From Mariniflexile maritimum (GTDB lineage Bacteria > Bacteroidota > Bacteroidia > Flavobacteriales > Flavobacteriaceae): a DNA stretch of 64,000 bases. The stretch's first letter is position 1, and every line of letters starts with the position of its first letter. Under the pieces are notes generated by a model, which had not been told where the DNA came from, ran no database searches, and saw only the letters and a program-made list of their open reading frames with translations. The stretch is taken from positions 310,001-374,000 of the forward strand of contig NZ_WRPN01000003.1 of NCBI RefSeq assembly GCF_009746565.1, given 5' to 3'. This document shows, piece by piece, positions 1 to 64,000 of this stretch. The position numbers and the translations under genes were made by a program.

Positions 1-1031
1 ACAACCGCATTGTTTGGTGAGGCCGTGAACATAATTTTTCTCTTAGCAATTTCGGCTGTTGCCTGTGCTTGGGTTTTAGCACCAACACTAACTAAATAGG
101 CAAATGCTTGAGCAACACCTGCGTTATAGGCCCCATAAGCCGCTGCACTGTTTAAATACCCTGCGGTAGCAGCATCTAAAGGAACAGGATTGTATGGTAC
201 CGTTGTAAAATGGGGCAAATCGGTAATGTAGGGCACATTCGTAATAACACCCTTTGCGCCTCCCGATGTTAAGCTGGTAACCAAATAAGCAAATGTAGCA
301 TCAAAACCAACACCCACAGCACCCGCACTTGGCGTAATAACATCAGACCCATCACCGCCAGATAGTGCATAGCCCAAAACATCGTTTCCACCAATTTCCG
401 ACAACGTAAAAAAGGTTGGTTTTTTTGCAACTGCATCGCCCAACATGGTTGCCGTTGGACTTGAAGCCATTCTTACAAAGTAAGGATTTGCCGTTTTGGT
501 GGCTAAATTTGCAATATTTCCGTAACCATTAAAAAGCAAATGATAACTTTTTGCACCGGGTACGCCCATATTATTAAATGGTCCCTTTACATTGTTTTTT
601 GCCAAATCTGTTGTAGAAATTTTTGGGCCTATTATAGTTGTTATAGAAACTGGGCCTTTACCACCAAACACCAATCGTGGCGCTACGGTTGAACCAGGTA
701 ATTGCACCCCATTTAAGGCTATACCTCCAAGATTATCGCTCATTAAAGGCTGCGTGAAGGAGCTGTTCCCTAATTCGGCAAAATGTTTGGCCAAAATATT
801 TGGGAAAGAATTTTCCTGAGAGGCCTTAAACAAAGCACTATCTGTAAAACCTGCTGTAAAAGAAGCCCCTATGGCTACATAGTTGGTAAAATCGGCATTA
901 CCAGCGGTTAGTTCAGGTAGCGGCATTACGGGTTCTTCCCTGCTAACGTCTTCAATATCATTACAAGCTGTTAATCCTAACAGGATCGCTATCAGCCATA
1001 TATATTTTGTGTTCATAATGTTCTTTTTCAT
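1..1031 (-). CDS. SGNH/GDSL-type lipoprotein, 3' end cut by window
   Basis: Partial gene running off the left edge. The protein begins MKKNIMNTKY and has a lipobox (LTAC, Cys23), so it is predicted to be a lipoprotein. A block-I-like motif follows (YVAIGASFTAGF, where the family's GDS is GAS but the Ser remains). A GxND-like block (SEIGGNDVLGYAL) lies further on. Both are hallmarks of SGNH hydrolases, which deacylate lipids or glycans. A second ATG at 1016 is also possible. The start at 1031 lies 1 base after the TonB receptor stop, so the two genes are almost certainly co-transcribed. The C-terminal His/Asp block is not visible here. The substrate is unknown. Confidence 0.75.
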   Translation of the reverse strand, partial: MKKNIMNTKYIWLIAILLGLTACNDIEDVSREEPVMPLPELTAGNADFTNYVAIGASFTAGFTDSALFKASQENSFPNILAKHFAELGNSSFTQPLMSDNLGGIALNGVQLPGSTVAPRLVFGGKGPVSITTIIGPKISTTDLAKNNVKGPFNNMGVPGAKSYHLLFNGYGNIANLATKTANPYFVRMASSPTATMLGDAVAKKPTFFTLSEIGGNDVLGYALSGGDGSDVITPSAGAVGVGFDATFAYLVTSLTSGGAKGVITNVPYITDLPHFTTVPYNPVPLDAATAGYLNSAAAYGAYNAGVAQAFAYLVSVGAKTQAQATAEIAKRKIMFTASPNNAV

Positions 1032-1032
1032 T

Positions 1033-3828
1033 TTATAAGTTATTAATTGTCCAAGATACATAGTACATGGATCCTATAAAACCTGTACCAAATGCAGTAA
1101 AATATTCATCACCCAAAAGGTTTGTTGCGCCCGCTTTAAATGTAGATTTGAAACTTGGCACCTTAAAATTAATTTGCGCATCGACTACATGAAATTCTGG
1201 CACAACTCCATTTCCAAAAGTTGCTTCCCAGAAATAATCATCACTAAATCTATAAGCTATATTGAATCCGAAGTTCTTAAACAATTCGGTGTTACCAAAA
1301 GAGGCCTTAAATTTATGTTCTGGCGTGTTGAAATTGGTAGTAAAATCTGGAAATTTATTTTGGTCGAAATCCAATTTTGCATAAGTGTAGCTTCCACTAA
1401 TATCGAAATTACCAAATATTTTAGTGGATACACCAACAGATGCACCGTATGAATTAACATTGGCCGGTGAGTTTGTATAGGTGCTGTACGCCTGAAAATC
1501 GCCATTGGCAATAGCCGCAATTGATAGGCCGTTATCACCAACTGTTCCATAATAAGGGGCTACTACAACTTCTTGGGAAATAAAGTCTTTGTATTTGTTG
1601 TAATAAGCACTCATATCTACAATAATATTACTGAACTTGCCCCTGTAACCAACCTCGGCGGAAGTAACCTGCTCTGGCTTTACCAAACTGGGGTTTGCAA
1701 TAGCATCAGGATTTGTTAATACTGCTGGATTTCCTGTGGCTTGCAGTTCTAATAGCGCACTTCTGGTATAAGAATTATTATAAGCAACACCACCTGTTTG
1801 GGTTATGCTTGATGGTTGCCCTAAAAGCACACCACCACCACTTACGTTAAAAGTCCTTACATACCTATCTAAGTTACTGGGTGCCGCACCCACCAAAATA
1901 GCCCTACCTGCATCTAAACCAATGAATAGGTCTTGGGTTGTTGGATTTCTAAATCCGGTTTGAACGGATGCTCTAATATTATGATTGTTATTAACGGTTA
2001 AACCGGCAGAAAGTCGTGGAGAAAAGAAGCCATCAAAAAATTCGGATTTATCATATCGTATAGAACCTGTAAGTTTTAGTTTTAAGGCTTCATTCAGGTC
2101 TAAGTCTTTTTGGATTTGTGTATAAACGCCATATTCAGAATAACTAATGGACCCATTTTTATCGGTATAGATAGTTCCCGAAGAATTTAGGTCGTATTTT
2201 CTGTAAGAGCCACCTACTTGTATTTCGGCAAAATCTATTAAATGGCTTAGATTATAGTTTCCATCTGCATGATAATAAATAGATGCGTCCTGGAACTTAG
2301 AACCCGTAGTTAAATCTGGGTCGTTTATACTTTTGTTATAGGCATCAATAAACCCTTGGGATCCTGGTAAAAAGCGTCCATTCTCTGCCACTGCTCTAGC
2401 CGCCGCGTGAGCTTGGTCTTCAGTTGCTCCACCCAAAGTAGCTTGCACAAAAGCCCCTGTGTATTGTCCGAACCAGGTTTGGTCGGGCTTCCATGCACGG
2501 TTAATGTTTATTCCTGTAAATACCATGTCATAGGAATCGCCAGCTTTATCAGACACCATATAACCCCTTAAGAAGAAATTATCGTTTTTAATTTCGATTT
2601 TGTGTTGCTGTTGGAAAAAGTTGTCTATGCTATATCGATTGGTGCCTTGGTAGATTGTGGAGCCAGTACCCACTTTACCAACGTACTGGATCTCAAAATC
2701 GTTTTCCCACGGCCTGTAATAAAGTCCCCAATCAGCCTTGATGCTTTTTGCGTCATAATCGGTGAGATCACGTTCATTATAGCCTGTTCTACTTACGTTA
2801 ACCGACGGTACTAAAGCGGATGCCCCCGAAGGTAAAATACCCAAACCTTCAAGTGTTTTAGCAACCCCGTTTATATTTGTAGATACTTCATCGCCATAAA
2901 CGTTTACACCATTATAATTTATATTTGATTGACGGGTACCACCAATCATATCATTATCAACCTCACTTGTTGCAGCCCAATCGGTTCCTTTTAGGTATCC
3001 AAAATTTATTTTAGCGGCAAATTTTTTGCTAAATTTATAGGCTGCACGCATGCTTACATCGGTGTATTCATTATCTCCAGCAGACTTTTGGGAAGTAATA
3101 CCTCTTTTAATAGAAGTACTAATACCTTGGTAGTCGAAAGGATTTTTGCTTCGCATAAATAGGATGCCGTTAAAAGCGTTGGCTCCATAGAGTGCGGAAG
3201 ATGCTCCTGGTAAAAGCTCTACACTCAAAACATCGGTTTCTGTCATACCTATTAAGTTGCCTATTGGAAAATTAAGGGCTGGAGTAGAATTATCCATCCC
3301 ATCTACCAATTGCATAAAGCGGTTGTTTGCAAATGTGGCAAAACCCCTGGTGTTAACCGACTTAAATGTTAAACTATTGGTGTTTACGTCAACGCCTTTT
3401 AAGTTCTCCAAGTCATCATAAAAATCGGCCGATGCCGTATTTTTAATTTCCTTTAGGCCCAATCGCTCCACCGTTACTGGCGATTCAAAAATGCGCTCTG
3501 GAGTTCTGGAGGCCGAAATAACCACTTCGTCGAGTGCCGTTCCTTCTTTAAGAACAAAAGCCAGGGTTTGGTTATTGGCCGTAACCTGTTTTACAACTGT
3601 TTCAAAACCAATACTGCTTGCCCGAACACTAAAAGGCGGAGTTTGGTTAACTGAAATTGAAAAACGACCGTCAAAATCGGTAATGGTGCCTGTTGATGTG
3701 CCCACCAAGATGATGTTTGCCCCTGGGATAGGCTGACCATTATCATCAACAACAGAACCTGAAATTTTTGTTTGAGAGTACATAACTCCACAAAAAAATA
3801 ACAGTAAAAATGGGAAAATTGTTTTCAT
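1033..3828 (-). CDS. TonB-dependent receptor with carboxypeptidase-regulatory-like N-terminal domain
   Basis: A 931-residue outer-membrane receptor. It has a signal peptide (residues 1-18, cut before QTKISGSV), then a CarboxypepD_reg-like beta-sandwich (about 20-105, with GQPIPGANIILVGTSTGT), a plug domain (about 110-230) and a 22-stranded type barrel to the end. Receptors of this class import large substrates with energy from TonB-ExbBD. It lacks the very long architecture of SusC proteins, and no SusD gene follows. Instead the next gene encodes a GDSL-type lipoprotein, which may process the substrate or cap the receptor. The last residues (WTINNL) do not end in the usual Phe. The substrate cannot be told from sequence. 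Confidence 0.9.
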   Translation of the reverse strand: MKTIFPFLLLFFCGVMYSQTKISGSVVDDNGQPIPGANIILVGTSTGTITDFDGRFSISVNQTPPFSVRASSIGFETVVKQVTANNQTLAFVLKEGTALDEVVISASRTPERIFESPVTVERLGLKEIKNTASADFYDDLENLKGVDVNTNSLTFKSVNTRGFATFANNRFMQLVDGMDNSTPALNFPIGNLIGMTETDVLSVELLPGASSALYGANAFNGILFMRSKNPFDYQGISTSIKRGITSQKSAGDNEYTDVSMRAAYKFSKKFAAKINFGYLKGTDWAATSEVDNDMIGGTRQSNINYNGVNVYGDEVSTNINGVAKTLEGLGILPSGASALVPSVNVSRTGYNERDLTDYDAKSIKADWGLYYRPWENDFEIQYVGKVGTGSTIYQGTNRYSIDNFFQQQHKIEIKNDNFFLRGYMVSDKAGDSYDMVFTGININRAWKPDQTWFGQYTGAFVQATLGGATEDQAHAAARAVAENGRFLPGSQGFIDAYNKSINDPDLTTGSKFQDASIYYHADGNYNLSHLIDFAEIQVGGSYRKYDLNSSGTIYTDKNGSISYSEYGVYTQIQKDLDLNEALKLKLTGSIRYDKSEFFDGFFSPRLSAGLTVNNNHNIRASVQTGFRNPTTQDLFIGLDAGRAILVGAAPSNLDRYVRTFNVSGGGVLLGQPSSITQTGGVAYNNSYTRSALLELQATGNPAVLTNPDAIANPSLVKPEQVTSAEVGYRGKFSNIIVDMSAYYNKYKDFISQEVVVAPYYGTVGDNGLSIAAIANGDFQAYSTYTNSPANVNSYGASVGVSTKIFGNFDISGSYTYAKLDFDQNKFPDFTTNFNTPEHKFKASFGNTELFKNFGFNIAYRFSDDYFWEATFGNGVVPEFHVVDAQINFKVPSFKSTFKAGATNLLGDEYFTAFGTGFIGSMYYVSWTINNL

Positions 3829-3983
3829 GTATTTTATTAAGTTAGTTTTTAGAACAACAATATATATATATAAATTATTACTTGTATATAAAATTGCAAA
3901 AAAATTATGCGCGCATAGAATGATTTAACAAAAAAAGGTGCAAAAAACTACTTTATTCGCAATGAAGACCGCGATAAAAAGAA

Positions 3984-4015
3984 ATTGCCATAACGGTTAT
4001 TGAAGTTATGGCAAT
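3984..4015 (-). terminator. Rho-independent terminator after glmS
   Basis: An 11-bp perfect stem (3984-3994 with 4005-4015) with a 10-base loop lies about 30 bases past the glmS stop. It is followed on the minus strand by a T-rich stretch (TTTCTTTTT). Confidence 0.75.
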
Positions 4016-4044
4016 GTATGAGTTGAAGTTGTAAAGCTTTAAAA

Positions 4045-5892
4045 TCACTCTACCGTTACAGATTTTGCTAGGTTACGTGGCTGATCGACATTTTTACCCA
4101 ACAATACAGCAATGTGATAGGACAATAACTGCAAGGGTATGGTTGTTAATAAAGGCGACAAGGATTCTAAAGTATCTGGAACCTCAATAACATGGTCGGC
4201 TAAATCCCTAACCTGGGTGTCGCCTTCGGTAACAATCCCAATTATTTTACCTTTTCTTGACTTTATTTCTTGAATGTTGCTCACTACTTTTTCATAATGC
4301 CCCTTTTTGGTTGCTATCACAACAATAGGCATATTCTCGTCAATTAAGGCAATGGGGCCGTGTTTCATCTCAGCAGCAGGATAGCCTTCGGCGTGTATGT
4401 ATGAAATCTCCTTTAATTTCAATGCGCCCTCTAGGGCTACCGGAAAGTTATAACCCCTTCCTAAATAGATGCAATTACGGGAGTCTTTATAAATTTCGGC
4501 AATCTTTTTAATATGGGCATCCAATTTTAAAGCTTCTTCAACTTTTTTAGGAATCATTTCCAGCTCAAGCAAATGATGTCTAAAATCGGAACTGCTAATC
4601 GTACCTTTTGCCCTTGATAAACGCAACGCCATTAAGGTTAACACGGTAATTTGTGTTGTGAACGCTTTAGTTGATGCCACCCCAATTTCTGGACCGGCGT
4701 GGGTATAGGCCCCTGCATCGCTTTCGCGAGCTATGGATGAACCTACCACGTTACAAACCCCAAAAACAAACGCTCCTTTAGATTTTGCCAATTTTATGGC
4801 CGCCAAGGTATCGGCCGTTTCGCCAGATTGCGAAATGGCAATAACCACATCTTTTTCGGTTATTACAGGATTTCTATATCTAAATTCTGAGGCATACTCT
4901 ACTTCTACAGGAATTCGTGCCAAATCTTCAAAAATATATTCTGCCACCAAACCAGCGTGCCACGATGTACCACATGCCACTATAATAATACGGTCGGCAT
5001 TGAGGAATTTTTTCATATTATCTTCCACTCCAGCCATTTTTATAATGGCCTCGTTTCTTAAAAGGCGTCCTCTATATGTATCGGTGATGGCTTTTGGTTG
5101 TTCATGGATTTCCTTGAGCATAAAATGGTCGTACCCGCCTTTTTCAATTTGCTCAAGGTTAAGTTGAAGTTCCTGAACGTAGGGATCAACTAAAGAATCG
5201 TCCTTGATTTTTCTAACTTTTATATCTTTATGAAACCTAATAATGGCCATTTCCTCGTCTTCAAGATAAATGGCATTTTTAGTGTATTCCAAAAACGGGG
5301 AAGCATCACTAGCGATAAAAAACTCATCTTCGCCAACTCCAACCGCTAAAGGGCTTCCTAAACGGGCCACCACAATTTCTTCTGGTTTATTTTTATCGAA
5401 AACAGCTATGGCATAAGCTCCAACTACTTGGTTTAAAGCTATTTGTACCGCTTTCCCGAGTTTAACGTTTTCCTGTTTTTTAACATCTTCAATTAGGTTG
5501 ATGAGCACTTCGGTATCGGTATCAGACTTGAAGGTATAACCACGTGCCATCAACTCTTTTTTTAGCGAACCGTAATTTTCAATGATTCCGTTATGGATGA
5601 TAACCAATTCACCGGAATTGGAGATATGCGGATGCGAGTTTACATCATTCGGTACCCCATGGGTTGCCCATCGGGTATGGCCAATACCTACGCTTCCATG
5701 TTTTGAAATTTGTACATCGGCTAGGGCTTCCAAATCGGATACCTTGCCCTTTGTTTTACATACTTTAAGGTCGGTGCCATCAAAAAGGGCAATACCAGCG
5801 CTATCATATCCTCTATACTCTAATCGCTTAAGCCCCTCGATTACAATAGGGTATGCTTCTCTTGTTCCTATATATCCTACAATTCCACACAT
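4045..5892 (-). CDS. glmS: Glutamine--fructose-6-phosphate aminotransferase (isomerizing)
   Basis: Makes glucosamine-6-phosphate from fructose-6-phosphate and glutamine, the first step toward UDP-GlcNAc for peptidoglycan and lipopolysaccharide. The 615 residues match the family length. The N-terminal Cys2 (MCGIVGYIG) is the glutaminase nucleophile. The class-II amidotransferase domain covers about 1-230. Two SIS sugar-isomerase domains follow (about 290-600, with the motifs ACGTSWHAG and SQSGETADT). The C-terminus ends in NLAKSVTVE, as is typical. It is the last gene of a minus-strand row with the DUF4270 and GT5-like genes. A -7-like box (CATATTTG on the minus strand, 5927-5934) suggests a promoter of its own. 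Confidence 0.98.
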   Translation of the reverse strand: MCGIVGYIGTREAYPIVIEGLKRLEYRGYDSAGIALFDGTDLKVCKTKGKVSDLEALADVQISKHGSVGIGHTRWATHGVPNDVNSHPHISNSGELVIIHNGIIENYGSLKKELMARGYTFKSDTDTEVLINLIEDVKKQENVKLGKAVQIALNQVVGAYAIAVFDKNKPEEIVVARLGSPLAVGVGEDEFFIASDASPFLEYTKNAIYLEDEEMAIIRFHKDIKVRKIKDDSLVDPYVQELQLNLEQIEKGGYDHFMLKEIHEQPKAITDTYRGRLLRNEAIIKMAGVEDNMKKFLNADRIIIVACGTSWHAGLVAEYIFEDLARIPVEVEYASEFRYRNPVITEKDVVIAISQSGETADTLAAIKLAKSKGAFVFGVCNVVGSSIARESDAGAYTHAGPEIGVASTKAFTTQITVLTLMALRLSRAKGTISSSDFRHHLLELEMIPKKVEEALKLDAHIKKIAEIYKDSRNCIYLGRGYNFPVALEGALKLKEISYIHAEGYPAAEMKHGPIALIDENMPIVVIATKKGHYEKVVSNIQEIKSRKGKIIGIVTEGDTQVRDLADHVIEVPDTLESLSPLLTTIPLQLLSYHIAVLLGKNVDQPRNLAKSVTVE

Positions 5893-5926
5893 AATTTTTA
5901 ATTTGATTTGGGTTTTAAATTCAACG

Positions 5927-5934
5927 CAAATATG
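5927..5934 (-). promoter_or_regulatory. Candidate -7 box upstream of glmS
   Basis: CATATTTG on the minus strand matches the Bacteroidota -7 consensus TAnnTTTG at all but one defined position, about 35 bases before the glmS start. I see no clear -33 TTG. Confidence 0.35.
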
Positions 5935-6058
5935 TAAAATAAAATATTACCGACAGATAATAATTATATAAAGTCCAATTATATACGATGAAATTCACTC
6001 TTTAAATAAAATCAGGAATAAATTTTCGTTTTAATAAGGTAAAAATGAATTTGAAACA

Positions 6059-7789
6059 CTATTTGGGCGCTGTAAAAAACACTTGTAAGGTCATTTTTGC
6101 AGCATCTGAAGTGTTGGTACCCCTTAAAACAGTACCTCTTGGCGTTATTACTGCTGCCGCAGGAATTGCAGTTACTTCACCGCCAATGTTCAATAATTTA
6201 GCACTATTTACTTGGTTCACATTGCTTGAAAGTACTAACCCAATTTTAATATCATCGTTGGATGCATCTCTAAGTAAAATATTGTTCAAGTGTTCGGTAA
6301 GGTGTATTTTGTATTTTGAAACACCTGCTGCATCGGTTTGCCGTTGCCCTAAATGAAAATAAGTTGAGTTGAACGGATCGGCAGTATTGTTTGTGGTAGG
6401 GTCAAAACCATAATCTGTTAACGTTGTGTTGTTTTTAATATCGTAAGCGAACAACCTGTCGTATTTATGGTAGGCATCGCCATTGGCATAGGGCCCTTGT
6501 GTAGCCATATCTTTATCCTCATACACGGTTAAAATGGCATCGTTTATTAAGCGCTTTAGCTTATAATTACCTGTAATGGCATCTTTTTTATATCCTCCGT
6601 TACCGTCGGACACGCGGTAGGTTTTTTTGAAATAGTCCAATGCTGAAACGGTGCTGCTATTTCCGTTTTCATCGGTATAGACTTTTTGTCCGCTAAACAA
6701 ATCTACTACGGCCATCGCGCCTTCGGCCCCTTTTAAGTAAAGTTTGCTATCGCCCAAAACCGGATCGCCAGATGCCAAGGGCTGGGTAAAATTATTAGTA
6801 AACGTATTTAATATATTACCGCCTTTAAAATTTAGCACATAGGTTCCTTTTATACGCGCCCCCCCTTCGGTTGTAGGGTTTTTAGTGTAATTAATGGTGA
6901 TGTTTGCGTTTGTTCCCGACAGGTTCAACAAAATCATGTTGCCCTTACCATCTATGGCCTCGGCTTTAAAATACAAGCCCCTAAAATAATTTTTAAAACT
7001 ACTTGCATTGCTTAATTCGGTTGCGCCACCTTTGTCTATAATGGCTGCTTGCCAAAAAGCGGTGCTTAACGACACATTTAAAGCGGGCGCCGATTGGGTT
7101 GTAACCGCTGCATCGCCTTCGCCAGTGGTGGTTTTAATTGGGTCGCTACTTGGTTTAAAAGAGGTGTTTTCATAAATAAGTTCTCCTTTAAAGTCATCAA
7201 AATTTATTAATGAAGCCCCGTTGAGTACAAAGTTATTGGTAGCGTTTAAACTGCCCTCGGCCCTAGAATAATAATTTTGCTGGTCGCCAGTTGGCAAATT
7301 AGGATCGAAGTCCCTTAAAAAATAGTTGTTTTTATAAATAGTTAGCTTCATTGGGTTGATGGAACCATCGGGGTTTTTTCCGTATAGAGAATCGGAAATG
7401 GTGTAGGTAGAATTTCCATCAACAACACCCGTAACCCGACTGTAATAAGGTATGTTCAAAATAACCGACTCTACTTGAGGGTTGGTACCAAAATCTGGGT
7501 TATAGGTAACAGGTAGTAGCTGTGTAACAATACTTGCGGTGGTTTGCCCAAAAGCTGGATCGTTATAAACACCCAATAAATTTGATGGCAGGCCGTTAAT
7601 TTGTACTGCCTCCAACTTTTTATTATAGGCTACTATTTGAAAAAGTTCGGTGTTGGTATTAAAATTGGTGTTTTCTTCACCTAAAACATCGCTTTCTAGA
7701 ACGGCGTAATCTTTGTCGCAGGCTATAAACAATAAAACAATGGCAAGGGAAACTATGGGAAATCTTAGGGCTTTAACGGTATTTTTCAT
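6059..7789 (-). CDS. DUF4270 family lipoprotein
   Basis: A 576-residue predicted lipoprotein with a signal peptide and lipobox (LLFIAC, Cys24), followed by [21 protein letters not shown]. This start and the repeated Asn/Thr-rich beta-strand pattern are typical of DUF4270 proteins. These are widespread in Flavobacteriia, commonly sit beside glycogen-synthase-like and glmS genes, and have no established function. It lies 24 bases after the GT5-like gene and is likely in the same transcript. It is probably surface-exposed or periplasmic on the outer membrane. No catalytic motif is visible. Confidence 0.8.
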
Positions 7790-7813
7790 ATAATATTTTA
7801 ACGAACAGATGGG

Positions 7814-8623
7814 TTAGCTTAATACGTTGGCATTAAAAAATGCTTTGTAGGCTTCGCCAAATTCTTCTTTATTTTTGTATTCTAAAACAGGTTTATTTGA
7901 TGCGTTTAAGTAGGCTTCCAATTCTTTGGGCATGTTTTCAGACCCAACAATCAAGGCATCGGAATAATCGATGGCTACTTTCATTAAATTTACATACGAT
8001 GGTTCTTCCAAAACTTTAATGGCCTCTTCTTTTATGTTGTCAAATTTAACCTTATTAAACATATCTTTATTTAAGGTATTGTTAAAACTTTGATTATAAA
8101 CGGAAGTTACTATTTTGCTATCGCTAAACAGGGGCTCATCTTTATAATATTCCTTGAGATAAATGGGCAATAAGGCTGCCAACCAACCGTGAACGTGTAT
8201 AATATCGGGCGACCAATTTAATTTTTTTACTGTTTCAATAACGCCTTTTGCGAAAAAGATGGCACGTTCGTCGTTATCGGGAAACAAACTTCCCTCCTCA
8301 TCCGTCAAGGTTGCTTTTCTTTTAAAATATTCGTCGTTATCAATAAAATAAACCTGGATGCGTTCTTTGGGAATTGAAGCTACCTTAATAATAAGTGGCA
8401 TATCCAAATCGTTGATCACTAAATTAATACCGGAAAGCCTTATGACCTCGTGCAATTGATGGCGACGCTCGTTAATGTTGCCGTACCGTGGCATAAAGAT
8501 GCGTATCTGTCCTCCTTGTTGGTTCACCAGTCTGGGCGCTTCAAAAGACATTGAAGAAATTTCGGTTTCTGGTAAATACGGCATTACTTCAGATGATACA
8601 TATAATATCCTCTTATCTTTCAT
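7814..8623 (-). CDS. Glycogen/starch synthase-like protein, GT5 N-terminal domain only
   Basis: A 269-residue protein matching only the N-terminal half of GlgA (full enzymes are about 480 residues). It opens with ILYVSSEVMPYL and keeps FMPRYG and DIIHVHGWLAALLP. Two features of active enzymes are missing. The ADP-glucose-binding KxGGL loop after SEVMP is replaced by PETEISSMSFEAP, and the HxHDW motif reads HVHGW. The second Rossmann domain is absent, and only 24 bases separate the stop from the next gene, so this is not recent decay. Similar short proteins next to panC and DUF4270 are familiar in Flavobacteriia. A regulatory or binding role is more likely than glycogen synthesis (inference). 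The start codon abuts the tandem repeat at 8621-8887. Confidence 0.75.
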   Translation of the reverse strand: MKDKRILYVSSEVMPYLPETEISSMSFEAPRLVNQQGGQIRIFMPRYGNINERRHQLHEVIRLSGINLVINDLDMPLIIKVASIPKERIQVYFIDNDEYFKRKATLTDEEGSLFPDNDERAIFFAKGVIETVKKLNWSPDIIHVHGWLAALLPIYLKEYYKDEPLFSDSKIVTSVYNQSFNNTLNKDMFNKVKFDNIKEEAIKVLEEPSYVNLMKVAIDYSDALIVGSENMPKELEAYLNASNKPVLEYKNKEEFGEAYKAFFNANVLS

Positions 8624-8887
8624 GTGTTCAATTTTATTGTTTTTTAACGGTCACATGGTGCTTCCATATCATAATCTCGTAAAATATCAAAATTTCGTAA
8701 TGGAAGGTTCATGTGTTCAATTTTATTGTTTTTTAACGGTCACATGGTGCTTCCATATTATAATCTCGCAAAATATCAAAATTTCGTAATGGAAGGTTCA
8801 TGTGTTCAATTTTATTGTTTTTTAACGGTCACATGGTGCTTCCATATCATAATCTCGCAAAATATCAAAATTTCGTAATGGAAGGTT
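8621..8887. repeat. Three tandem 89-bp repeats at the start of the GT5-like gene
   Basis: Three head-to-tail copies, each exactly 89 bp: 8621-8709, 8710-8798 and 8799-8887. They differ at only two positions in the unit (c/t at 8670, 8759 and 8848; t/c at 8680, 8769 and 8858). The array begins exactly at the start codon of the gene at 7814-8623, so the unit carries that gene's upstream region. Each unit also holds inverted arms CTTCCAT/ATGGAAG. No spacers vary, so it is not a CRISPR array. Confidence 0.97.
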
Positions 8888-8890
8888 CAT
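8644..8890 (-). other. Three tandem 22-codon mini-ORFs inside the 89-bp repeats
   Basis: On the minus strand each repeat holds an ATG followed by 22 codons and TAA: 8890-8822, 8801-8733 and 8712-8644. The peptides begin MNLPLRNFDI and end EAPCDR. The two sites that vary between copies are one synonymous change (Leu TTA/TTG) and one Asp/Asn change, so the frame is intact in all three. Each stop is followed by 20 AT-rich bases (AAAACAATAAAATTGAACAC) and then the next ATG, the last being the start of the GT5-like gene. They could be leader peptides or upstream ORFs, or simply a by-product of duplication. Translation is unproven. Confidence 0.3.
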
Positions 8891-9195
8891 GCATTTCTAC
8901 TTATTCTTTTTATTCTTTCTTTCGTACACATACCACACTCACCTAATCATTTTTAAGTATGATTAAAATGTTGGTTAGGTATTTCATATAAAGCAAATTA
9001 TTGTGTTTTTAATGGTCGGTTATCATGCACTTGTGGGCATTGTTGCATACGGTTGGTGTTGGTTCATGCTCATTTCATAGGATTGTTTTTGGCATATTTT
9101 TGAGAATTCGAAATAAAAAACACGCAAAAGTACAAAATTTTATGCAGATTGATTGTAAAATCTTAAGTTTGCACCCATTAATTTTAAATTGAAAC
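8891..9195. other. Intergenic region between the repeat array and panC
   Basis: About 300 bases with no credible ORF or RNA gene. The only feature I can support is the panC promoter-like box near its right end. It is the divergent control region for the GT5-like gene and panC. Confidence 0.6.
9164..9171 (+). promoter_or_regulatory. -7 promoter box for panC
   Basis: TAAGTTTG is a full match to the Bacteroidota TAnnTTTG box, 24 bases before the panC GTG start. No perfect -33 TTG at the ideal distance is visible. Confidence 0.5.
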
Positions 9196-10044
9196 GTGGA
9201 TATTTATTCAGAAAAACAGCAAATTGCAACTGCTATCCGCACTTTAAAAGCAGAAAAAGCAACTTTAGGCTTGGTGCCAACCATGGGCGCTTTGCACAAA
9301 GGCCATTTGGCGCTGGTAAAAAAAGCCCTTGAAGAGAACGACAAAGTATGTGTAAGCATTTTTGTTAACCCTACCCAGTTTGACAATCCCGACGATTTGG
9401 CTAAATACCCACGAACCCTTGAGCAGGATCTTGAACTTTTGAAAAGCTTGAGCGACAGTATTTTAATTTTTGCGCCCACAGTAGAAGCGGTGTATGAAGG
9501 ACGAACCCTATCGGAAAAGTTCCATTTTGATGGTTTGGAACACGAAATGGAAGGCAAATTTAGAATCGGCCATTTTGACGGCGTGGGCACCATCGTAAAA
9601 CGCCTGTTCGATATCATACAGCCCGACAAGGCCTATTTTGGTGAAAAGGACTTTCAGCAGTTACAAATTATAAAAAAGCTGGTCGAAATACACAAAATCC
9701 CCGTCAATATAGTGGCTTGCCCCATTTATCGCGAACCATCGGGTCTGGCCATGAGCTCGCGCAATACCCGACTAAAACCCGATTATAAAAAAGCGGCCCC
9801 TTTTATTTACAAAACCTTAAAAACTGCCAAAAAACAATTTGGCACAAAAAGTGCTGTTAACGTTACACAATGGGTTGAAAAACAATTTGCAAGCCATAAA
9901 CTATTAAAATTGGAATATTTTATTATTGCCGACGAAACGTCGCTGAAAACCGTAACACGAAAATCAAGCACCAAGCAATATAGAGCGTTTATAGCTGTAT
10001 ATGCAGATGATATAAGACTTATTGATAATATCGCTTTAAATTAA
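9196..10044 (+). CDS. panC: Pantothenate synthetase
   Basis: Condenses D-pantoate with beta-alanine, using ATP, to give pantothenate for coenzyme A. At 282 residues it has the normal length. Family motifs are present: [12 protein letters not shown] (residues 26-37, with the HxGH adenylation signature), [12 protein letters not shown], the ATP-site segment [10 protein letters not shown] and MSSRNTRL. The start is GTG. Starting here keeps the usual leader of about 25 residues before PTMGALH, and no ATG gives a better fit. panD, which makes the beta-alanine substrate, follows 13 bases later. Confidence 0.97.
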
Positions 10045-10045
10045 T

Positions 10046-10053
10046 TATCTTTG
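10046..10053 (+). promoter_or_regulatory. -7 box directly upstream of panD
   Basis: TATCTTTG is a perfect TAnnTTTG match ending 4 bases before the panD ATG. If used, the transcript would start at or next to the start codon, giving a nearly leaderless mRNA in addition to read-through from panC. Confidence 0.4.
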
Positions 10054-10057
10054 CCAC

Positions 10058-10408
10058 ATGCAAATACAAGTAGTAAAATCTAAAATACACCGCGTAAAAT
10101 GCACCGGCGCAGAACTTAACTACATCGGTAGTATTACTATTGATGAAGATTTAATGGAGGCTGCCAATATTATCCAAGGCGAAAAAGTACAGATTGTAAA
10201 TAACGATAATGGCGAACGCTTGGAAACCTACGTTATACCAGGCCCCAGAAATAGCGGCGAAATTACGCTTAATGGTGCCGCTGCCAGAAAAGTCTCGGTG
10301 GGCGATACCTTAATTTTAATAACCTACGCCTTTATGGATATTGAAGAAGCTAAAGTATTTAAACCTTCCTTAGTGTTTCCCGACGAGGCTACAAACCTTT
10401 TAAAATAA
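10058..10408 (+). CDS. panD: Aspartate 1-decarboxylase precursor
   Basis: Decarboxylates L-aspartate to beta-alanine for pantothenate synthesis. It is a pyruvoyl enzyme made as a proenzyme that cleaves itself between Gly24 and Ser25, and here the site reads YIG24-S25IT. The remaining motifs ([29 protein letters not shown]) and the 116-residue length agree with the family. It sits directly after panC. The next gene begins 5 bases after its stop, pointing to one transcript. Confidence 0.97.
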
Positions 10409-10413
10409 AGGGC

Positions 10414-11406
10414 TTGAACCAACAAATTAAAAAAATATCTAAAATTGTACTCCCATTGCTATTGGGAGTTTTTTTAGTTTGGTACTCCCTATCAAAAGTT
10501 TCTATTGACGACATTCTTGTTTATCTAAAAAAATCGAATTATTTCTGGCTCCTTGCAGGTTCCTTTTTAGGGTTTCTCAGCCATGTATCGCGGGCTTACC
10601 GTTGGCGCTTTCAATTAGAGCCCATGGGCTACAACATTAAACTGGGAAACAGCATGATGGCCGTTTTTGCTACCTATTTAATAAACTACACCATTCCGCG
10701 TGCGGGCGAGGTAGCCAGAGCTTCCATACTTGCAAATTATGAAAATGTGCCCTTTGAAAAAGGTCTTGGAACCATCATTGCCGAACGTATTGCCGATTTA
10801 ATTGTCATGTTCTCAATCATAACCATTACCCTTTTTCTTCATTTCGATTTCATCTACGGGTATTTACTTCAAAAGTTCAATGCCACAAAATTGGGCGTTG
10901 CTTTGGTTTTGGCTGTTGTGGCATTTCTTGTTTTTACAAAATACATCAAAAAAAGCAAGTCTAAATTAGCATCCAAAATAAAAACAATCATTAACGGGTT
11001 GATTGAAGGGATATTAAGCATTTTCAAAATGAAAAAAAAATGGGCTTATATTTTTCACACCTTATTTATTTGGTGCATGTACGTGCTCATGTTTTATGTA
11101 ACCTCGTTGGCCATTAGCGATTTAGGGCATTTATCATTGGGCATTATTTTAACGGGTTTCATTGCTGGCAGTTTTAGCATTGCGGCTACAAACGGCGGCA
11201 TTGGCTCGTACCCACTTGCCATTTATGCGGCATTTTCTATTTTTGGAATTGCCCAAGAACCCAGCATCGCGTTTGGTTGGATTATGTGGGCAGCACAAAC
11301 CCTCATGATTATAATTGCGGGTGGTTTATCGCTTATTTATTTGCCCATTTACAACAGAAACAAGTTGAAAAACGAAAAACCAAACTCGGAAGAGGCTTCC
11401 GTTTAA
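10414..11406 (+). CDS. YbhN/LPG-synthase-TM family membrane protein (UPF0104)
   Basis: A 330-residue integral membrane protein with about eight hydrophobic segments, beginning LNQQIKKISKIVLPLLLGVF. The motifs RAYRWRFQLEPMG, TYLINYTIPRAGEVARA and ATNGGIGSYPLA are typical of the flippase-like transmembrane domain shared with lysylphosphatidylglycerol synthases. It has no cytoplasmic aminoacyl-transfer domain, so it should not itself make lysyl-PG. The start codon is TTG, 5 bases after the panD stop. It is translationally close to panCD, but a functional link is not evident. A lipid-translocation role is inference. Confidence 0.8.
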   Translation: MNQQIKKISKIVLPLLLGVFLVWYSLSKVSIDDILVYLKKSNYFWLLAGSFLGFLSHVSRAYRWRFQLEPMGYNIKLGNSMMAVFATYLINYTIPRAGEVARASILANYENVPFEKGLGTIIAERIADLIVMFSIITITLFLHFDFIYGYLLQKFNATKLGVALVLAVVAFLVFTKYIKKSKSKLASKIKTIINGLIEGILSIFKMKKKWAYIFHTLFIWCMYVLMFYVTSLAISDLGHLSLGIILTGFIAGSFSIAATNGGIGSYPLAIYAAFSIFGIAQEPSIAFGWIMWAAQTLMIIIAGGLSLIYLPIYNRNKLKNEKPNSEEASV

Positions 11407-11470
11407 AACCGCGTTTTTTGTTTTAACTTATTTCTTACCTTGCGTTACAAATCTCAAATCAATTCATAAA

Positions 11471-12619
11471 ATGAAACACATCCTTTACGTTTTGTTGCTT
11501 TTCTGCTCACTTAATTATGTTGAGGCGCAAGTTAAATACGAATCCATAGAATCTGCAAAACTTGGTCAAACACGCGAATTAAAAATACAATTACCTCGCA
11601 GCTATAGTAACAATACCGATAAAAAATATCCGCTGTTCATTGTTTTGGATGGCGATTATCTGTTTGAAGCCGTTGCCGGAAACGTAGATTATTATTCCTA
11701 TTGGGAAGACATGCCCGAAGCCATTGTGGTAGGCATAAACCAATTTGATACAAGGGATGATGATTGTTTGTATTCCGAGCAAAATTCACTTCCCATTGAA
11801 AAAGGAGCGGCATTTTTCGAGTTTATTGGCATGGAACTAATCCCACACTTAGAAAAAAAATACCGAAGCGCCAATTTCAGGGTTGCCGTTGGCCATGGTG
11901 AAACCGCCAATTTTATCAATTATTTTCTGCTGAAACCCCAGCCCGTATTTAAAGCCTACATTGCCATAAGCCCTGAACTGGCACCTAAAATGCTGGAATA
12001 TATACCCGAGGTTTTAGGAAAAACACCCTCTAAACTATTTTACTATTTGGCTAACACCAACAACGATTCCGCGTCCATAAAAAAGATGACAGAAGCATTA
12101 CATGCCGATATTTCGGCATTGGAAAACAAAAACCTAACCTACAAATTCAATAGTTTTGAAGGCCCATCGCATTATTCTGTGCCCACGCACGCGATTCCGA
12201 ACGCTATCGAAAAAATATTTAAAGTGTTTCAACCAATAAGTAAGGAAGAATATACGGAAACCATCCTAAAACTTGAAACCTCTCCGGTAACCTATCTTGA
12301 AGACAAATACAAAACCATTGATGAATTGTTTGGTATAAAAAAACAAATTTTGGTCAATGATTTTAAAGCCATTGCAGCCGCTATTGAAAAGAACAAAAAG
12401 TTCGAGCATTACGAAGCCTTAGGGAAATTGGCACGCGATGCCTACCCAAAAACGCTTTTGGGCAATTACTATTTGGCGCGTTTTTATGAAGAAAGTGGCG
12501 ACACAAAAAAAGCGATGCGAACCTACCAATCGGCCTTTACCTTAGAGGAAATAGCAGGACTTACCAAAGATTTAATGCTAGAAAAGGCAGAAGCCATTAA
12601 AACCGATTTTGGATATTAA
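11471..12619 (+). CDS. Esterase-fold (Fes/IroE-like) protein lacking the catalytic serine
   Basis: A 382-residue secreted protein with a signal peptide (about 1-19, cut after VEA), an alpha/beta-hydrolase domain of the putative-esterase (PF00756) type (about 25-240), and a helical, TPR-like C-terminus. The fold is recognisable from KYPLFIVLDGDYLFEAV. At the nucleophile elbow, family members read GHSxGG, but here the sequence is VGHGETANF (residues 140-148), so Ser143 is Gly. No other GxSxG is present in the domain. It is likely catalytically inactive or uses other chemistry. It lies between the YbhN-like gene and radA. Possible roles are binding or a moonlighting function; function unknown. 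Confidence 0.75.
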   Translation: MKHILYVLLLFCSLNYVEAQVKYESIESAKLGQTRELKIQLPRSYSNNTDKKYPLFIVLDGDYLFEAVAGNVDYYSYWEDMPEAIVVGINQFDTRDDDCLYSEQNSLPIEKGAAFFEFIGMELIPHLEKKYRSANFRVAVGHGETANFINYFLLKPQPVFKAYIAISPELAPKMLEYIPEVLGKTPSKLFYYLANTNNDSASIKKMTEALHADISALENKNLTYKFNSFEGPSHYSVPTHAIPNAIEKIFKVFQPISKEEYTETILKLETSPVTYLEDKYKTIDELFGIKKQILVNDFKAIAAAIEKNKKFEHYEALGKLARDAYPKTLLGNYYLARFYEESGDTKKAMRTYQSAFTLEEIAGLTKDLMLEKAEAIKTDFGY

Positions 12620-12657
12620 TAAAATGCCTAAAACCTAAAACCCTTCACCAAAAAAAA

Positions 12658-14016
12658 ATGGCCAAAGTAAAAACAACGTTTTTTTGTCAGAATTGTGATT
12701 CGCAATACGCCAAATGGCAAGGGCAATGCAATGCTTGCAAAGAATGGAACACCATTGTTGAAGAAGTAATCCAAAATCCTGAAAAAAGCGACTGGAAATT
12801 ACCCACTTCCGCAGTAAAAAAAGCAGCAGTACCTTTGCGCATTAAAGATATAGACGTTTCCAACGAAGCCCGAATGGACACCTGCGATGGCGAGTTTAAC
12901 CGCGTTTTGGGAGGTGGAATCGTTCCCGGTTCTTTAATCCTTTTAGGTGGCGAACCCGGTATTGGAAAAAGCACGTTGCTGCTTCAAATTTCATTAAAAT
13001 TACCGTACAAAACGCTATATGTCTCAGGTGAGGAAAGCCAAAAACAAATAAAAATGCGTGCCGAACGCATTAACCCAACCAACAACAATTGTTATATCCT
13101 TACTGAAACCAAAACACAAAATATCTTCAAACAAATTGAAGCCTTGGAACCCGATATTGTGATTATCGATTCTATCCAAACGCTCCATTCCGATTATATA
13201 GAGTCTTCATCTGGAAGCATTTCACAAATAAAAGAATGTACTGCTGAACTTATCAAATTCGCAAAGGAAACAGCCACCCCCGTATTGTTAATTGGCCATA
13301 TCACAAAAGATGGCAACATTGCAGGCCCCAAAATTTTAGAGCACATGGTGGACACCGTGTTGCAATTTGAAGGCGACCGCAACCATGTATTTAGAATTTT
13401 GCGTGCACACAAAAACCGTTTTGGCTCCACCAACGAACTGGGTATTTATGAGATGCAGGGTTCTGGGTTACGTGAGGTTTCCAATCCTTCTGAAATTTTA
13501 ATTTCCAAAAAAGACGAAGAACTTTCGGGCAACGCCATTGCCGCCACTTTAGAAGGCATGCGCCCATTAATGATTGAGGTACAGGCTCTGGTAAGTACCG
13601 CTGTTTACGGCACGCCACAGCGCAGTGCTACCGGTTTTAATGCCAAACGTTTAAATATGTTGTTGGCGGTATTGGAAAAACGCGCTGGGTTCCGTTTGGG
13701 TGCAAAAGATGTATTTTTAAACATTACCGGCGGCATTAATGTTGATGACCCTGCTATAGATTTGGCAGTGGTTGCCGCTATCTTGTCTTCCAATGAAGAT
13801 GTGGCGCTTCAAAAAGATATTTGTTTTGCTGCCGAGGTTGGCTTATCTGGTGAAATTCGCCCCGTACAACGTGTAGAACAGCGCATTTTAGAGGCTGAAA
13901 AATTAGGTTTCTCCACTATTTTTGTTTCTAAATACAATAAAATTTCACTAAAAAAAACAACTATCAAAGTTCAATTAATTTCTAAAATTGAAGATTTGGT
14001 TACCTTTTTATTATAG
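12658..14016 (+). CDS. radA: DNA repair protein RadA
   Basis: A RecA-like branch-migration ATPase that helps process recombination intermediates. The 452 residues fit the family. An N-terminal zinc finger has Cys10, Cys13, Cys24 and Cys27. Walker A (GGEPGIGKST, 97-106) and the RadA-specific KNRFG motif (HKNRFGSTNELG) are intact. The C-terminal Lon-like domain (about 300-450, with GGINVDDPAIDLAVV) has no protease function in this family. A stretch of A residues precedes the ATG, and no Shine-Dalgarno sequence is visible. It is probably the last gene of the panC-initiated row. Confidence 0.97.
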   Translation: MAKVKTTFFCQNCDSQYAKWQGQCNACKEWNTIVEEVIQNPEKSDWKLPTSAVKKAAVPLRIKDIDVSNEARMDTCDGEFNRVLGGGIVPGSLILLGGEPGIGKSTLLLQISLKLPYKTLYVSGEESQKQIKMRAERINPTNNNCYILTETKTQNIFKQIEALEPDIVIIDSIQTLHSDYIESSSGSISQIKECTAELIKFAKETATPVLLIGHITKDGNIAGPKILEHMVDTVLQFEGDRNHVFRILRAHKNRFGSTNELGIYEMQGSGLREVSNPSEILISKKDEELSGNAIAATLEGMRPLMIEVQALVSTAVYGTPQRSATGFNAKRLNMLLAVLEKRAGFRLGAKDVFLNITGGINVDDPAIDLAVVAAILSSNEDVALQKDICFAAEVGLSGEIRPVQRVEQRILEAEKLGFSTIFVSKYNKISLKKTTIKVQLISKIEDLVTFLL

Positions 14017-14042
14017 GCTTTATTTAAAATTCAATGCTTTTT

Positions 14043-14096
14043 ATCGGACAAAACAATCACTTTATCTATAATTGTTTTGGTTTTGTCGATTTTTTA
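14043..14096 (+). terminator. Terminator after radA
   Basis: An imperfect inverted repeat (ATCGGACAAAAC against GTTTTGTCGAT, with inner arms CAAAACAAT/ATTGTTTTG) is followed by a T-run, about 30 bases past the radA stop. Confidence 0.65.
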
Positions 14097-14350
14097 TGTT
14101 AATATTGTGCTATTATAGAATCAATTACATAAAATATTGGTTCTATAATGCTGAAATATTCTTCCCTCAAGTTTAGATTCAAAAATCATTTCAAGTAAAA
14201 AAACTAGGTAAACACCTCAAAACGAGATGTACTTCATCGATTTTTTTCATGGAAGTTAACCGTTTGTAGTATAATTTTGATTTTTCAACGAAAAAAATAC
14301 ATAACTATTTGAATATAAGCTAATTTTGACCCACCCAAATCTATCGCATA
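14097..14350. other. Upstream region of the large T9SS protein
   Basis: About 250 AT-rich bases with no ORF. Two full TAnnTTTG boxes (TAATTTTG at 14272-14279 and 14321-14328) are candidate -7 elements. The nearer one lies 22 bases before the start. Neither has a clear TTG at the ideal distance. Confidence 0.45.
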
Positions 14351-17300
14351 ATGAAAACAAAACTACTGTTCAGTTTTACTGTATCTGTATTTGTGCTAAC
14401 TTTTTCCTTTGCACAAAATTCCGATGTTCAAATAACAGTCTCATGGCCCACCAAGGCTTATGAAAACAAGATCGAGGTTTATAATACCTCCAACGATTTA
14501 ATTACCACCCTTTGCGACAACAACCAATGTTACACAACTTCGCAACAAGGGGTAACAGATGCTTACGGTTCTCGATACAATTTAGGATGTGTGGCCAATG
14601 GCAATAATTACTATATAAAAATTTACGACATTGCCAATGATGGATGGGCCAGTGGCAGTAAGGTTTCGGTAAAAGTTGCTGGGGTCGAGGTTATTAACAA
14701 TAATGGCAGCACTGCAAATACCACTGGCAAAATAATATACTTTAATGTAGCGGGTGGCGATGCTACTTGTAATAGCCTATTGGATACCGATCGCGATGGC
14801 GTTATTGATAATTTAGATTATGATGATGATGGCGACGGAATTCCAGACGGCGTTGAGAATTTAGGCGAAAACAGGTTTGAATGTACATTGCCTGAATTGG
14901 CCTTTCAAAACGGTGCTTACGATGCCTCGGCAAGCGCGGGCCCCATAGGAACGGTAGGGGCCGTTTACCGATTTAGCAACTCCATACAAGGTTATGATGT
15001 ATTAATGCAAATTACCGAACTAACGGGTACATCCATCGCCAATATTGATAACGATGCCGTAGATAACCCTACATTTTTACAAACCGAACTTACACTTTCG
15101 GGAACAGGAACACCGGGTGCTACGTTTAAATTCACCATTGTTAACGCAGGTACCACAACGCCCTCATCTGAAATATTTAGGGTAAATGGTATTACCTGGG
15201 ATTGTGATGGTAGTGGCAATTTACGCGAATCGGTAATTTATTATGATGCCGCCGCTTATGGCACCGAAAACCCTACCTCGCTAGAAGTGCAGGATTTAGG
15301 CGCTGGCGACATACAAATTAGCGCCTCCGGACTGCAAGAAGGCCCCGGCTTTTCAACCTTAAAAGTACTGCGCGCCTATTATCAATTTATTGGAAACTCG
15401 TTTACAATGCGCATGCAGGCCATCAAAACAACCGCAGGTGCTTCAACGAGGCAATTTGGCATGTCGTTTACCCAATGTGAATTTTTAGATTTTAATGCCA
15501 ACTCTTTAATAATTGTTACCGGTGAGGATTTTGATGAAGACGGAAAATTCAACCATTTAGACCTAGATAGCGACAATGATGGCATTCCCGATAATGTTGA
15601 AGGACAACAAACACTGGGTTACATCGCACCATCTGGTGTTGTTAAAAAAGAAACAGGTATCGACTTGGTTTACGGAAATGGCATTCAGGTTGTGGACACC
15701 GATATGGATAAAATCCCCGATTTTATAGATATTGATTCTGATAATGATGGCTTATGGGATATTGAAGAAAACGGTATGGCGAATGAAATTGTTGTTTTTA
15801 CCGACCCGGATAATGATGGGTTAGACAACCTTTTTGAAGGTTCCAACCTAAACGACCCCAATGATGTAAACGATGAAATTGATAATCCTTCTGCATCCAT
15901 TTTACCCGATGTTGACGGTGATTTGTTAACTGGAGGCGATTTGGACTATAGAGATTTATTTGATGGCAACCCGCCCATGTATGCCACCATCGATTTTGAT
16001 GGCGTTGACGATTATTTAGCTGCACCAGGTTTTATAAATGGCAAAGGCGAAGTAACCATTATGGCATGGATAAAAATTGATGCACAAAACGCAGGCAACC
16101 CCAAGGCCGTCATTGTGGGCGAAGGCGAGTGCAGTGTGTATATAAAAGATGGGAATATGCCTCATTTTCAAATAAAAACGAGTGCCGGATTACAAACGGT
16201 AGGCCCCATTAACGGAATTAATTATAACGAATGGCACCATATTACGGGCGTATTTTCAAACGTAACAGGAAAAGTGCTTGTGTATGTTGATGGCGAAGTT
16301 GATTCAGGAGCCATTTTCCCTATTGTCGTAGGAAAAACATTGGTGAATTCTACCTCATGGAACGGAAACTTTGAAATAGGAAAAGCCTCAATAGTCAATA
16401 AAAAAGACTATTTTAAAGGATATATAGATGAGGTGCGCGTGTTTGACGTGGCTCTAACCACCGATCAAATTCAGCGCATGGTTTATCAAGAAATTGAGAA
16501 CAACTCTGGAAAGGTTAAAGGAACGCTTATTGATAAAGATATTGTGGATATGGACACCTCAGCTACCATTCCATGGCCCAACTTATTGGCCTATTACCCT
16601 ATGACTCATATAGTGAATGGAACTACAACCGATTTCTCATCCCATTCAAGAACACTGCGCCTGCACAATATTACCACCATTCAACAACAAACGGCACCCA
16701 TGCCCTTTGAGACTAAGGCAGATGGCGATTGGGCACAAACAAACACGTGGTTACATGGCGATGTTTGGGATATTGAAGACGCCACTAAAAACAAAAATTG
16801 GAACATTGTACATATAAAAGACCTGGTAACATCAACCAATTCGCATACAAACTTAGGCCTTTTTATAGATGAAGAAAAATCACTTAAAATATTTGGAGAC
16901 CATAAAGTTGAAAACTCCTGGCTCCTTGAACTTAATGGCACGCTCGATTTGCAAGGCGACTCGCAATTGATACAAGGAATTCATAGCGATTTGGTAACCT
17001 CAACCACAGGCAAGATTATACGTCGCCAAGAAGGAACATCCAATAAATTTAGATACAATTATTGGGCTTCCCCTATTGGTGCTCTGGGTTCAACAAATTT
17101 AACCAATAACAATGCCCCAACCAACAACCCCAACAACAGCCCTTTTAAAGTAAATATGCTAAAAGATGGTGCGGGCGTTAATTTCCAGTTTACCTCTGCT
17201 TACGACCAACTTGGTAAAATAAGCACCTATTGGCTATACACCTACATAAACGGCTTAACCTATTGGGATTGGGCTTTTTTAAACCCCAACACCCCATTAA

Positions 17301-18577
17301 GCCCCGGCGTAGGCTATACGCAAAAAGGCACTGGTAATGCAGGTTTAGAACAGCAATATATTTTCGAGGGCAAACCAAACAACGGCACCATTTTAGTAAA
17401 TGTAACCGACACAGGTGGCCCAGGAGATGTTGCCGCTGTTTCAAAAACCGAGTATTTATTGGGCAATCCTTACCCTTCTGCCTTGGATATCCATAAGTTT
17501 ATTGATGACAATGAAGGCGTTATAGATGGCGTTTTACAATTATGGCAACAATGGGCAGGCGATTCCCATAATTTGGATGAATACAAGGGAGGCTATGCAC
17601 AGGTGAATAAATTAGGCTCTTGCAGAGCGTTCCAGTTTGTGGGAATATCGGGTGCACATAACGGCTCGCAAGATGGCACTATAAAACCTTCCAGATACCT
17701 GCCCGTAGCACAAGGGTTTATAACCCAAATAGTGGCAAACGGTAACGTGGAATTCAATAATGGCCAGCGTGTTTTTATAAAGGAAGCAGATGCTGATGGC
17801 ACGTTTGATACGGGTTCAACATTCTTCAAATCGGCAAATTCAAAAGCAAAAAAAGCAAGCGATTCCGATAAGCCACTGGAAGATACGATGCAAAAACTGC
17901 GCTTGGAATTTACCGCGGTGGTAGGGCCAAAAACAAAAAGGGAAGTACTTTTAGGCTTTAGCAATACAACTTCCGATGGTTACGATTATGGCTACGATGC
18001 CCCATGCGACGAGGCCAGCAACAACGATTTTAATTTGAATTTAGATGGAAAAAACATGAACATGCAAGCATACGGCCCAATTACCAAAGACAAGGTCGTT
18101 CCATTAAACTTTAAATCGTCTGGCAATAATACGTTTGAAATAAAAGCTACCGAATTTGAAAACATACCCGAAAACCAAGAAATTTATTTAAGAGATAATG
18201 AAACGGGCAGCTATTTCGATTTAAAACAAGCCATGGCCTACCGTTTCTCATCGGCACAAGGAAAGTTCAATAATAGATTTGAAATCGTGTTCCAATCGGA
18301 TAAGGCACTTCTAAGTACCGAAGCATCGCAAATTTCAGGGAATTTTATTTATTACCAAAATGAATCGAAAACCTTGTTCGGCAAAAAGCTAAGTACTGCC
18401 ATCGATAAGTTGGCGATTGTAAATATGCGCGGGCAAACGGTACTGGAATACACCAACGTATCGCAAGCAACTTTAAATAACGGCTTAAAATTATTAAACG
18501 TAGCATCGGGAACTTACGTGGCTTGGTTAAAAGCCCAAACCGGCGAAGTAATCACTAAAAAAATAATCATAAACTAA
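14351..18577 (+). CDS. T9SS-secreted protein with thrombospondin type-3-like repeats and LamG domain
   Basis: A 1408-residue secreted protein. It has a signal peptide (1-21, cut after FSFA). Calcium-binding TSP3-like Asp-rich repeats appear near 145-170 (DTDRDGVIDNLDYDDDGDG), near 395-420 and around 450-530. A LamG/concanavalin-like domain spans about 545-710 (FDGVDDYLAAPG, MAWIKID, GYIDEVRVFDVAL). A long beta-rich region follows, ending in a type A T9SS sorting domain of about 80 residues (GTYVAWLKAQTGEVITKKIIIN). T9SS would export it across the outer membrane and anchor or release it. A role in adhesion or polysaccharide binding is inferred from LamG. No catalytic domain is recognised. It stands alone, with its own promoter region and terminator. 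Confidence 0.88.
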   Translation: MKTKLLFSFTVSVFVLTFSFAQNSDVQITVSWPTKAYENKIEVYNTSNDLITTLCDNNQCYTTSQQGVTDAYGSRYNLGCVANGNNYYIKIYDIANDGWASGSKVSVKVAGVEVINNNGSTANTTGKIIYFNVAGGDATCNSLLDTDRDGVIDNLDYDDDGDGIPDGVENLGENRFECTLPELAFQNGAYDASASAGPIGTVGAVYRFSNSIQGYDVLMQITELTGTSIANIDNDAVDNPTFLQTELTLSGTGTPGATFKFTIVNAGTTTPSSEIFRVNGITWDCDGSGNLRESVIYYDAAAYGTENPTSLEVQDLGAGDIQISASGLQEGPGFSTLKVLRAYYQFIGNSFTMRMQAIKTTAGASTRQFGMSFTQCEFLDFNANSLIIVTGEDFDEDGKFNHLDLDSDNDGIPDNVEGQQTLGYIAPSGVVKKETGIDLVYGNGIQVVDTDMDKIPDFIDIDSDNDGLWDIEENGMANEIVVFTDPDNDGLDNLFEGSNLNDPNDVNDEIDNPSASILPDVDGDLLTGGDLDYRDLFDGNPPMYATIDFDGVDDYLAAPGFINGKGEVTIMAWIKIDAQNAGNPKAVIVGEGECSVYIKDGNMPHFQIKTSAGLQTVGPINGINYNEWHHITGVFSNVTGKVLVYVDGEVDSGAIFPIVVGKTLVNSTSWNGNFEIGKASIVNKKDYFKGYIDEVRVFDVALTTDQIQRMVYQEIENNSGKVKGTLIDKDIVDMDTSATIPWPNLLAYYPMTHIVNGTTTDFSSHSRTLRLHNITTIQQQTAPMPFETKADGDWAQTNTWLHGDVWDIEDATKNKNWNIVHIKDLVTSTNSHTNLGLFIDEEKSLKIFGDHKVENSWLLELNGTLDLQGDSQLIQGIHSDLVTSTTGKIIRRQEGTSNKFRYNYWASPIGALGSTNLTNNNAPTNNPNNSPFKVNMLKDGAGVNFQFTSAYDQLGKISTYWLYTYINGLTYWDWAFLNPNTPLSPGVGYTQKGTGNAGLEQQYIFEGKPNNGTILVNVTDTGGPGDVAAVSKTEYLLGNPYPSALDIHKFIDDNEGVIDGVLQLWQQWAGDSHNLDEYKGGYAQVNKLGSCRAFQFVGISGAHNGSQDGTIKPSRYLPVAQGFITQIVANGNVEFNNGQRVFIKEADADGTFDTGSTFFKSANSKAKKASDSDKPLEDTMQKLRLEFTAVVGPKTKREVLLGFSNTTSDGYDYGYDAPCDEASNNDFNLNLDGKNMNMQAYGPITKDKVVPLNFKSSGNNTFEIKATEFENIPENQEIYLRDNETGSYFDLKQAMAYRFSSAQGKFNNRFEIVFQSDKALLSTEASQISGNFIYYQNESKTLFGKKLSTAIDKLAIVNMRGQTVLEYTNVSQATLNNGLKLLNVASGTYVAWLKAQTGEVITKKIIIN

Positions 18578-18613
18578 TTTTTATAACCGTTGTTCATAAA
18601 GATTGGTTGACTA

Positions 18614-18655
18614 AAAAAGCGGAACCTTCCTGTTTCCATGAAGGTTCCGCTTTTT
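18614..18655. terminator. Bidirectional terminator between the T9SS gene and umuD
   Basis: A strong hairpin with a GC-containing stem (AGCGGAACCTTC, 18618-18629, with its complement 18640-18651) extends through A:T pairs to 18614/18655, with a 10-base loop. A and T tails on both sides let it serve both converging genes. Confidence 0.9.
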
Positions 18656-18702
18656 ATTTGAGGTTGAAATGGCAGGTGGCTTCGTTCTGAAAAAAAAGGG
18701 AC

Positions 18703-19143
18703 CTATACCTTTTTAATCACATTGGTAACGATGCCCCAAATGATAAAATCGTTTTCCTTGGTTATTTTTATAATAGGGTAATTGGGGTTTTCTGGTTGCA
18801 ACCAAACCTCGTTTTTCTCGACTTTCAGGCGTTTTACGGTAAATTCGCCATCTAAAAAGCAAACAGCAATTTTATTGTTTGCGGGTTCCAAACTTCGGTC
18901 TATTACCAGCAAATCGCTATCGTCAAGTCCGGCACCAATCATCGATTGGCCGCTCACGCGTGCAAAAAAAGTGGCTTCTTTATTTTTTATAAGCTCTTTA
19001 TCTAACGATAGGCGTTGTTCTTTAAAGTCCTCGGCGGGCGATGGAAATCCTGCTGAAATGCCCGTATCGAAAAAAAGCGCGCCCAAACCGCCAATTTCTT
19101 CGGGAGCAAAAAAAGTTAAGGTTTTGGATTGATGTAACAGCAT
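18703..19143 (-). CDS. umuD: UmuD-like S24 family peptidase
   Basis: A LexA/UmuD-type protein that cleaves itself and then activates a Y-family polymerase for error-prone lesion bypass. At 146 residues it has the UmuD length, with no DNA-binding domain. The cleavage site is Ala31-Gly32 (SAGFPSPAED). The catalytic dyad is Ser67 (SGQSMIGAG) and Lys104 (FTVKRL). It lies 59 bases downstream of umuC, the reverse of the E. coli umuDC order. A 7/8 match to the -7 box (TATCTTTA on the minus strand, 19160-19167) suggests it may also have its own promoter. Confidence 0.92.
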   Translation of the reverse strand: MLLHQSKTLTFFAPEEIGGLGALFFDTGISAGFPSPAEDFKEQRLSLDKELIKNKEATFFARVSGQSMIGAGLDDSDLLVIDRSLEPANNKIAVCFLDGEFTVKRLKVEKNEVWLQPENPNYPIIKITKENDFIIWGIVTNVIKKV

Positions 19144-19159
19144 GTCTTTAATTTTAGGG

Positions 19160-19167
19160 TAAAGATA
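19160..19167 (-). promoter_or_regulatory. Candidate -7 box for umuD
   Basis: TATCTTTA on the minus strand is one base off TAnnTTTG and lies 16 bases before the umuD ATG, within the umuC-umuD gap. Confidence 0.3.
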
Positions 19168-19202
19168 CTATTTAAAATGCTCTCTTTGGATGCGTAAAAT
19201 TT

Positions 19203-20459
19203 TCATTTTACCTTAATAATATCGTTAATATTGGTGGTGTAACGTGGCGATAAACGTTCCTGCCGCATTTTCCAAGTACGTTTTAAATCTTGGTTTGCCA
19301 ATTTCACTTTATTGTCGGCATATTTGGCATTCAGCCCGTCAATGGCTTTCATTAGTGGTTTGTGCTTGGGGTTTTCGGCTTCAAACAGGTGCAATTGATG
19401 GTTGTGCGTGGGCACCAAACCCATCACGATAACGCCTGCACGCTTATAGTTTATGCCTTCCTTAAAAATAGTGCTTACTGCCTGTACCGCTTGTTGACTG
19501 ATAATTAAACTGGAATCGGTTGGAAACGGCAAACTTATCAATTTACTGGCACGGTGTTGCTCCATCGCCGTTTTATGCCTATCGCTGCTTAATATTACAT
19601 AAATAAGATGGCAACTAGACCCTTGTTTTCGTAATTTTTCGGCGCAACTGGTGGCGAATGTGGAGATACGTTCCTTAATGTTTTCAAGGTCTGAAAACGT
19701 ATATTCAAAACTGCGTGTGGTAGCAATGGCTTGCTTGGTTTTTACATCGTCCAATTGCAATGTTGGAATGCCTTCCAAATCTTTTTTGAGTTTCCACTCG
19801 ACTATTGAGAAGTTTTTGCGCACCCATTCATCCGGAAGTTGCACAAAATCGAATGCTGTATGGCAATTTTTAGCTTTCAACCGTTTGGATAGCGCGCGAC
19901 CAACGCCCCAAACATCTTCAATTTTAATCCATTTTAAGGCCTTTATGCGTTTTTCTTCGGAATCAATTACATATACGCCATGGGTTTGCACCGGGAATTT
20001 ACGCGCAATTTTATTGGCTACCTTGCTTAACGCTTTAGTTGGTGCGATACCTACACAGGTTGGAATGCCCGTCCATTTTAAGACTCGGGTTCTTATTTGG
20101 TTGCCGTAATCGTTAAAATTGCAGTTCCCAAAACCTTTAAATTGCAGAAAACCTTCATCGATGCTGTACACCTCCACATTGGGTGTAAACTGTTGCAAAA
20201 TGGCCATTACCCTACTGCTCATATCGCCATACAAAGGATAATTGGATGAAAACACCAGGATATTATTGGCTTTACAAAAGGCTTCCCATTTAAAAATAGG
20301 CGCTCCCATGGGTAAACCCAAAGCCTTCGCCTCATCGCTACGCGAAATAACACAGCCGTCGTTATTACTTAATATAGCAATGGGTTTATGGCGTAAATTA
20401 GGGTTGAAAGTGCGCTCGCAAGACGCATAAAAATTGTTACAATCTACTAAAGCGTACAT
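19203..20459 (-). CDS. umuC: UmuC-like Y-family DNA polymerase
   Basis: A translesion polymerase catalytic subunit (Pol V type), 418 residues against about 422 in E. coli. The N-terminal motif ALVDCNNFYASCERTFNP carries the first metal-binding Asp. VYSIDEGFLQF carries the central Asp-Glu pair. The helix-hairpin-helix region (about 170-200, VWGVGRALSKRLKA) and the little-finger domain follow. UmuD follows downstream in the same direction, which supports a functional pair. The region upstream contains a short dyad (20481-20491) that could be a damage-response operator. Confidence 0.95.
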   Translation of the reverse strand: MYALVDCNNFYASCERTFNPNLRHKPIAILSNNDGCVISRSDEAKALGLPMGAPIFKWEAFCKANNILVFSSNYPLYGDMSSRVMAILQQFTPNVEVYSIDEGFLQFKGFGNCNFNDYGNQIRTRVLKWTGIPTCVGIAPTKALSKVANKIARKFPVQTHGVYVIDSEEKRIKALKWIKIEDVWGVGRALSKRLKAKNCHTAFDFVQLPDEWVRKNFSIVEWKLKKDLEGIPTLQLDDVKTKQAIATTRSFEYTFSDLENIKERISTFATSCAEKLRKQGSSCHLIYVILSSDRHKTAMEQHRASKLISLPFPTDSSLIISQQAVQAVSTIFKEGINYKRAGVIVMGLVPTHNHQLHLFEAENPKHKPLMKAIDGLNAKYADNKVKLANQDLKRTWKMRQERLSPRYTTNINDIIKVK

Positions 20460-20480
20460 AATTACTTAAATAAAACTTGC

Positions 20481-20491
20481 CTTGAAACAAG
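20481..20491. promoter_or_regulatory. Short dyad upstream of umuC
   Basis: CTTGAAACAAG is an 11-bp dyad (CTTG-AAA-CAAG) 22 bases before the umuC start, where an SOS repressor site would be expected. The match to a known flavobacterial LexA box is not established. Confidence 0.25.
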
Positions 20492-20526
20492 ATTTTAAAA
20501 TTACGCTTTTTATAAGAAACGTGCTT

Positions 20527-22020
20527 TTATTTTATAACGAAATCGTAGGCTATTTTTAATTTTTTAACAACACTTTCAATTTCTTCTGCGTTTAAATGGC
20601 CAAATCCAAAACGGATGCAACAGTGGTTTTTATCTTGGTACAGAATGGTTTTGGGAAGAAACACATCCTGTTTTTGGGCCTCGTCCGCTAATTTAACCAA
20701 CGCTATTTTAGGCTCGAAACGCAACCATAAAGCCAATCCTCCAGATGGTTTTTCCCAGACCAAATTTTGTTTAAAATTTTCGGCAAGGCACTGGCATAAA
20801 TAATCGCGCCGCTGCTTGTAAACAAGCGTGTTTTTTTTGATGAGTCGATGCATTTCACCTTCATAAATAAGTTCAGAAAGCATTTGTTCCTGAATTAAAT
20901 CGCCTTGTTTATCGAGAATCTGCAAATAATTTTTAGCCTCGGAAATCAAGTTTTCCGGTGCTACCACAAAGCCCGTTTGAAAGCTCGGGAAAAGCGATTG
21001 CCCCAGTTTCCCTAAATAAATAATCATGCCATGCGCATCCGAACTTGCCATGGGCAACATGGCAGAGCCATCAAACTGGAAATCGTAATCATAATCATCT
21101 TCAATAATAGCAAATTGATAATCTTCTGCAAGCTGCATCAACTTTAAACGGCGTTCCACGCTCAGGGTTTTCGTTGTTGGGTAATGCCTGTGGGCACACA
21201 CATATACGCAACGAATGTCGTGTTTTGAAAAGTGTTTCCTAATAAATTCTACATCAATCCCATGGTCGTCAACAGGAATGGTTTTTATGGTTGCACCAAC
21301 TTGCTGAAAAATCATGTTTGCCGCATAATTGCTTAAATTTCCAATTAAGACAGTATCGTTGGGCTGTAATAGCAATTGGGAAACGATATACAAACTCATC
21401 TCCGTACTGCGCGTGCTCATTAAATTGTGGGGTTTAATGTGAAAACCACGCGTGGCATTTAAGTAATTACATAATTGCATCTCGAATGTCGAATGGGACG
21501 ACAATGTATTTTGATTCCATTTTGAGATTAAGGTTTTACGTTTCATGGAAGCACTGTACCAACGTGAAAACTGATGTGTGGGATGCAGCCTTAAATCGGG
21601 TTGGCCATCATTAATACTGAATTTCTTTTGGGTCACTTCGGTTGTTGATGCCAAATGAAACGACGGCTGAAAAGGGAAGCCCGTGTTTTTTGGATAGGCG
21701 TTTACTTGATCAATGTGGTACGAAGTAGCCTTTATGGTTGCTGTTTTTTGTTCGGGCACCAATACAAAAGTGCCTTTGTTCGGAATGATTTCAACCCACC
21801 CTTGCGAAGCCAATTCATCGTAAATAGCAACAGCGGTGTTTCTGTGGATGTTGAATAATTTACTAAACGTGCGCGTACCGGGTAAGGGCATGCCTTCGGT
21901 TAAATAACTGCGCTGTATGGCGTTGATAATTTGTTGTGCCACCTGAATATAAACGGCCGTGTTACCCGATTTTTCAAAATGGATCAACTGTTTTAAAAGA
22001 GGATTAACCGGACTATTCAT
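20527..22020 (-). CDS. MocR-type regulator (GntR HTH + aminotransferase fold), PLP lysine apparently replaced
   Basis: A 497-residue fusion of a GntR winged helix (about 18-88, with GMPLPGTRTFSKLFNIHRNTAVAIYDEL) and a fold-type-I aminotransferase-like domain (about 130-490). MocR proteins usually sense PLP or PLP-bound amines. The IEDDYDYDF motif that holds PLP is present. The lysine segment, usually YLGTFSKxLFP, reads YLGKLGQSLFP (335-345), so Gln341 sits where the Schiff-base lysine belongs; Lys338 is three positions early. It is divergent from a TonB receptor, with 79 bases between them that hold repeated GGAC/GTCC half-sites. It probably controls that receptor and itself (inference). Confidence 0.88.
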   Translation of the reverse strand: MNSPVNPLLKQLIHFEKSGNTAVYIQVAQQIINAIQRSYLTEGMPLPGTRTFSKLFNIHRNTAVAIYDELASQGWVEIIPNKGTFVLVPEQKTATIKATSYHIDQVNAYPKNTGFPFQPSFHLASTTEVTQKKFSINDGQPDLRLHPTHQFSRWYSASMKRKTLISKWNQNTLSSHSTFEMQLCNYLNATRGFHIKPHNLMSTRSTEMSLYIVSQLLLQPNDTVLIGNLSNYAANMIFQQVGATIKTIPVDDHGIDVEFIRKHFSKHDIRCVYVCAHRHYPTTKTLSVERRLKLMQLAEDYQFAIIEDDYDYDFQFDGSAMLPMASSDAHGMIIYLGKLGQSLFPSFQTGFVVAPENLISEAKNYLQILDKQGDLIQEQMLSELIYEGEMHRLIKKNTLVYKQRRDYLCQCLAENFKQNLVWEKPSGGLALWLRFEPKIALVKLADEAQKQDVFLPKTILYQDKNHCCIRFGFGHLNAEEIESVVKKLKIAYDFVIK

Positions 22021-22052
22021 TGTTTTGAAACTGGACTATTTTACTCGTCCAG
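22008..22052. promoter_or_regulatory. Candidate MocR operator in the divergent promoter
   Basis: Two direct copies of C(C/T)GGACTATT (22008-22017 and 22031-22040) are spaced 23 bp start to start, about two helical turns. An inverted half-site GTCCAG (22047-22052) pairs with CTGGAC (22031-22036). Direct repeats at helical spacing are a known pattern for MocR regulators. The first copy overlaps codons 2-5 of the regulator, consistent with autoregulation. Confidence 0.5.
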
Positions 22053-22060
22053 AAAGTTAC

Positions 22061-22068
22061 GAATTTTG
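22061..22068 (+). promoter_or_regulatory. Candidate -7 box for the TonB receptor
   Basis: GAATTTTG is one base off TAnnTTTG, 31 bases before the receptor start and just downstream of the GTCCAG half-site, so a bound regulator would sit over the -33 region. Confidence 0.35.
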
Positions 22069-22099
22069 CAGCATCAAAAAACACTTTCAACCATTATTT

Positions 22100-23941
22100 A
22101 TGACACGCATTTATTGCCTAGGCTTATTAATTTTATGTTCGCTACCGGGAACTGCCCAAAACAATCAGCATAAAGAACAAGATACCACCAAACTTGGCGA
22201 GGTCGTTATTACTTCAACCCGTATTAACTTACCGTTTCCGGAAAACTCGCGCACCATTTCAATCATTTCTTCAGAAAGCATAAAAAATAGTGCCGCCAGC
22301 ACCTTAACAGATGTGTTGCAGCAAGTTGCGGGCATCGATGTAAAACGCCAAGGTACGGGTGGTACGCAGGCCGATTTGTACATTCGGGGTGGCAGTTTCG
22401 ACCAAACCCTCATCCTTATTGACGGCATTAAAATGGACGATGCGCAAACAGGCCACCATACCTTAAACGCCACTTTGCCCCTCGATGTTATTGACCGTGT
22501 TGAAATTATAAAAGGCCCTGCTGCACGCGTTTTCGGCCAAAATGCCTTTACGGGCGCAATCAATATCGTTACGAAAAAAAAACTGGATAACGGCGGATCT
22601 GCAGCCATCGAAACAGGATCGTACAAACAGTTAAACGCTTCGGTTACGGTAACTTCCAATTTGGAAAACGCGTCGCACCTAATTCATGTGAACCGCAATA
22701 CTTCGGATGGATACCGTTACAATACCGACTACGACAACCAAAATTATTTCATAAAAAGCATCTTCAACAAAAAAAGAAAAGCTATTGAAATGATTGCCAC
22801 CTTCACCGAACGTAAATTTGGCGCCAATGGGTTTTATGCTATTCCAACGGCCATCAACCAATATGAAGAAACCCAAAATAGCCTGATTGGTTTTTCAACG
22901 GATTTTTCAACCGAAAAACTAAGCATCAAACCACGCATTTACTGGAAACGCAACCAAGACGCGTACCTGTATGTTCGCCAAAACCCCGCTGCTTTCAGGA
23001 ATTTCCATATTAGCGATAAAATGGGCACCGAGGTAAATGCTTCCTACACATCCAGCGCGGGCATTACCGGTTTTGGCATCGATATATCGAAAACTTATTT
23101 AAGAAGCGATGGCACCACGGGCGGTTTGGGCAACAGGAATCGATTTATGGCGAATCTATTTTTAGAGCATTTGTTTAAACTAGCCAACGATAAACTGGAC
23201 ATAACCCCCGGTGTTGCCGTAACCTATTTTTCCGATTTTAAGTTTCACGCATTCCCGGGCATTGATATGGGCTACCGCTTAAACCCCAATTTAAAAGTGT
23301 ACGGAAACATGGGCTATACTTACAGAATTCCCACTTATACCGATTTGTATTATAACGGCCCAAGCAATATTGGAAACGAAAACCTAAACCCTGAAGAGGC
23401 CCTTTCGGAAGAGATTGGATTAAAATATTTTTCGCCTACTTTTTCAATTTCCGCAGCACTTTTCAATAGGGATGCCAGCAAGTTAATAGATTTTATAAAA
23501 GAAAATGAAGCCGATAAATGGCAACCCGTTAACATTAGGGACTTAAACACCAAAGGTCTGGAAATTAATAGCTCGTACACTTTTAAACTAACTCATTTCA
23601 ACCAAAGCATTTCATTAGGCTACACCTATTTAGACGACCAGGTAAAATCCTTAAACGTGAATTTTTCAAAATATGCCATTAACTCGTTAAAGCACCAAAT
23701 AACCGGCCGTTTTAGTTCCCAATTAATTAAAAACTTGAGCCAAAACATAGTTTACAAACACGCCGAAAGAACAACGGGCACCAGCTATAACGTGTGGGAT
23801 GCCTCGGTAGCATTAACCTTAAAACCATTTGAAATAACCTTAATGGCAAACAATATTTTTAATGCCGACTACAGTGAAGCCAATTTAATACCCATGCCAA
23901 AGGGCAACCTGCTTTTTGGCCTACGGTATAATTTTAACTAA
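22100..23941 (+). CDS. BtuB-sized TonB-dependent receptor
   Basis: A 613-residue outer-membrane receptor starting MTRIYCLGLL with a signal peptide (about 1-19, cut near GTAQ). The frame is open further upstream, but only this ATG places the signal peptide at the N-terminus. It has a TonB-box-like segment (KLGEVVITSTR), a plug domain (about 40-150, with IRGGSFDQTLILIDGIKMDD and DRVEIIKGPAARVFGQNAF) and a barrel ending in FGLRYNFN. It lacks the carboxypeptidase-like domain and has almost the length of E. coli BtuB, which suits a small ligand such as a cofactor or metal chelate. The divergent MocR regulator hints at a vitamin or amine-related substrate. No B12 riboswitch fits in the 79-base upstream gap. 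Confidence 0.9.
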   Translation: MTRIYCLGLLILCSLPGTAQNNQHKEQDTTKLGEVVITSTRINLPFPENSRTISIISSESIKNSAASTLTDVLQQVAGIDVKRQGTGGTQADLYIRGGSFDQTLILIDGIKMDDAQTGHHTLNATLPLDVIDRVEIIKGPAARVFGQNAFTGAINIVTKKKLDNGGSAAIETGSYKQLNASVTVTSNLENASHLIHVNRNTSDGYRYNTDYDNQNYFIKSIFNKKRKAIEMIATFTERKFGANGFYAIPTAINQYEETQNSLIGFSTDFSTEKLSIKPRIYWKRNQDAYLYVRQNPAAFRNFHISDKMGTEVNASYTSSAGITGFGIDISKTYLRSDGTTGGLGNRNRFMANLFLEHLFKLANDKLDITPGVAVTYFSDFKFHAFPGIDMGYRLNPNLKVYGNMGYTYRIPTYTDLYYNGPSNIGNENLNPEEALSEEIGLKYFSPTFSISAALFNRDASKLIDFIKENEADKWQPVNIRDLNTKGLEINSSYTFKLTHFNQSISLGYTYLDDQVKSLNVNFSKYAINSLKHQITGRFSSQLIKNLSQNIVYKHAERTTGTSYNVWDASVALTLKPFEITLMANNIFNADYSEANLIPMPKGNLLFGLRYNFN

Positions 23942-23983
23942 AGTGTAACACGTAAATTAGATGACAATTTGCTAAGGATTTAT

Positions 23984-23991
23984 TAACTTTG
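23984..23991 (+). promoter_or_regulatory. -7 box for the JmjC/cupin gene
   Basis: TAACTTTG is a full TAnnTTTG match in the 71-base gap, 21 bases before the TTG start. Confidence 0.45.
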
Positions 23992-24012
23992 ACCGTTCTA
24001 AATTTTTAACCG

Positions 24013-24879
24013 TTGAAATTAAATCTGCAAGATATTCCTCGTGTAAAAACCATTAGCAAAGAGGATTTTTTAAAACACTACTTCAAACCACAAAAACCAG
24101 TGGTTATTGAACGTTTTATCGAGCACTGGCCAGCCTTCACCAAATGGAACCTAGACTATATGAAAACCATTGGGGGCGATCTTACCGTACCTCTTTACGA
24201 CGATCGACCGGTTGATTATAAAGATGGCTTTAACCAACCCCACGCCAAAATGAAATTGGCCGATTATATCGATTTGTTAAAACGCGAGCCCACCAGGTAC
24301 CGCATTTTTTTATGGAACGCCATTAAGGAACTGCCCCAGCTACAAAACGATTTCTCGTTTCCCGATTTCGGGTTACGCCTCATGAAAGGCATCCCCATGC
24401 TGTTTTTTGGCGGGCGCGATTCTTATACGTTCATGCATTATGATATTGATTTGGCAAACATTTTCCATTTTCATTTTGAAGGAAAAAAACAGATCATCCT
24501 GTTCGACCAAAAACAGAACAAGTACCTGTACAAAGTACCGCACTCCCTAATTACCCGCGAAGATATTGACTTTGCAAACCCCGACTTTAAAAAATGGCCC
24601 ATGCTTAAACACGCACAAGGCTACAGCACCGAACTTAACCATGGCGAAGTACTGTATATGCCCGAAGGCTACTGGCACTACATGCGTTACCTAACCCCAG
24701 GGTTTTCCATGAGTTTGCGCGCTATTGCACGAAACCCAAAAAACTTTGGTCTAGCCGTTTACAACCTTTTTGTAATGCGCCATTTTGATAATGCCATGCG
24801 CCGTTTTAAAGGCCAGAAATGGATAGATTGGAAAAACCAACAAGCTATTTTAAACACCCATAAAAAAATAGTTTCTTAA
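24013..24879 (+). CDS. Cupin-like (JmjC-type) 2-oxoglutarate/Fe(II) oxygenase family protein
   Basis: A 288-residue cytoplasmic protein of the Cupin_8/JmjC type. The iron-binding triad is visible as His142-x-Asp144 (FMHYDID) and His222 (EGYWHYMRY). The start FLKHYFKPQKPVVIERFIEHWPA is typical of the family's N-terminal helix and first strand. Relatives hydroxylate amino-acid side chains or small molecules. The substrate here is not predictable. The start is TTG (24013), directly before the conserved N-terminus. It has its own -7 box, so linkage to the TonB receptor upstream is loose. Confidence 0.85.
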   Translation: MKLNLQDIPRVKTISKEDFLKHYFKPQKPVVIERFIEHWPAFTKWNLDYMKTIGGDLTVPLYDDRPVDYKDGFNQPHAKMKLADYIDLLKREPTRYRIFLWNAIKELPQLQNDFSFPDFGLRLMKGIPMLFFGGRDSYTFMHYDIDLANIFHFHFEGKKQIILFDQKQNKYLYKVPHSLITREDIDFANPDFKKWPMLKHAQGYSTELNHGEVLYMPEGYWHYMRYLTPGFSMSLRAIARNPKNFGLAVYNLFVMRHFDNAMRRFKGQKWIDWKNQQAILNTHKKIVS

Positions 24880-24890
24880 ATAACTTATGG

Positions 24891-24898
24891 TATCTTTG
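24891..24898 (+). promoter_or_regulatory. -7 box for the small outer-membrane protein
   Basis: TATCTTTG is a perfect TAnnTTTG box 24 bases before the ATG at 24923. Confidence 0.5.
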
Positions 24899-24922
24899 CA
24901 CACTTACATTTAATCTCAAATC

Positions 24923-25414
24923 ATGAAAAAATTAATTTTATTGGCAGTCCTTCTTTGTGCGTCGTTTGTTAACGCCCAAGCTTATAAAGGTAGCGGCGAT
25001 AACAAATTACAGTTAGGCACCAGTTTTCAAGACAATGCAACCGGCATTAACATAAGTTACGATTTTGGTTTGGGCGAAAACATATCAATAGGCGTATCGT
25101 CATCGTATGCATTAGGGCTTAACGATACTGTTTCTGCTAGTTTTGGCGATCGCTTTGATGTAAAAGGGCGCTTTAACGCCAACTTGGGGAACGTTATAAA
25201 TGTTGACGAAAATTTTGATGTTTACCCAGGTTTAAACCTGAGCCTTAAAAATTTTGGTGGTCATTTAGGCGCACGCTACTTTTTTTCTGATGGTTTTGGC
25301 ATTTATACAGAACTAAATGTGCCATTTGCAAAATACAATACCGATACCTTAGATGCGGGCGAAAAATTATTCAACCAGTTTACCATTAATTTGGGTGCTT
25401 CATTTAATTTATAG
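24923..25414 (+). CDS. Small outer-membrane beta-barrel protein, DUF6646-like
   Basis: A 163-residue secreted protein with a signal peptide (1-18, cut before QAYKGSGDNK). Alternating hydrophobic strands follow, ending in the barrel-type terminal Phe-Asn-Leu (GASFNL). The pattern LQLGTSFQDNATGINISYDFGLGENISIG resembles an outer-membrane family common in Flavobacteriia that I recall as DUF6646. About eight strands are likely. The function is unknown. The gene stands alone with a clean promoter box. Confidence 0.7.
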   Translation: MKKLILLAVLLCASFVNAQAYKGSGDNKLQLGTSFQDNATGINISYDFGLGENISIGVSSSYALGLNDTVSASFGDRFDVKGRFNANLGNVINVDENFDVYPGLNLSLKNFGGHLGARYFFSDGFGIYTELNVPFAKYNTDTLDAGEKLFNQFTINLGASFNL

Positions 25415-25521
25415 AATACCGATTTTTTTTCTTAAATTGCAATTTACCACTACATAGCCATAAACAATTAGGCTATAAATAAAACAAATATTACCTTTCA
25501 ATATTTAGTAATTTTTTTGAC

Positions 25522-25529
25522 TAATTTTG
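25522..25529 (+). promoter_or_regulatory. -7 box for thioredoxin
   Basis: TAATTTTG is a full TAnnTTTG match 38 bases before the thioredoxin ATG. Confidence 0.45.
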
Positions 25530-25567
25530 TAAAGTAAAACAGAACACGAATTAAAAACATACACATT

Positions 25568-25885
25568 ATGGCATTAGAAATAACAGATGCAACATTTGAA
25601 GAAACAGTTTTAAAAAGCAGCAAACCTGTTTTGGTCGATTTTTGGGCAGCTTGGTGCGGCCCATGTAGAATGGTAGGCCCTATCATTGAACAAATAAGCG
25701 AGGAGTACGAAGGAAAAGCCGTTGTTGGCAAAGTAGATGTAGATGCTAACCAAGAATTTGCAGCAAAATACGGCGTGCGCAACATCCCTACGGTGTTGGT
25801 GTTCCAAAATGGCGAAGTGGTTGGCAGACAAGTGGGTGTTGCACCTAAAAACGCTTACACAGAAGCTATTGACGCACTTTTATAA
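25568..25885 (+). CDS. trxA: Thioredoxin
   Basis: A cytoplasmic disulfide reductase of 105 residues, kept reduced by thioredoxin reductase. It carries the canonical active site WCGPC (Cys30, Cys33), the buried Asp of VDFWA, the cis-Pro segment VRNIPTVLVF, and the C-terminal Gly pattern of the fold. There is no signal peptide. It is a single-gene transcript with its own promoter box and a terminator directly after it. Confidence 0.97.
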   Translation: MALEITDATFEETVLKSSKPVLVDFWAAWCGPCRMVGPIIEQISEEYEGKAVVGKVDVDANQEFAAKYGVRNIPTVLVFQNGEVVGRQVGVAPKNAYTEAIDALL

Positions 25886-25904
25886 TCCATATAAAAAAGA
25901 AAAC

Positions 25905-25938
25905 AAAAAAGGTTTGCCATTTGGTGAACCTTTTTTTT
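25905..25938 (+). terminator. Terminator after thioredoxin
   Basis: A hairpin (GGTTTGCC 25911-25918 with GGTGAACC 25923-25930, two G:T pairs) with an A-run before and eight T after, 20 bases past the stop. Confidence 0.85.
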
Positions 25939-25962
25939 ATTTTAGATAAAAATTAGAAGAAA

Positions 25963-26508
25963 ATGAGTGATAAAACAAAAATTCAAGATGCCATTGACAG
26001 CAAATTAATTGAACAACGCAAAGTTTTTTTATGGGGACAAGTAGATGACAAATCTGCCAAACATGTAATAGATAGGTTATTATACTTAGATGCCCTTGAA
26101 ACCAAGGACATCCATTTGTACATTAACAGCCCAGGCGGTTACGTTACCTCCGGATTTGCGATTTACGATTGTATGAAATCATTGAAAAGTGAGGTCTCAA
26201 CAATTTGCACCGGGTTTGCGGCGTCTATGGGCTCTATCATTTTATCGGCAGGACAAAAAGGAAAACGCTTTATACAGCCCCATGCACGTGTGATGATACA
26301 TCAACCCAGTGGAGGCGCCAGTGGACAAGCCAGCGATATTGAAATTACCGCCAAAGAAATCATCATAACCAAAGAATTGAGCGCCCACATTTTGGCAGAT
26401 AATTGCGGCCAAACCTTTGAAAAAATAATGAAGGATTTTAACCGCGACCATTGGATGGGTGCGGAAGAATCGGTTGCCTATGGAATTGTTGATAAAGTAG
26501 CCCTCTGA
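25963..26508 (+). CDS. ClpP-family serine protease (paralogue without ClpX neighbour)
   Basis: A 181-residue ClpP-like peptidase. The catalytic triad is Ser88 (GFAASMGS), His113 (RVMIHQPSGG) and Asp162 (RDHWMGAEES). LYINSPGGYVTSG supplies the oxyanion and oligomer contacts. It is shorter than the usual flavobacterial ClpP (about 220 residues) and has no propeptide. No clpX or tig is near, so it is probably a second ClpP that forms mixed or alternative barrels (inference). It is followed by a gap with repeat-like sequence and a DUF58 gene in the same direction. Confidence 0.9.
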   Translation: MSDKTKIQDAIDSKLIEQRKVFLWGQVDDKSAKHVIDRLLYLDALETKDIHLYINSPGGYVTSGFAIYDCMKSLKSEVSTICTGFAASMGSIILSAGQKGKRFIQPHARVMIHQPSGGASGQASDIEITAKEIIITKELSAHILADNCGQTFEKIMKDFNRDHWMGAEESVAYGIVDKVAL

Positions 26509-26548
26509 AAAGGCCCCTGCCTTCGAGAATTCCCAAATAATTAAGATT

Positions 26549-26591
26549 ATACCCAAAAGGGTGTTCCTCCTCTTTGGTGAGGGTGGTGAGG
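26549..26591. repeat. Possible degenerate intergenic palindromic element
   Basis: GC-richer than its surroundings, with ACCCAAAAGGGT (26551-26562) followed by CCTCCTC...GAGGG-type complementary arms, in an otherwise empty 86-base gap. It resembles short hairpin repeats common between genes in Bacteroidota, but only one copy is seen here. Confidence 0.25.
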
Positions 26592-26594
26592 CTT

Positions 26595-27524
26595 ATGAAC
26601 TTACAAAACGAACTTAATAAAACGGAAGGTTTCAAAAACCTGGAACTGCTTGCAAAACAAGTGGTCGAGGGTTTTATAGCTGGCTTGCATAAAAGTCCGT
26701 TTCATGGGTTTTCATCCGAATTTGCCGAACACAAAATATACAACAAAGGCGAAAGCACCCGCCATATTGATTGGAAATTATTCGCAAAAACCGAAAAACT
26801 ATACATCAAGCGTTATGACGATGAAACCAATTTACGGTGCCATATCATACTCGACAACAGCAGTTCGATGCACTTTCCAGAAATGCGCACATTTTCAATT
26901 GAGCATCTCAATAAAATTGGCTTTTCGGTATTGGCGTCCGCTTCCTTAATGCATATTTTAAAAAAACAACGCGATGCGGTTGGCTTAAGCATATATAGCG
27001 ATGCCTACGATTATTATGCCCCCGAAAAAGGCAGCGAGCGCCACCACCAAATGCTGTTAAACCATTTAAGTGAGGCCCTTATTTCGACCCCGAAAAACAA
27101 ACAAACCGAAACGTACAAGTATTTGCATGAGATAGCCGAAAAAATACACAAACGTTCCATGATTTTTTTATTTACCGATATGTTTCAAACTTCCGAAGAA
27201 GAAACCAAACTATTTGAAGCGCTTCGCCATTTAAAATACAACAAGCATGAGGTTATTCTGTTCCATGTATTTGATAAACAAAAAGAATTGGCCTTCAGCT
27301 TTGATAATAAGCCAAAGCGCTTTATTGATGTGGAAACGGGCGAATACATAAATTTATATGCCGATACCATTAAAGAAAATTATACCAAAGCCGTAACGCA
27401 GTATTTTGAAGCTTTAAAACTTAAATGTTTACAATACAAGATCAAGTATGTGGAGGCCGATACAAACAAAGATTTCAACACCATTTTAACAACCTACATG
27501 ATAGAACGTAAAAAGTTTGTTTAA
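26595..27524 (+). CDS. DUF58 domain protein
   Basis: A 309-residue protein with the DUF58 core (HKSPFHGFSSEFAEHKIYNKGESTRHIDWK, followed by KLYIKRYDDETNLRCHIILDNSSSM). It has a VWA-like segment with a modified MIDAS (DNSSSM). These proteins are normally encoded with MoxR AAA+ ATPases and BatA-type proteins and are thought to act in envelope stress or protein-complex maturation. No moxR gene is in view. The ATG at 26595 was chosen: the frame is open to a TTG at 26574, but that extension lies in repeat-like DNA and adds no conserved sequence. Confidence 0.88.
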   Translation: MNLQNELNKTEGFKNLELLAKQVVEGFIAGLHKSPFHGFSSEFAEHKIYNKGESTRHIDWKLFAKTEKLYIKRYDDETNLRCHIILDNSSSMHFPEMRTFSIEHLNKIGFSVLASASLMHILKKQRDAVGLSIYSDAYDYYAPEKGSERHHQMLLNHLSEALISTPKNKQTETYKYLHEIAEKIHKRSMIFLFTDMFQTSEEETKLFEALRHLKYNKHEVILFHVFDKQKELAFSFDNKPKRFIDVETGEYINLYADTIKENYTKAVTQYFEALKLKCLQYKIKYVEADTNKDFNTILTTYMIERKKFV

Positions 27525-27637
27525 CCAAAAGCCTTTTTAATAACAGAAATTGAAAAAACACAAAATTGGTTATGGGGCTGTAATTTAGTGCGTTGAAACA
27601 TAAGATGAAAAAAAAATAAAAAATACAAAAAAAAGGT

Positions 27638-27667
27638 TTGACATATTAAAAAAGGCGTGTATATTTG
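27638..27667 (+). promoter_or_regulatory. Promoter of tRNA-Asp
   Basis: TTG (27638-27640), a 19-base spacer and TATATTTG (27660-27667): a complete Bacteroidota sigma-A type promoter, 18 bases before the tRNA. Confidence 0.8.
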
Positions 27668-27685
27668 CAACCGCAATAATGCAAC

Positions 27686-27759
27686 GGTCTGGTAGTTCAG
27701 TTGGTTAGAATGTCGCCCTGTCACGGCGAAGGTCGCGGGTTCGAGTCCCGTCCAGACCG
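27686..27759 (+). tRNA. tRNA-Asp (GTC)
   Basis: A full cloverleaf of 74 bases. The acceptor arm GGTCTGG pairs with CCAGACC, with discriminator G27759. The D arm contains AGTTGGTTAGA. The anticodon loop CTGTCAC has anticodon GTC. The T arm is GCGGGTTCGAGTCCCGT. The 3' CCA is not encoded. It has its own promoter and terminator. Confidence 0.98.
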
Positions 27760-27774
27760 CAAGTATTGCTAAAG

Positions 27775-27801
27775 AAGCTCTAAGAGATTAGGGCTTTTTT
27801 T
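27775..27801 (+). terminator. Terminator of tRNA-Asp
   Basis: A short stem (AGCTCT 27776-27781 with AGGGCT 27790-27795, one G:T pair) followed by seven T, 16 bases after the tRNA. From here to 27983 I see no further gene. Confidence 0.7.
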
Positions 27802-27983
27802 GGCACTTTAAAGAAGTTGTGTTGTTAGTAAACACCTCGTGTTTGCTAAAGGTTTAAGTAGTTAAACCAATGAGAAGCTTTCCTTTTTTCTTAACAGAAG
27901 ATTGGGATGCTTTTTTGTTTAGGGGTGTTTGGTTTAAGAAGTATTTGCAAATGAAGCTTTTGTTAAAAATGAAAGTGTGCCCA

Positions 27984-30227
27984 TTAAAACCAAAACCCTA
28001 CATTAAAAAACCAATAGGTTTGCTGCCTATCGGGTGTATAACTAAATTTTGCCTGTATCGGGCCCAAAAAGGTTTCAATGGCATACCCTAGCGCGTACCC
28101 GTTATAATTGGGCAACGTAAACCACTTGCCAGATTCAAAAATATCGTCTTCAACGTTTGCCCAATTGCCTTCAAGGGTAATGTGGTTCTTTTTAAAAACC
28201 TCGTAATCGGCACTTAAAAATGTTTTTACATAACTGTTCCCCGTAAGGGAAATAAAATCGTAACCAACAAATGGCACAAAATTATTTATTAGGTTGTTTC
28301 CGTTTCCGCCAAGGGCAAAATCCAACTTCCTGGTAGCTTTATTGCCAATTTTAAAACCGCCGCCCATTTGTAAATTAATTGCCAATTTATCGGTTATACT
28401 AAAAGCATACCCCATATCGGCCTTAGCGATTGAAAAATTATCAAACTCTTGGTTAAAATGCGAAGCATACAGGTACATGTGCAAATCGCCATTAAAGTAC
28501 ACGCCTCGCTTTGGAAAATATTTATTATCGTAAGAATCTAGTTTTAAACCTCCAAAAACGCTCAAATAATCGGTGCTTTCAAATATAAATTCATTTGTTT
28601 TGTTGTTGGTTGCAAGCGTTTGGGTTTTAATTTCCAAGCGTTTATGTTCTGCACCAAGGCTTAGCGCAAAGTCTTTTCTAAACAGGGTTTGCACATAAAA
28701 TTGGTTGGTTTGGTCTTGCAGTTCGGCATCTATTTTATTGATGCCAGTAGAGGATATCTGTGCATCATCCAACAACAATTTTGCATTGATGTCTTTGTTA
28801 AACTGGTGGTATCTGGATTTAAAGCCCACGCTCCAATAAAAACCATTGTCAATAAAATACTCAAAATTATAGCGCACATTATCGCCTAAAATTACATCTA
28901 GTGAGGCAACGTCATTATCAAACAACCATCTTTTTTTTGTTAGGTTTACTAGTGCAGCACTTTTGTACAAATCGTCAAAATGCAATCCTAACTTTAAAAA
29001 AGTACTTGTTTCCAGTTCCTTTAGGTTGGCTATAAGGTTGTAACCTTGTTTATCTTCGGTGCTTAATAATTCGTATTCAATGGAGCTAAAGTTATTGGTG
29101 GCAACTAAATTGTTAATGCCCAGGTTAAAATCTTGATAACTAATTTTTTCATTGTTTTTAAATTTAAGCTTTCCTAAAATATAAGCACGCGTATATTTAT
29201 TGTTTCCCTTTATAACTATGGTATTGATTGTAATACTATCATGGTGCACAATTTTTAATTTAGAGGTATTTTTTAACTTTATGGGACGTACCAGTTTTTT
29301 TAAATCGTCCATCTTGTAGTTGGTTGCCTGTTTCCCGTTTTCAATTATTTTGGAACCTTCGCTAAACGAAACCACACTATACTCCTTAATGTCTGGTTTT
29401 ATATAAATATCGGTTTTTTTAACCTTCAATTTCATGTCGTTAATGGTTCTGAAATTGTTTATTTGTGCCAATACGTCGAGTGCAGATGCCAGTTCCTCCC
29501 TTTTCGCCAACCCGTCTTGAACATCAACCCCAATAATAACGTCCATCCCTTTTTCACGCAATTCATCAATGGGATAATTGTTAACCACGCCGCCATCAAC
29601 CAACACCTCGCCGTTAATTAGTACGGGCTGAAACAATGAGGGCAACGCGCCACTGGCCATTACAGCCTGTGCTAAATTGCCCTTATCGAGCACCACCGCT
29701 TTTCCGGTTTCGATGTTGGTTGCTATACAGAAAAATGGAATGGGCAATTTATCAAAATCGGTAATACCGTTAACGTGCAAGGTTAACCTGGACAACAGGC
29801 CATACGTGTTTTGCCCCCGGGACAAGGCAGAAGGCAAATTGATCTTAAAATTTTCAAAGGGTAGCGTAACGGCATATTTTTCAGAATTTGTACGTTCATA
29901 AAACGCTTTGGAAGCCCTTGGCAAATCATCGTTTATGAGTCGGTTAAAATCAACTTCCCTAAAAATGGAATCAAGCTGATTTCCCGTATAACCAGAGGCA
30001 TAAAGTGCGCCAATAATAGCGCCCATGCTGGTTCCTGCCACATAATCGATTTTTATGCCTAAACTGTCAATTACCTTTAGAACGCCAATATGTGCCAACC
30101 CTTTGGCACCACCGCCGCTTAATACCAACCCAATTTTTGGCGCGTTGGTTTTTAAGCTATCGTTTTGCGCTTTCGCGGAAAACAAAGCAAGCATAAATAG
30201 GGCTACTATGATGGTTTTGGTTTTCAA
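27984..30227 (-). CDS. Patatin-like phospholipase fused to an Omp85-type barrel
   Basis: A 747-residue two-part protein of the type V-d autotransporter type (PlpD-like). It has a signal peptide (about 1-20), then a patatin domain (about 32-300). This carries the oxyanion loop SGGGAKGLAHIG, nucleophile Ser67 (GTSMG) and catalytic Asp211 (VDGGVVNNYP). A POTRA-like segment follows (about 335-410, INTIVIKGNNKYTRAYI), then a 16-strand Omp85/BamA-like barrel ending in WFFNVGFWF. The barrel is expected to place the lipase at the outer membrane. It acts on phospholipids or other acyl esters. All catalytic residues are intact. Confidence 0.93.
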   Translation of the reverse strand: MKTKTIIVALFMLALFSAKAQNDSLKTNAPKIGLVLSGGGAKGLAHIGVLKVIDSLGIKIDYVAGTSMGAIIGALYASGYTGNQLDSIFREVDFNRLINDDLPRASKAFYERTNSEKYAVTLPFENFKINLPSALSRGQNTYGLLSRLTLHVNGITDFDKLPIPFFCIATNIETGKAVVLDKGNLAQAVMASGALPSLFQPVLINGEVLVDGGVVNNYPIDELREKGMDVIIGVDVQDGLAKREELASALDVLAQINNFRTINDMKLKVKKTDIYIKPDIKEYSVVSFSEGSKIIENGKQATNYKMDDLKKLVRPIKLKNTSKLKIVHHDSITINTIVIKGNNKYTRAYILGKLKFKNNEKISYQDFNLGINNLVATNNFSSIEYELLSTEDKQGYNLIANLKELETSTFLKLGLHFDDLYKSAALVNLTKKRWLFDNDVASLDVILGDNVRYNFEYFIDNGFYWSVGFKSRYHQFNKDINAKLLLDDAQISSTGINKIDAELQDQTNQFYVQTLFRKDFALSLGAEHKRLEIKTQTLATNNKTNEFIFESTDYLSVFGGLKLDSYDNKYFPKRGVYFNGDLHMYLYASHFNQEFDNFSIAKADMGYAFSITDKLAINLQMGGGFKIGNKATRKLDFALGGNGNNLINNFVPFVGYDFISLTGNSYVKTFLSADYEVFKKNHITLEGNWANVEDDIFESGKWFTLPNYNGYALGYAIETFLGPIQAKFSYTPDRQQTYWFFNVGFWF

Positions 30228-30277
30228 TGGATGGTTTATATCTCTCTACTTGTTGGCATTGGGCTACTTACATTCTT

Positions 30278-32071
30278 TTAGTTATTTTGATAGTAATTAT
30301 ATACTTTCTCTGCACGCGAAACGCCAATAATAGGCTCCAGCTCATCCAACTTTGCATTGGCAACGCGTTTGGCCGATTTAAAATGTTTTAACAAATCAAC
30401 CACTGTTTTTTCGCCAATACCCGGAATGGTTTCCAACTCGGTATTTAAGGCACTTTTACTTCGCTTATTCCTATGGTGCTCTATACCAAAACGATGCGCT
30501 TCGTTACGCAACTGCTGGATCACTTTTAAGGTTTCACTTTTTTTATCTAAATATAGTGGAATTGGATCGCTTGGATAAAATAATTCTTCCAAACGTTTCG
30601 CAATACCGATAATGGCTATTTTTCCTCTTAAACCCAGTGCTTCCAAACTTTTTAATGCCGAACCTAACTGCCCTTTGCCCCCATCGATGATGATGAGCTG
30701 CGGTAAGGGTTGAGCTTCATCCAACATACGTTTGTAACGCCTGTAAACCACTTCTTCCATCGAAGCAAAATCGTCGGGCCCTTCTACGGTTTTAATATTA
30801 AAATGCCGGTAATCCTTTTTACTGGGCTTCCCGTTTTTAAACACCACACAGGCCGCTACGGGGTTGGTGCCCTGTATATTCGAGTTATCGAAACACTCAA
30901 TATGCCGTGGTTCTTCATGCAAACGTAAATCGGCTTTCATTTGTGCCATAATGCGGTTGGCATGCCGGTCGGGGTCCACGATTTTATCTTGTTTAAAACG
31001 TTCCATCCTGTAATATTTGGCGTTTCTTAGCGATAAATCCAGGATGTGCTTTTTGTCGCCCAACTGCGGTACGGTTACCTTTATGTCTTCCCCAATTTCA
31101 ACTTTAAAAGGTACATAAATTTCTTTTGATTTGGAATGAAAACGTTGACGGATTTCGGTAATTGCCAACTCCAGTAATTCCACATCGGTCTCGTCTAGTT
31201 TTTTCTTGATTTCCAGGGTATGCGCCCGAATAATGGAACCATGCGATAGCTGTAAAAAGTTCACGTAACCAAAACTTTCATCGCTCATAATGGTGAACAC
31301 ATCCACATTGCTAATTTTCGGGTTTACAATGGTGGATTTTGATTGGTAATTTTCAAGAACCTCAATTTTTTCCTTAATTTTTTGGGCCTCTTCAAAATGC
31401 ATGGCTTCGGCACATTGCCTCATTTGCTGTTTAAAGTGGTGCAGGGAATCCTTAAAATTTCCTTTTAAAATTTCCTTAATGGCTTTAATGCCTTCATTGT
31501 AGCCCTCTTCGGTTTGCAAACCCTCACAAGGCCCTTTACAATTTCCTAAATGGTACTCCAAACACACTTTGTACTTGCCCGCTTCAATTTTGGGTTCCGA
31601 TAAATCGTAGTTGCAATTCCGCAGTGAGTACAGGCCTTTTATCAATTCCAATAATGTTGAAACGGTTTTCATGCTGGTATAGGGCCCGAAATATTCAGAA
31701 CCATCTTTAATAACGCGGCGGGTTGAAAAAACTCTGGGAAAACGCTCGTTCTTTACACAGATCCAGGGGTACGACTTATCGTCTTTCAACATGACGTTGT
31801 ATTTGGGCTGATACTTTTTAATGAGGTTGTTTTCCAGCAACAGCGCATCGGTTTCGGTAGCGACCACAATATGCTTTATGGTGGCAATTTTATTAACCAG
31901 TACACGTGTTTTTCCGTTATCGTGGGTTTTGGTAAAATAGGAACTGACCCGTTTTTTTAGGTTTTTGGCTTTTCCAACGTAAATAATCGTGCCATCGGCA
32001 TCATAATATTGATACACTCCCGGTTGGTTTGGCAGGGTTTGTAGTTGGATATCGAGCGTAGGTTTGTCCAT
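30278..32071 (-). CDS. uvrC: UvrABC system protein C
   Basis: The nucleotide-excision-repair endonuclease that cuts on both sides of a lesion bound by UvrB. At 597 residues it has the normal length. The GIY-YIG nuclease domain is at about 13-95 (QPGVYQYYDADGTIIYVGKAKN). A UVR domain lies near 205-240 (AEAMHFEEAQKIKEKIEVLE). The RNase H-like C-terminal nuclease is marked by HIECFDNSNIQGTNPVAACVVF, and a helix-hairpin-helix (TIPGIGEKTVVDLLKHF) closes the protein. The region upstream has a perfect -7 box only 4 bases before the ATG. Confidence 0.97.
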   Translation of the reverse strand: MDKPTLDIQLQTLPNQPGVYQYYDADGTIIYVGKAKNLKKRVSSYFTKTHDNGKTRVLVNKIATIKHIVVATETDALLLENNLIKKYQPKYNVMLKDDKSYPWICVKNERFPRVFSTRRVIKDGSEYFGPYTSMKTVSTLLELIKGLYSLRNCNYDLSEPKIEAGKYKVCLEYHLGNCKGPCEGLQTEEGYNEGIKAIKEILKGNFKDSLHHFKQQMRQCAEAMHFEEAQKIKEKIEVLENYQSKSTIVNPKISNVDVFTIMSDESFGYVNFLQLSHGSIIRAHTLEIKKKLDETDVELLELAITEIRQRFHSKSKEIYVPFKVEIGEDIKVTVPQLGDKKHILDLSLRNAKYYRMERFKQDKIVDPDRHANRIMAQMKADLRLHEEPRHIECFDNSNIQGTNPVAACVVFKNGKPSKKDYRHFNIKTVEGPDDFASMEEVVYRRYKRMLDEAQPLPQLIIIDGGKGQLGSALKSLEALGLRGKIAIIGIAKRLEELFYPSDPIPLYLDKKSETLKVIQQLRNEAHRFGIEHHRNKRSKSALNTELETIPGIGEKTVVDLLKHFKSAKRVANAKLDELEPIIGVSRAEKVYNYYQNN

Positions 32072-32075
32072 TACC

Positions 32076-32083
32076 CAAAGATA
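32076..32083 (-). promoter_or_regulatory. -7 box directly upstream of uvrC
   Basis: TATCTTTG on the minus strand, a perfect TAnnTTTG match, ends 4 bases before the uvrC ATG. The arrangement equals that at panD and predicts a very short or absent leader. Confidence 0.4.
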
Positions 32084-32200
32084 ATTATTTTAAATTTTTT
32101 AACGATGAAATACCTCGCGGGAAATCTGTTAAACTTTCAGTACAAATTCATCATATAAATAACTAAATTGGTACATTGCGACACCTTTTTAAAACATAAA

Positions 32201-32626
32201 ATGAACAAAAAAATAATTGGACGGGTTGATAAAATAGATTTTCCGAAGTTGGAACTCTACAATATCGATGTTAAAATTGATACCGGAGCTTACACCTCAA
32301 CCATTCATTATTCTGAAATTATTGAAGAAAACAATACCTTGCGATGCGTTTTTAACAGCGACGAACATAAAAATTTTGGCAAAACCGAAATCACTTTTAA
32401 CGATTATTCGCGTACCACCGTAAAAAGCAGTAATGGTTTGAAAGAGAACCGTTACAAAGTAAAATCTGAAGTCATTTTTTTTGGAAAGACCTACAAAATC
32501 AACCTAACGTTAAGCACTCGCGACGACATGAGATTCCCCGTTTTAATTGGCAGGCAATTTTTAAAACGCAAATTTATGGTTGATGTCGATTTGGAAAATG
32601 TTTCATACAACACAAAAACCTTATGA
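32201..32626 (+). CDS. RimB-like retropepsin-type protease (PF05618, 'ATP-dependent zinc protease')
   Basis: A 141-residue protein with a retropepsin-like active-site loop [11 protein letters not shown] (Asp27-Thr-Gly-Ala) and a second strand [10 protein letters not shown] typical of the clan. This family travels with RimK; in Pseudomonas the RimB protein of this family acts in the RimK pathway that modifies ribosomal protein S6. The ATG at 32201 was chosen because the conserved [13 protein letters not shown] start follows directly. An upstream TTG at 32168 would add unrelated residues. The gene overlaps rimK by 4 bases (ATGA), which implies translational coupling. Confidence 0.88.
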
Positions 32627-33501
32627 ACATAGTTATTTTATCCAGAAACTCAAATCTATATTCCACGGATAGACTTGTTGAAGAAGGCGAAAAAAGAGGG
32701 CATAAAATGGAAGTTATAGACCCTTTAAAATGCGATATTATTATTGAAAGGGAAAAACCCACCATTTATTATAAAGACCGCTATTTGGATTATGTAGATG
32801 CCGTTATCCCCAGAATTGGCGCTTCCATTACCTTTTACGGTTGTGCCGTAGTGCGCCAATTTGAAATGATGAACGTGTTTACCATCGCCACTTCCGATGC
32901 CATTCAGCGTTCCCGCGACAAACTGCGCAGTTTGCAACGCCTAAGTAAGGCAGGTATTGGCATGCCAAAAACCGTTTTTACCAACTACTCGCGCGATGTT
33001 GAAGAAGTGATAGAACATGTGGGCGGTGTGCCCGTAATTATTAAATTATTGGAAGGCACGCAAGGATTGGGCGTGGTTTTGGCCGAAACAAAAAACGCTG
33101 CCGAATCGGTTTTGGAAGCCTTTAATGGTTTAGAAGCACGCGTTATTGTACAAGAATTTATAAAGGAAGCCAAAGGTGCCGATATTCGAGCACTTATTGT
33201 TGATGGTCAAGTAATTGGCGCCATGAAACGCCAAGGAAAAGAAGGTGAATTTAGGTCGAATTTGCACCGTGGCGGCACCGCCAACATCATCAAACTAAAT
33301 GATGCAGAATTGCGATTGGCCATCAATGCCGCCAGGGTGCTAAAACTGCCCGTTTGTGGCGTGGATATGCTACAATCGGCACGTGGACCCTTGCTTTTGG
33401 AAGTCAATTCTACACCCGGACTTGAAGGCATTGAGGAAGCGACCAACAAGAACATAGCCAAGAGCATTATTGCTTATATTGAAAAAAGCCGACGTAACTA
33501 A
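32623..33501 (+). CDS. rimK: S6-type L-glutamate ligase RimK
   Basis: An ATP-grasp ligase of 292 residues that adds glutamate residues to the C-terminus of ribosomal protein S6 in E. coli. The N-terminal segment [22 protein letters not shown] and the [18 protein letters not shown] motif are RimK-specific. The ATP-grasp core shows [36 protein letters not shown] and the metal-binding [21 protein letters not shown]. It lies between a retropepsin-like gene (4-base overlap) and an M14/AspA-type hydrolase (52-base gap), so the cluster holds a glutamate ligase and two candidate hydrolases. Confidence 0.95.
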
Positions 33502-33553
33502 ACTAAAAAAAACAAGTCCCATAATAACAAACACGAAAAAACATTAAAATAGA

Positions 33554-34525
33554 ATGGCAGCACCAAACCACATTTTAACCATTCAGGAAACGAACATTTA
33601 TCCGGGCGAAAGCAAAGAGATTAATTTTGATGTTGCCAATTTACATACCGCATCGCCCGTAAACGTACCTATTATTATTGAACGTGCCCATAAACCCGGG
33701 CCCATTGTATTGTTTACCGCCGGTATTCATGGCGATGAAGTAAATGGTGTTGAAATTGTACGGCAATTGATTGCCAAGGGCATTAACAAACCCAAAATGG
33801 GCACCATTATTTGCATACCGGTTATTAATATTTTTGGATTTATAAACTTGAAGCGCGAATTCCCCGATGGCAGGGATTTAAACCGGGTATTTCCCGGTAC
33901 GGTCGATGGGTCTTTGGCTAGTAGGGTGGCCCATAAATTAGTGCACGATATTGTGCCCCATGTGGATTATATCATCGATTTCCACACTGGCGGTTCGGGC
34001 AGGTTTAACGCGCCTCAAATACGCATTTCCAAAGAAAACAGGCACCTCAACGAGTTGGCCAAAGCCTTTGCAGCACCATTTGTGCTTTATTCAAAAAACC
34101 TAACCAAATCCTTCCGAGATGCGTGCTACAAATTAGGAAAGCCCATGCTGCTTTTTGAAGGCGGCAAATCGTTTCACATTGATGAAACCATTGCCAACCA
34201 CGGCGTTAACGGCTCAAAACGCATTTTAAAACATTTGGGAATGTTAAATACGAACCACAAGGTTTCAAAACCCAAAAAAGATACCGTTTTTATTAATGAA
34301 AGCCGCTGGCAACGCGCAAGTTTTTCGGGCATGTTTAGTGCTACCATTGCCATTGGCAGCCATGTAAAAAAAGGAGAGGTTTTAGGCCAAATTACCGACC
34401 CTTATGGAAAATTAAACCATGCCGTAAAAGCACAAAATGCCGGTTATATTATTAATGTGAACGAATCGCCCATTGTATATCAAGGCGATGCGCTGTTTCA
34501 TATTACAACAAAACTTAAACGTTAG
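33554..34525 (+). CDS. Succinylglutamate desuccinylase/aspartoacylase-family zinc hydrolase
   Basis: A 323-residue M14-like (AstE/AspA) protein. The zinc ligands His59 and Glu62 (GIHGDEVNG) and His144 (DFHTGG) are intact. The substrate-binding GRDLNRVFPG segment and a Glu in LLFEGGKSFH complete the site. The C-terminal beta domain (about 250-320) is present. Family members hydrolyse N-acyl amino acids or act as carboxypeptidase-like enzymes. Position next to rimK suggests it acts on glutamyl tails or on a RimK product. That is inference, as no substrate is shown. Confidence 0.88.
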   Translation: MAAPNHILTIQETNIYPGESKEINFDVANLHTASPVNVPIIIERAHKPGPIVLFTAGIHGDEVNGVEIVRQLIAKGINKPKMGTIICIPVINIFGFINLKREFPDGRDLNRVFPGTVDGSLASRVAHKLVHDIVPHVDYIIDFHTGGSGRFNAPQIRISKENRHLNELAKAFAAPFVLYSKNLTKSFRDACYKLGKPMLLFEGGKSFHIDETIANHGVNGSKRILKHLGMLNTNHKVSKPKKDTVFINESRWQRASFSGMFSATIAIGSHVKKGEVLGQITDPYGKLNHAVKAQNAGYIINVNESPIVYQGDALFHITTKLKR

Positions 34526-34530
34526 ATAAG

Positions 34531-34567
34531 TTAACCCCGTCAGGGTTTTGAACCCTGACGGGGTTAA
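34531..34567. repeat. Perfect 17-bp-arm palindrome (REP-like hairpin)
   Basis: TTAACCCCGTCAGGGTT (34531-34547) and its exact complement (34551-34567) flank a 3-base loop. It is GC-rich in an AT-rich gap, 5 bases after the hydrolase stop, with no long T-run. It resembles interspersed palindromic repeats scattered between genes in many Bacteroidota and may also stop transcription. Confidence 0.85.
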
Positions 34568-34586
34568 AGATTAAAAATTTTAAAAG

Positions 34587-35150
34587 ATGACCAAAAGCAC
34601 CTTACGAAAAAAATACAAAACCCTTCGCAAAGCGTTGTCAACTTCACAAATTGATGCTTTTAGCATTTCCATTGCCAATCAACTTTTAAAATTACCTATT
34701 TGGAACTTTTCTTTTTATCACATTTTTTTAGCGATTGAAGAACAAAAAGAAGTGAATACCGATTGTATTTTGAATATCCTTTCGGGAAAAGATAAGCACG
34801 TTGTTATTTCAAAAAGTGATTTTGAAACGGGCACTATGACAAATTTCTTGCTAACCGATAATACAATTATAAAAAAAAATCAACACAACATCCCAGAGCC
34901 TGTTGATGGCATTGAAATTCCAAACGATAAGATTGAAGTAGTTTTTATACCGCTTTTAGCTTTTGATAAAAAGGGAAACCGCGTAGGTTATGGCAAAGGT
35001 TTTTATGACCGTTTTTTAGCACATTGCAACCCAAAAACCATAAAAATAGGTTTATCGTTTTTTGAGGCTGAAGCTGAAATTTTTGATGTTTACGAAAGCG
35101 ATATCCGTTTGGATTATTGTGTAACTACAAAATCAATTTATAGGTTTTAA
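34587..35150 (+). CDS. 5-formyltetrahydrofolate cyclo-ligase
   Basis: Converts 5-formyl-THF to 5,10-methenyl-THF with ATP, recycling folate. The 187 residues match the family. The N-terminal helix (STLRKKYKTLRKALS) and the signature near the C-terminus (PLLAFDKKGNRVGYGKGFYDRFLA) are present. The latter includes the ATP-binding GYGKGFYDR. The stop overlaps the stop of the converging 629-residue gene by 2 bases, so the two transcripts must overlap at their 3' ends. Confidence 0.95.
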   Translation: MTKSTLRKKYKTLRKALSTSQIDAFSISIANQLLKLPIWNFSFYHIFLAIEEQKEVNTDCILNILSGKDKHVVISKSDFETGTMTNFLLTDNTIIKKNQHNIPEPVDGIEIPNDKIEVVFIPLLAFDKKGNRVGYGKGFYDRFLAHCNPKTIKIGLSFFEAEAEIFDVYESDIRLDYCVTTKSIYRF

Positions 35151-37036
35151 TTTTCGCAATTCTCGCAATAGGTGTCGCTCAAATAATCATCTTCCAATAA
35201 TTGGAATGTAACGCCTCCCCTATCAATAGAATTGAACAATTTACAAAAACGGGCTTTATTGATGTTAATGGCATTAAGCATGATGGTCCTATAATTTTCA
35301 TCTTGCGTTAACTGCTTGTCGATGAGCGTTAAATTTAGATAATAAAATAATAGGTCTTCATCAATATCGATGCTTTTTGCTTTATTCTCAAGTAATTTCA
35401 CCGACAAATCCGTGTTGGCATAATAACTGAAAAATTGCGCTAAGCTTAAATAATCATAATCTGAAAGCGGAAAATTTTTATACGTGGAATTAATAAATGC
35501 AACCGATTTATCCTTATTCGCATAATCTCTTTGCTGCATCAATGTTTCTGCTTTTATAATATGGATGTTCACCAACATTCTATCAATTAAGGATGCATCA
35601 ATTTTATAATTTTTTAATGCATTAATTTGGCTTATAAGTTTGTTTGGCTCAACCTCAACCGCTTTATTTCTCCATAAAATTATTTTAATGGCGGCAATAT
35701 TATATTTCACTTCGCCATTATTGGGGGCTAATTTTTCAAGTTCCAACAACTCATTGTAAACAATTAATGATTGCCTTACATCTTGCATACTCCTAAAGGC
35801 CGCATTTTTATTGAATATTTTTACGAATTTCGATTGCTTCGGAATTTCCATTTTTCGTAAAAAATCGGGCGTTATCTCTTTTTCTTTTATTTTCTCAAAA
35901 ATAGAATTTTGTATTTCCATCGCTTTTTCTAGTTCCTGTGAAGTTATTGCCGTATGAAATTGGGCCAACAATACATCGGGTGGCATGTTTTTATAAGTAT
36001 CTTTTTTTTCTAGCTCCAACTCTAAAAGAGCTTTTCTATGATGTTTTAAAATAGGCTCCAATGCCGTGGAAAGGTTAGCATCCAACTTCACTTTAATTTC
36101 TTTTTTTGTGAGGTTTTTTAAATTGTCGTGGGGCGTTCCTTTTATATCATTTAAAAATTCCACCCAATTTTCAGAGGAAGAAACGTCCGTTTTAATAGTT
36201 GGTTTTTGAAAACTTTGTAAAGCGGCAACAATGCTGTTGGCACGTTGTTGCTGAAGCTCAAGGTTTCTTTCAACAGATCCTTCAACCGAAGAATAGGCCT
36301 TAATTTTGATGGTTTTTATGTTATAATCGGTTAACCTTAACGAATCATAAATAGGTTTAATATCCTGCTGTGAATATTCCGATTTATTCTTTTTGAATGG
36401 AATTTTAAACTTTAAGGTTTTGTACTTCATTACAAACCCTTCATCCATAATGGGTTTAACTTTTTTTGGATTATAGGTTAAAGAATCCAAATACATACCC
36501 ATATCCAACAAATCCCAAGGGTAAGATTCTAAATGGTAAATGGTATTATATCGGCATAGATTATTGTTTGTTAAAAACAAAATATTGAATTCCAGTTCTT
36601 TGTTTATCAAAGTATTGGGTATTTTTCCAACGAACACACGAAACAGTTGGTTTGCATACGGTTTTAGGCCGCTTTTTAAATTTGTTGTATAAATAGGCTT
36701 TAGTAATTCCCCTTTAATTTGAGGGTTTCCCAAGCGTATCTCCAAACAACCATAACATTCTTTTGAAACCACATCAACGGCAATGCCATCGGTTGGGTTT
36801 TTAAAAAGCTGGTTAAACCACGCTTTATCGTTTACTTGAAAATATAAGTTGTCATTTTCTCTAACAACCGAAAACTGTACTTCTTTTGGTTTTTGCGCAA
36901 ATGTTTGGGTGCATTGTTGGCAAACAACATCCCTATCGTTGCCAGGGAAAACTATGTTGTATTTCGTTTGGGCCGTAAGCGTTAAATGAAAGATTATAAA
37001 TGAAATTACTGCACAGAAACGATAGGCCATAAACAA
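35147..37036 (-). CDS. Exported protein with OmpA-like region and three CxxC motifs
   Basis: A 629-residue protein I do not recognise as a named family. It has a signal peptide (about 1-23, cut before QTKYNIVF). An N-terminal beta-rich part contains CxxC pairs at Cys39/Cys42 and Cys94/Cys97. An OmpA-C-like region lies around 225-275 (IKIKAYSSVEGSVERNLELQQQRANSIVAAL), with the RA-N core expected for peptidoglycan or self-recognition. A helical, TPR-like C-terminal half ends in a third pair, Cys624/Cys627 (YCENCEN). Met3 is an alternative start. Envelope function is likely; the CxxC pairs could bind metal or form disulfides. Confidence 0.65.
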   Translation of the reverse strand: MFMAYRFCAVISFIIFHLTLTAQTKYNIVFPGNDRDVVCQQCTQTFAQKPKEVQFSVVRENDNLYFQVNDKAWFNQLFKNPTDGIAVDVVSKECYGCLEIRLGNPQIKGELLKPIYTTNLKSGLKPYANQLFRVFVGKIPNTLINKELEFNILFLTNNNLCRYNTIYHLESYPWDLLDMGMYLDSLTYNPKKVKPIMDEGFVMKYKTLKFKIPFKKNKSEYSQQDIKPIYDSLRLTDYNIKTIKIKAYSSVEGSVERNLELQQQRANSIVAALQSFQKPTIKTDVSSSENWVEFLNDIKGTPHDNLKNLTKKEIKVKLDANLSTALEPILKHHRKALLELELEKKDTYKNMPPDVLLAQFHTAITSQELEKAMEIQNSIFEKIKEKEITPDFLRKMEIPKQSKFVKIFNKNAAFRSMQDVRQSLIVYNELLELEKLAPNNGEVKYNIAAIKIILWRNKAVEVEPNKLISQINALKNYKIDASLIDRMLVNIHIIKAETLMQQRDYANKDKSVAFINSTYKNFPLSDYDYLSLAQFFSYYANTDLSVKLLENKAKSIDIDEDLLFYYLNLTLIDKQLTQDENYRTIMLNAININKARFCKLFNSIDRGGVTFQLLEDDYLSDTYCENCEN

Positions 37037-37103
37037 ATTTTTAATGTTAAAAAACTAAATTTATGAAAAAATACTTACGGATTAGCGTTTATTAAGCAAA
37101 AAA

Positions 37104-37724
37104 TTATTTTTTGGGAAATGCCTTTTTATTAAACACAATAAGCATGATAAACCCAGTGCTTATCGCCATATCGGCCAAGTTAAAAACGGGTTCAAAAAAA
37201 TTGAAACGCTTGCCACCACCAATAGGAAACCACGTAGGCAAATCGATTTCAAACAACGGAAAATAAAGCATATCAACCACGTGGCCATGTAAAATAGTAT
37301 CGTAGCCTCCTGCTTCGGGCATAAAGGTTGCTACTTGGTTATAACTATGGTCGAACAAAACACCGTAAAAAACCGAGTCGATAATATTGCCTAAAGCTCC
37401 TGCAAAAATAAGGGCAATGGCTACCAACAAAACCTTGGAGGCCTTATTTTTAGTGGCATCGTACAACCAATAGCCAATACCAAAAATGGCAACAATCCTG
37501 AAAACGGTTAAGGCTATTTTGGCATTCCTTTCAGAAATAAAAGACACAAAATCGCTGAGTTTTGTTCCCCATGCCATTCCTTCGTTTTCGATAAAATAAA
37601 TTTGAAACCAACTAAATACCTCGATGCTGTCCTGAAGCTTAAAGTGGGTCTTGATGTAAAACTTACTTATTTGGTCGATAAGCAAGATAATGACAATGAG
37701 AAAAATTGATTTTTTTAAGGACAT
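37104..37724 (-). CDS. lspA: Lipoprotein signal peptidase (SPase II)
   Basis: An inner-membrane aspartyl protease that removes signal peptides from prolipoproteins. It has 206 residues with four hydrophobic segments. Motifs are DQISKFYI near the N-terminus, NEGMAWG, and the catalytic Asp pair in GNIIDSVFYGVLFD and FNLADMAIS. It is slightly longer than E. coli LspA (164), with an insertion before the second Asp as is usual in Bacteroidota. It lies 69 bases downstream of the DksA-like gene, with a hairpin in between. Confidence 0.96.
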   Translation of the reverse strand: MSLKKSIFLIVIILLIDQISKFYIKTHFKLQDSIEVFSWFQIYFIENEGMAWGTKLSDFVSFISERNAKIALTVFRIVAIFGIGYWLYDATKNKASKVLLVAIALIFAGALGNIIDSVFYGVLFDHSYNQVATFMPEAGGYDTILHGHVVDMLYFPLFEIDLPTWFPIGGGKRFNFFEPVFNLADMAISTGFIMLIVFNKKAFPKK

Positions 37725-37748
37725 TATGCTATAATCTGTTAAAATAAA

Positions 37749-37771
37749 AAACGTCCCAAAATGAGACGTTT
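37749..37771 (-). terminator. Hairpin between dksA-like gene and lspA
   Basis: Stem AAACGTC/GACGTTT (37749-37755 with 37765-37771) followed on the minus strand by TTTTTTATTTT, 23 bases after the dksA-like stop and 25 before lspA. It looks like a terminator or attenuator. A perfect -7 box (TATATTTG on the minus strand, 37772-37779) lies directly before it, so an lspA transcript could begin at the hairpin. Confidence 0.6.
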
Positions 37772-37793
37772 CAAATATATCATTTAAAAATTA

Positions 37794-38177
37794 TTATTGC
37801 TGCATATTTTTGGCCTCAATGCTTAACGTAGCGTGGGGCACCAATTTTAGGCGTTCCTTGGCTATTAATTTCCCTGTAACCCTGCAAACGCCGTAGGTTT
37901 TGTTTTCTATACGGATTAAGGCGTTTTTTAAATCGCGAATAAACTTTTCTTGCCTAATGGCCAATTGCGAGTTCGATTCTTTGCTCATCACTTCACTGCC
38001 TTCATCAAAGGCCTTAAATGTGGGCGAGGTATCATCGGTACCATTATTGTGGTTGTTCATGTAGGCACTTTTAATAAGTTCCAAATCATGTTGTGCCTTC
38101 ACTATTTTGTCTTGTATTAGTTCTTTAAATTCCGCTAAATCTTTATCAGAATATCTTACGTTCAAATCTAAACTCAT
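37794..38177 (-). CDS. DksA/TraR family protein with degenerate zinc finger
   Basis: A 127-residue DksA/TraR-type protein expected to bind RNA polymerase through its secondary channel. A coiled-coil N-terminus (about 10-85) precedes the C-terminal finger region. In E. coli DksA four Cys bind zinc. Here only Cys98 remains (YGVCRVTGKLIAKERL), and HATLSIEAK stands where the second Cys pair would be. Such Cys-poor versions seem normal in Bacteroidota. It lies 4 bases after the ileS stop and is clearly co-transcribed with ileS. Confidence 0.88.
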   Translation of the reverse strand: MSLDLNVRYSDKDLAEFKELIQDKIVKAQHDLELIKSAYMNNHNNGTDDTSPTFKAFDEGSEVMSKESNSQLAIRQEKFIRDLKNALIRIENKTYGVCRVTGKLIAKERLKLVPHATLSIEAKNMQQ

Positions 38178-38181
38178 AATG

Positions 38182-41100
38182 TTAATGTTTTTGTATGAAT
38201 AACTTGGTATTTACATCATCAAAGACAATTTCTATACCACTTTCTAATTTTTCGATAATTTCCAAATCCTCGGTCAATGTTTCAGCCTTAATATACGACA
38301 TATTTGCGATTATGGCCGTATTAATCTGCACATCATTTTGTAATTTAACATCTATCCTATCGGTTACTTCAAACCCAGAGTCTTTACGCAGGTTTTGAAT
38401 ACGGTTTACAAGCTCGCGTGCAATGCCTTCCTTTCGCAATTCGTCGGTAATGGTTATATCCAGTGCAACGGTTAAACTGCCTTCATTGGCTACCAACCAA
38501 CCTTCAATATCTTGCGATGTAATTTCCACATCATCAAGGGCTAAAGTTAAATTTTTTCCGTTAACTTCAATATCCAAAACGCCATTTTGTTCTATTTTGT
38601 TAATATCTTCTGCTGAAAAGTTAGTAACTGCTCCAGCAATGGCTTTCATGTCTTTTCCAAAGCGTGGGCCTAGGGTTTTGAAATTAGGTTTTATCTGTTT
38701 TACCAAGATGTCTGAAGCTTCTTCCAAGAGCTCGATTTCCTTGATATTGACTTCGTGTTTTATTAAATCGGAAACCGCCAAAATCTCTTCTTTTTGCTGA
38801 GGATTGGCAATGGGAATCATGATTTTTTGAAGGGGTTGGCGCACTTTTATCTTTTCCTTGGCACGTAACGACAGCACTAACGATGAAATGGTTTGCGCCG
38901 CTTCCATTTTTCGCTCCAACGATTTATCCACCAACGCTTCATCAAATACCGGAAATTCAGCTAAATGCACACTTTCAAAGGTTTCTTTTTGGGTGGCCAA
39001 ATTCAAATCCAGATACAATCTATCCATAAAAAACGGAGCGATGGGCGCGCCCAATTTTGCAATGCTTACCATGCAGGTATAAAGGGTTTGGAACGCCGAA
39101 ATTTTATCTTGGCCGTACTCGCCTTTCCAGAAACGTCTTCGGCACAAACGCACATACCAGTTACTTAAATAATCTTGTGTAAAATCTGATATGGCCCGCG
39201 CCACTTTGGTAGGCTCGTAATCGGCATAAAACACATCTACTTTTTTAATCAATGTGTTCAGTTCCGAAAGGATCCAACGGTCTATTTCTGGGCGTTCTTG
39301 TATAGGAACATCCGCCTCTGCATAGGTAAAATTATCCAAATTGGCGTACAACTGAAAGAACGAATAGGTATTATAGAGCGTGCCGAAGAACTTGCGTTTT
39401 ACTTCCTCAATGCCTTCCAAATCAAACTTTAAATTATCCCACGGGTTTGCGTTGGCAATCATGTACCAACGGGTTGCATCGGCACCATAGGTTTTAAGGG
39501 TTTCAAATGGGTCGATGGCATTACCAAGGCGTTTCGACATTTTTTGACCGTTTTTATCCAACACCAAACCGTTGGATACCACGTTTTTATACGCCACCGA
39601 ATCGAAAACCATCGTTGCAATTGCGTGGAGCGTATAGAACCAACCACGGGTTTGATCGACGCCTTCGGCGATAAAATCGGCTGGATATGCTGTTCCTTTA
39701 TCAATTAAATTTTTGTTTTCAAATGGATAATGCCATTGTGCATAAGGCATTGCACCTGAATCGAACCAAACATCAATCAAATCGCTTTCGCGGAACATTT
39801 TCTGCCCACTTTTTGAAACCAAAACGATGGTGTCAACTATGTTTTTATGCAAATCTATTTTAGCATAATTTTCTTCGGAATTGTTGCCCACTTCAAAATC
39901 TGCAAAAATAGCTTTTGAAAGGACGCCCGCTGAAACGGCTTTTTGCATTTCAGCTTTTAGTTCTTCAACCGAACCAATGCAAATTTCCTCTTTCCCGTCT
40001 TCGGTTCTCCAAATGGGCAACGGAATGCCCCAATAGCGCGAACGCGACAAGTTCCAATCGTTGGCATTGGCCAACCAGTTTCCAAAACGCCCTGTACCAG
40101 TTGCCTTTGGCTTCCAGTTGATGGTTTCGTTCAATTCGAACATGCGTTCTTTCACATCGGTTATTTTTATAAACCAAGAATCTAAAGGGTAGTAAAGAAT
40201 CGGTTTATCGGTGCGCCAACAGTTTGGGTAGCTGTGTTTGTATTTTTCAACCTTGAAGGCTTTGTTCTCTTCTTTTAATTTGATGGCTATTTCAACATCT
40301 ACCGAACGCTCTGGCGCTTCACCTTCATTGTAGTATTCATTTTTTACATATTTACCAGCGAATTCGCCCATTTCTGCACGGAATTTCCCTTGTAAATCTA
40401 CCAAAGGCACTAAATTTCCATTTTCGTCTTTTACCAACATGGGAGGCACTTCGGGGGTTGCTTGTTTGGCAACCAAGGCATCATCGGCCCCAAAAGTTGG
40501 TGCGGTGTGTACAATGCCGGTACCATCTTCGGTAGTTACGAAATCGCCCGCAATAACCCTAAAGGCATTTTCAGGATTGTCATTCGGCAACGCATACTGT
40601 AATAATTGCTCATATTTGATGCCTACTAAATCTTTGCCAATACATTCACTAATAATTTTATACGGAATTTTCTTATCTTCCGGTTTGTAAGCGGCTAATG
40701 CTTCATCGGTATCAACCTGAATAAACCTTCCGGTAAATTGATATGCAACCAATTTTTTGGCTAAAACTACTTTAATGGGTTCAAACGTATATTGGTTAAA
40801 CGTTTCAACCAGCACATAGTCTATTTTTGGGCCAACGGTTAATGCCGTATTACTTGGCAGTGTCCAAGGCGTGGTGGTCCATGCTAAAAAGTGAATATCG
40901 CCTTCGTTTTGTAAAAAATCTGGAAGCGTGTTTTTAATGGCTTTAAACTGGGCCACAATTGTTGTATCCGTTACATCTTGATAGGTTCCCGGTTGGTTTA
41001 ATTCGTGCGAACTTAAACCCGTTCCTGCCTTTGGCGAATAGGGTTGTATCGTGTAACCTTTATAAATTAATTGCTTGTTGTAAATTTGTTTCAGCAACCA

Positions 41101-41586
41101 CCAAACCGATTCCATATATTTGGGCTCGTAGGTAATGTAGGGGTTTTCCATATCGACCCAATAACCCATTTTTTGGGTCAGGTCGTTCCAAACATCGGTG
41201 TAGCGCATCACGGCTTTTCGGCAGGCAGCGTTATAATCTTCCACCGAAATGGTTTTGCCAATATCTTCTTTGGTAATGCCCAATTCTTTTTCTACGCCCA
41301 GTTCAATAGGCAACCCATGGGTGTCCCAACCGGCCTTACGTTTTACTTGATAACCTTTCATGGTTTTGTAACGCGGAAAAATATCCTTAATGGCACGCGC
41401 TAATACGTGGTGCACACCGGGTAAACCGTTTGCGGAAGGTGGCCCTTCAAAAAACACAAAGGGTTGGTGGTTTTCTCGTGTAGAAACACTTTTTTCAAAT
41501 ATGTTGTTTTCTTGCCAATAGCCAAGGATTTCTTCGGCTACTTTTGGCAAGTCAAGACCTTTATATTCAGGGAATTTAGCACTCAT
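38182..41586 (-). CDS. ileS: Isoleucyl-tRNA synthetase (long, IleS2-like)
   Basis: Charges tRNA-Ile and edits mischarged valine. About 1134 residues, longer than E. coli IleS (938). The HIGH-type motif reads PPSANGLPGVHHVLARA, and the KMSKS motif is GQKMSKRLGN. The CP1 editing domain (about 200-400) includes TWTTTPWTLPSNTA. The length and the HIGH variant point to the eukaryote-like type 2 enzyme, a class generally less sensitive to mupirocin (inference). The frame is open to 41655. The ATG at 41586 (MSAKFPEYKGLDLPK) begins the conserved sequence, and the ATG at 41601 is an alternative. Confidence 0.95.
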   Translation of the reverse strand: MSAKFPEYKGLDLPKVAEEILGYWQENNIFEKSVSTRENHQPFVFFEGPPSANGLPGVHHVLARAIKDIFPRYKTMKGYQVKRKAGWDTHGLPIELGVEKELGITKEDIGKTISVEDYNAACRKAVMRYTDVWNDLTQKMGYWVDMENPYITYEPKYMESVWWLLKQIYNKQLIYKGYTIQPYSPKAGTGLSSHELNQPGTYQDVTDTTIVAQFKAIKNTLPDFLQNEGDIHFLAWTTTPWTLPSNTALTVGPKIDYVLVETFNQYTFEPIKVVLAKKLVAYQFTGRFIQVDTDEALAAYKPEDKKIPYKIISECIGKDLVGIKYEQLLQYALPNDNPENAFRVIAGDFVTTEDGTGIVHTAPTFGADDALVAKQATPEVPPMLVKDENGNLVPLVDLQGKFRAEMGEFAGKYVKNEYYNEGEAPERSVDVEIAIKLKEENKAFKVEKYKHSYPNCWRTDKPILYYPLDSWFIKITDVKERMFELNETINWKPKATGTGRFGNWLANANDWNLSRSRYWGIPLPIWRTEDGKEEICIGSVEELKAEMQKAVSAGVLSKAIFADFEVGNNSEENYAKIDLHKNIVDTIVLVSKSGQKMFRESDLIDVWFDSGAMPYAQWHYPFENKNLIDKGTAYPADFIAEGVDQTRGWFYTLHAIATMVFDSVAYKNVVSNGLVLDKNGQKMSKRLGNAIDPFETLKTYGADATRWYMIANANPWDNLKFDLEGIEEVKRKFFGTLYNTYSFFQLYANLDNFTYAEADVPIQERPEIDRWILSELNTLIKKVDVFYADYEPTKVARAISDFTQDYLSNWYVRLCRRRFWKGEYGQDKISAFQTLYTCMVSIAKLGAPIAPFFMDRLYLDLNLATQKETFESVHLAEFPVFDEALVDKSLERKMEAAQTISSLVLSLRAKEKIKVRQPLQKIMIPIANPQQKEEILAVSDLIKHEVNIKEIELLEEASDILVKQIKPNFKTLGPRFGKDMKAIAGAVTNFSAEDINKIEQNGVLDIEVNGKNLTLALDDVEITSQDIEGWLVANEGSLTVALDITITDELRKEGIARELVNRIQNLRKDSGFEVTDRIDVKLQNDVQINTAIIANMSYIKAETLTEDLEIIEKLESGIEIVFDDVNTKLFIQKH

Positions 41587-41683
41587 TGTATCAAATTTCA
41601 TTTCGAGGTGCGAAATTAAGGAATTTTGCCAAAATAGCATGGTGAAAATACCCAAAAAACGGTTTGAATGTTTCTAAAGGTAA

Positions 41684-42157
41684 TTATTCAAATGTATGGG
41701 CTTTTTTGAATGTTTTTTGAAAACGGTGCGCTTTCGCTAAAAGCAGTTTTTCTTCTTCAGGAGTAACGTGTTGCCTTGAAATCACTTTTTTGTTTTTGAT
41801 GACTATTTTTTTATCGGGCTCACCACTGGTTTCCGAATGAATGAAAATCAATTCATTATGTGAAAAATAATAGGTTTCGGTGATAGTTTTATCGGTTATT
41901 TCCACGTTTTTAATACGAAATAACGCATTGCTAGCCTCATCGAAAAGCACCGTATATTTAAAAGTTCCCACATCCTTAAAACCTTTTTTGTCGGTTAAGG
42001 CCCCTTCGGTAAGGGTTTCTTTTAACTGGTTGTTTGAATCAATTTCAGCTACTTTTTTTTCTGTTTCAGCAATCATGGTATCGGTATTAATCGCTGTTTT
42101 TGTAGCACAAGAAAATACGGTGAGCATTAAAAATATATAACTAAAGTAACGGGTCAT
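41684..42157 (-). CDS. Small hypothetical lipoprotein
   Basis: A 157-residue protein with a signal peptide and lipobox (TVFSC, Cys17). The rest is polar, with an AETEKKVAEIDSNNQLKETL helix and a beta-rich middle part. No known domain is recognised. It precedes ileS in the same direction with about 100 bases between, and follows a strong terminator, so it has its own transcript that may run into ileS. Function unknown. Confidence 0.7.
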   Translation of the reverse strand: MTRYFSYIFLMLTVFSCATKTAINTDTMIAETEKKVAEIDSNNQLKETLTEGALTDKKGFKDVGTFKYTVLFDEASNALFRIKNVEITDKTITETYYFSHNELIFIHSETSGEPDKKIVIKNKKVISRQHVTPEEEKLLLAKAHRFQKTFKKAHTFE

Positions 42158-42196
42158 AACTTGAAAATTTTATTGTTAAAAGGAAATTTAAGGCAT

Positions 42197-42230
42197 AAAA
42201 AATACCCAAACAACAATTTGGGTATTTTTT
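42197..42230. terminator. Perfect 14-bp terminator hairpin
   Basis: AAAAAATACCCAAA (42197-42210) pairs perfectly with TTTGGGTATTTTTT (42217-42230) around the loop CAACAA, 26 bases after the aldo/keto reductase stop. A and T tails make it work in both directions. Confidence 0.9.
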
Positions 42231-42255
42231 ATGAATTTAATAAGTCAACTTAAAG

Positions 42256-43296
42256 TTAGCATGCAGGATTGGGAATTTCAGCATGTACCGCATTAATTTG
42301 TTTTAATACCTCGTCGTTCAATGTTAGGTTAATGCTTCCAATGTTTTCCTTTAACTGCCCTAAACTGGTAGCGCCAATAATACTACTGGTTACAAAAGGC
42401 TGTTGGGTAACGAAGGCCAAACTCATTTGAGCCAAGTTCATGTTGTTTGCTTCGGCTATTTTTAGGTAGCGCTTTGTGGCTTCGGTAGATGGTTCGCTAC
42501 TATAACGCGCAAACCTTGGAAACAGTTTTAAACGGGCATTATCGGCCGCTGTGTCTTTGATGTATTTACCCGAAAGCACCCCAAAAGCCATGGGCGAATA
42601 GGCCAACAAACCCAAATTTTCGCGCATTGCTATTTCGGCCATATCGCCCTCAAAACCTCGGTTTATTAATGAATAGGCGTTTTGAATGGTTTTCATGCGC
42701 GGTAAACTATGGGCTTTTGATTCTTCCAAATAACGCATGGCACCCCAAGCCTTTTCGTTGGACATGCCTATATGGCGAATTTTGCCCAATTTAATTTGTG
42801 CTTCCAACGCATGCAGCACGTTGTTAAAATTATCTTCCCAAGCATCATTGGGGTTGTGCTTGTAATCGCGCACCCCAAAAGTATTGGTTTCGCGTTCTGG
42901 CCAATGTATTTGGTATAGGTCTATATAATCGGTTTGCAAACGCTTTAATTCGGCATTTACAGCTTCCTCAACAGAACTTGGGGTAATGCCCGAGGTTCTT
43001 ATATGCGCAGTGTAATCGCTGGGGCGACCCACTATTTTACTTGCCAACACAACCGTATCGCGATGACCCGTTTTTTTTAACCAGGAGCCAATAATTTTAC
43101 TGGTGGCACCTTGGGTTTCTGGACTTGCGGGCACGGGATACATTTCGGCGGTATCGATAAAGTTAACGCCTTGTTCCAGTGCATAATCGAGTTGCGCATG
43201 CCCTTCGGCCTCGGTGTTTTGGTTGCCCCAGGTCATGGTGCCAAGGCATATTTTACTTATTTTTATATTAGTGTGCGGTAGGGTTGTGTATTTCAT
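42256..43296 (-). CDS. Aldo/keto reductase (Tas-like)
   Basis: An NADP(H)-dependent oxidoreductase with a TIM-barrel fold, 346 residues, the same length as E. coli Tas. The catalytic tetrad is visible: Asp-Tyr in FIDTAEMYPVPA, Lys in VLASKIVG and His in YQIHWPER. The insertion QGATSKIIGSWLKK is typical of Tas/YajO types. The coenzyme-binding C-terminal part ends with SIIGATSLGQLKENI. The substrate is not predictable. It forms a single-gene unit between two hairpins. Confidence 0.93.
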   Translation of the reverse strand: MKYTTLPHTNIKISKICLGTMTWGNQNTEAEGHAQLDYALEQGVNFIDTAEMYPVPASPETQGATSKIIGSWLKKTGHRDTVVLASKIVGRPSDYTAHIRTSGITPSSVEEAVNAELKRLQTDYIDLYQIHWPERETNTFGVRDYKHNPNDAWEDNFNNVLHALEAQIKLGKIRHIGMSNEKAWGAMRYLEESKAHSLPRMKTIQNAYSLINRGFEGDMAEIAMRENLGLLAYSPMAFGVLSGKYIKDTAADNARLKLFPRFARYSSEPSTEATKRYLKIAEANNMNLAQMSLAFVTQQPFVTSSIIGATSLGQLKENIGSINLTLNDEVLKQINAVHAEIPNPAC

Positions 43297-43362
43297 TTTA
43301 GGTTTTTAGATAGATTCTTTTTAGATTTTTAGACTTCTTAGAAAGCAGGGTCCAAATATAAA

Positions 43363-43395
43363 AAACCTTTCAGTTGCAAATGAACCGAAAGGTTT
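43363..43395. terminator. Hairpin upstream of the aldo/keto reductase gene
   Basis: AAACCTTTC (43363-43371) pairs with GAAAGGTTT (43387-43395), with a 3-bp inner extension. It could end the transcript of the OmpA lipoprotein gene, though it lies about 130 bases downstream of its stop, beyond the inverted-repeat element. Confidence 0.6.
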
Positions 43396-43410
43396 AAAAC
43401 TGTGTTAAGA

Positions 43411-43522
43411 ATTGTAATTACGAGGAATGAAGCAATCTGCTTAATCTCTAAACAAAACACGATAGACGTTCAATTTAAAAGATTGCTTCGCTTTTTTCCG
43501 AATGTAAAAGTTCGCAATGACG
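43411..43522. repeat. Inverted-repeat (MITE-like) element between two genes
   Basis: Inner arms GAAGCAATCT (43429-43438) and AGATTGCTTC (43480-43489) are perfect complements. The outer ends (TGTAATTACGAGG near 43413-43425 and TTCGCAATGACG at 43511-43522) are related as inverted copies of a CGTCATTGCGA-type sequence. Elements with ends of this type (CATTGCGAGG...GAAGCAATCT) occur in many copies in other bacterial genomes. The element fills most of the 232-base gap after the OmpA lipoprotein gene. Confidence 0.65.
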
Positions 43523-43528
43523 CGGTTT

Positions 43529-44488
43529 TCAATTATCATTTAACAACCTAGAAAGCTCGTCCAACTTGGGCGTTAAAATAACTTCGATGCGCCTGTTTTT
43601 GGCTTTGCCTTCGGGGGTATCGTTGGTGGCAATGGGGGCAAACTCCCCACGACCTGCGGCCGTTAAATTTTCTGGATTGATGGCAGCGTTCTCTCTTAAA
43701 ATAGCGACGATTGCCGTGGCACGCTTTGTTGACAGGTCCCAATTGCTGGTTATCGCACCATTGGGTTGGTAGGGTACGTTATCGGTATGGCCTTCAATTA
43801 AAACGGCAATATCAGGGTTGGTGGCTAAAACGGTGCCTAATTGTTGTACGGCCCTGCGCCCTTCGTTGCCTACCGCCCAACTGCCGGAGCTGAATAACAA
43901 TTTGTTTTCCATGGACACATATACCTTGCCGTTGCGTTGCTCGACCGTTAAGCCTTTCCCCTCAAAATCGGTTAAGGCTCTGGAAATGGCATCTTTTAAG
44001 GCGGTCATGGCGGCATCTTTATCGGCAATCACTTGTTCCAGTTCGGCCACCCGGTTTGAACGGTCTGCCAACTCTTGTTTTAGTTTATCCAAGCGTAGGT
44101 TTTCGGCGGCCAAAGCTTGTTCCTTTGCTTCCAATTCAGCCAATAATTCCCTGTTTTTTTGGGAATTGGCGGTAATAGCAGCAGAACTGTTTTTTTCCAA
44201 CGCATCATACGATGCTTTTAGCGCATCTACATTTGCTTTGGCAGCATCATAATCGCCTTGCAATTTATCGCGTTGCGCTACGGCTTCCTTGTAAGATGCT
44301 TGAAGTTGTTTTAATTGGGTTTCGGCTGCGTTTTTTGAATACAGCAAATCGTCATTTTCATTAGCAAGTTTTCTGTTTTCTTGTTTTAAATTAGCATATT
44401 TAGCTTCTAATTCTTTGTAAATCTTTGGAGAAACGCAGGAAGAGGCAAGCACCAATGATAAGGCAACTAATGAAATTCTTTTTTTCAT
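43529..44488 (-). CDS. OmpA-family lipoprotein with coiled coil
   Basis: A 319-residue lipoprotein (lipobox SSC, Cys18). A long coiled coil (about 25-165, with repeated ELEAK, LKQLQ and AELEQ heptads) precedes an OmpA/MotB-like peptidoglycan-binding domain (about 185-305). The domain carries LIEGHTDNVPYQP, NWDLSTKRATAIVAIL and the terminal NRRIEVILTP. The lipid anchor in the outer membrane, the spacer and the peptidoglycan domain make it a structural linker of the cell envelope. Its gene follows exodeoxyribonuclease III with 26 bases between. Confidence 0.9.
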   Translation of the reverse strand: MKKRISLVALSLVLASSCVSPKIYKELEAKYANLKQENRKLANENDDLLYSKNAAETQLKQLQASYKEAVAQRDKLQGDYDAAKANVDALKASYDALEKNSSAAITANSQKNRELLAELEAKEQALAAENLRLDKLKQELADRSNRVAELEQVIADKDAAMTALKDAISRALTDFEGKGLTVEQRNGKVYVSMENKLLFSSGSWAVGNEGRRAVQQLGTVLATNPDIAVLIEGHTDNVPYQPNGAITSNWDLSTKRATAIVAILRENAAINPENLTAAGRGEFAPIATNDTPEGKAKNRRIEVILTPKLDELSRLLNDN

Positions 44489-44514
44489 TTTAAAAAATTA
44501 TTTTAGGGTTTGTG

Positions 44515-45279
44515 TTAATTTTCTATTTCCAATAATATGGGGCAATGGTCGCTGTGCACTGCATCCGATAGTATAACGGCTCTTTTTATTTTTTCTTGTA
44601 TGGGTTTTGAAACCATGGCGTAATCTAACCGCCAACCTTTGTTATTGGCCCGTGCATTGGCGCGGTAACTCCACCATGTATAGTTGTCTGGCTCTTTGTT
44701 TAGATGCCTGAACGAATCGATAAATCCATTATTAATGAACCCGCCAATCCATTTGCGCTCTGAAGGCAAAAATCCGGAAACATTACTCAGCCCTTTGGGG
44801 TTGTGAATATCAATTTCCTCATGGCAAATGTTATAATCGCCACAGATGATTAAATTAGGTATCTCGATTTTTAAGTTATTTATATACTCTTGAAACAGAT
44901 CCATGTACTCGAATTTATGGTCCAAACGTGCATCGTTGGTGCCTGATGGCAAATAGAGACTCATTATAGAAACGCCATCAAAATCGGCACGCAGGTTACG
45001 GCCTTCAAAATCCATCGAGGCAATGCCTGTGCCATATTCTACATGGTTGGGTTCGGTTTTGCTTAAAATGGCAACACCGCTGTAGCCTTTTTTTTGGGCA
45101 CTGAACCAATAATTGTACTTGTAGCCTGCTTCAACAAAAACATCTAAATCCAATTGTTCCTTTAGCGCTTTGATTTCCTGTAAACAGATAACATCGGGAT
45201 TGGCACTTTTTAACCACTCGACAAAGCCTTTGGCCATGGCTGCCCTGATGCCGTTTACGTTGTATGAGATTATTTTCAT
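44515..45279 (-). CDS. xth: Exodeoxyribonuclease III
   Basis: A 3'-5' exonuclease and AP endonuclease of base-excision repair. At 254 residues it is of normal length (E. coli XthA 268). The metal- and DNA-binding motifs are MKIISYNVNGIRA, CLQEIKA (Glu), ICGDYNICH (Asp, Asn), WWSYRANARANNKGWRLDY and the terminal SDHCPI (Asp-His). It has no signal peptide. It is the first gene of a two-gene unit with the OmpA lipoprotein. Confidence 0.97.
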   Translation of the reverse strand: MKIISYNVNGIRAAMAKGFVEWLKSANPDVICLQEIKALKEQLDLDVFVEAGYKYNYWFSAQKKGYSGVAILSKTEPNHVEYGTGIASMDFEGRNLRADFDGVSIMSLYLPSGTNDARLDHKFEYMDLFQEYINNLKIEIPNLIICGDYNICHEEIDIHNPKGLSNVSGFLPSERKWIGGFINNGFIDSFRHLNKEPDNYTWWSYRANARANNKGWRLDYAMVSKPIQEKIKRAVILSDAVHSDHCPILLEIEN

Positions 45280-45512
45280 TACTCTTACTAAACCTCTCTA
45301 GTAGAAAGGGCTTTTTTTATAATTAATAAAATTTAGAATCAATTTTTATATTGAAACATCTTAAATTCTTGAAGATTTTATTTTTTAAAATTGAAAACCT
45401 ATCAAATTTCAGCTAAAATAAATAATGCGTTACTTTTACACTATTATTTTACAGCACATTTAACAAAAACCAGTAACAAAATATTTTAAACGATTTGCAG
45501 TTTAAGTATCTA

Positions 45513-48500
45513 ATGAAGTTTATAACCTGCCTATTTATCTTTTTTTTTGGATTTTGTGCTTCGGCCCAAAACCAAAACTCTAATTATAGAACTAAAAAAG
45601 TTGCTGTAAACCCAACTATTGCGATAGATAGCGTGAGTATAAACCCCCATTATTTCTCGGTTAAAACTAAAAACAATACGCTTATCGATTCTTCATTTTA
45701 TGATATTGATTTTAGCAAAGCCCTATTAACTTTGAAAAAACCTGTTGAAACCGATTCCATCATCATCAACTACTTAAAATTTCCGGGGTTTTTAACGAAA
45801 ATCTACCAACAATTGGATGATAAATTGGTGGTTGAAAACACCGATAATCTTCAAAAACTGTATCAGCTTTCACAACCCAACGACACGAAGGCGTATATCC
45901 CATTTGATGGTTTAACAACTTCTGGAAGTATTTCCCGTGGTGTTACGGTTGGCAACAACCAAAATTCGGTTTTAAATAGCGAACTGGACCTTCAAATATC
46001 AGGAAAACTGAGTGAAAAAGTATCGTTGCGAGCCTCCATTCAAGATGCTAATATTCCGTTGCAGGAAAGCGGTTATAGTCAGCGACTGGATGAATTCGAC
46101 CAAGTTTTTATTGAATTGTACAGCGATAAATGGAACATTCGAGCGGGCGATATCGATTTACAAAACACCCGTTCCTATTTTGCCAACTTTTCAAAACGGG
46201 TGCAAGGACTCGCAATAAACACAAAATGGGGCGACGACGGTACCGAAACCAGTGTGTTTGCCGCAGGTGCTTTGGTACGCGGACAATTTACCCGAAGCCA
46301 ATTTACAGCACAAGAAGGCAACCAAGGCCCGTATAAATTGCAAGGGCAAAACGGCGAATTGTTTGTGCTTATTGTGTCGGGTAGCGAAACCGTATATGTA
46401 AACGGCGTGATGGTACAGCGTGGTGAGGACAAAGACTATATTATTGATTACAACGCGGGCGAAATTATATTTAATTCCACATTTCCCATCACTTCCGAAA
46501 TGCGCATTACCATCGATTACCAATACAGCGAGCGTAATTACTCCCGATTGGTGGCTTATGGCGGCAGTAGATTTGAAAGCAAAAAATTACATATTGGCGT
46601 TTCTGTGTATTCTGAAAATGATGCTAAAAACCAACCGCTTCAACAAAATTTATCGGAAGCCCAAGTGCAAATTCTTTCTGAAGCTGGCGATGACAGAACG
46701 CAAATGGTAGCACCTTCCGAAGTAGAGGAAACCCAAAACGACAACCGGATCCTATATAAAAAAGAGCTTGTTGGCGGTGTTGAAGCTTTTGTGTTTTCAA
46801 ACAATCCGGAGGATACCTTATACCGAGTAACCTTTTCGCAAGTGGGCGCAAACCAAGGCGATTATGTATTGAGCAGCACCAACGCCATCAATAATATTTA
46901 CGAATATGCAGGGGTTTTACAAGGAAATTATGCACCCATTGTTCAATTGATTGCACCAACAAAACTGCAAATAGCGGTGGTAAACGGAAACTATAATCCC
47001 ACCGAAAAAACAGCTATTGGTTTTGAAGTAGCGGGCAGCAAAAACGACTTAAACCTGTTTTCAAGTTTAGACGATGCCAATAATGATGGCTTTGCAGGGA
47101 AACTAAAAATATCCCAAAATATTATAAAAAAAGACAGTTTATGGAATTTGAATGTGTTTGCCGATGGCGACTTCATTCAAAAAAACTTCAAAACCATCGA
47201 ACGTTTGTACAATGCCGAGTTTAATAGAGATTGGAACTTAAACGATTCTACCACCACCCGTTTAAATACCAATTTTGGCAACCAAACCTTGCTTACATCG
47301 GGACTTTTTATGTACCATCCCAAAAAAGGAACGGCCACTTACCAATTTGAGCATTTGGGCTATTCTGAAAATTTTAACGGCAACCGCCATGTTTTAAATG
47401 CCAATGTAATGCTTGATAAATTTAGAATTGCTTCGTATTCCAGTTTTTTAAATGCACATGCAACCACCAATACTTCTAAGTTTTTAAGGTCGTACAACCG
47501 CATTGAATATAGCATGAAAAAAAGTTGGGTAGGCAGCAAATTGGCTTTTGAAGACAATGAGCAAAGAGACCTTGCAACCCAACTGTTAACGCCGTTGAGC
47601 CAGAAATTCAAATCGTACGAAGTGTTTTTTGGCGTGGGCGATAGCACGAAAATTTTCACCGAATTTGGTTATAAAAACCGTGTAAACGATAGCATCAGGA
47701 ACAACCAATTGCAAAAAGTAAACACCTCGAACACCTTTTATTTAGACACACGGCTCATTCAAAAAACCAACACCAATTTGGCCTTGTTCGCTAATTACAG
47801 GACCTTGAAAAGTGAAGATGAAACCGTGAATGATGAACAATCCCTAAATTCCAGGTTGCAATTCAACCAAAAGTTTTTGAAACAAATCATCCAATGGAAC
47901 ACGCTTTTTGAAACCAATTCGGGCACCTTGCCACAACAGGATTTCACGTATGTAGAAGTGGAACCCGGACAAGGCACTTACACCTGGATTGATTATAACG
48001 AAAACGGCATTCAAGAACTGGAAGAGTTTGAAATTGCCCAATTTCAAGACCTAGGAAAGTACATTCGTGTGTTGCTGCCCAACCGCGTCTATATAAAAAC
48101 GCACCAAAATAGGTTGAGCCAAACGCTAACCATCAACCCGTCGGCATGGGCGGTTAGTGAAAATAAAACTCAAAAATTCTGGTCGCATTTTTACAACCAA
48201 ACCAGTTATTTGGTAGATAGGAAATTAAAACGTGAAGGTGGTGGTTTTAATCTAAATCCGTTTGAAAATAATGCAGAAAACCAATTAGGACTTCAATTAA
48301 ATTTTAGAAATGTGCTGTTTTTAAATCGAGGTAAACAGCGATACACTACATCATACACCTATCTTTCAAATAAAAGCAGAAACATTTTATCTATAGGCTT
48401 TATTGAAAATAGTTTGCAAAGTCATCAGTTTAATTTTAATCATAAAATTGCCGAAAGTTGGTTAATAACACTTCAATCTGAATTTGAAACCAATGAAAGT

Positions 48501-48935
48501 TTAAGCCAAAATTTCGCAAGTAAAAATTATAATTTTGATGAAACCCGTTTCAACCCCAAACTATCCTATTTGTTTAATGACAATTCGCGGTTCGATATTT
48601 TCTACCAATACGCCAACAAAGAAAACACCATTGGTGGTCTGGAAACCTTGAAACAACAAAAATACGGTACGTCCTTTACGTTGTCATCTAACCTAAAAAA
48701 TACGATAATTGGGGAATTTAACTATTTTTCAAACAACTACAATGGCAATGCAAACACCCCTGTTTCGTACCAAATGCTGGAAGGTTTGCAACCCGGTAAA
48801 AACTTTACGTGGAGCTTACTGGCACAGAAAAAATTAACCACGTTTTTAGATTTAAACCTGAGCTATTTTGGGCGGAAAACCCAAACCAGCAAAACCATCC
48901 ACACCGGCACGGTACAGCTAAAAGCCTATTTTTAA
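45513..48935 (+). CDS. Very large predicted outer-membrane protein of unknown function
   Basis: A 1140-residue exported protein with a signal peptide (about 1-19, FITCLFIFFFGFCASAQ). An N-terminal beta-sandwich-like region (about 35-130) is followed by many amphipathic strands to the end (VQLKAYF), in keeping with a very large barrel. Segments such as SRGVTVGNNQNSVLNSELDLQ, IRAGDIDLQNTRSYFANF and VYVNGVMVQRGEDKDYIIDY recall parts of SprA, the T9SS translocon channel. SprA itself is about twice as long, so this is not SprA. I know no assigned function. The ATG at 45513 gives a proper signal peptide; a TTG 18 bases earlier is less likely. Confidence 0.75.
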   Translation: MKFITCLFIFFFGFCASAQNQNSNYRTKKVAVNPTIAIDSVSINPHYFSVKTKNNTLIDSSFYDIDFSKALLTLKKPVETDSIIINYLKFPGFLTKIYQQLDDKLVVENTDNLQKLYQLSQPNDTKAYIPFDGLTTSGSISRGVTVGNNQNSVLNSELDLQISGKLSEKVSLRASIQDANIPLQESGYSQRLDEFDQVFIELYSDKWNIRAGDIDLQNTRSYFANFSKRVQGLAINTKWGDDGTETSVFAAGALVRGQFTRSQFTAQEGNQGPYKLQGQNGELFVLIVSGSETVYVNGVMVQRGEDKDYIIDYNAGEIIFNSTFPITSEMRITIDYQYSERNYSRLVAYGGSRFESKKLHIGVSVYSENDAKNQPLQQNLSEAQVQILSEAGDDRTQMVAPSEVEETQNDNRILYKKELVGGVEAFVFSNNPEDTLYRVTFSQVGANQGDYVLSSTNAINNIYEYAGVLQGNYAPIVQLIAPTKLQIAVVNGNYNPTEKTAIGFEVAGSKNDLNLFSSLDDANNDGFAGKLKISQNIIKKDSLWNLNVFADGDFIQKNFKTIERLYNAEFNRDWNLNDSTTTRLNTNFGNQTLLTSGLFMYHPKKGTATYQFEHLGYSENFNGNRHVLNANVMLDKFRIASYSSFLNAHATTNTSKFLRSYNRIEYSMKKSWVGSKLAFEDNEQRDLATQLLTPLSQKFKSYEVFFGVGDSTKIFTEFGYKNRVNDSIRNNQLQKVNTSNTFYLDTRLIQKTNTNLALFANYRTLKSEDETVNDEQSLNSRLQFNQKFLKQIIQWNTLFETNSGTLPQQDFTYVEVEPGQGTYTWIDYNENGIQELEEFEIAQFQDLGKYIRVLLPNRVYIKTHQNRLSQTLTINPSAWAVSENKTQKFWSHFYNQTSYLVDRKLKREGGGFNLNPFENNAENQLGLQLNFRNVLFLNRGKQRYTTSYTYLSNKSRNILSIGFIENSLQSHQFNFNHKIAESWLITLQSEFETNESLSQNFASKNYNFDETRFNPKLSYLFNDNSRFDIFYQYANKENTIGGLETLKQQKYGTSFTLSSNLKNTIIGEFNYFSNNYNGNANTPVSYQMLEGLQPGKNFTWSLLAQKKLTTFLDLNLSYFGRKTQTSKTIHTGTVQLKAYF

Positions 48936-48984
48936 CAAATTATAACTGTTTAACAATCAATATTTTTTGTAATATTGCCTTGGT

Positions 48985-49377
48985 ATGAGTAAAATTATTG
49001 TTGTAATATATTCTTTTTTGATACTTTTCAACAGTTTCAACATCAATCTTGAAGACTTTTCAAGACTTGGTGCGCTATGGGAACATGCCAAATACCACAA
49101 AATAACCTATGGCGATAGTTTTCTCGATTTCCTTTCAGAACACTATGGCAGTAAAATGGTTACCCATGAGCATACCCATGATGGGCATGACCATTTACCA
49201 TTTAAGGACCATAACCACATGCTTTGCCACCTTAATGTCTCTTTTATCCTTACGCCACACTTAATATATACCGTTTACCATCAAGAATTTATAGAAAACC
49301 CAACCAACTTTTTTTATAAAGAACCATTTTCAAATTTCGAAAAACCTTCCTTTTTCCAACCGCCCAAAATAGCATAA
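48985..49377 (+). CDS. His-rich small exported protein beside metal efflux genes
   Basis: A 130-residue protein with an N-terminal hydrophobic segment (about 3-20) and a His-rich centre (THEHTHDGHDHLPFKDHNHMLCH, about 63-85) with about nine His and one Cys. The C-terminus is aromatic and Pro-rich. It lies 78 bases upstream of the CusA-TolC gene in the same direction. The position and His cluster suggest periplasmic metal binding or sensing for the efflux pump (inference). No named family is recognised. Confidence 0.7.
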   Translation: MSKIIVVIYSFLILFNSFNINLEDFSRLGALWEHAKYHKITYGDSFLDFLSEHYGSKMVTHEHTHDGHDHLPFKDHNHMLCHLNVSFILTPHLIYTVYHQEFIENPTNFFYKEPFSNFEKPSFFQPPKIA

Positions 49378-49455
49378 TTCTATTTCAATATTTTTTTAAA
49401 CCTATCTTAAACACCCATTTTCGATAGCATTTATTAATTCCTATTAAAATGAATT

Positions 49456-52400
49456 ATGTTAGAGTACATCATCAAATTCAGCTTAAAAAATAAGCTGGTT
49501 ATCCTTTTGTTTACGGCCTCCATTATTGGTTTTGGCATACTGTCGCTAACCCAAATCCCTATTGGTGCCGTACCCGATATTACCAACAACCAAGTACAGG
49601 TAATTACCACCTCAAGAAATTTATCAACGCAGGATGTGGAACAATTCATCACGTATCCTGTGGAATTGGAAATGGCAAATCTTCCGGGTGTTGAAGAAAT
49701 TCGGTCGGTTTCTAAATTCGGCCTCTCGGTGGTTACCATTGTTTTTCAGGATAAACTGGGAACCTATCTTCCCCGACAATTGATTGCTGAAAAAATAAAA
49801 TCGGCTTCCGAAAAAATCCCTGAAGGCTTTGGTTCCCCAGAAATGGGCCCCATAACTACCGGACTTGGCGAAATTTACCAATATATTTTAGATGTAAAAC
49901 CCGAATATAAACACCGTTATTCGGTTACCGAACTGCGCACCATCCAAGACTGGGTAGTAAAACGTCAACTTTCAGGAATTCCCGGTGTAGTTGAAGTGAA
50001 TACTTGGGGCGGTTATTTAAAACAGTATGAAGTTGCCATAAATCCTGAAAAACTAAAAGCCATGAACATTGATTACCTGGCGGTTTTCAATGCCTTGGAA
50101 AAAAACAACAGTATTGCAGGTGGCGGTTATATTGAAAAAACCAACAAAGCCTTTTTTATTCGTGGCGAAGGTTTGGTAACCTCGTTACAGGACATTGAAA
50201 ACATTGTTATAAAAAACGAGGGGTTGCCCATTTACATCAAAGACGTTGCCAAAGTAGGCTTTGGAAGTGCGACCCGTTTTGGTGCTATTACCGGTAATGG
50301 TGAAGGCGAAAAGGTACTGGGGCAAGTGATGATGCTGAAAGACGGCAATTCCAAAAAAGTGATTGATGCGGTTAAAGAACGTGTCGCTTCCATAGAAAGT
50401 TCATTGCCAGAGGGCGTTTACATTAACGGATTTTTAGAACGCAGCGAACTTATTGGCAAAACAACCTTTACCGTTGCCGAAAACTTGATCCTGGGGTCGC
50501 TCATCGTTATTTTTGTTGTGGTTTTGCTATTAGGAAATTTACGCTCGGGCTTGGTGGTGGCATCGGTTATTCCGTTGTGCTTGCTGTTTGCTATTTCGTT
50601 GATGAAAATTTTTGGGATTGATGCAAATTTGATGAGTCTTGGCGCGATAGATTTTGGCATTATCATCGATGGCGCGGTTATCATTGTCGAGTTTATTGCC
50701 TTTCAAATAACCTCGCAAAGTTCAAAAATAAAGGCACTTTCCCAAACCGACCAGCAACTTGCTATTGATACGATTACGCACAAAAGTGCTTCAAAAATGA
50801 TGAATTCCGCCATTTTTGGGCAACTCATCATTCTCATTGTTTTCATCCCTATTTTATCGTTAAGCGGCGTAGAGGGCAAAATGTTTAAGCCCATGGCACT
50901 AACCTTCAGTTTTGCACTTATTGGCGCCATGATTCTTTGTTTAACCTATGTCCCTGTAATTTCTTCCCTATTTTTAAAACCAAATGTTCAAAGTAATAAA
51001 AACATTTCGGTTAGGTTAATGGCATCATTAAATAAACTTTACAAGCCTACCATCCATTGGGCATTAGAGCACAAAAAAATAGTAGTTTCGTTAGCAGGTG
51101 TTCTATTGGCTTTTAGCTTTTGGCTTTTTACCACCATGGGCGGTGAATTTGTGCCGACTTTAGATGAAGGCGATTTTGTGATACAACCCGTTTTAAAAAC
51201 CGGCACCTCTTTGGGAAAAACCATTGAAATTACCACAAAAATCGAAAAAATACTTTTGGATAATTTTCCTGAAGTGGACCAAGTGGTGAGCAGAATTGGC
51301 GCAGCCGAAGTGCCCACCGACCCCATGAGCATGGAAGAAAGTGATGTGATCATCAAATTAAAACCTAAGAAAGAATGGGTTTCTGCGGAAAGTAAAGATG
51401 AACTGGCCGATAAATTCAAGGAAGCACTCGCCATTATCCCTGGGATGGAAGTTGAATTTACCCAGCCCATCGAAATGCGTTTTAATGAACTGATTACGGG
51501 TGTTAGGGCCGATGTTGCCATTAAAATTTTTGGCGACGACCTATCGGTTTTGGCGAACAAAGCCAATGAAATTAAAATGCTTATCCAACAGGTTGAAGGT
51601 GCTTCGGATATCATTATTGAAAAGGTTGAAGGTTTGCCGCAAATGAGCGTAACCTACAACCGCAGTAAAATTGCCCGTTATGGTTTAAATATTTCAGATG
51701 TTAACCAACTCATTTCCATGGGGTTTGCAGGCACCACCATAGGCACTGTTTTTGAAGGTGAAAAACGGTTCGACATTGCCATTCGCTTAGATACTGCACA
51801 CCGCAACACCATTGAGAATATTCAAAATTTATATGTGGATACCCCAAATGGTGTAAAAATCCCGTTGAGTGAATTGGCCGAAATAAAATACACCACAGGG
51901 CCAGCCAAAATTTCCAGGGATGATACCAGACGACGCATCGTGGTGGGCATAAACGTTAGGAACCGCGATTTACAATCGGTTGTCGATGATGTTAGAAGCA
52001 TCATTGAAGCCAAAGTGAAGCTTCCCGTGGGTTATACAATTACCTACGGTGGGCAATTTGAAAACCTGCAAAGTGCCAAGGCCCGTTTACTAATTGCAGT
52101 GCCCGTTGCTCTCATCCTTATATTCATCTTATTGCATTTTGCCTTTGGTTCCATAAAGGAAGCGTTCATGGTTTACTCTGCCATACCACTTTCTGCCGTT
52201 GGTGGCATTTGGCTGTTGTGGCTTCGCGATATGCCCTTTAGCATTTCCGCAGGCGTTGGTTTTATTGCGCTTTTTGGTATTGCCGTTCTAAATGGCATTG
52301 TTTTAATTGAACATTTTAAAGAACTAAAAAAAGAAGGCATGACCAACATTGAAGAACTTATAAAAAAAGGCACTGCCGAACGTTTACGCCCCGTTTTGTT

Positions 52401-53769
52401 AACCGCCGCCGCCGCCGCTTTAGGGTTTTTGCCCATGGCCATTTCAACCAATGCAGGCGCAGAAGTGCAACGCCCTTTAGCAACCGTTGTTATTGGCGGT
52501 TTGGTATCGGCAACGTTTTTAACGCTTATTGTATTACCCATTTTATATGCATGGTTTGAAGAAAAAAAAGATAAAAAAATGAACAAAAAAACCATACTAC
52601 CTATTATTATCGTATTGTCCACTTTACAAATACAGGCACAGAACAAGCCTTTTACGGTTGATGAAGCTATAAATTTAGCTATTGAAAACAATGCGCATTT
52701 AAAAGCATCTTCATTAAAAACCGATGAAGCAAAAGCATTAATTGGTAGTGCGTTTAATTTCGATAAAACGGCCGTTTACTATCAGTACGATGAAAACAAT
52801 CTAGCTGTAAACGGTTTGCCTTTAAAGATTTTTGGTGTATCGCAGGACTTCAAGTTTCCAACCGTATATTTTGCCGATAAAAAAGTGAACAAGGCCAGAT
52901 ACCAGCTTCAAAAATCGGGTTATACTATTAGGCTAGAAACTTTAAAACGCGACGTGGCACTAGCGTATTACCAGTTAAATTATGCCGAAAACAAAGCTAA
53001 AACCTATAAGTTTTTAGATAGCCTGTTCCAAAATTTTGCGATTGCCTCAGAGCGTCGATTTGAATTGGGCGAAACCAACTATCTGGAAATGATTAGTGCA
53101 AAATCAAAACAAAAACAACTTGAAACCATTTTTAAACAGGCACAACAAGATGTTATTTTGGCAAGTGAGCAACTGAAAAAACTGGTACAAGTTGATAGTA
53201 TCTCAACCAATGCCGAACCTATGAGAAAACTTGAATTACAAACCATTTCATTGGCCAATAATGCAGGACTTCAATATTTCGACAACTCAAAAGCCCTGTA
53301 CAAAGCCTTATACCAACAAGAAAAGCAAAACCTGTTGCCCGATTTAAGCGTGGAATATTTCCAAGGCACCAACAGCACTTTAAACAGCAATGTTATTGGG
53401 TATCAATTTGGTGTAAAAATCCCGTTGTTTTTTAGCGGAAATGCTTCAAAAATAAAAGCGACTAGAATTGCCGAAGAAGTTGCGGAAGCCGAAAAACAAG
53501 ATTTTAAGCTAAAATTGAATGTTGAATATCAAACGTTAATGGCGAAACTTCAACAGCATGATGAAGCCATCACCTACTACGAAACGCAAGGCAAAACGCT
53601 TTCCGAAGAAATTATAAAAACAGCCGAACGCACATTTAAAGAAGGTGAAATCGATTTTTTTCAGTACATACAAAGCATTGAAACCGCTACCGAAATTGAA
53701 TTGACTTATTTAAACAACATCAATGCCTATAACCAAACGGTTATCGCCATCAATTATCTAACATTATAA
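49456..53769 (+). CDS. CusA/CzcA heavy-metal RND pump fused to a TolC-like outer-membrane component
   Basis: A 1437-residue protein joining two parts of a tripartite efflux system. Residues 1 to about 1037 form a CzcA/CusA-type RND proton antiporter (LTQIPIGAVPDITNNQVQV at the N-terminus, the TM4 motif GAIDFGIIIDGAVIIVE, and a second TM bundle around 870-1030). From Met1042 a new signal-peptide-like segment (MNKKTILPIIIVLSTLQIQA) begins a TolC-family domain (about 1062-1437) with paired long coiled helices. The join is in frame with no stop. Such fusions are known in Bacteroidota. Metal specificity (Cu/Ag or Zn/Co/Cd) cannot be fixed. The adaptor gene follows 10 bases later. Confidence 0.93.
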   Translation: MLEYIIKFSLKNKLVILLFTASIIGFGILSLTQIPIGAVPDITNNQVQVITTSRNLSTQDVEQFITYPVELEMANLPGVEEIRSVSKFGLSVVTIVFQDKLGTYLPRQLIAEKIKSASEKIPEGFGSPEMGPITTGLGEIYQYILDVKPEYKHRYSVTELRTIQDWVVKRQLSGIPGVVEVNTWGGYLKQYEVAINPEKLKAMNIDYLAVFNALEKNNSIAGGGYIEKTNKAFFIRGEGLVTSLQDIENIVIKNEGLPIYIKDVAKVGFGSATRFGAITGNGEGEKVLGQVMMLKDGNSKKVIDAVKERVASIESSLPEGVYINGFLERSELIGKTTFTVAENLILGSLIVIFVVVLLLGNLRSGLVVASVIPLCLLFAISLMKIFGIDANLMSLGAIDFGIIIDGAVIIVEFIAFQITSQSSKIKALSQTDQQLAIDTITHKSASKMMNSAIFGQLIILIVFIPILSLSGVEGKMFKPMALTFSFALIGAMILCLTYVPVISSLFLKPNVQSNKNISVRLMASLNKLYKPTIHWALEHKKIVVSLAGVLLAFSFWLFTTMGGEFVPTLDEGDFVIQPVLKTGTSLGKTIEITTKIEKILLDNFPEVDQVVSRIGAAEVPTDPMSMEESDVIIKLKPKKEWVSAESKDELADKFKEALAIIPGMEVEFTQPIEMRFNELITGVRADVAIKIFGDDLSVLANKANEIKMLIQQVEGASDIIIEKVEGLPQMSVTYNRSKIARYGLNISDVNQLISMGFAGTTIGTVFEGEKRFDIAIRLDTAHRNTIENIQNLYVDTPNGVKIPLSELAEIKYTTGPAKISRDDTRRRIVVGINVRNRDLQSVVDDVRSIIEAKVKLPVGYTITYGGQFENLQSAKARLLIAVPVALILIFILLHFAFGSIKEAFMVYSAIPLSAVGGIWLLWLRDMPFSISAGVGFIALFGIAVLNGIVLIEHFKELKKEGMTNIEELIKKGTAERLRPVLLTAAAAALGFLPMAISTNAGAEVQRPLATVVIGGLVSATFLTLIVLPILYAWFEEKKDKKMNKKTILPIIIVLSTLQIQAQNKPFTVDEAINLAIENNAHLKASSLKTDEAKALIGSAFNFDKTAVYYQYDENNLAVNGLPLKIFGVSQDFKFPTVYFADKKVNKARYQLQKSGYTIRLETLKRDVALAYYQLNYAENKAKTYKFLDSLFQNFAIASERRFELGETNYLEMISAKSKQKQLETIFKQAQQDVILASEQLKKLVQVDSISTNAEPMRKLELQTISLANNAGLQYFDNSKALYKALYQQEKQNLLPDLSVEYFQGTNSTLNSNVIGYQFGVKIPLFFSGNASKIKATRIAEEVAEAEKQDFKLKLNVEYQTLMAKLQQHDEAITYYETQGKTLSEEIIKTAERTFKEGEIDFFQYIQSIETATEIELTYLNNINAYNQTVIAINYLTL

Positions 53770-53779
53770 ACGAAACACC

Positions 53780-54928
53780 ATGAAATATATACCTAGCTTC
53801 CTATTTTTGCTTGCCTTGGTTGCTTGCGGAAATTCAGAAAAAAACAATGAAACGACTGCTGAAACGGCACCGAACAGCAACGACATAACCATCACACAAT
53901 CGCAATTTACCAGTGAAAACATGCAGATGGGAACACTTGAAATGCACACTTTTAATGAAACCATTAAAACAAGTGGCATGATTGATGTGCCGCCGCACAA
54001 CAAAGCTTCGGTAAGTACATTTATGGGCGGTTACATAACAAAAACCCCGTTGCTTGTTGGCGACAAAGTGAAAAAGGGGCAACTTTTGGTAACTCTTGAA
54101 AATCCGGAATTTGTGGAAATCCAACAGCAATATTTAGAAATTGCCGAACAACTTAATTACTTGAAATCTGAATTCACACGCCAGAAAACCTTATTTGATG
54201 AAAAAATAAGTTCGCAAAAAAACTTTTTAAAAGCCGAAAGTACCTACAAAAGTAGTTTGGCGCAGTACCACGGTTTACGAAAAAAACTGAATATGATCCA
54301 TATAAGTCCCGCTTCGGTTGAACAAGGCCAAATAAGCTCAACCATCAATGTGTTTTCTCCTATCGATGGTTTTGTAACCAAAATCAACGTTAGCAGTGGT
54401 GCGTACGTCTCAGCTTCCGATGTCATTATGGAAATTGTTGATACCAACCATATCCATATAGAGCTATCGGTTTTTGAAAAGGATATTTTAAATGTTAAAA
54501 AAGGACAAAAAATTCAATTTAAAATTCCTGAAGCTTCCCAAAAAACCTTTGAGGCCGAAGTACACTTGGTGGGCACCACCATTGATGAAACCAATAGAAC
54601 CGTAAAAGTACACGCCCATATTTTAAATGAAGATGAAACCAATTTTGTGGTAGGCATGTATGTTGAAGCCGCTATTATTACAGAAGCTACGGCAAGTTTG
54701 GCCTTACCAAAAGATGCCATTTTAGAGACAAATGGCGATTATTTTGTACTGGTTTTAAATGAAAAGAAAAAAGATGGCTACCATTTTAAAAAAGTTAAAA
54801 TAAACTTGGGGACACAAACCGAAACGTATGCCAGTATATTGAACACAAACGATTTAATAGATAAAAATATTTTGGTACAAGGAGGTTACATGCTGCTTAA
54901 TGAAAGCGAGAGCGACCATTCCCATTAA
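53780..54928 (+). CDS. RND efflux periplasmic adaptor (CusB/HlyD family) lipoprotein
   Basis: A 382-residue membrane-fusion protein with a lipobox (LVACGNS, Cys16). A barrel-sandwich/lipoyl half-motif (MGGYITKTPLLVGDKVKKGQLLVTLENPEF), a helical hairpin (about 110-165), the returning lipoyl half (NVFSPIDGFVTKINVSSGAYV) and beta-barrel domains follow in order. It bridges the RND pump and the TolC-like domain of the fused protein. It has no CusF-like domain. The gene converges with an M28 peptidase gene, 13 bases apart. Confidence 0.95.
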   Translation: MKYIPSFLFLLALVACGNSEKNNETTAETAPNSNDITITQSQFTSENMQMGTLEMHTFNETIKTSGMIDVPPHNKASVSTFMGGYITKTPLLVGDKVKKGQLLVTLENPEFVEIQQQYLEIAEQLNYLKSEFTRQKTLFDEKISSQKNFLKAESTYKSSLAQYHGLRKKLNMIHISPASVEQGQISSTINVFSPIDGFVTKINVSSGAYVSASDVIMEIVDTNHIHIELSVFEKDILNVKKGQKIQFKIPEASQKTFEAEVHLVGTTIDETNRTVKVHAHILNEDETNFVVGMYVEAAIITEATASLALPKDAILETNGDYFVLVLNEKKKDGYHFKKVKINLGTQTETYASILNTNDLIDKNILVQGGYMLLNESESDHSH

Positions 54929-54941
54929 AAATTAAAGGCTG

Positions 54942-55856
54942 TTAAAGTTGTAAGGCATCCATTTTTTGGAAAACCGCCATGATAACTTTAACAGCTTCTT
55001 TATAGAATTCCGGTTGGATGTTCTCATAATCATCGGTGGGTTCGTGGTAATCTTTGTGGTCTTCAACCCCAAAATATAAAAACGGAATACCTTTTTTGTG
55101 AAATGATGCATGGTCTGAGGCGTGGGTCCAGTTCTCTTCCCAATTGCCTTCATCGTGCCCTGTTAAAAGCTTTATTTTGTTTGAATATTTATTACTTATT
55201 ATGAGGTCTTTCAGCCATTTGTTGTGTATCGTACCCACTACAAAAAGTTCTTTTTCATCACTCCTGCTTATCATATCCATATTCAAATTAACCTTGATTT
55301 GGTTTAGTGGCACTATGGGACGACCTAAATAATATTTCGAGCCTTCCAGCCCCAGTTCTTCAGCATCAAAAGCAGCTAGAATAACCGAGTGTTTGGGCGC
55401 ATGGTTTTTAAAGAATTCCGCAAAGGCAAATAGGGCGCTAACCCCCGACGCATCATCATCGGCACCGTTGTAAATCTGTCCGTTTTTAATGCCTTCATGG
55501 TCGTGATGGGCGGTTATAACGATGTATTTTTCGGGAAAGGATGTTCCTTTAATGAGCCCTAATACATTCGTTCCATTAAAATGCTTGCCTTCGCTTGAAA
55601 ATGCAAATGGTTGGGTATAATTAGGAACTAATGGTAAAACTTGCAGTATTTTGAAATGGTCAACAATATAATTTACAGCTTTTACCCCGCCTTTGGTTCC
55701 TGTTCTTCTGCCTTCAAAAGCATCGGATGATAGGGTTTTGATATGATGGAGCAATTCCGTTTCATTAAACCCATTATTTTTAGGAATAGCAATTTGTGCT
55801 TGGTTCTGAAAGCCCCAGAAACAGATGAGTACAACAAAATAGATGTTTTTGCGCAT
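54942..55856 (-). CDS. M28 family zinc aminopeptidase
   Basis: A 304-residue exported peptidase with a signal peptide (about 1-20, cut before AQIAIPKN). The dinuclear zinc site is complete: His in TAHHDHEG, Asp in NGADDDASGV, catalytic Glu-Glu in DAEELGLEG, Asp in NMDMISRSD and His in SDHASFHKKGIPFLYF. Family members release N-terminal amino acids from peptides in the periplasm or outside the cell. It is a single gene on the minus strand with no visible partner. Confidence 0.94.
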   Translation of the reverse strand: MRKNIYFVVLICFWGFQNQAQIAIPKNNGFNETELLHHIKTLSSDAFEGRRTGTKGGVKAVNYIVDHFKILQVLPLVPNYTQPFAFSSEGKHFNGTNVLGLIKGTSFPEKYIVITAHHDHEGIKNGQIYNGADDDASGVSALFAFAEFFKNHAPKHSVILAAFDAEELGLEGSKYYLGRPIVPLNQIKVNLNMDMISRSDEKELFVVGTIHNKWLKDLIISNKYSNKIKLLTGHDEGNWEENWTHASDHASFHKKGIPFLYFGVEDHKDYHEPTDDYENIQPEFYKEAVKVIMAVFQKMDALQL

Positions 55857-55937
55857 TTATAATAAAATTAGTGGGTAAATCTAAATAAAAAACCCAAGCC
55901 GAGGCCTAGGTTTTTAGTATTATCGATAAAAAGGAAA

Positions 55938-56684
55938 TTATTTTAATACAGCGGCTTTCATTAGTTCTCTGTTCATGCGTGCAATGTTATCCAAAGAAAT
56001 GCCTTTTGGACACTCAATTTCGCAAGCTCCGGTGTTGGTGCAGTTTCCAAAACCTTCCAAATCCATTTGTGCCACCATGTTCCTTACACGATCGGCCGCT
56101 TCAACTTGCCCTTGGGGCAACAGCGCATATTGCGAAACTTTGGCACTTACGAACAACATCGCAGAAGAATTTTTGCAGGTAGCCACACAGGCACCACAGC
56201 CTATACAGGATGCTGCATCCATCGATTCATCGGCAGCGTGCTTTGAAATAGGCGTTGCGTTGGCATCTTGGGTATTTCCAGATGTGTTTACCGAAATATA
56301 ACCTCCCGCTTGCTGAATACGCTCAAAGGCCATTCTATCGACCACCAAGTCCTTGATTACGGGAAATGCAGCGGCCCTAAATGGTTCGATGGTAATGGTA
56401 TCGCCATCTTTAAACATGCGCATGTGCAATTGACAGGTGGTAACGCCTCTATCGGGGCCATGAGCTTCACCATTGATATACATTGAGCACATACCGCAAA
56501 TACCTTCGCGACAATCGTGATCAAAAGCAATGGGTTCTTCCCCCTTGTTTACAAGCTGTTCGTTCAAAACATCCATCATTTCCAAAAAGGACATGTGCTC
56601 TGAAATATCCGTAACTTTATAATCGACCATCTTGCCTTTGTCGGTAGCGCTCTTCTGGCGCCATATTTTCAACGTTAAATCCAT
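55938..56684 (-). CDS. sdhB: Succinate dehydrogenase/fumarate reductase iron-sulfur subunit
   Basis: The electron-transfer subunit of complex II, 248 residues. The [2Fe-2S] ligands are in [19 protein letters not shown] and the following TTCQ. The second cluster is [11 protein letters not shown] and the third is [12 protein letters not shown]. It passes electrons from the SdhA flavin to the quinone site near SdhC. It lies downstream of sdhC-sdhA, but an unrelated four-helix-bundle gene separates it from sdhA. Confidence 0.97.
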
Positions 56685-56726
56685 TTATTTAAGTTATTAG
56701 GTTGTTGATAGAGTTATTAAGTAAAT

Positions 56727-57140
56727 AAGTTATTTAGTTAATACTAGTGCTTATTTATCTTTTTGGCCCATTAAGTACTTAATGTATCCATTAAGAATCA
56801 ACAATGTTTTATTATGTATTACTCTTAATTCTTTTAAATCTTCTTCTAAAATATAACCTTCATCTAATGCTATGATTGCATGGTCTAAAGTTTCAAAAAG
56901 AGAACCTCTAGCTATTCTGCAAAACTGAATGTTCTCTTGAAAATGGTATCTACCATAGCCTTCAGAAATATTATTACATACAGAACGGGATGAACGTTTA
57001 ATTTGATCAATTAAAACAAATTTCTCTGAACTTGGTATTTTAGTGATTATATTGTTTTTTATAAATAACCTTAAGTTTCTTGCTTCTTTCCAACACTCTA
57101 ACTCTTCAAAAGACTTAAAATTATTCATCTAAATAACTTA
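56727..57140. repeat. Short inverted repeats flanking the S23 gene
   Basis: AAGTTATTTAG (56727-56737) and CTAAATAACTT (57130-57140) are perfect inverted 11-mers bordering the four-helix-bundle gene. The nearby GTTATTAAGT-type sequences repeat on both sides. The sequence is low-complexity AT DNA, so chance is possible. Confidence 0.35.
56751..57128 (-). CDS. Four-helix-bundle protein (S23/IVP family) inside the sdh operon
   Basis: A 125-residue protein of the 23S rRNA intervening-sequence (S23) family. The signature is clear: FKSFEELECWKEARNL, IDQIKRSSRSVCNNISEGYGR and the ARGSLFETLDHAIIALDEGYI helix. The fold is a pentameric four-helix bundle; the function is unknown. It is inserted between sdhA (23 bases) and sdhB (66 bases) in the same direction and is surrounded by AT-rich, partly inverted sequence (AAGTTATTTAG at 56727-56737, CTAAATAACTT at 57130-57140). 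It does not belong to complex II, which suggests a later insertion. Confidence 0.92.
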   Translation of the reverse strand: MNNFKSFEELECWKEARNLRLFIKNNIITKIPSSEKFVLIDQIKRSSRSVCNNISEGYGRYHFQENIQFCRIARGSLFETLDHAIIALDEGYILEEDLKELRVIHNKTLLILNGYIKYLMGQKDK

Positions 57141-57151
57141 ATAACCAATAA

Positions 57152-59164
57152 CTATTTATAAGAACGCTGCTTCAACTCAATATCCTTAAACTCTAGTTGT
57201 TCTTTATGCAGTACGGCATCGGCTGGTTCGCCTTTATATTCCCAAGCTGCTACAAAAGCATATTCAGCGTCGTTGCGTTTTGCTTCTCCTTTTTGTTCGC
57301 CGTCCATTTCAACCGATTCTTCCCTAAAGTGCCCGCCACATGATTCTTCACGCATTAAGGCATCTTTTGCGAAAAGTTCACCCAGTTCTAAAAAGTCGGC
57401 TACACGTCCTGCTTTTTCCAACTCGGGGTTCATTTCGTAAGCAGAACCTGGCACTTTTACATCTCTCCAGAATTCTTCACGAATTTGTTTAATTTCGGCC
57501 ATGGCTTCTTTCAGTCCTTTTTCATTTCGTGCCATTCCTACTTTGTCCCACATTACTTTTCCAAGACGCTTGTGGAAATGATCAACAGATTTTGTGCCCT
57601 TGTTGTTTAAGAAATGGTTGATTCTATCGGTCACCTCTTTTTCGGCCTCATCAAATTCTGGGGTATTGGTTGGAATTTTACCGGTTCTTATTTCATTTGC
57701 CAAATAATCGCCTATGGTATAAGGCAATATAAAATAGCCATCTGCCAATCCTTGCATTAAAGCGGAAGCCCCCAACCGGTTTGCGCCGTGGTCTGAAAAG
57801 TTTGCTTCGCCTATGCAATACAAACCATCGACGGTGGTCATTAAATTATAATCTACCCATATCCCGCCCATGGTGTAATGGGTTGCCGGGTAAATCATCA
57901 TGGGTGTTTTGTATGGGTTTTCATCAACGATTTTCTCATACATTTGGAATAAGTTTCCGTATTTTTCCTCAACAATAGCCTGCCCTAACTCGTATATTTT
58001 TTCTTTGGAAGGATTTTCAATATTATGGATTTTAGCTTGTATTTTACCATATCGCTCTATGGCCGATGCAAAATCAAGATACACTGCCTCACCTGTTGCG
58101 TTCACGCCAAAACCTGCATCACAACGTTCTTTAGCGGCTCTTGAGGCCACATCGCGGGGTACTAAATTCCCAAATGCCGGGTAGCGACGCTCTAGGAAAT
58201 AATCCCTGTTTTCTTCAGGAATTTCGGTGGGTTTCAGCTTTCTTTGTTGTATTGCCTTGGCATCTTCTATTCTTGCTGGCACCCAGATACGGCCATCATT
58301 TCGCAACGATTCCGACATCAAGGTTAATTTTGATTGATAATCACCCGAACGCGGAATACAGGTGGGATGTATTTGCGTAAAGCACGGATTAGCGAAATAC
58401 GCACCTTTTTTATGTATTTTCCAAGCGGCCGTGGCGTTGCTGCCCATGGCATTGGTTGAAAGGAAATAAACATTTCCGTAACCGCCCGTAGCAATAACAA
58501 CGGCGTGTGCCGAATGGCGTTCAATTTCTCCGGTAATTAAATTACGTGCAATAATACCGCGTGCTTTCCCGCCAATTTTAACCACATCGAGCATTTCGTG
58601 GCGGTTGAACATTTCTATTTTACCACGTGCAATTTGTCGGTTCATGGCCGAATAAGCGCCCAATAATAGTTGCTGGCCTGTTTGCCCTTTGGCATAAAAC
58701 GTTCTTGAAACCAATACGCCACCAAACGAACGGTTGTCCAACAACCCGCCGTAATCGCGTGCAAAAGGAACACCTTGCGCCACACATTGGTCGATAATGG
58801 CCCCCGATACTTCTGCCAAACGATAAACGTTCGCTTCGCGCGACCGGTAATCGCCACCCTTTACGGTATCGTAAAACAATCGGTACGTTGAATCGCCATC
58901 GCCCATATAGTTTTTGGCAGCATTAATACCACCTTGTGCCGCAATGGAGTGAGCACGACGAGGCGAATCTTGGTAAGCGAAGGCTTTTACATTATAGCCA
59001 AGTTCCGCTAGTGTTGCAGCAGCAGAACCGCCTGCCAACCCTGTACCAACCACAATAACGTCGATATGACGTTTGTTTGCAGGGTTTACAAGGTTGATAT
59101 GATTTTTATAATCTGTCCATTTATTTTGAATGGGACCATGTGGTATTTTTGAATCTAATGCCAT
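57152..59164 (-). CDS. sdhA: Succinate dehydrogenase/fumarate reductase flavoprotein subunit
   Basis: The catalytic subunit of complex II, oxidising succinate to fumarate with covalent FAD. About 670 residues, the longer Bacteroidota/epsilonproteobacterial type. The FAD-binding [19 protein letters not shown] and the His-flavin segment [17 protein letters not shown] are intact. Substrate-binding motifs ([31 protein letters not shown]) and catalytic Arg/His residues follow. The frame is open to 59206, but [11 protein letters not shown] at 59164 is the conserved start, 10 bases after sdhC. Confidence 0.97.
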
Positions 59165-59174
59165 ATATCTGAGA

Positions 59175-59837
59175 TTAATGGTGATTAAAATGATGGAAAA
59201 GTGCAATGATTATAAATCCTAACGGAATGATAATCGCGTAAGCCTTTCCAAAAGTTTGTAATGTTTTTTTCCTGATGGTTGAGGCGCCCATAGATTGAAA
59301 AGCCGAGGCAAAACCGTGTGCTAGGTGAAGCCCTAACAAAATAAAGGCCGCAACATAAGCTGCAACGCGCCATACGGGCACAAATTTTTCTTGCAGTTCA
59401 TGGAAATAACGGGTAGGCTCCTCTGGGTTAAACGCTATGTATTTATAATTTAATTCCGGAAGCCAAAAATCGGCAAAGTGCAATCCTAAAAAGGCTAAAA
59501 CAACCAGCCCACTGTAAATCATGTTCCTGCTCATCCAGGTAGAATTGGCTGCACCATTATTTTTAACATACGCTATTTTTCGTGCGCTTTTATTTTTTAT
59601 CTCTAATACAAATCCCATTACAAAATGGAACACAACCCCCAAAATCAAAACGGGTTGTAATGCAAATTGAACTAATGGGTTGGTTCCCATAAAATGGGAC
59701 ATCTCATTAAATAGATTGGCACTAAACAACGAGGTGATATTGACCGCTAAATGTATTATTAAAAAAAACATGAGGAAAAATGCTGAAAGTGCCATGGCAA
59801 CCTTTCTTCCTACTGAAGAATTAAAAAATCCGCCCAT
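59175..59837 (-). CDS. sdhC: Succinate dehydrogenase cytochrome b subunit
   Basis: The membrane anchor of complex II, 220 residues with five hydrophobic segments of the single-subunit, di-heme type used with long SdhA proteins. It starts [24 protein letters not shown]. Candidate heme-ligand His residues lie in several helices ([46 protein letters not shown]). It is the first gene of the sdh unit and has a good promoter directly upstream. Confidence 0.95.
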
Positions 59838-59862
59838 TTTAATGTGTTTATTTATTTGTGTG

Positions 59863-59893
59863 CAAAGGTACGCTAGGTTAAAGTTTTAACCAA
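59863..59893 (-). promoter_or_regulatory. Promoter of the sdh operon
   Basis: On the minus strand: TTG (59893-59891), a 20-base spacer and TACCTTTG (59870-59863), a full Bacteroidota -33/-7 pair, 25 bases before the sdhC start. Confidence 0.75.
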
Positions 59894-59952
59894 CTAACAA
59901 ATGTCATGTTTTTGCTATTTAGAATGGTTTTAAAGAATTTTGTTTTGCAAAG

Positions 59953-59981
59953 AAAAGGGCGTTTTTTTGAAACACCCTTTT
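59953..59981 (-). terminator. Terminator after the metzincin gene
   Basis: AAAAGGGCGTTT (59953-59964) pairs with AAACACCCTTTT (59970-59981) with one mismatch and a 5-base loop, 17 bases after the stop. A T-containing tail follows on the minus strand. Confidence 0.75.
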
Positions 59982-59998
59982 ATACTTATTTTAAAAAT

Positions 59999-61798
59999 TT
60001 ATTCCAGAATTATTTTTTTTGTAATCATGGCTTTGTCTGAATAAATACTAACAAAATACATCCCCCGCGATGCACCCAGTAAATTAACCGTTTTAATTCG
60101 TGGGGCGTTCAACATATCTGTTTTTAAGATTAGCCTACCGCTAACATCATAAACAACCACTTTTTCCAAATTTATCAAGGAAGTATTTTGAACATTGAAC
60201 TGGCCTTTTGTAGGGTTTGGATAAATGTTGATGGCTTCGTTTAAGGCTGCTTCCTCTACGCTTAAATAACAGGGGTGGTTGGTCATAACTGTTGTGTTAA
60301 AAGGCGGAGCGGGGCATGGATTTATTGATGTACTTCTAGTCTGTATTGCACTTGCGACGGTGATATTGCTGGTGCCCAACACACGGCGGTCCAAAGCAAA
60401 CTGAAGTGCATAGTTCATCACATCATTATCGTCTATCACATGGCCTAATTGATGCCCATGGCCCAATTCGTGAAGTGCCACACTTTCAAAATCATATTTG
60501 CCAATGACGGCTGGTGTTGGTGCTGGACCAAAATTCCAATCGGTGGTATCGTCAAAAACAAAATCCATTTCTGTAACATACCAATTTATATTGGGTGCTG
60601 TACCACAACCACTGTAATAATAGGAGGTTCTGCCCAATTCAGTAGGATCTAATTCCGCGCCATTATCAAATCTAATAACATTTGTTCCATCAGATGCCGC
60701 TACATCTATGGATGTTGTGGCACCTATTGTCCAATTAATTCCTGTTTGGCACCTCCAGCTATCATGTGCCCTTGTAAAGGCCGCTTTTGCAGCCGTATTA
60801 TTATTAAAATCGGTAAACAATTGAAAAGTATAACCTCCTGAACCATTATCATTTACATGTTGCACACGATAAGCTAAATTCCCTCCATTTTGAACCACGT
60901 TAATTTCGGAGTACGAAATGGTTAAATTACTAGCAGAAACATCGCTTGCAGGAGAAGGCGCTGCATCGGTTACCATAACTGGGCCCGTACCAGCTTCCGA
61001 AGGGACTTCAACCGTAATTTGGGTGTTGTTCCAAGTAAGTAGTTGGGTACTCAATGCATCAATAAACGTTGCGCCGCCATCATCCGCATTCCGAAAAGAC
61101 ACCTTGCCTTTTGTGGTTCCAAAACCGGTGCCATTTATGGTAAGTATCGATTTGGTTCCCGCCGTAATAGTTGTTGGGCTAAACGTTATGCCACTCGGGG
61201 CCAGTGTTGCTTTGCTTTGCGACGCTTTTGAATAGGTTGCTTGCGCATCAAAATTTGAGAGCTCGATATACTTGCTTTTTGTGTAACTTCTAATTTCATC
61301 ATAAAAGGAAGCACTTATCCCTTGTTTTTTATTGAACACATTGGCCGCCACATTTTCATGGAGACTATACTTATAAAATCCTTGTGAAGACCCATAAGGC
61401 TTAAATTGTTTCACTCCCGATTTATCTGAAGCTTTCATTTGAACGTTGCTAGGGTACAAGGTAAAAACCCCAACAGCATCGGTATGTAAATTTAAACTTG
61501 GTGTTACCCTTTCGGCAAACAAACCCACGGTACCACCCGGTGTAATAACCTCAATGGTGGCTACCGGCTCTCCTTTAAAAACCTTATAAACTTCAATAGT
61601 ATTAGCGGTATAAATGTGTTTATTTTCCGCATCCCAAAACGATTTTTTTGAAATAACCTTCCCTTCAACAACCAAACTTGAGTTTTCAATTTGTTTTTCC
61701 AACGAAACCTTTCTAAGTAAATCTTGTGCATTCAAATTAGATAAACCTATCACAAACGATAACACAACAACAACGACTTCTATTGTAATTTTTTTCAT
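59999..61798 (-). CDS. T9SS-secreted matrixin-like zinc metalloprotease with IPT/TIG domain
   Basis: A 599-residue secreted protein. It has a signal peptide (about 1-24, cut before QDLLRKVS) and an N-terminal beta domain (about 35-130). An IPT/TIG domain follows at about 198-295 (PSGITFSPTTITAGTKSILTING). The catalytic domain (about 305-475) has the metzincin motif HELGHGHQLGH (zinc ligands His443, His447, His453; catalytic Glu444) and a Met-turn at Met461 (DVMNYAL). A type A T9SS sorting domain (about 520-599, NIYPNPTKGQFNVQN and KAMITKKIILE) ends the protein. It is probably exported to digest extracellular protein. It forms a single-gene unit. Confidence 0.92.
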   Translation of the reverse strand: MKKITIEVVVVVLSFVIGLSNLNAQDLLRKVSLEKQIENSSLVVEGKVISKKSFWDAENKHIYTANTIEVYKVFKGEPVATIEVITPGGTVGLFAERVTPSLNLHTDAVGVFTLYPSNVQMKASDKSGVKQFKPYGSSQGFYKYSLHENVAANVFNKKQGISASFYDEIRSYTKSKYIELSNFDAQATYSKASQSKATLAPSGITFSPTTITAGTKSILTINGTGFGTTKGKVSFRNADDGGATFIDALSTQLLTWNNTQITVEVPSEAGTGPVMVTDAAPSPASDVSASNLTISYSEINVVQNGGNLAYRVQHVNDNGSGGYTFQLFTDFNNNTAAKAAFTRAHDSWRCQTGINWTIGATTSIDVAASDGTNVIRFDNGAELDPTELGRTSYYYSGCGTAPNINWYVTEMDFVFDDTTDWNFGPAPTPAVIGKYDFESVALHELGHGHQLGHVIDDNDVMNYALQFALDRRVLGTSNITVASAIQTRSTSINPCPAPPFNTTVMTNHPCYLSVEEAALNEAINIYPNPTKGQFNVQNTSLINLEKVVVYDVSGRLILKTDMLNAPRIKTVNLLGASRGMYFVSIYSDKAMITKKIILE

Positions 61799-61840
61799 AA
61801 ATCACTAATTTTAAATTAATAATCTGGCAGTGGATAACTT

Positions 61841-61848
61841 CAAATATA
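61841..61848 (-). promoter_or_regulatory. -7 box for the metzincin gene
   Basis: TATATTTG on the minus strand is a perfect TAnnTTTG match, 42 bases before the start at 61798. No TTG is seen at the ideal -33 position. Confidence 0.45.
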
Positions 61849-62002
61849 GTAAAAAATTGTACAGGTTTTATTTAGTTTTGTTACTTTTAGCATCATTAAT
61901 CGTTACACAGCACTACACTGGCCAATTGTTATTGCTACTACACGCATCATGCATATTGGCCTTAAACTGAAACAAATCGTTAAAAAAAATCAAAATTTAT
62001 CC

Positions 62003-63295
62003 ATGAAATATCATCCCATAAACCCATCGCTTTTTATTGAAAACAGAAAAAACTTTGTCGCCAAAATGCAACCGCACAGTCTGGCAGTATTTAACTCAAA
62101 CGACATTTACCCCATTAGTGCCGATAGTACCATGCCTTTTGAACAACATCGGGATATTTTTTATTTGAGCGGTGTTGACCAAGAAGAAAGTATTCTGGTA
62201 CTATTCCCCGATTGCCCCAAGGAAAAACACCGCGAAATATTGTTTTTAAAAGAAACCAACGACCATATTGCAGTTTGGGAAGGCGAAAAACTTACCAAGG
62301 AAGCTGCTTTTGAAACCAGTGGCGTTAAAACGGTTTATTGGCTTAAGGAAATGGAAAAAATAATGTTTGAACTTATGACGCAGTGCCATACGGTTTATAT
62401 TAACACCAACGAACATTACAGGGCAAATGTTGAAACCGAAACCCGCGAAGACCGCTTTACCAAATGGCTTTTAGCAAAGTATCCCGCCCATAGTGTTGCC
62501 AAAAGCGCCCCTATTTTACAACGCTTGCGCTCTGTAAAAAACCAAATTGAAATAGACCTGATACAACAGGCCTGCACTATTACCGAAAAAGGGTTCCGGC
62601 GTATTTTGAACTTTGTAAAGCCCGGGGTTTGGGAATATGAAATTGAAGCCGAATTTATGCACGAATTTTTGCGCAACCGCTCTAAAAAATTTGCATATAC
62701 CCCCATCATCGCTTCAGGAAATAACGCCAATGTGCTGCACTACATAGAAAACAACAAGCAATGTAAGGCTGGCGATTTAATTTTATTGGACGTAGGCGCA
62801 GAATATGCCAATTATTCAAGTGATCTCACACGTACCATCCCCGTTTCTGGCACCTTTACCAAACGCCAAAAAGAGGTTTACAATGCGGTAAACCGCGTTA
62901 AGATTGAAGCCACTAAAATGCTCGTTCCGGGTACCGATTGGGCATCGTACCATGTGGAAGTTGGCAAATTAATGACTTCGGAATTGCTTGATTTAAAACT
63001 TTTGGACAAGGCCGATGTACAAAACGAAAACCCCGACTGGCCCGCCTACAAAAAATATTTTATGCATGGTACCAGCCACCACATGGGGTTGGACACGCAT
63101 GATTACGGAATTTTAACCGAACCCATGCAACCCAACATGGTTTTTACCGTGGAGCCAGGTATTTATATCCCAAAAGAAGGGTTTGGTATTCGGTTGGAAG
63201 ATGATGTGGTAATCCAAAAAACGGGAGAACCCTTTAACTTAATGCGTAACATTCCTATTGAAGCTGAAGAAATTGAGGATTTAATGAATTCTTGA
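62003..63295 (+). CDS. pepP: Xaa-Pro aminopeptidase (M24B, aminopeptidase P)
   Basis: Removes N-terminal residues that precede proline. 430 residues, close to E. coli PepP (441). The N-terminal creatinase-like domain (about 5-160) contains FNSNDIYPISADSTMPFEQHRDIFYLSG. The pita-bread domain holds the two-metal site: Asp in LLDVGAEYANYSSDLTRT (two Asp), His in HGTSHHMGLDTHD, Glu in FTVEPGIYIP and the last Glu in GIRLEDDVVI. The ATG at 62003 begins the conserved MKYHPINPSLFIENR; an earlier start at 61949 would add a charged, unconserved stretch. Confidence 0.95.
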   Translation: MKYHPINPSLFIENRKNFVAKMQPHSLAVFNSNDIYPISADSTMPFEQHRDIFYLSGVDQEESILVLFPDCPKEKHREILFLKETNDHIAVWEGEKLTKEAAFETSGVKTVYWLKEMEKIMFELMTQCHTVYINTNEHYRANVETETREDRFTKWLLAKYPAHSVAKSAPILQRLRSVKNQIEIDLIQQACTITEKGFRRILNFVKPGVWEYEIEAEFMHEFLRNRSKKFAYTPIIASGNNANVLHYIENNKQCKAGDLILLDVGAEYANYSSDLTRTIPVSGTFTKRQKEVYNAVNRVKIEATKMLVPGTDWASYHVEVGKLMTSELLDLKLLDKADVQNENPDWPAYKKYFMHGTSHHMGLDTHDYGILTEPMQPNMVFTVEPGIYIPKEGFGIRLEDDVVIQKTGEPFNLMRNIPIEAEEIEDLMNS

Positions 63296-63325
63296 TACAC
63301 CAATAAAAACAACACTTTTAAGCAT

Positions 63326-63354
63326 CCCTTTCAGCGTTTAAAACGCTGAAAGGG
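63326..63354. repeat. Perfect GC-containing palindrome (REP-like)
   Basis: CCCTTTCAGCGTTT and its complement AAACGCTGAAAGGG meet at a single central base (63340). It is 31 bases after the pepP stop. It shares its style and position with the palindrome at 34531-34567 (a hairpin just after a stop codon) and may form an intergenic repeat class and/or stop transcription. Confidence 0.8.
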
Positions 63355-63374
63355 TTTTAAAATATAATTTGAGC

Positions 63375-63404
63375 ATAAAAAAGAGCCGCTAAATTAACGG
63401 CTCT
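63375..63404 (-). terminator. Terminator after the aspartokinase gene
   Basis: Stem AGAGCCG (63382-63388) with CGGCTCT (63398-63404), followed on the minus strand by six T, about 30 bases past the stop at 63434. Confidence 0.85.
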
Positions 63405-63433
63405 CCATGCTTTCAAAACTAAAATATTGTAGT

Positions 63434-64000
63434 TTACAGAGTGACTAATTCAAATAAATAATCGTTTAGTTTTTGCAGCGTATTGATTTTATTTTTGGTA
63501 TCGACCAATAACGAAATGTTGTTATTGCTTCCACCGTAGGAAATCATCCTAATTTTTACATCCTGTAATATTTGGAACAACTTGTAGGTTTCTTGATGGT
63601 TCACCACCGAGTGCCCAACTAAGCAAATAATGCTTTGGTTTTTATCTACTTCAATGGTGGCGAATTTTTCAAGTTCGGCTAAAATTTTATCCAAATTTTT
63701 ATCATCGTCAATGGTTAGCGACACGGCAACTTCCGAAGTGGTAATCATATCGATGGCCGTTTCATAAACTTCAAATATTTCAAACACCTTTCTTAAAAAA
63801 CCGTGGGCCTGCAACATTCGGCCCGATTTTATTTTAATGGCCGTAATGCCATCTTTAGCCGCCATGGCCTTAACGCCCGTTTCAGAATGGTCGTTGTTAA
63901 TTAAGGTGCCGTAAGCCTCGGGATTCATGGTGTTTTTCAATCGTACCGGTATGTTAAGCGACCTCACTGGCGTTACGGTTTGCGGATGCAGGATCTTTGC
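63434..64000 (-). CDS. Aspartokinase, C-terminal part (5' end outside window)
   Basis: The frame is open to the right edge, and the visible 188 codons start AKILHPQTVTPVRSLNIPVRLKNT, the end of the kinase domain as in LysC/ThrA-type aspartokinases. Two ACT-type regulatory domains follow (about 45-180 of the visible part), with ITAIKIKSGRMLQAHGFLRKVFEIF and ISYGGSNNNISLLVDT. The protein ends LFELVTL, with no homoserine dehydrogenase domain, so it is monofunctional. The enzyme makes aspartyl phosphate for lysine, methionine and threonine. The ACT domains indicate feedback control. Confidence 0.92.
   Translation of the reverse strand, partial: AKILHPQTVTPVRSLNIPVRLKNTMNPEAYGTLINNDHSETGVKAMAAKDGITAIKIKSGRMLQAHGFLRKVFEIFEVYETAIDMITTSEVAVSLTIDDDKNLDKILAELEKFATIEVDKNQSIICLVGHSVVNHQETYKLFQILQDVKIRMISYGGSNNNISLLVDTKNKINTLQKLNDYLFELVTL

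What the first reader, a model, noticed from the sequence alone, without database searches (positions are those of the whole stretch)
20527..22068. MocR-type regulator without the canonical PLP lysine, divergent from a vitamin-sized TonB receptor
The Schiff-base segment reads YLGKLGQSLFP, placing Gln341 where the lysine of YLGTFSKxLFP should be. The intergenic region holds two direct GGACTATT half-sites 23 bp apart and an inverted GTCCAG. A regulator that cannot bind PLP covalently may sense a different ligand, perhaps the receptor's substrate.
Basis: partly seen in the sequence, partly recalled or inferred. Interest (0 to 1): 0.5.

Follow-up and report, generated by a model that had tools for sequence, protein, structure and literature searches.

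The report
Lysine-less MocR guarding a biotin receptor
A gene switch that has lost its vitamin-B6 anchoring residue sits next to, and probably controls, the outer-membrane receptor that bacteria unable to make biotin seem to use to import it, which gives a testable case of a sensor whose old cofactor pocket may have been reused.

Summary
The MocR at 20527-22020(-) has Gln341 where MocR and aminotransferase proteins have the PLP lysine, and Gln348 where the phosphate-binding arginine belongs. It is a clade trait: 38 of 38 orthologues in a family sample have Gln341, 67 of 69 in a second, partly overlapping set.
The regulator is divergent from the same TonB receptor in 37 of 37 fetched orthologues and 69 of 69 named ones. 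Among 299 family genomes the receptor is nearly exclusive with biotin synthase: bioB in 12 of 104 with it, 157 of 195 without; thiC shows no link. Lysine-type relatives face a bioF-D-B-A operon and match BioL, a published MocR repressor of biotin synthesis whose K340A mutant loses repression (PMC12915131). An operator model built from Gln-type loci finds 8 of 11 of them.
Best reading: a BioL-like, PLP-lysine-less, autoregulated repressor of a receptor for biotin or a precursor. Repression, substrate and ligand are inferred, not shown. New variant of a known kind.

The parts
20527..22020 (-). MocR-type regulator, 497 aa: GntR winged helix (24-86) plus aminotransferase-fold domain; BioL-like, PLP lysine replaced
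   Evidence: ORF; PF00392; AF2 model and GabR/PdxR fold matches; tree
20998..21000 (-). codon of Gln341, at the position of the PLP Schiff-base lysine (GabR K312, BioL K340)
   Evidence: alignments; 38 of 38 Gln; 67 of 69 Gln, 1 Lys, 1 Arg
20977..20979 (-). codon of Gln348, at the position of the arginine seven residues after the lysine (PLP phosphate arginine by family knowledge)
   Evidence: 0 of 69 Gln-clade sequences have Arg (Q64 E4 H1); 10 of 11 lysine-type relatives have Arg
21871..21873 (-). codon of Arg50, equivalent of BioL R50 in the DNA-binding domain
   Evidence: Arg in 80 of 80 aligned relatives; R50A loses repression in BioL (PMC12915131, section 2.2)
22007..22059 (.). operator: two direct CYGGACTA half-sites 23 bp apart plus an inverted half-site
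   Evidence: alignment; genome scan; named loci
22010..22017 (+). half-site 1 GGACTATT, inside codons 2-4 of the regulator
22033..22040 (+). half-site 2 GGACTATT
22047..22052 (-). half-site 3, inverted (reads GTCCAG on the + strand)
22064..22068 (+). conserved TTTTG, probable -7 element of the receptor promoter (Bacteroidetes-type promoter, recalled from knowledge)
   Evidence: each of the five positions is identical in 36-38 of 38 sequences
22100..23941 (+). TonB-dependent receptor, 613 aa, predicted outer-membrane receptor for biotin or a biotin precursor
   Evidence: PF07715 and PF00593; nearly exclusive with bioB; followed by bioB or bioF in some relatives

Best explanation
The two genes are a biotin-uptake unit. 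The receptor (22100-23941) brings biotin, or a precursor such as desthiobiotin, across the outer membrane of a cell that cannot make biotin. The regulator is a dedicated, autoregulated repressor related to BioL, the MocR repressor of biotin synthesis. It binds a three-part operator that reaches into its own first codons and lies just upstream of the receptor promoter, so binding should silence both genes. In the Gln clade the PLP lysine and the phosphate-binding arginine are lost, so the internal aldimine that BioL seems to need cannot form. I infer that the signal is now a carboxylate ligand held without a covalent bond in the old cofactor pocket, most likely biotin or desthiobiotin as co-repressor. 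Shown by sequence: residue losses, divergon, operator, an operator shared with BioL-type loci, near exclusivity with biotin synthase. Inferred: DNA binding and repression, transport substrate, ligand. The confidence given is for the biotin-uptake repressor reading; for the ligand step alone I put about 0.38.
For: Receptor and bioB: bioB in 12 of 104 receptor genomes against 157 of 195 others, odds ratio 0.03, p 2.3e-32 (lists); control thiC 18 of 104 against 40 of 195, p 0.54. Of 63 same-genus pairs 6 differ, and 2 of these 6 swap one gene for the other. Of 38 Gln-type genomes 9 have bioB and 2 have bioA; in 8 of the 9 bioB is the next gene after the receptor. In 69 named Gln-clade loci the next gene is bioB in 5 and bioF-like in 4. 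Lysine-type regulators face unknown-bioF-D-B-A in 7 of 11 named loci and in L042. The operator model from Gln-type loci finds 69 of 69 Gln-type and 8 of 11 lysine-type named loci. Published BioL is a MocR repressor that needs K340 and R50 (PMC12915131). Arg470, aligned with the aminotransferase carboxylate arginine, is kept in 80 of 80 (1x0m alignment).
Against: 66 of 104 receptor genomes lack the Gln-type regulator, though one of them, G241, has an Arg-type relative in its place; 20 of 20 other such loci examined show no MocR and no operator at the receptor. So the receptor does not need it. No inner-membrane carrier was found: BioY in 0 of 41 genomes. The receptor's best NCBIfam match is the vitamin B12 receptor, well under cut-off. 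One Gln-clade member has Lys and one Arg. In the named genomes with intact bioB, bioB is beside the receptor in 4 of 7 only. Four receptor-bioF loci are hard to explain, one (L190) in a genome without bioB. In 44 of 69 named loci the next gene is some other one, 27 of these on the other strand. The exclusivity test counts related genomes as independent.
Confidence: 0.75

Rival explanations
1. The regulator still holds PLP or PMP without a covalent bond and senses an amine such as KAPA (8-amino-7-oxononanoate) by forming an external aldimine, as BioL is said to sense that compound. This differs from the best reading in the sensing step only.
For: The aspartate for the pyridine nitrogen is kept (D308 68 of 69, D309 69 of 69); the fold is intact. 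Four loci have a bioF-like gene (KAPA synthase) right after the receptor. Lysine-less fold-type-I proteins that use PMP exist (recalled).
Against: The phosphate arginine is lost in 69 of 69 and Tyr310 is Phe in 26 of 69. bioA is missing in 36 of 38 and bioB in 29 of 38 Gln-type genomes, so the pathway is broken there; bioF itself was not searched genome-wide. In BioL K340A alone derepresses (PMC12915131).
Confidence: 0.18
2. The receptor imports something other than biotin, for instance cobalamin, which its nearest named family suggests.
For: TIGR01779 (B12 receptor) is the best NCBIfam match at 154.7 bits, cut-off 599.7.
Against: No cobalamin riboswitch in the window at Rfam's gathering score; near exclusivity with bioB and no link with thiC; bioB or bioF follows it in some loci.
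Confidence: 0.08
3. The regulator senses nothing: it is an autorepressor that only limits receptor dosage, its aminotransferase domain kept as a dimer scaffold. This too differs in the sensing step only.
For: PLP site residues are lost; the Gln-type regulator is absent from 66 of 104 receptor genomes.
Against: Gln341 is kept in 67 of 69 and Arg278 in 69 of 69, and the protein is 65-82% identical in the other 37 family genomes, which a mere scaffold would hardly need.
Confidence: 0.15
4. It is a vitamin B6 (PdxR-like) system.
For: PdxR is the best NCBIfam model, 266.8 bits, under its cut-off of 320.
Against: pdxJ is present in 294 of 299 family genomes, so the receptor does not replace B6 synthesis; linked genes are biotin genes.
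Confidence: 0.03

Closest known systems
BioL (MocR repressor of the BioE biotin pathway, Elizabethkingia and Chryseobacterium; PMC12915131)
   Same: MocR architecture; neighbouring clade; R50 kept; operator recognised by the same model at 8 of 11 lysine-type loci; biotin-related targets
   Different: Gln in place of the essential K340; phosphate arginine lost; target by position is a TonB receptor, not bioEFD/bioBA; found mostly in genomes without bioB
GabR and PdxR (MocR regulators of known structure)
   Same: Two-domain fold; best Foldseek matches; two direct repeats plus an inverted half-site (operator layout recalled)
   Different: About 20% identity; both bind PLP through the lysine, which is Gln here
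BtuB-type TonB receptors
   Same: Plug and barrel domains, similar size
   Different: Score far under the BtuB cut-off, no cobalamin riboswitch found, link to biotin genes
BirA, BioR and BioQ biotin regulators (recalled)
   Same: Control of biotin genes
   Different: Different protein families; BirA senses biotinyl-AMP

Membership tests
MocR subfamily of GntR | N-terminal GntR winged helix | tested here: met
   PF00392 E 9.7e-9
MocR subfamily of GntR | C-terminal fold-type-I aminotransferase domain | tested here: met
   GabR and PdxR alignments and fold matches; Pfam PF00155 itself not reached at E 0.001
MocR subfamily of GntR | PLP Schiff-base lysine (said to be kept across all clusters of 1331 sequences, PMC6677901, passages) | tested here: not met
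   Gln341
BioL | common descent | tested here: met
   Gln clade, lysine-type BioL group and the L043/L047 branch join in one starred group against 7 other MocRs; the order of the three is not resolved and the Gln clade is not inside the BioL group (quick tree). No E. meningoseptica sequence was at hand
BioL | K340 for PLP | tested here: not met
   Gln in the window; Lys at that position in 9 of 11 lysine-type relatives
BioL | R50 in the DNA-binding domain | tested here: met
   80 of 80
BioL | faces or controls the bioE-F-D-B-A genes | tested here: not met
   window genome has no bioB or bioA at the thresholds used; the target by position is the receptor
BioL | answers to KAPA | not testable with these tools
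   needs a binding assay
PdxR (NF052282) | score over the curated cut-off | tested here: not met
   266.8 against 320 bits
TonB-dependent receptors | plug and beta-barrel domains | tested here: met
   PF07715 and PF00593
BtuB (TIGR01779) | score over the curated cut-off | tested here: not met
   154.7 against 599.7 bits
biotin outer-membrane receptor | transport of biotin or a precursor | not testable with these tools
   only genomic association

The most novel reading that the evidence does not exclude
An aminotransferase-type domain that has shed PLP has become a direct, non-covalent sensor of biotin or desthiobiotin and controls a TonB receptor for that vitamin that I found named nowhere: a MocR whose relative reads a biotin intermediate through PLP now reads the imported end product.
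Probability: 0.38. Interest if true: 0.78.

Novelty: new variant of a known kind. Interest (0 to 1): 0.62.

Why it matters
If true, it names an outer-membrane route for biotin in Flavobacteriaceae: 104 of 299 sampled genomes carry the receptor, 92 of them without biotin synthase. It also supplies a natural series (lysine-type BioL at synthesis genes, lysine-type at a receptor, Gln-type at a receptor) in which the loss of a cofactor from a sensor can be followed, with two natural tip changes to Lys and to Arg. My ten library searches listed no paper that I could see to join BioL or biotin with a TonB receptor in this way; the library lacks most subscription journals, and the original BioL paper (PMC12704756) is not held and was not read.

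Tried and rejected
Operator scan with the wrong spacer (17 instead of 16 bases) gave 24 hits against 35 in its reversed control, that is background; it was replaced by a profile model.

Second targets of the operator inside the Gln-type genomes: none convincing. In G122 bioB lies on another contig (C69) and no listed hit is there.

Cupin_8 and DUF6646 downstream as parts of the unit: rejected, because bioB or other genes come between them and the receptor in some genomes, and many named loci do not have them within the stretch seen.

Lys338 as the PLP lysine: rejected by L154 and by the alignments.

Vitamin B6 and B12 readings: see rivals.

Geometry of the pocket: the AF2 model's coordinates are not readable here, so no distances were measured.

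Full report
What is there. The ORF at 20527-22020(-) encodes 497 aa with a GntR winged helix and a domain that aligns with aminotransferases, GabR and PdxR. The segment is YLGKLGQSLFPSFQTG. Gln341 sits on the lysine of PdxR and GabR, and Gln348 on the arginine seven residues on, which by family knowledge holds the PLP phosphate. Pfam's aminotransferase model is not reached at E 0.001 for the window protein, while lysine-type relatives score 84.5 (L114) and 68.3 (L042) bits and two intermediates 43.1 (L043) and 21.8 (L047). The AF2 model (44 sequences, mean pLDDT 82.5, pTM 0.70) keeps the fold: Foldseek's best matches are GabR and PdxR, and VIA-align gives Z 36.0 for GabR 4n0b (rmsd 8.7 over 432 residues) and 39.6 for an aminotransferase (rmsd 2.8 over 375). 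In its genome the other two matches cover only the DNA-binding part.

It is a clade. Of 299 family genomes, 69 have a match at E 1e-40 or better and 38 of these, window included, form a group at 65% identity or more. All 38 have Gln at this position. A scan of named genomes gave the best 80 of 302 confirmed loci: 69 are closer to the window, 11 to the lysine-type L042. At position 341 the 69 have Q67, K1 (Lutibacter citreus L154), R1 (Polaribacter L174); the 11 have K9, H1, R1. At 348 the 69 have Q64, E4, H1; the 11 have R10, K1. A quick maximum-likelihood tree of 53 chosen rows puts the Gln proteins in one clade with starred support, L154 and L174 as tip changes inside it. The lysine-type BioL group (support 89) and a two-row branch (L043 Lys, L047 Arg) are its neighbours; the order of the three is not resolved; 7 other MocRs stand apart.

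Its partner. In 37 of 37 fetched family orthologues, the window, and 69 of 69 named loci the regulator is divergent from a related TonB receptor. The gene after the receptor is biotin synthase bioB in 8 of the 9 Gln-type family genomes that have bioB (for G135 by coordinates), G122 being the exception. In the 69 named loci it is bioB in 5, bioF-like in 4, Cupin_8 in 12, another gene on the same strand in 17, on the other strand in 27, and a contig end in 4. bioB passes its NCBIfam cut-off in those tested; two of the four bioF-like genes were run and score under the bioF cut-off, in the range of the BioF of the lysine-type operons or a little below.

Biotin. The receptor is found at E 1e-100 in 104 of 299 genomes (more distant receptors are not counted), bioB in 169. 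Both occur in 12, receptor only in 92, bioB only in 157, neither in 38 (odds ratio 0.03, p 2.3e-32). The control thiC shows no link: 18 of 104 against 40 of 195, p 0.54. pdxJ is present in 294 of 299. Of 63 same-genus pairs 57 agree in both genes; of the 6 others, two swap bioB for the receptor. These genomes are related, so the p value overstates independence. For the regulator itself: bioB in 9 of 38 against 160 of 261, p 1.6e-5. bioA is present in 2 of the 38, so 7 of the 9 with bioB have it without bioA, the pattern that lets bacteria live on desthiobiotin (PMC9561691, passages; its abstract also says that most Flavobacteriia in its own genome set have all four late genes). In named genomes (49 of 80 loci given, 48 searched), 7 of 38 Gln-clade genomes have intact bioB, beside the receptor in 4 of these 7, and one has a broken bioB; the lysine-type L120, which faces a receptor, has none.

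The relatives name the system. Seven of the 11 lysine-type named loci (Sphingobacterium, Chryseobacterium, one Flavobacterium) and L042 face a five-gene operon: a small protein (206, 207 and 211 aa in the three checked), bioF, bioD, bioB, bioA (by NCBIfam for L042, all but bioD also for L114, by BLAST for the rest). PMC12915131 (abstract, passages, section 2.2 and part 1 of the reference list read) describes BioL: a MocR repressor of bioEFD and bioBA in Elizabethkingia and Chryseobacterium, said to sense 8-amino-7-oxononanoate; R50A and K340A lose repression; BirA there lacks a DNA-binding domain; 'TonB' does not occur in it. The first gene of my operons has no Pfam hit, stands where bioE stands, and in L042 has Glu at residue 26, the number of the active-site residue reported for BioE. 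I therefore take these regulators as BioL. I had no E. meningoseptica sequence to test this directly.

The operator. AACCGGACTAT ... CTGGACTA ... GTCCGGAAAGTT is nearly fixed in the 38 loci. A sequence-only model from 31 of them finds the divergon in 38 of 38 Gln-type genomes at E 7.4e-11 or better; all other listed hits in them have E 0.005 or worse, apart from a duplicated contig end in G255. It also finds G241 (L047, E 7.7e-7) and G142 (L042, E 5e-4) at the matching place. In named loci it finds 69 of 69 Gln-type (some from genomes used to build it) and 8 of 11 lysine-type at E 1.2e-4 or better, two of the 8 over about half the model only; L122, L123 and L126 are missed. In 20 of the 66 receptor genomes without the Gln-type regulator I looked at the receptor locus: no MocR in the stretch, no operator, one weak off-site hit at E 0.04; L225 and L240 keep the window's neighbours with the regulator missing. 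Half-site 1 lies in codons 2-4 of the regulator and half-site 3 ends 11 bases before a conserved TTTTG, so binding should block both genes.

How it may work. Arg470, on the carboxylate arginine of aminotransferases, is kept in 80 of 80, and Arg278 is fixed in 69 of 69 Gln-type and absent from the 11 others. A ligand with a carboxylate arm, as in KAPA, desthiobiotin and biotin, would fit. Most of these genomes lack bioA and bioB, so I favour an imported vitamer, biotin or desthiobiotin, as the signal; bioF was not searched genome-wide and four loci carry a bioF-like gene, so KAPA is not excluded. This step is inference. PLP without a covalent bond is the main rival.

Limits. No experiment on this clade is known to me. 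The inner-membrane step is unknown: BioY in 0 of 41 genomes, control positive in 9 of 14. The regulator is dispensable, since 66 of 104 receptor genomes lack the Gln type; one of these, G241, has an Arg-type relative there. Papers other than those named were seen only as search listings, or as passages (PMC6593275, PMC6677901, PMC6168606, PMC9123166). PMC6168606 lists a TonB-dependent receptor in its table of genes changed in a Riemerella bioF mutant; I did not check whether it is this one.

Noticed in passing
L042 (G142) and G142:C1:2278602-2280341: One genome has both a lysine-type BioL facing bioF-D-B-A and a 63%-identical receptor elsewhere, the latter without regulator or operator in the stretch seen (L238).
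   Followed up: partly
L041 (G255:C1:1-1519): The start of a long contig repeats the operator and a stop-riddled copy of the regulator; probably an overlapping, error-rich contig end rather than a second gene.
   Followed up: no
L127, L130, L155, L190 (receptor followed by a bioF-like gene): Four Flavobacterium loci have a bioF-like gene after the receptor; one genome (L190) has no bioB and another (L130) only a broken bioB. What the enzyme does there is unexplained.
   Followed up: partly
L122, L126 (Myroides): BioL-type regulators with His or Lys at the PLP position that face neither biotin genes nor a receptor, without an operator match; bioB is present elsewhere in both genomes.
   Followed up: partly
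41 genomes: No BioY in any of them, so the inner-membrane carrier for biotin in these auxotrophs is unknown.
   Followed up: no
38 genomes listed: 38 of 299 family genomes have neither bioB nor this receptor at the thresholds used; one of them, G022 (L043), has a more distant receptor beside a relative of the regulator.
   Followed up: partly
window 18703-20459: S24/LexA-like and UmuC-like genes lie beside the regulator here and in many relatives; two loci keep these neighbours where the regulator is missing (L225, L240).
   Followed up: no
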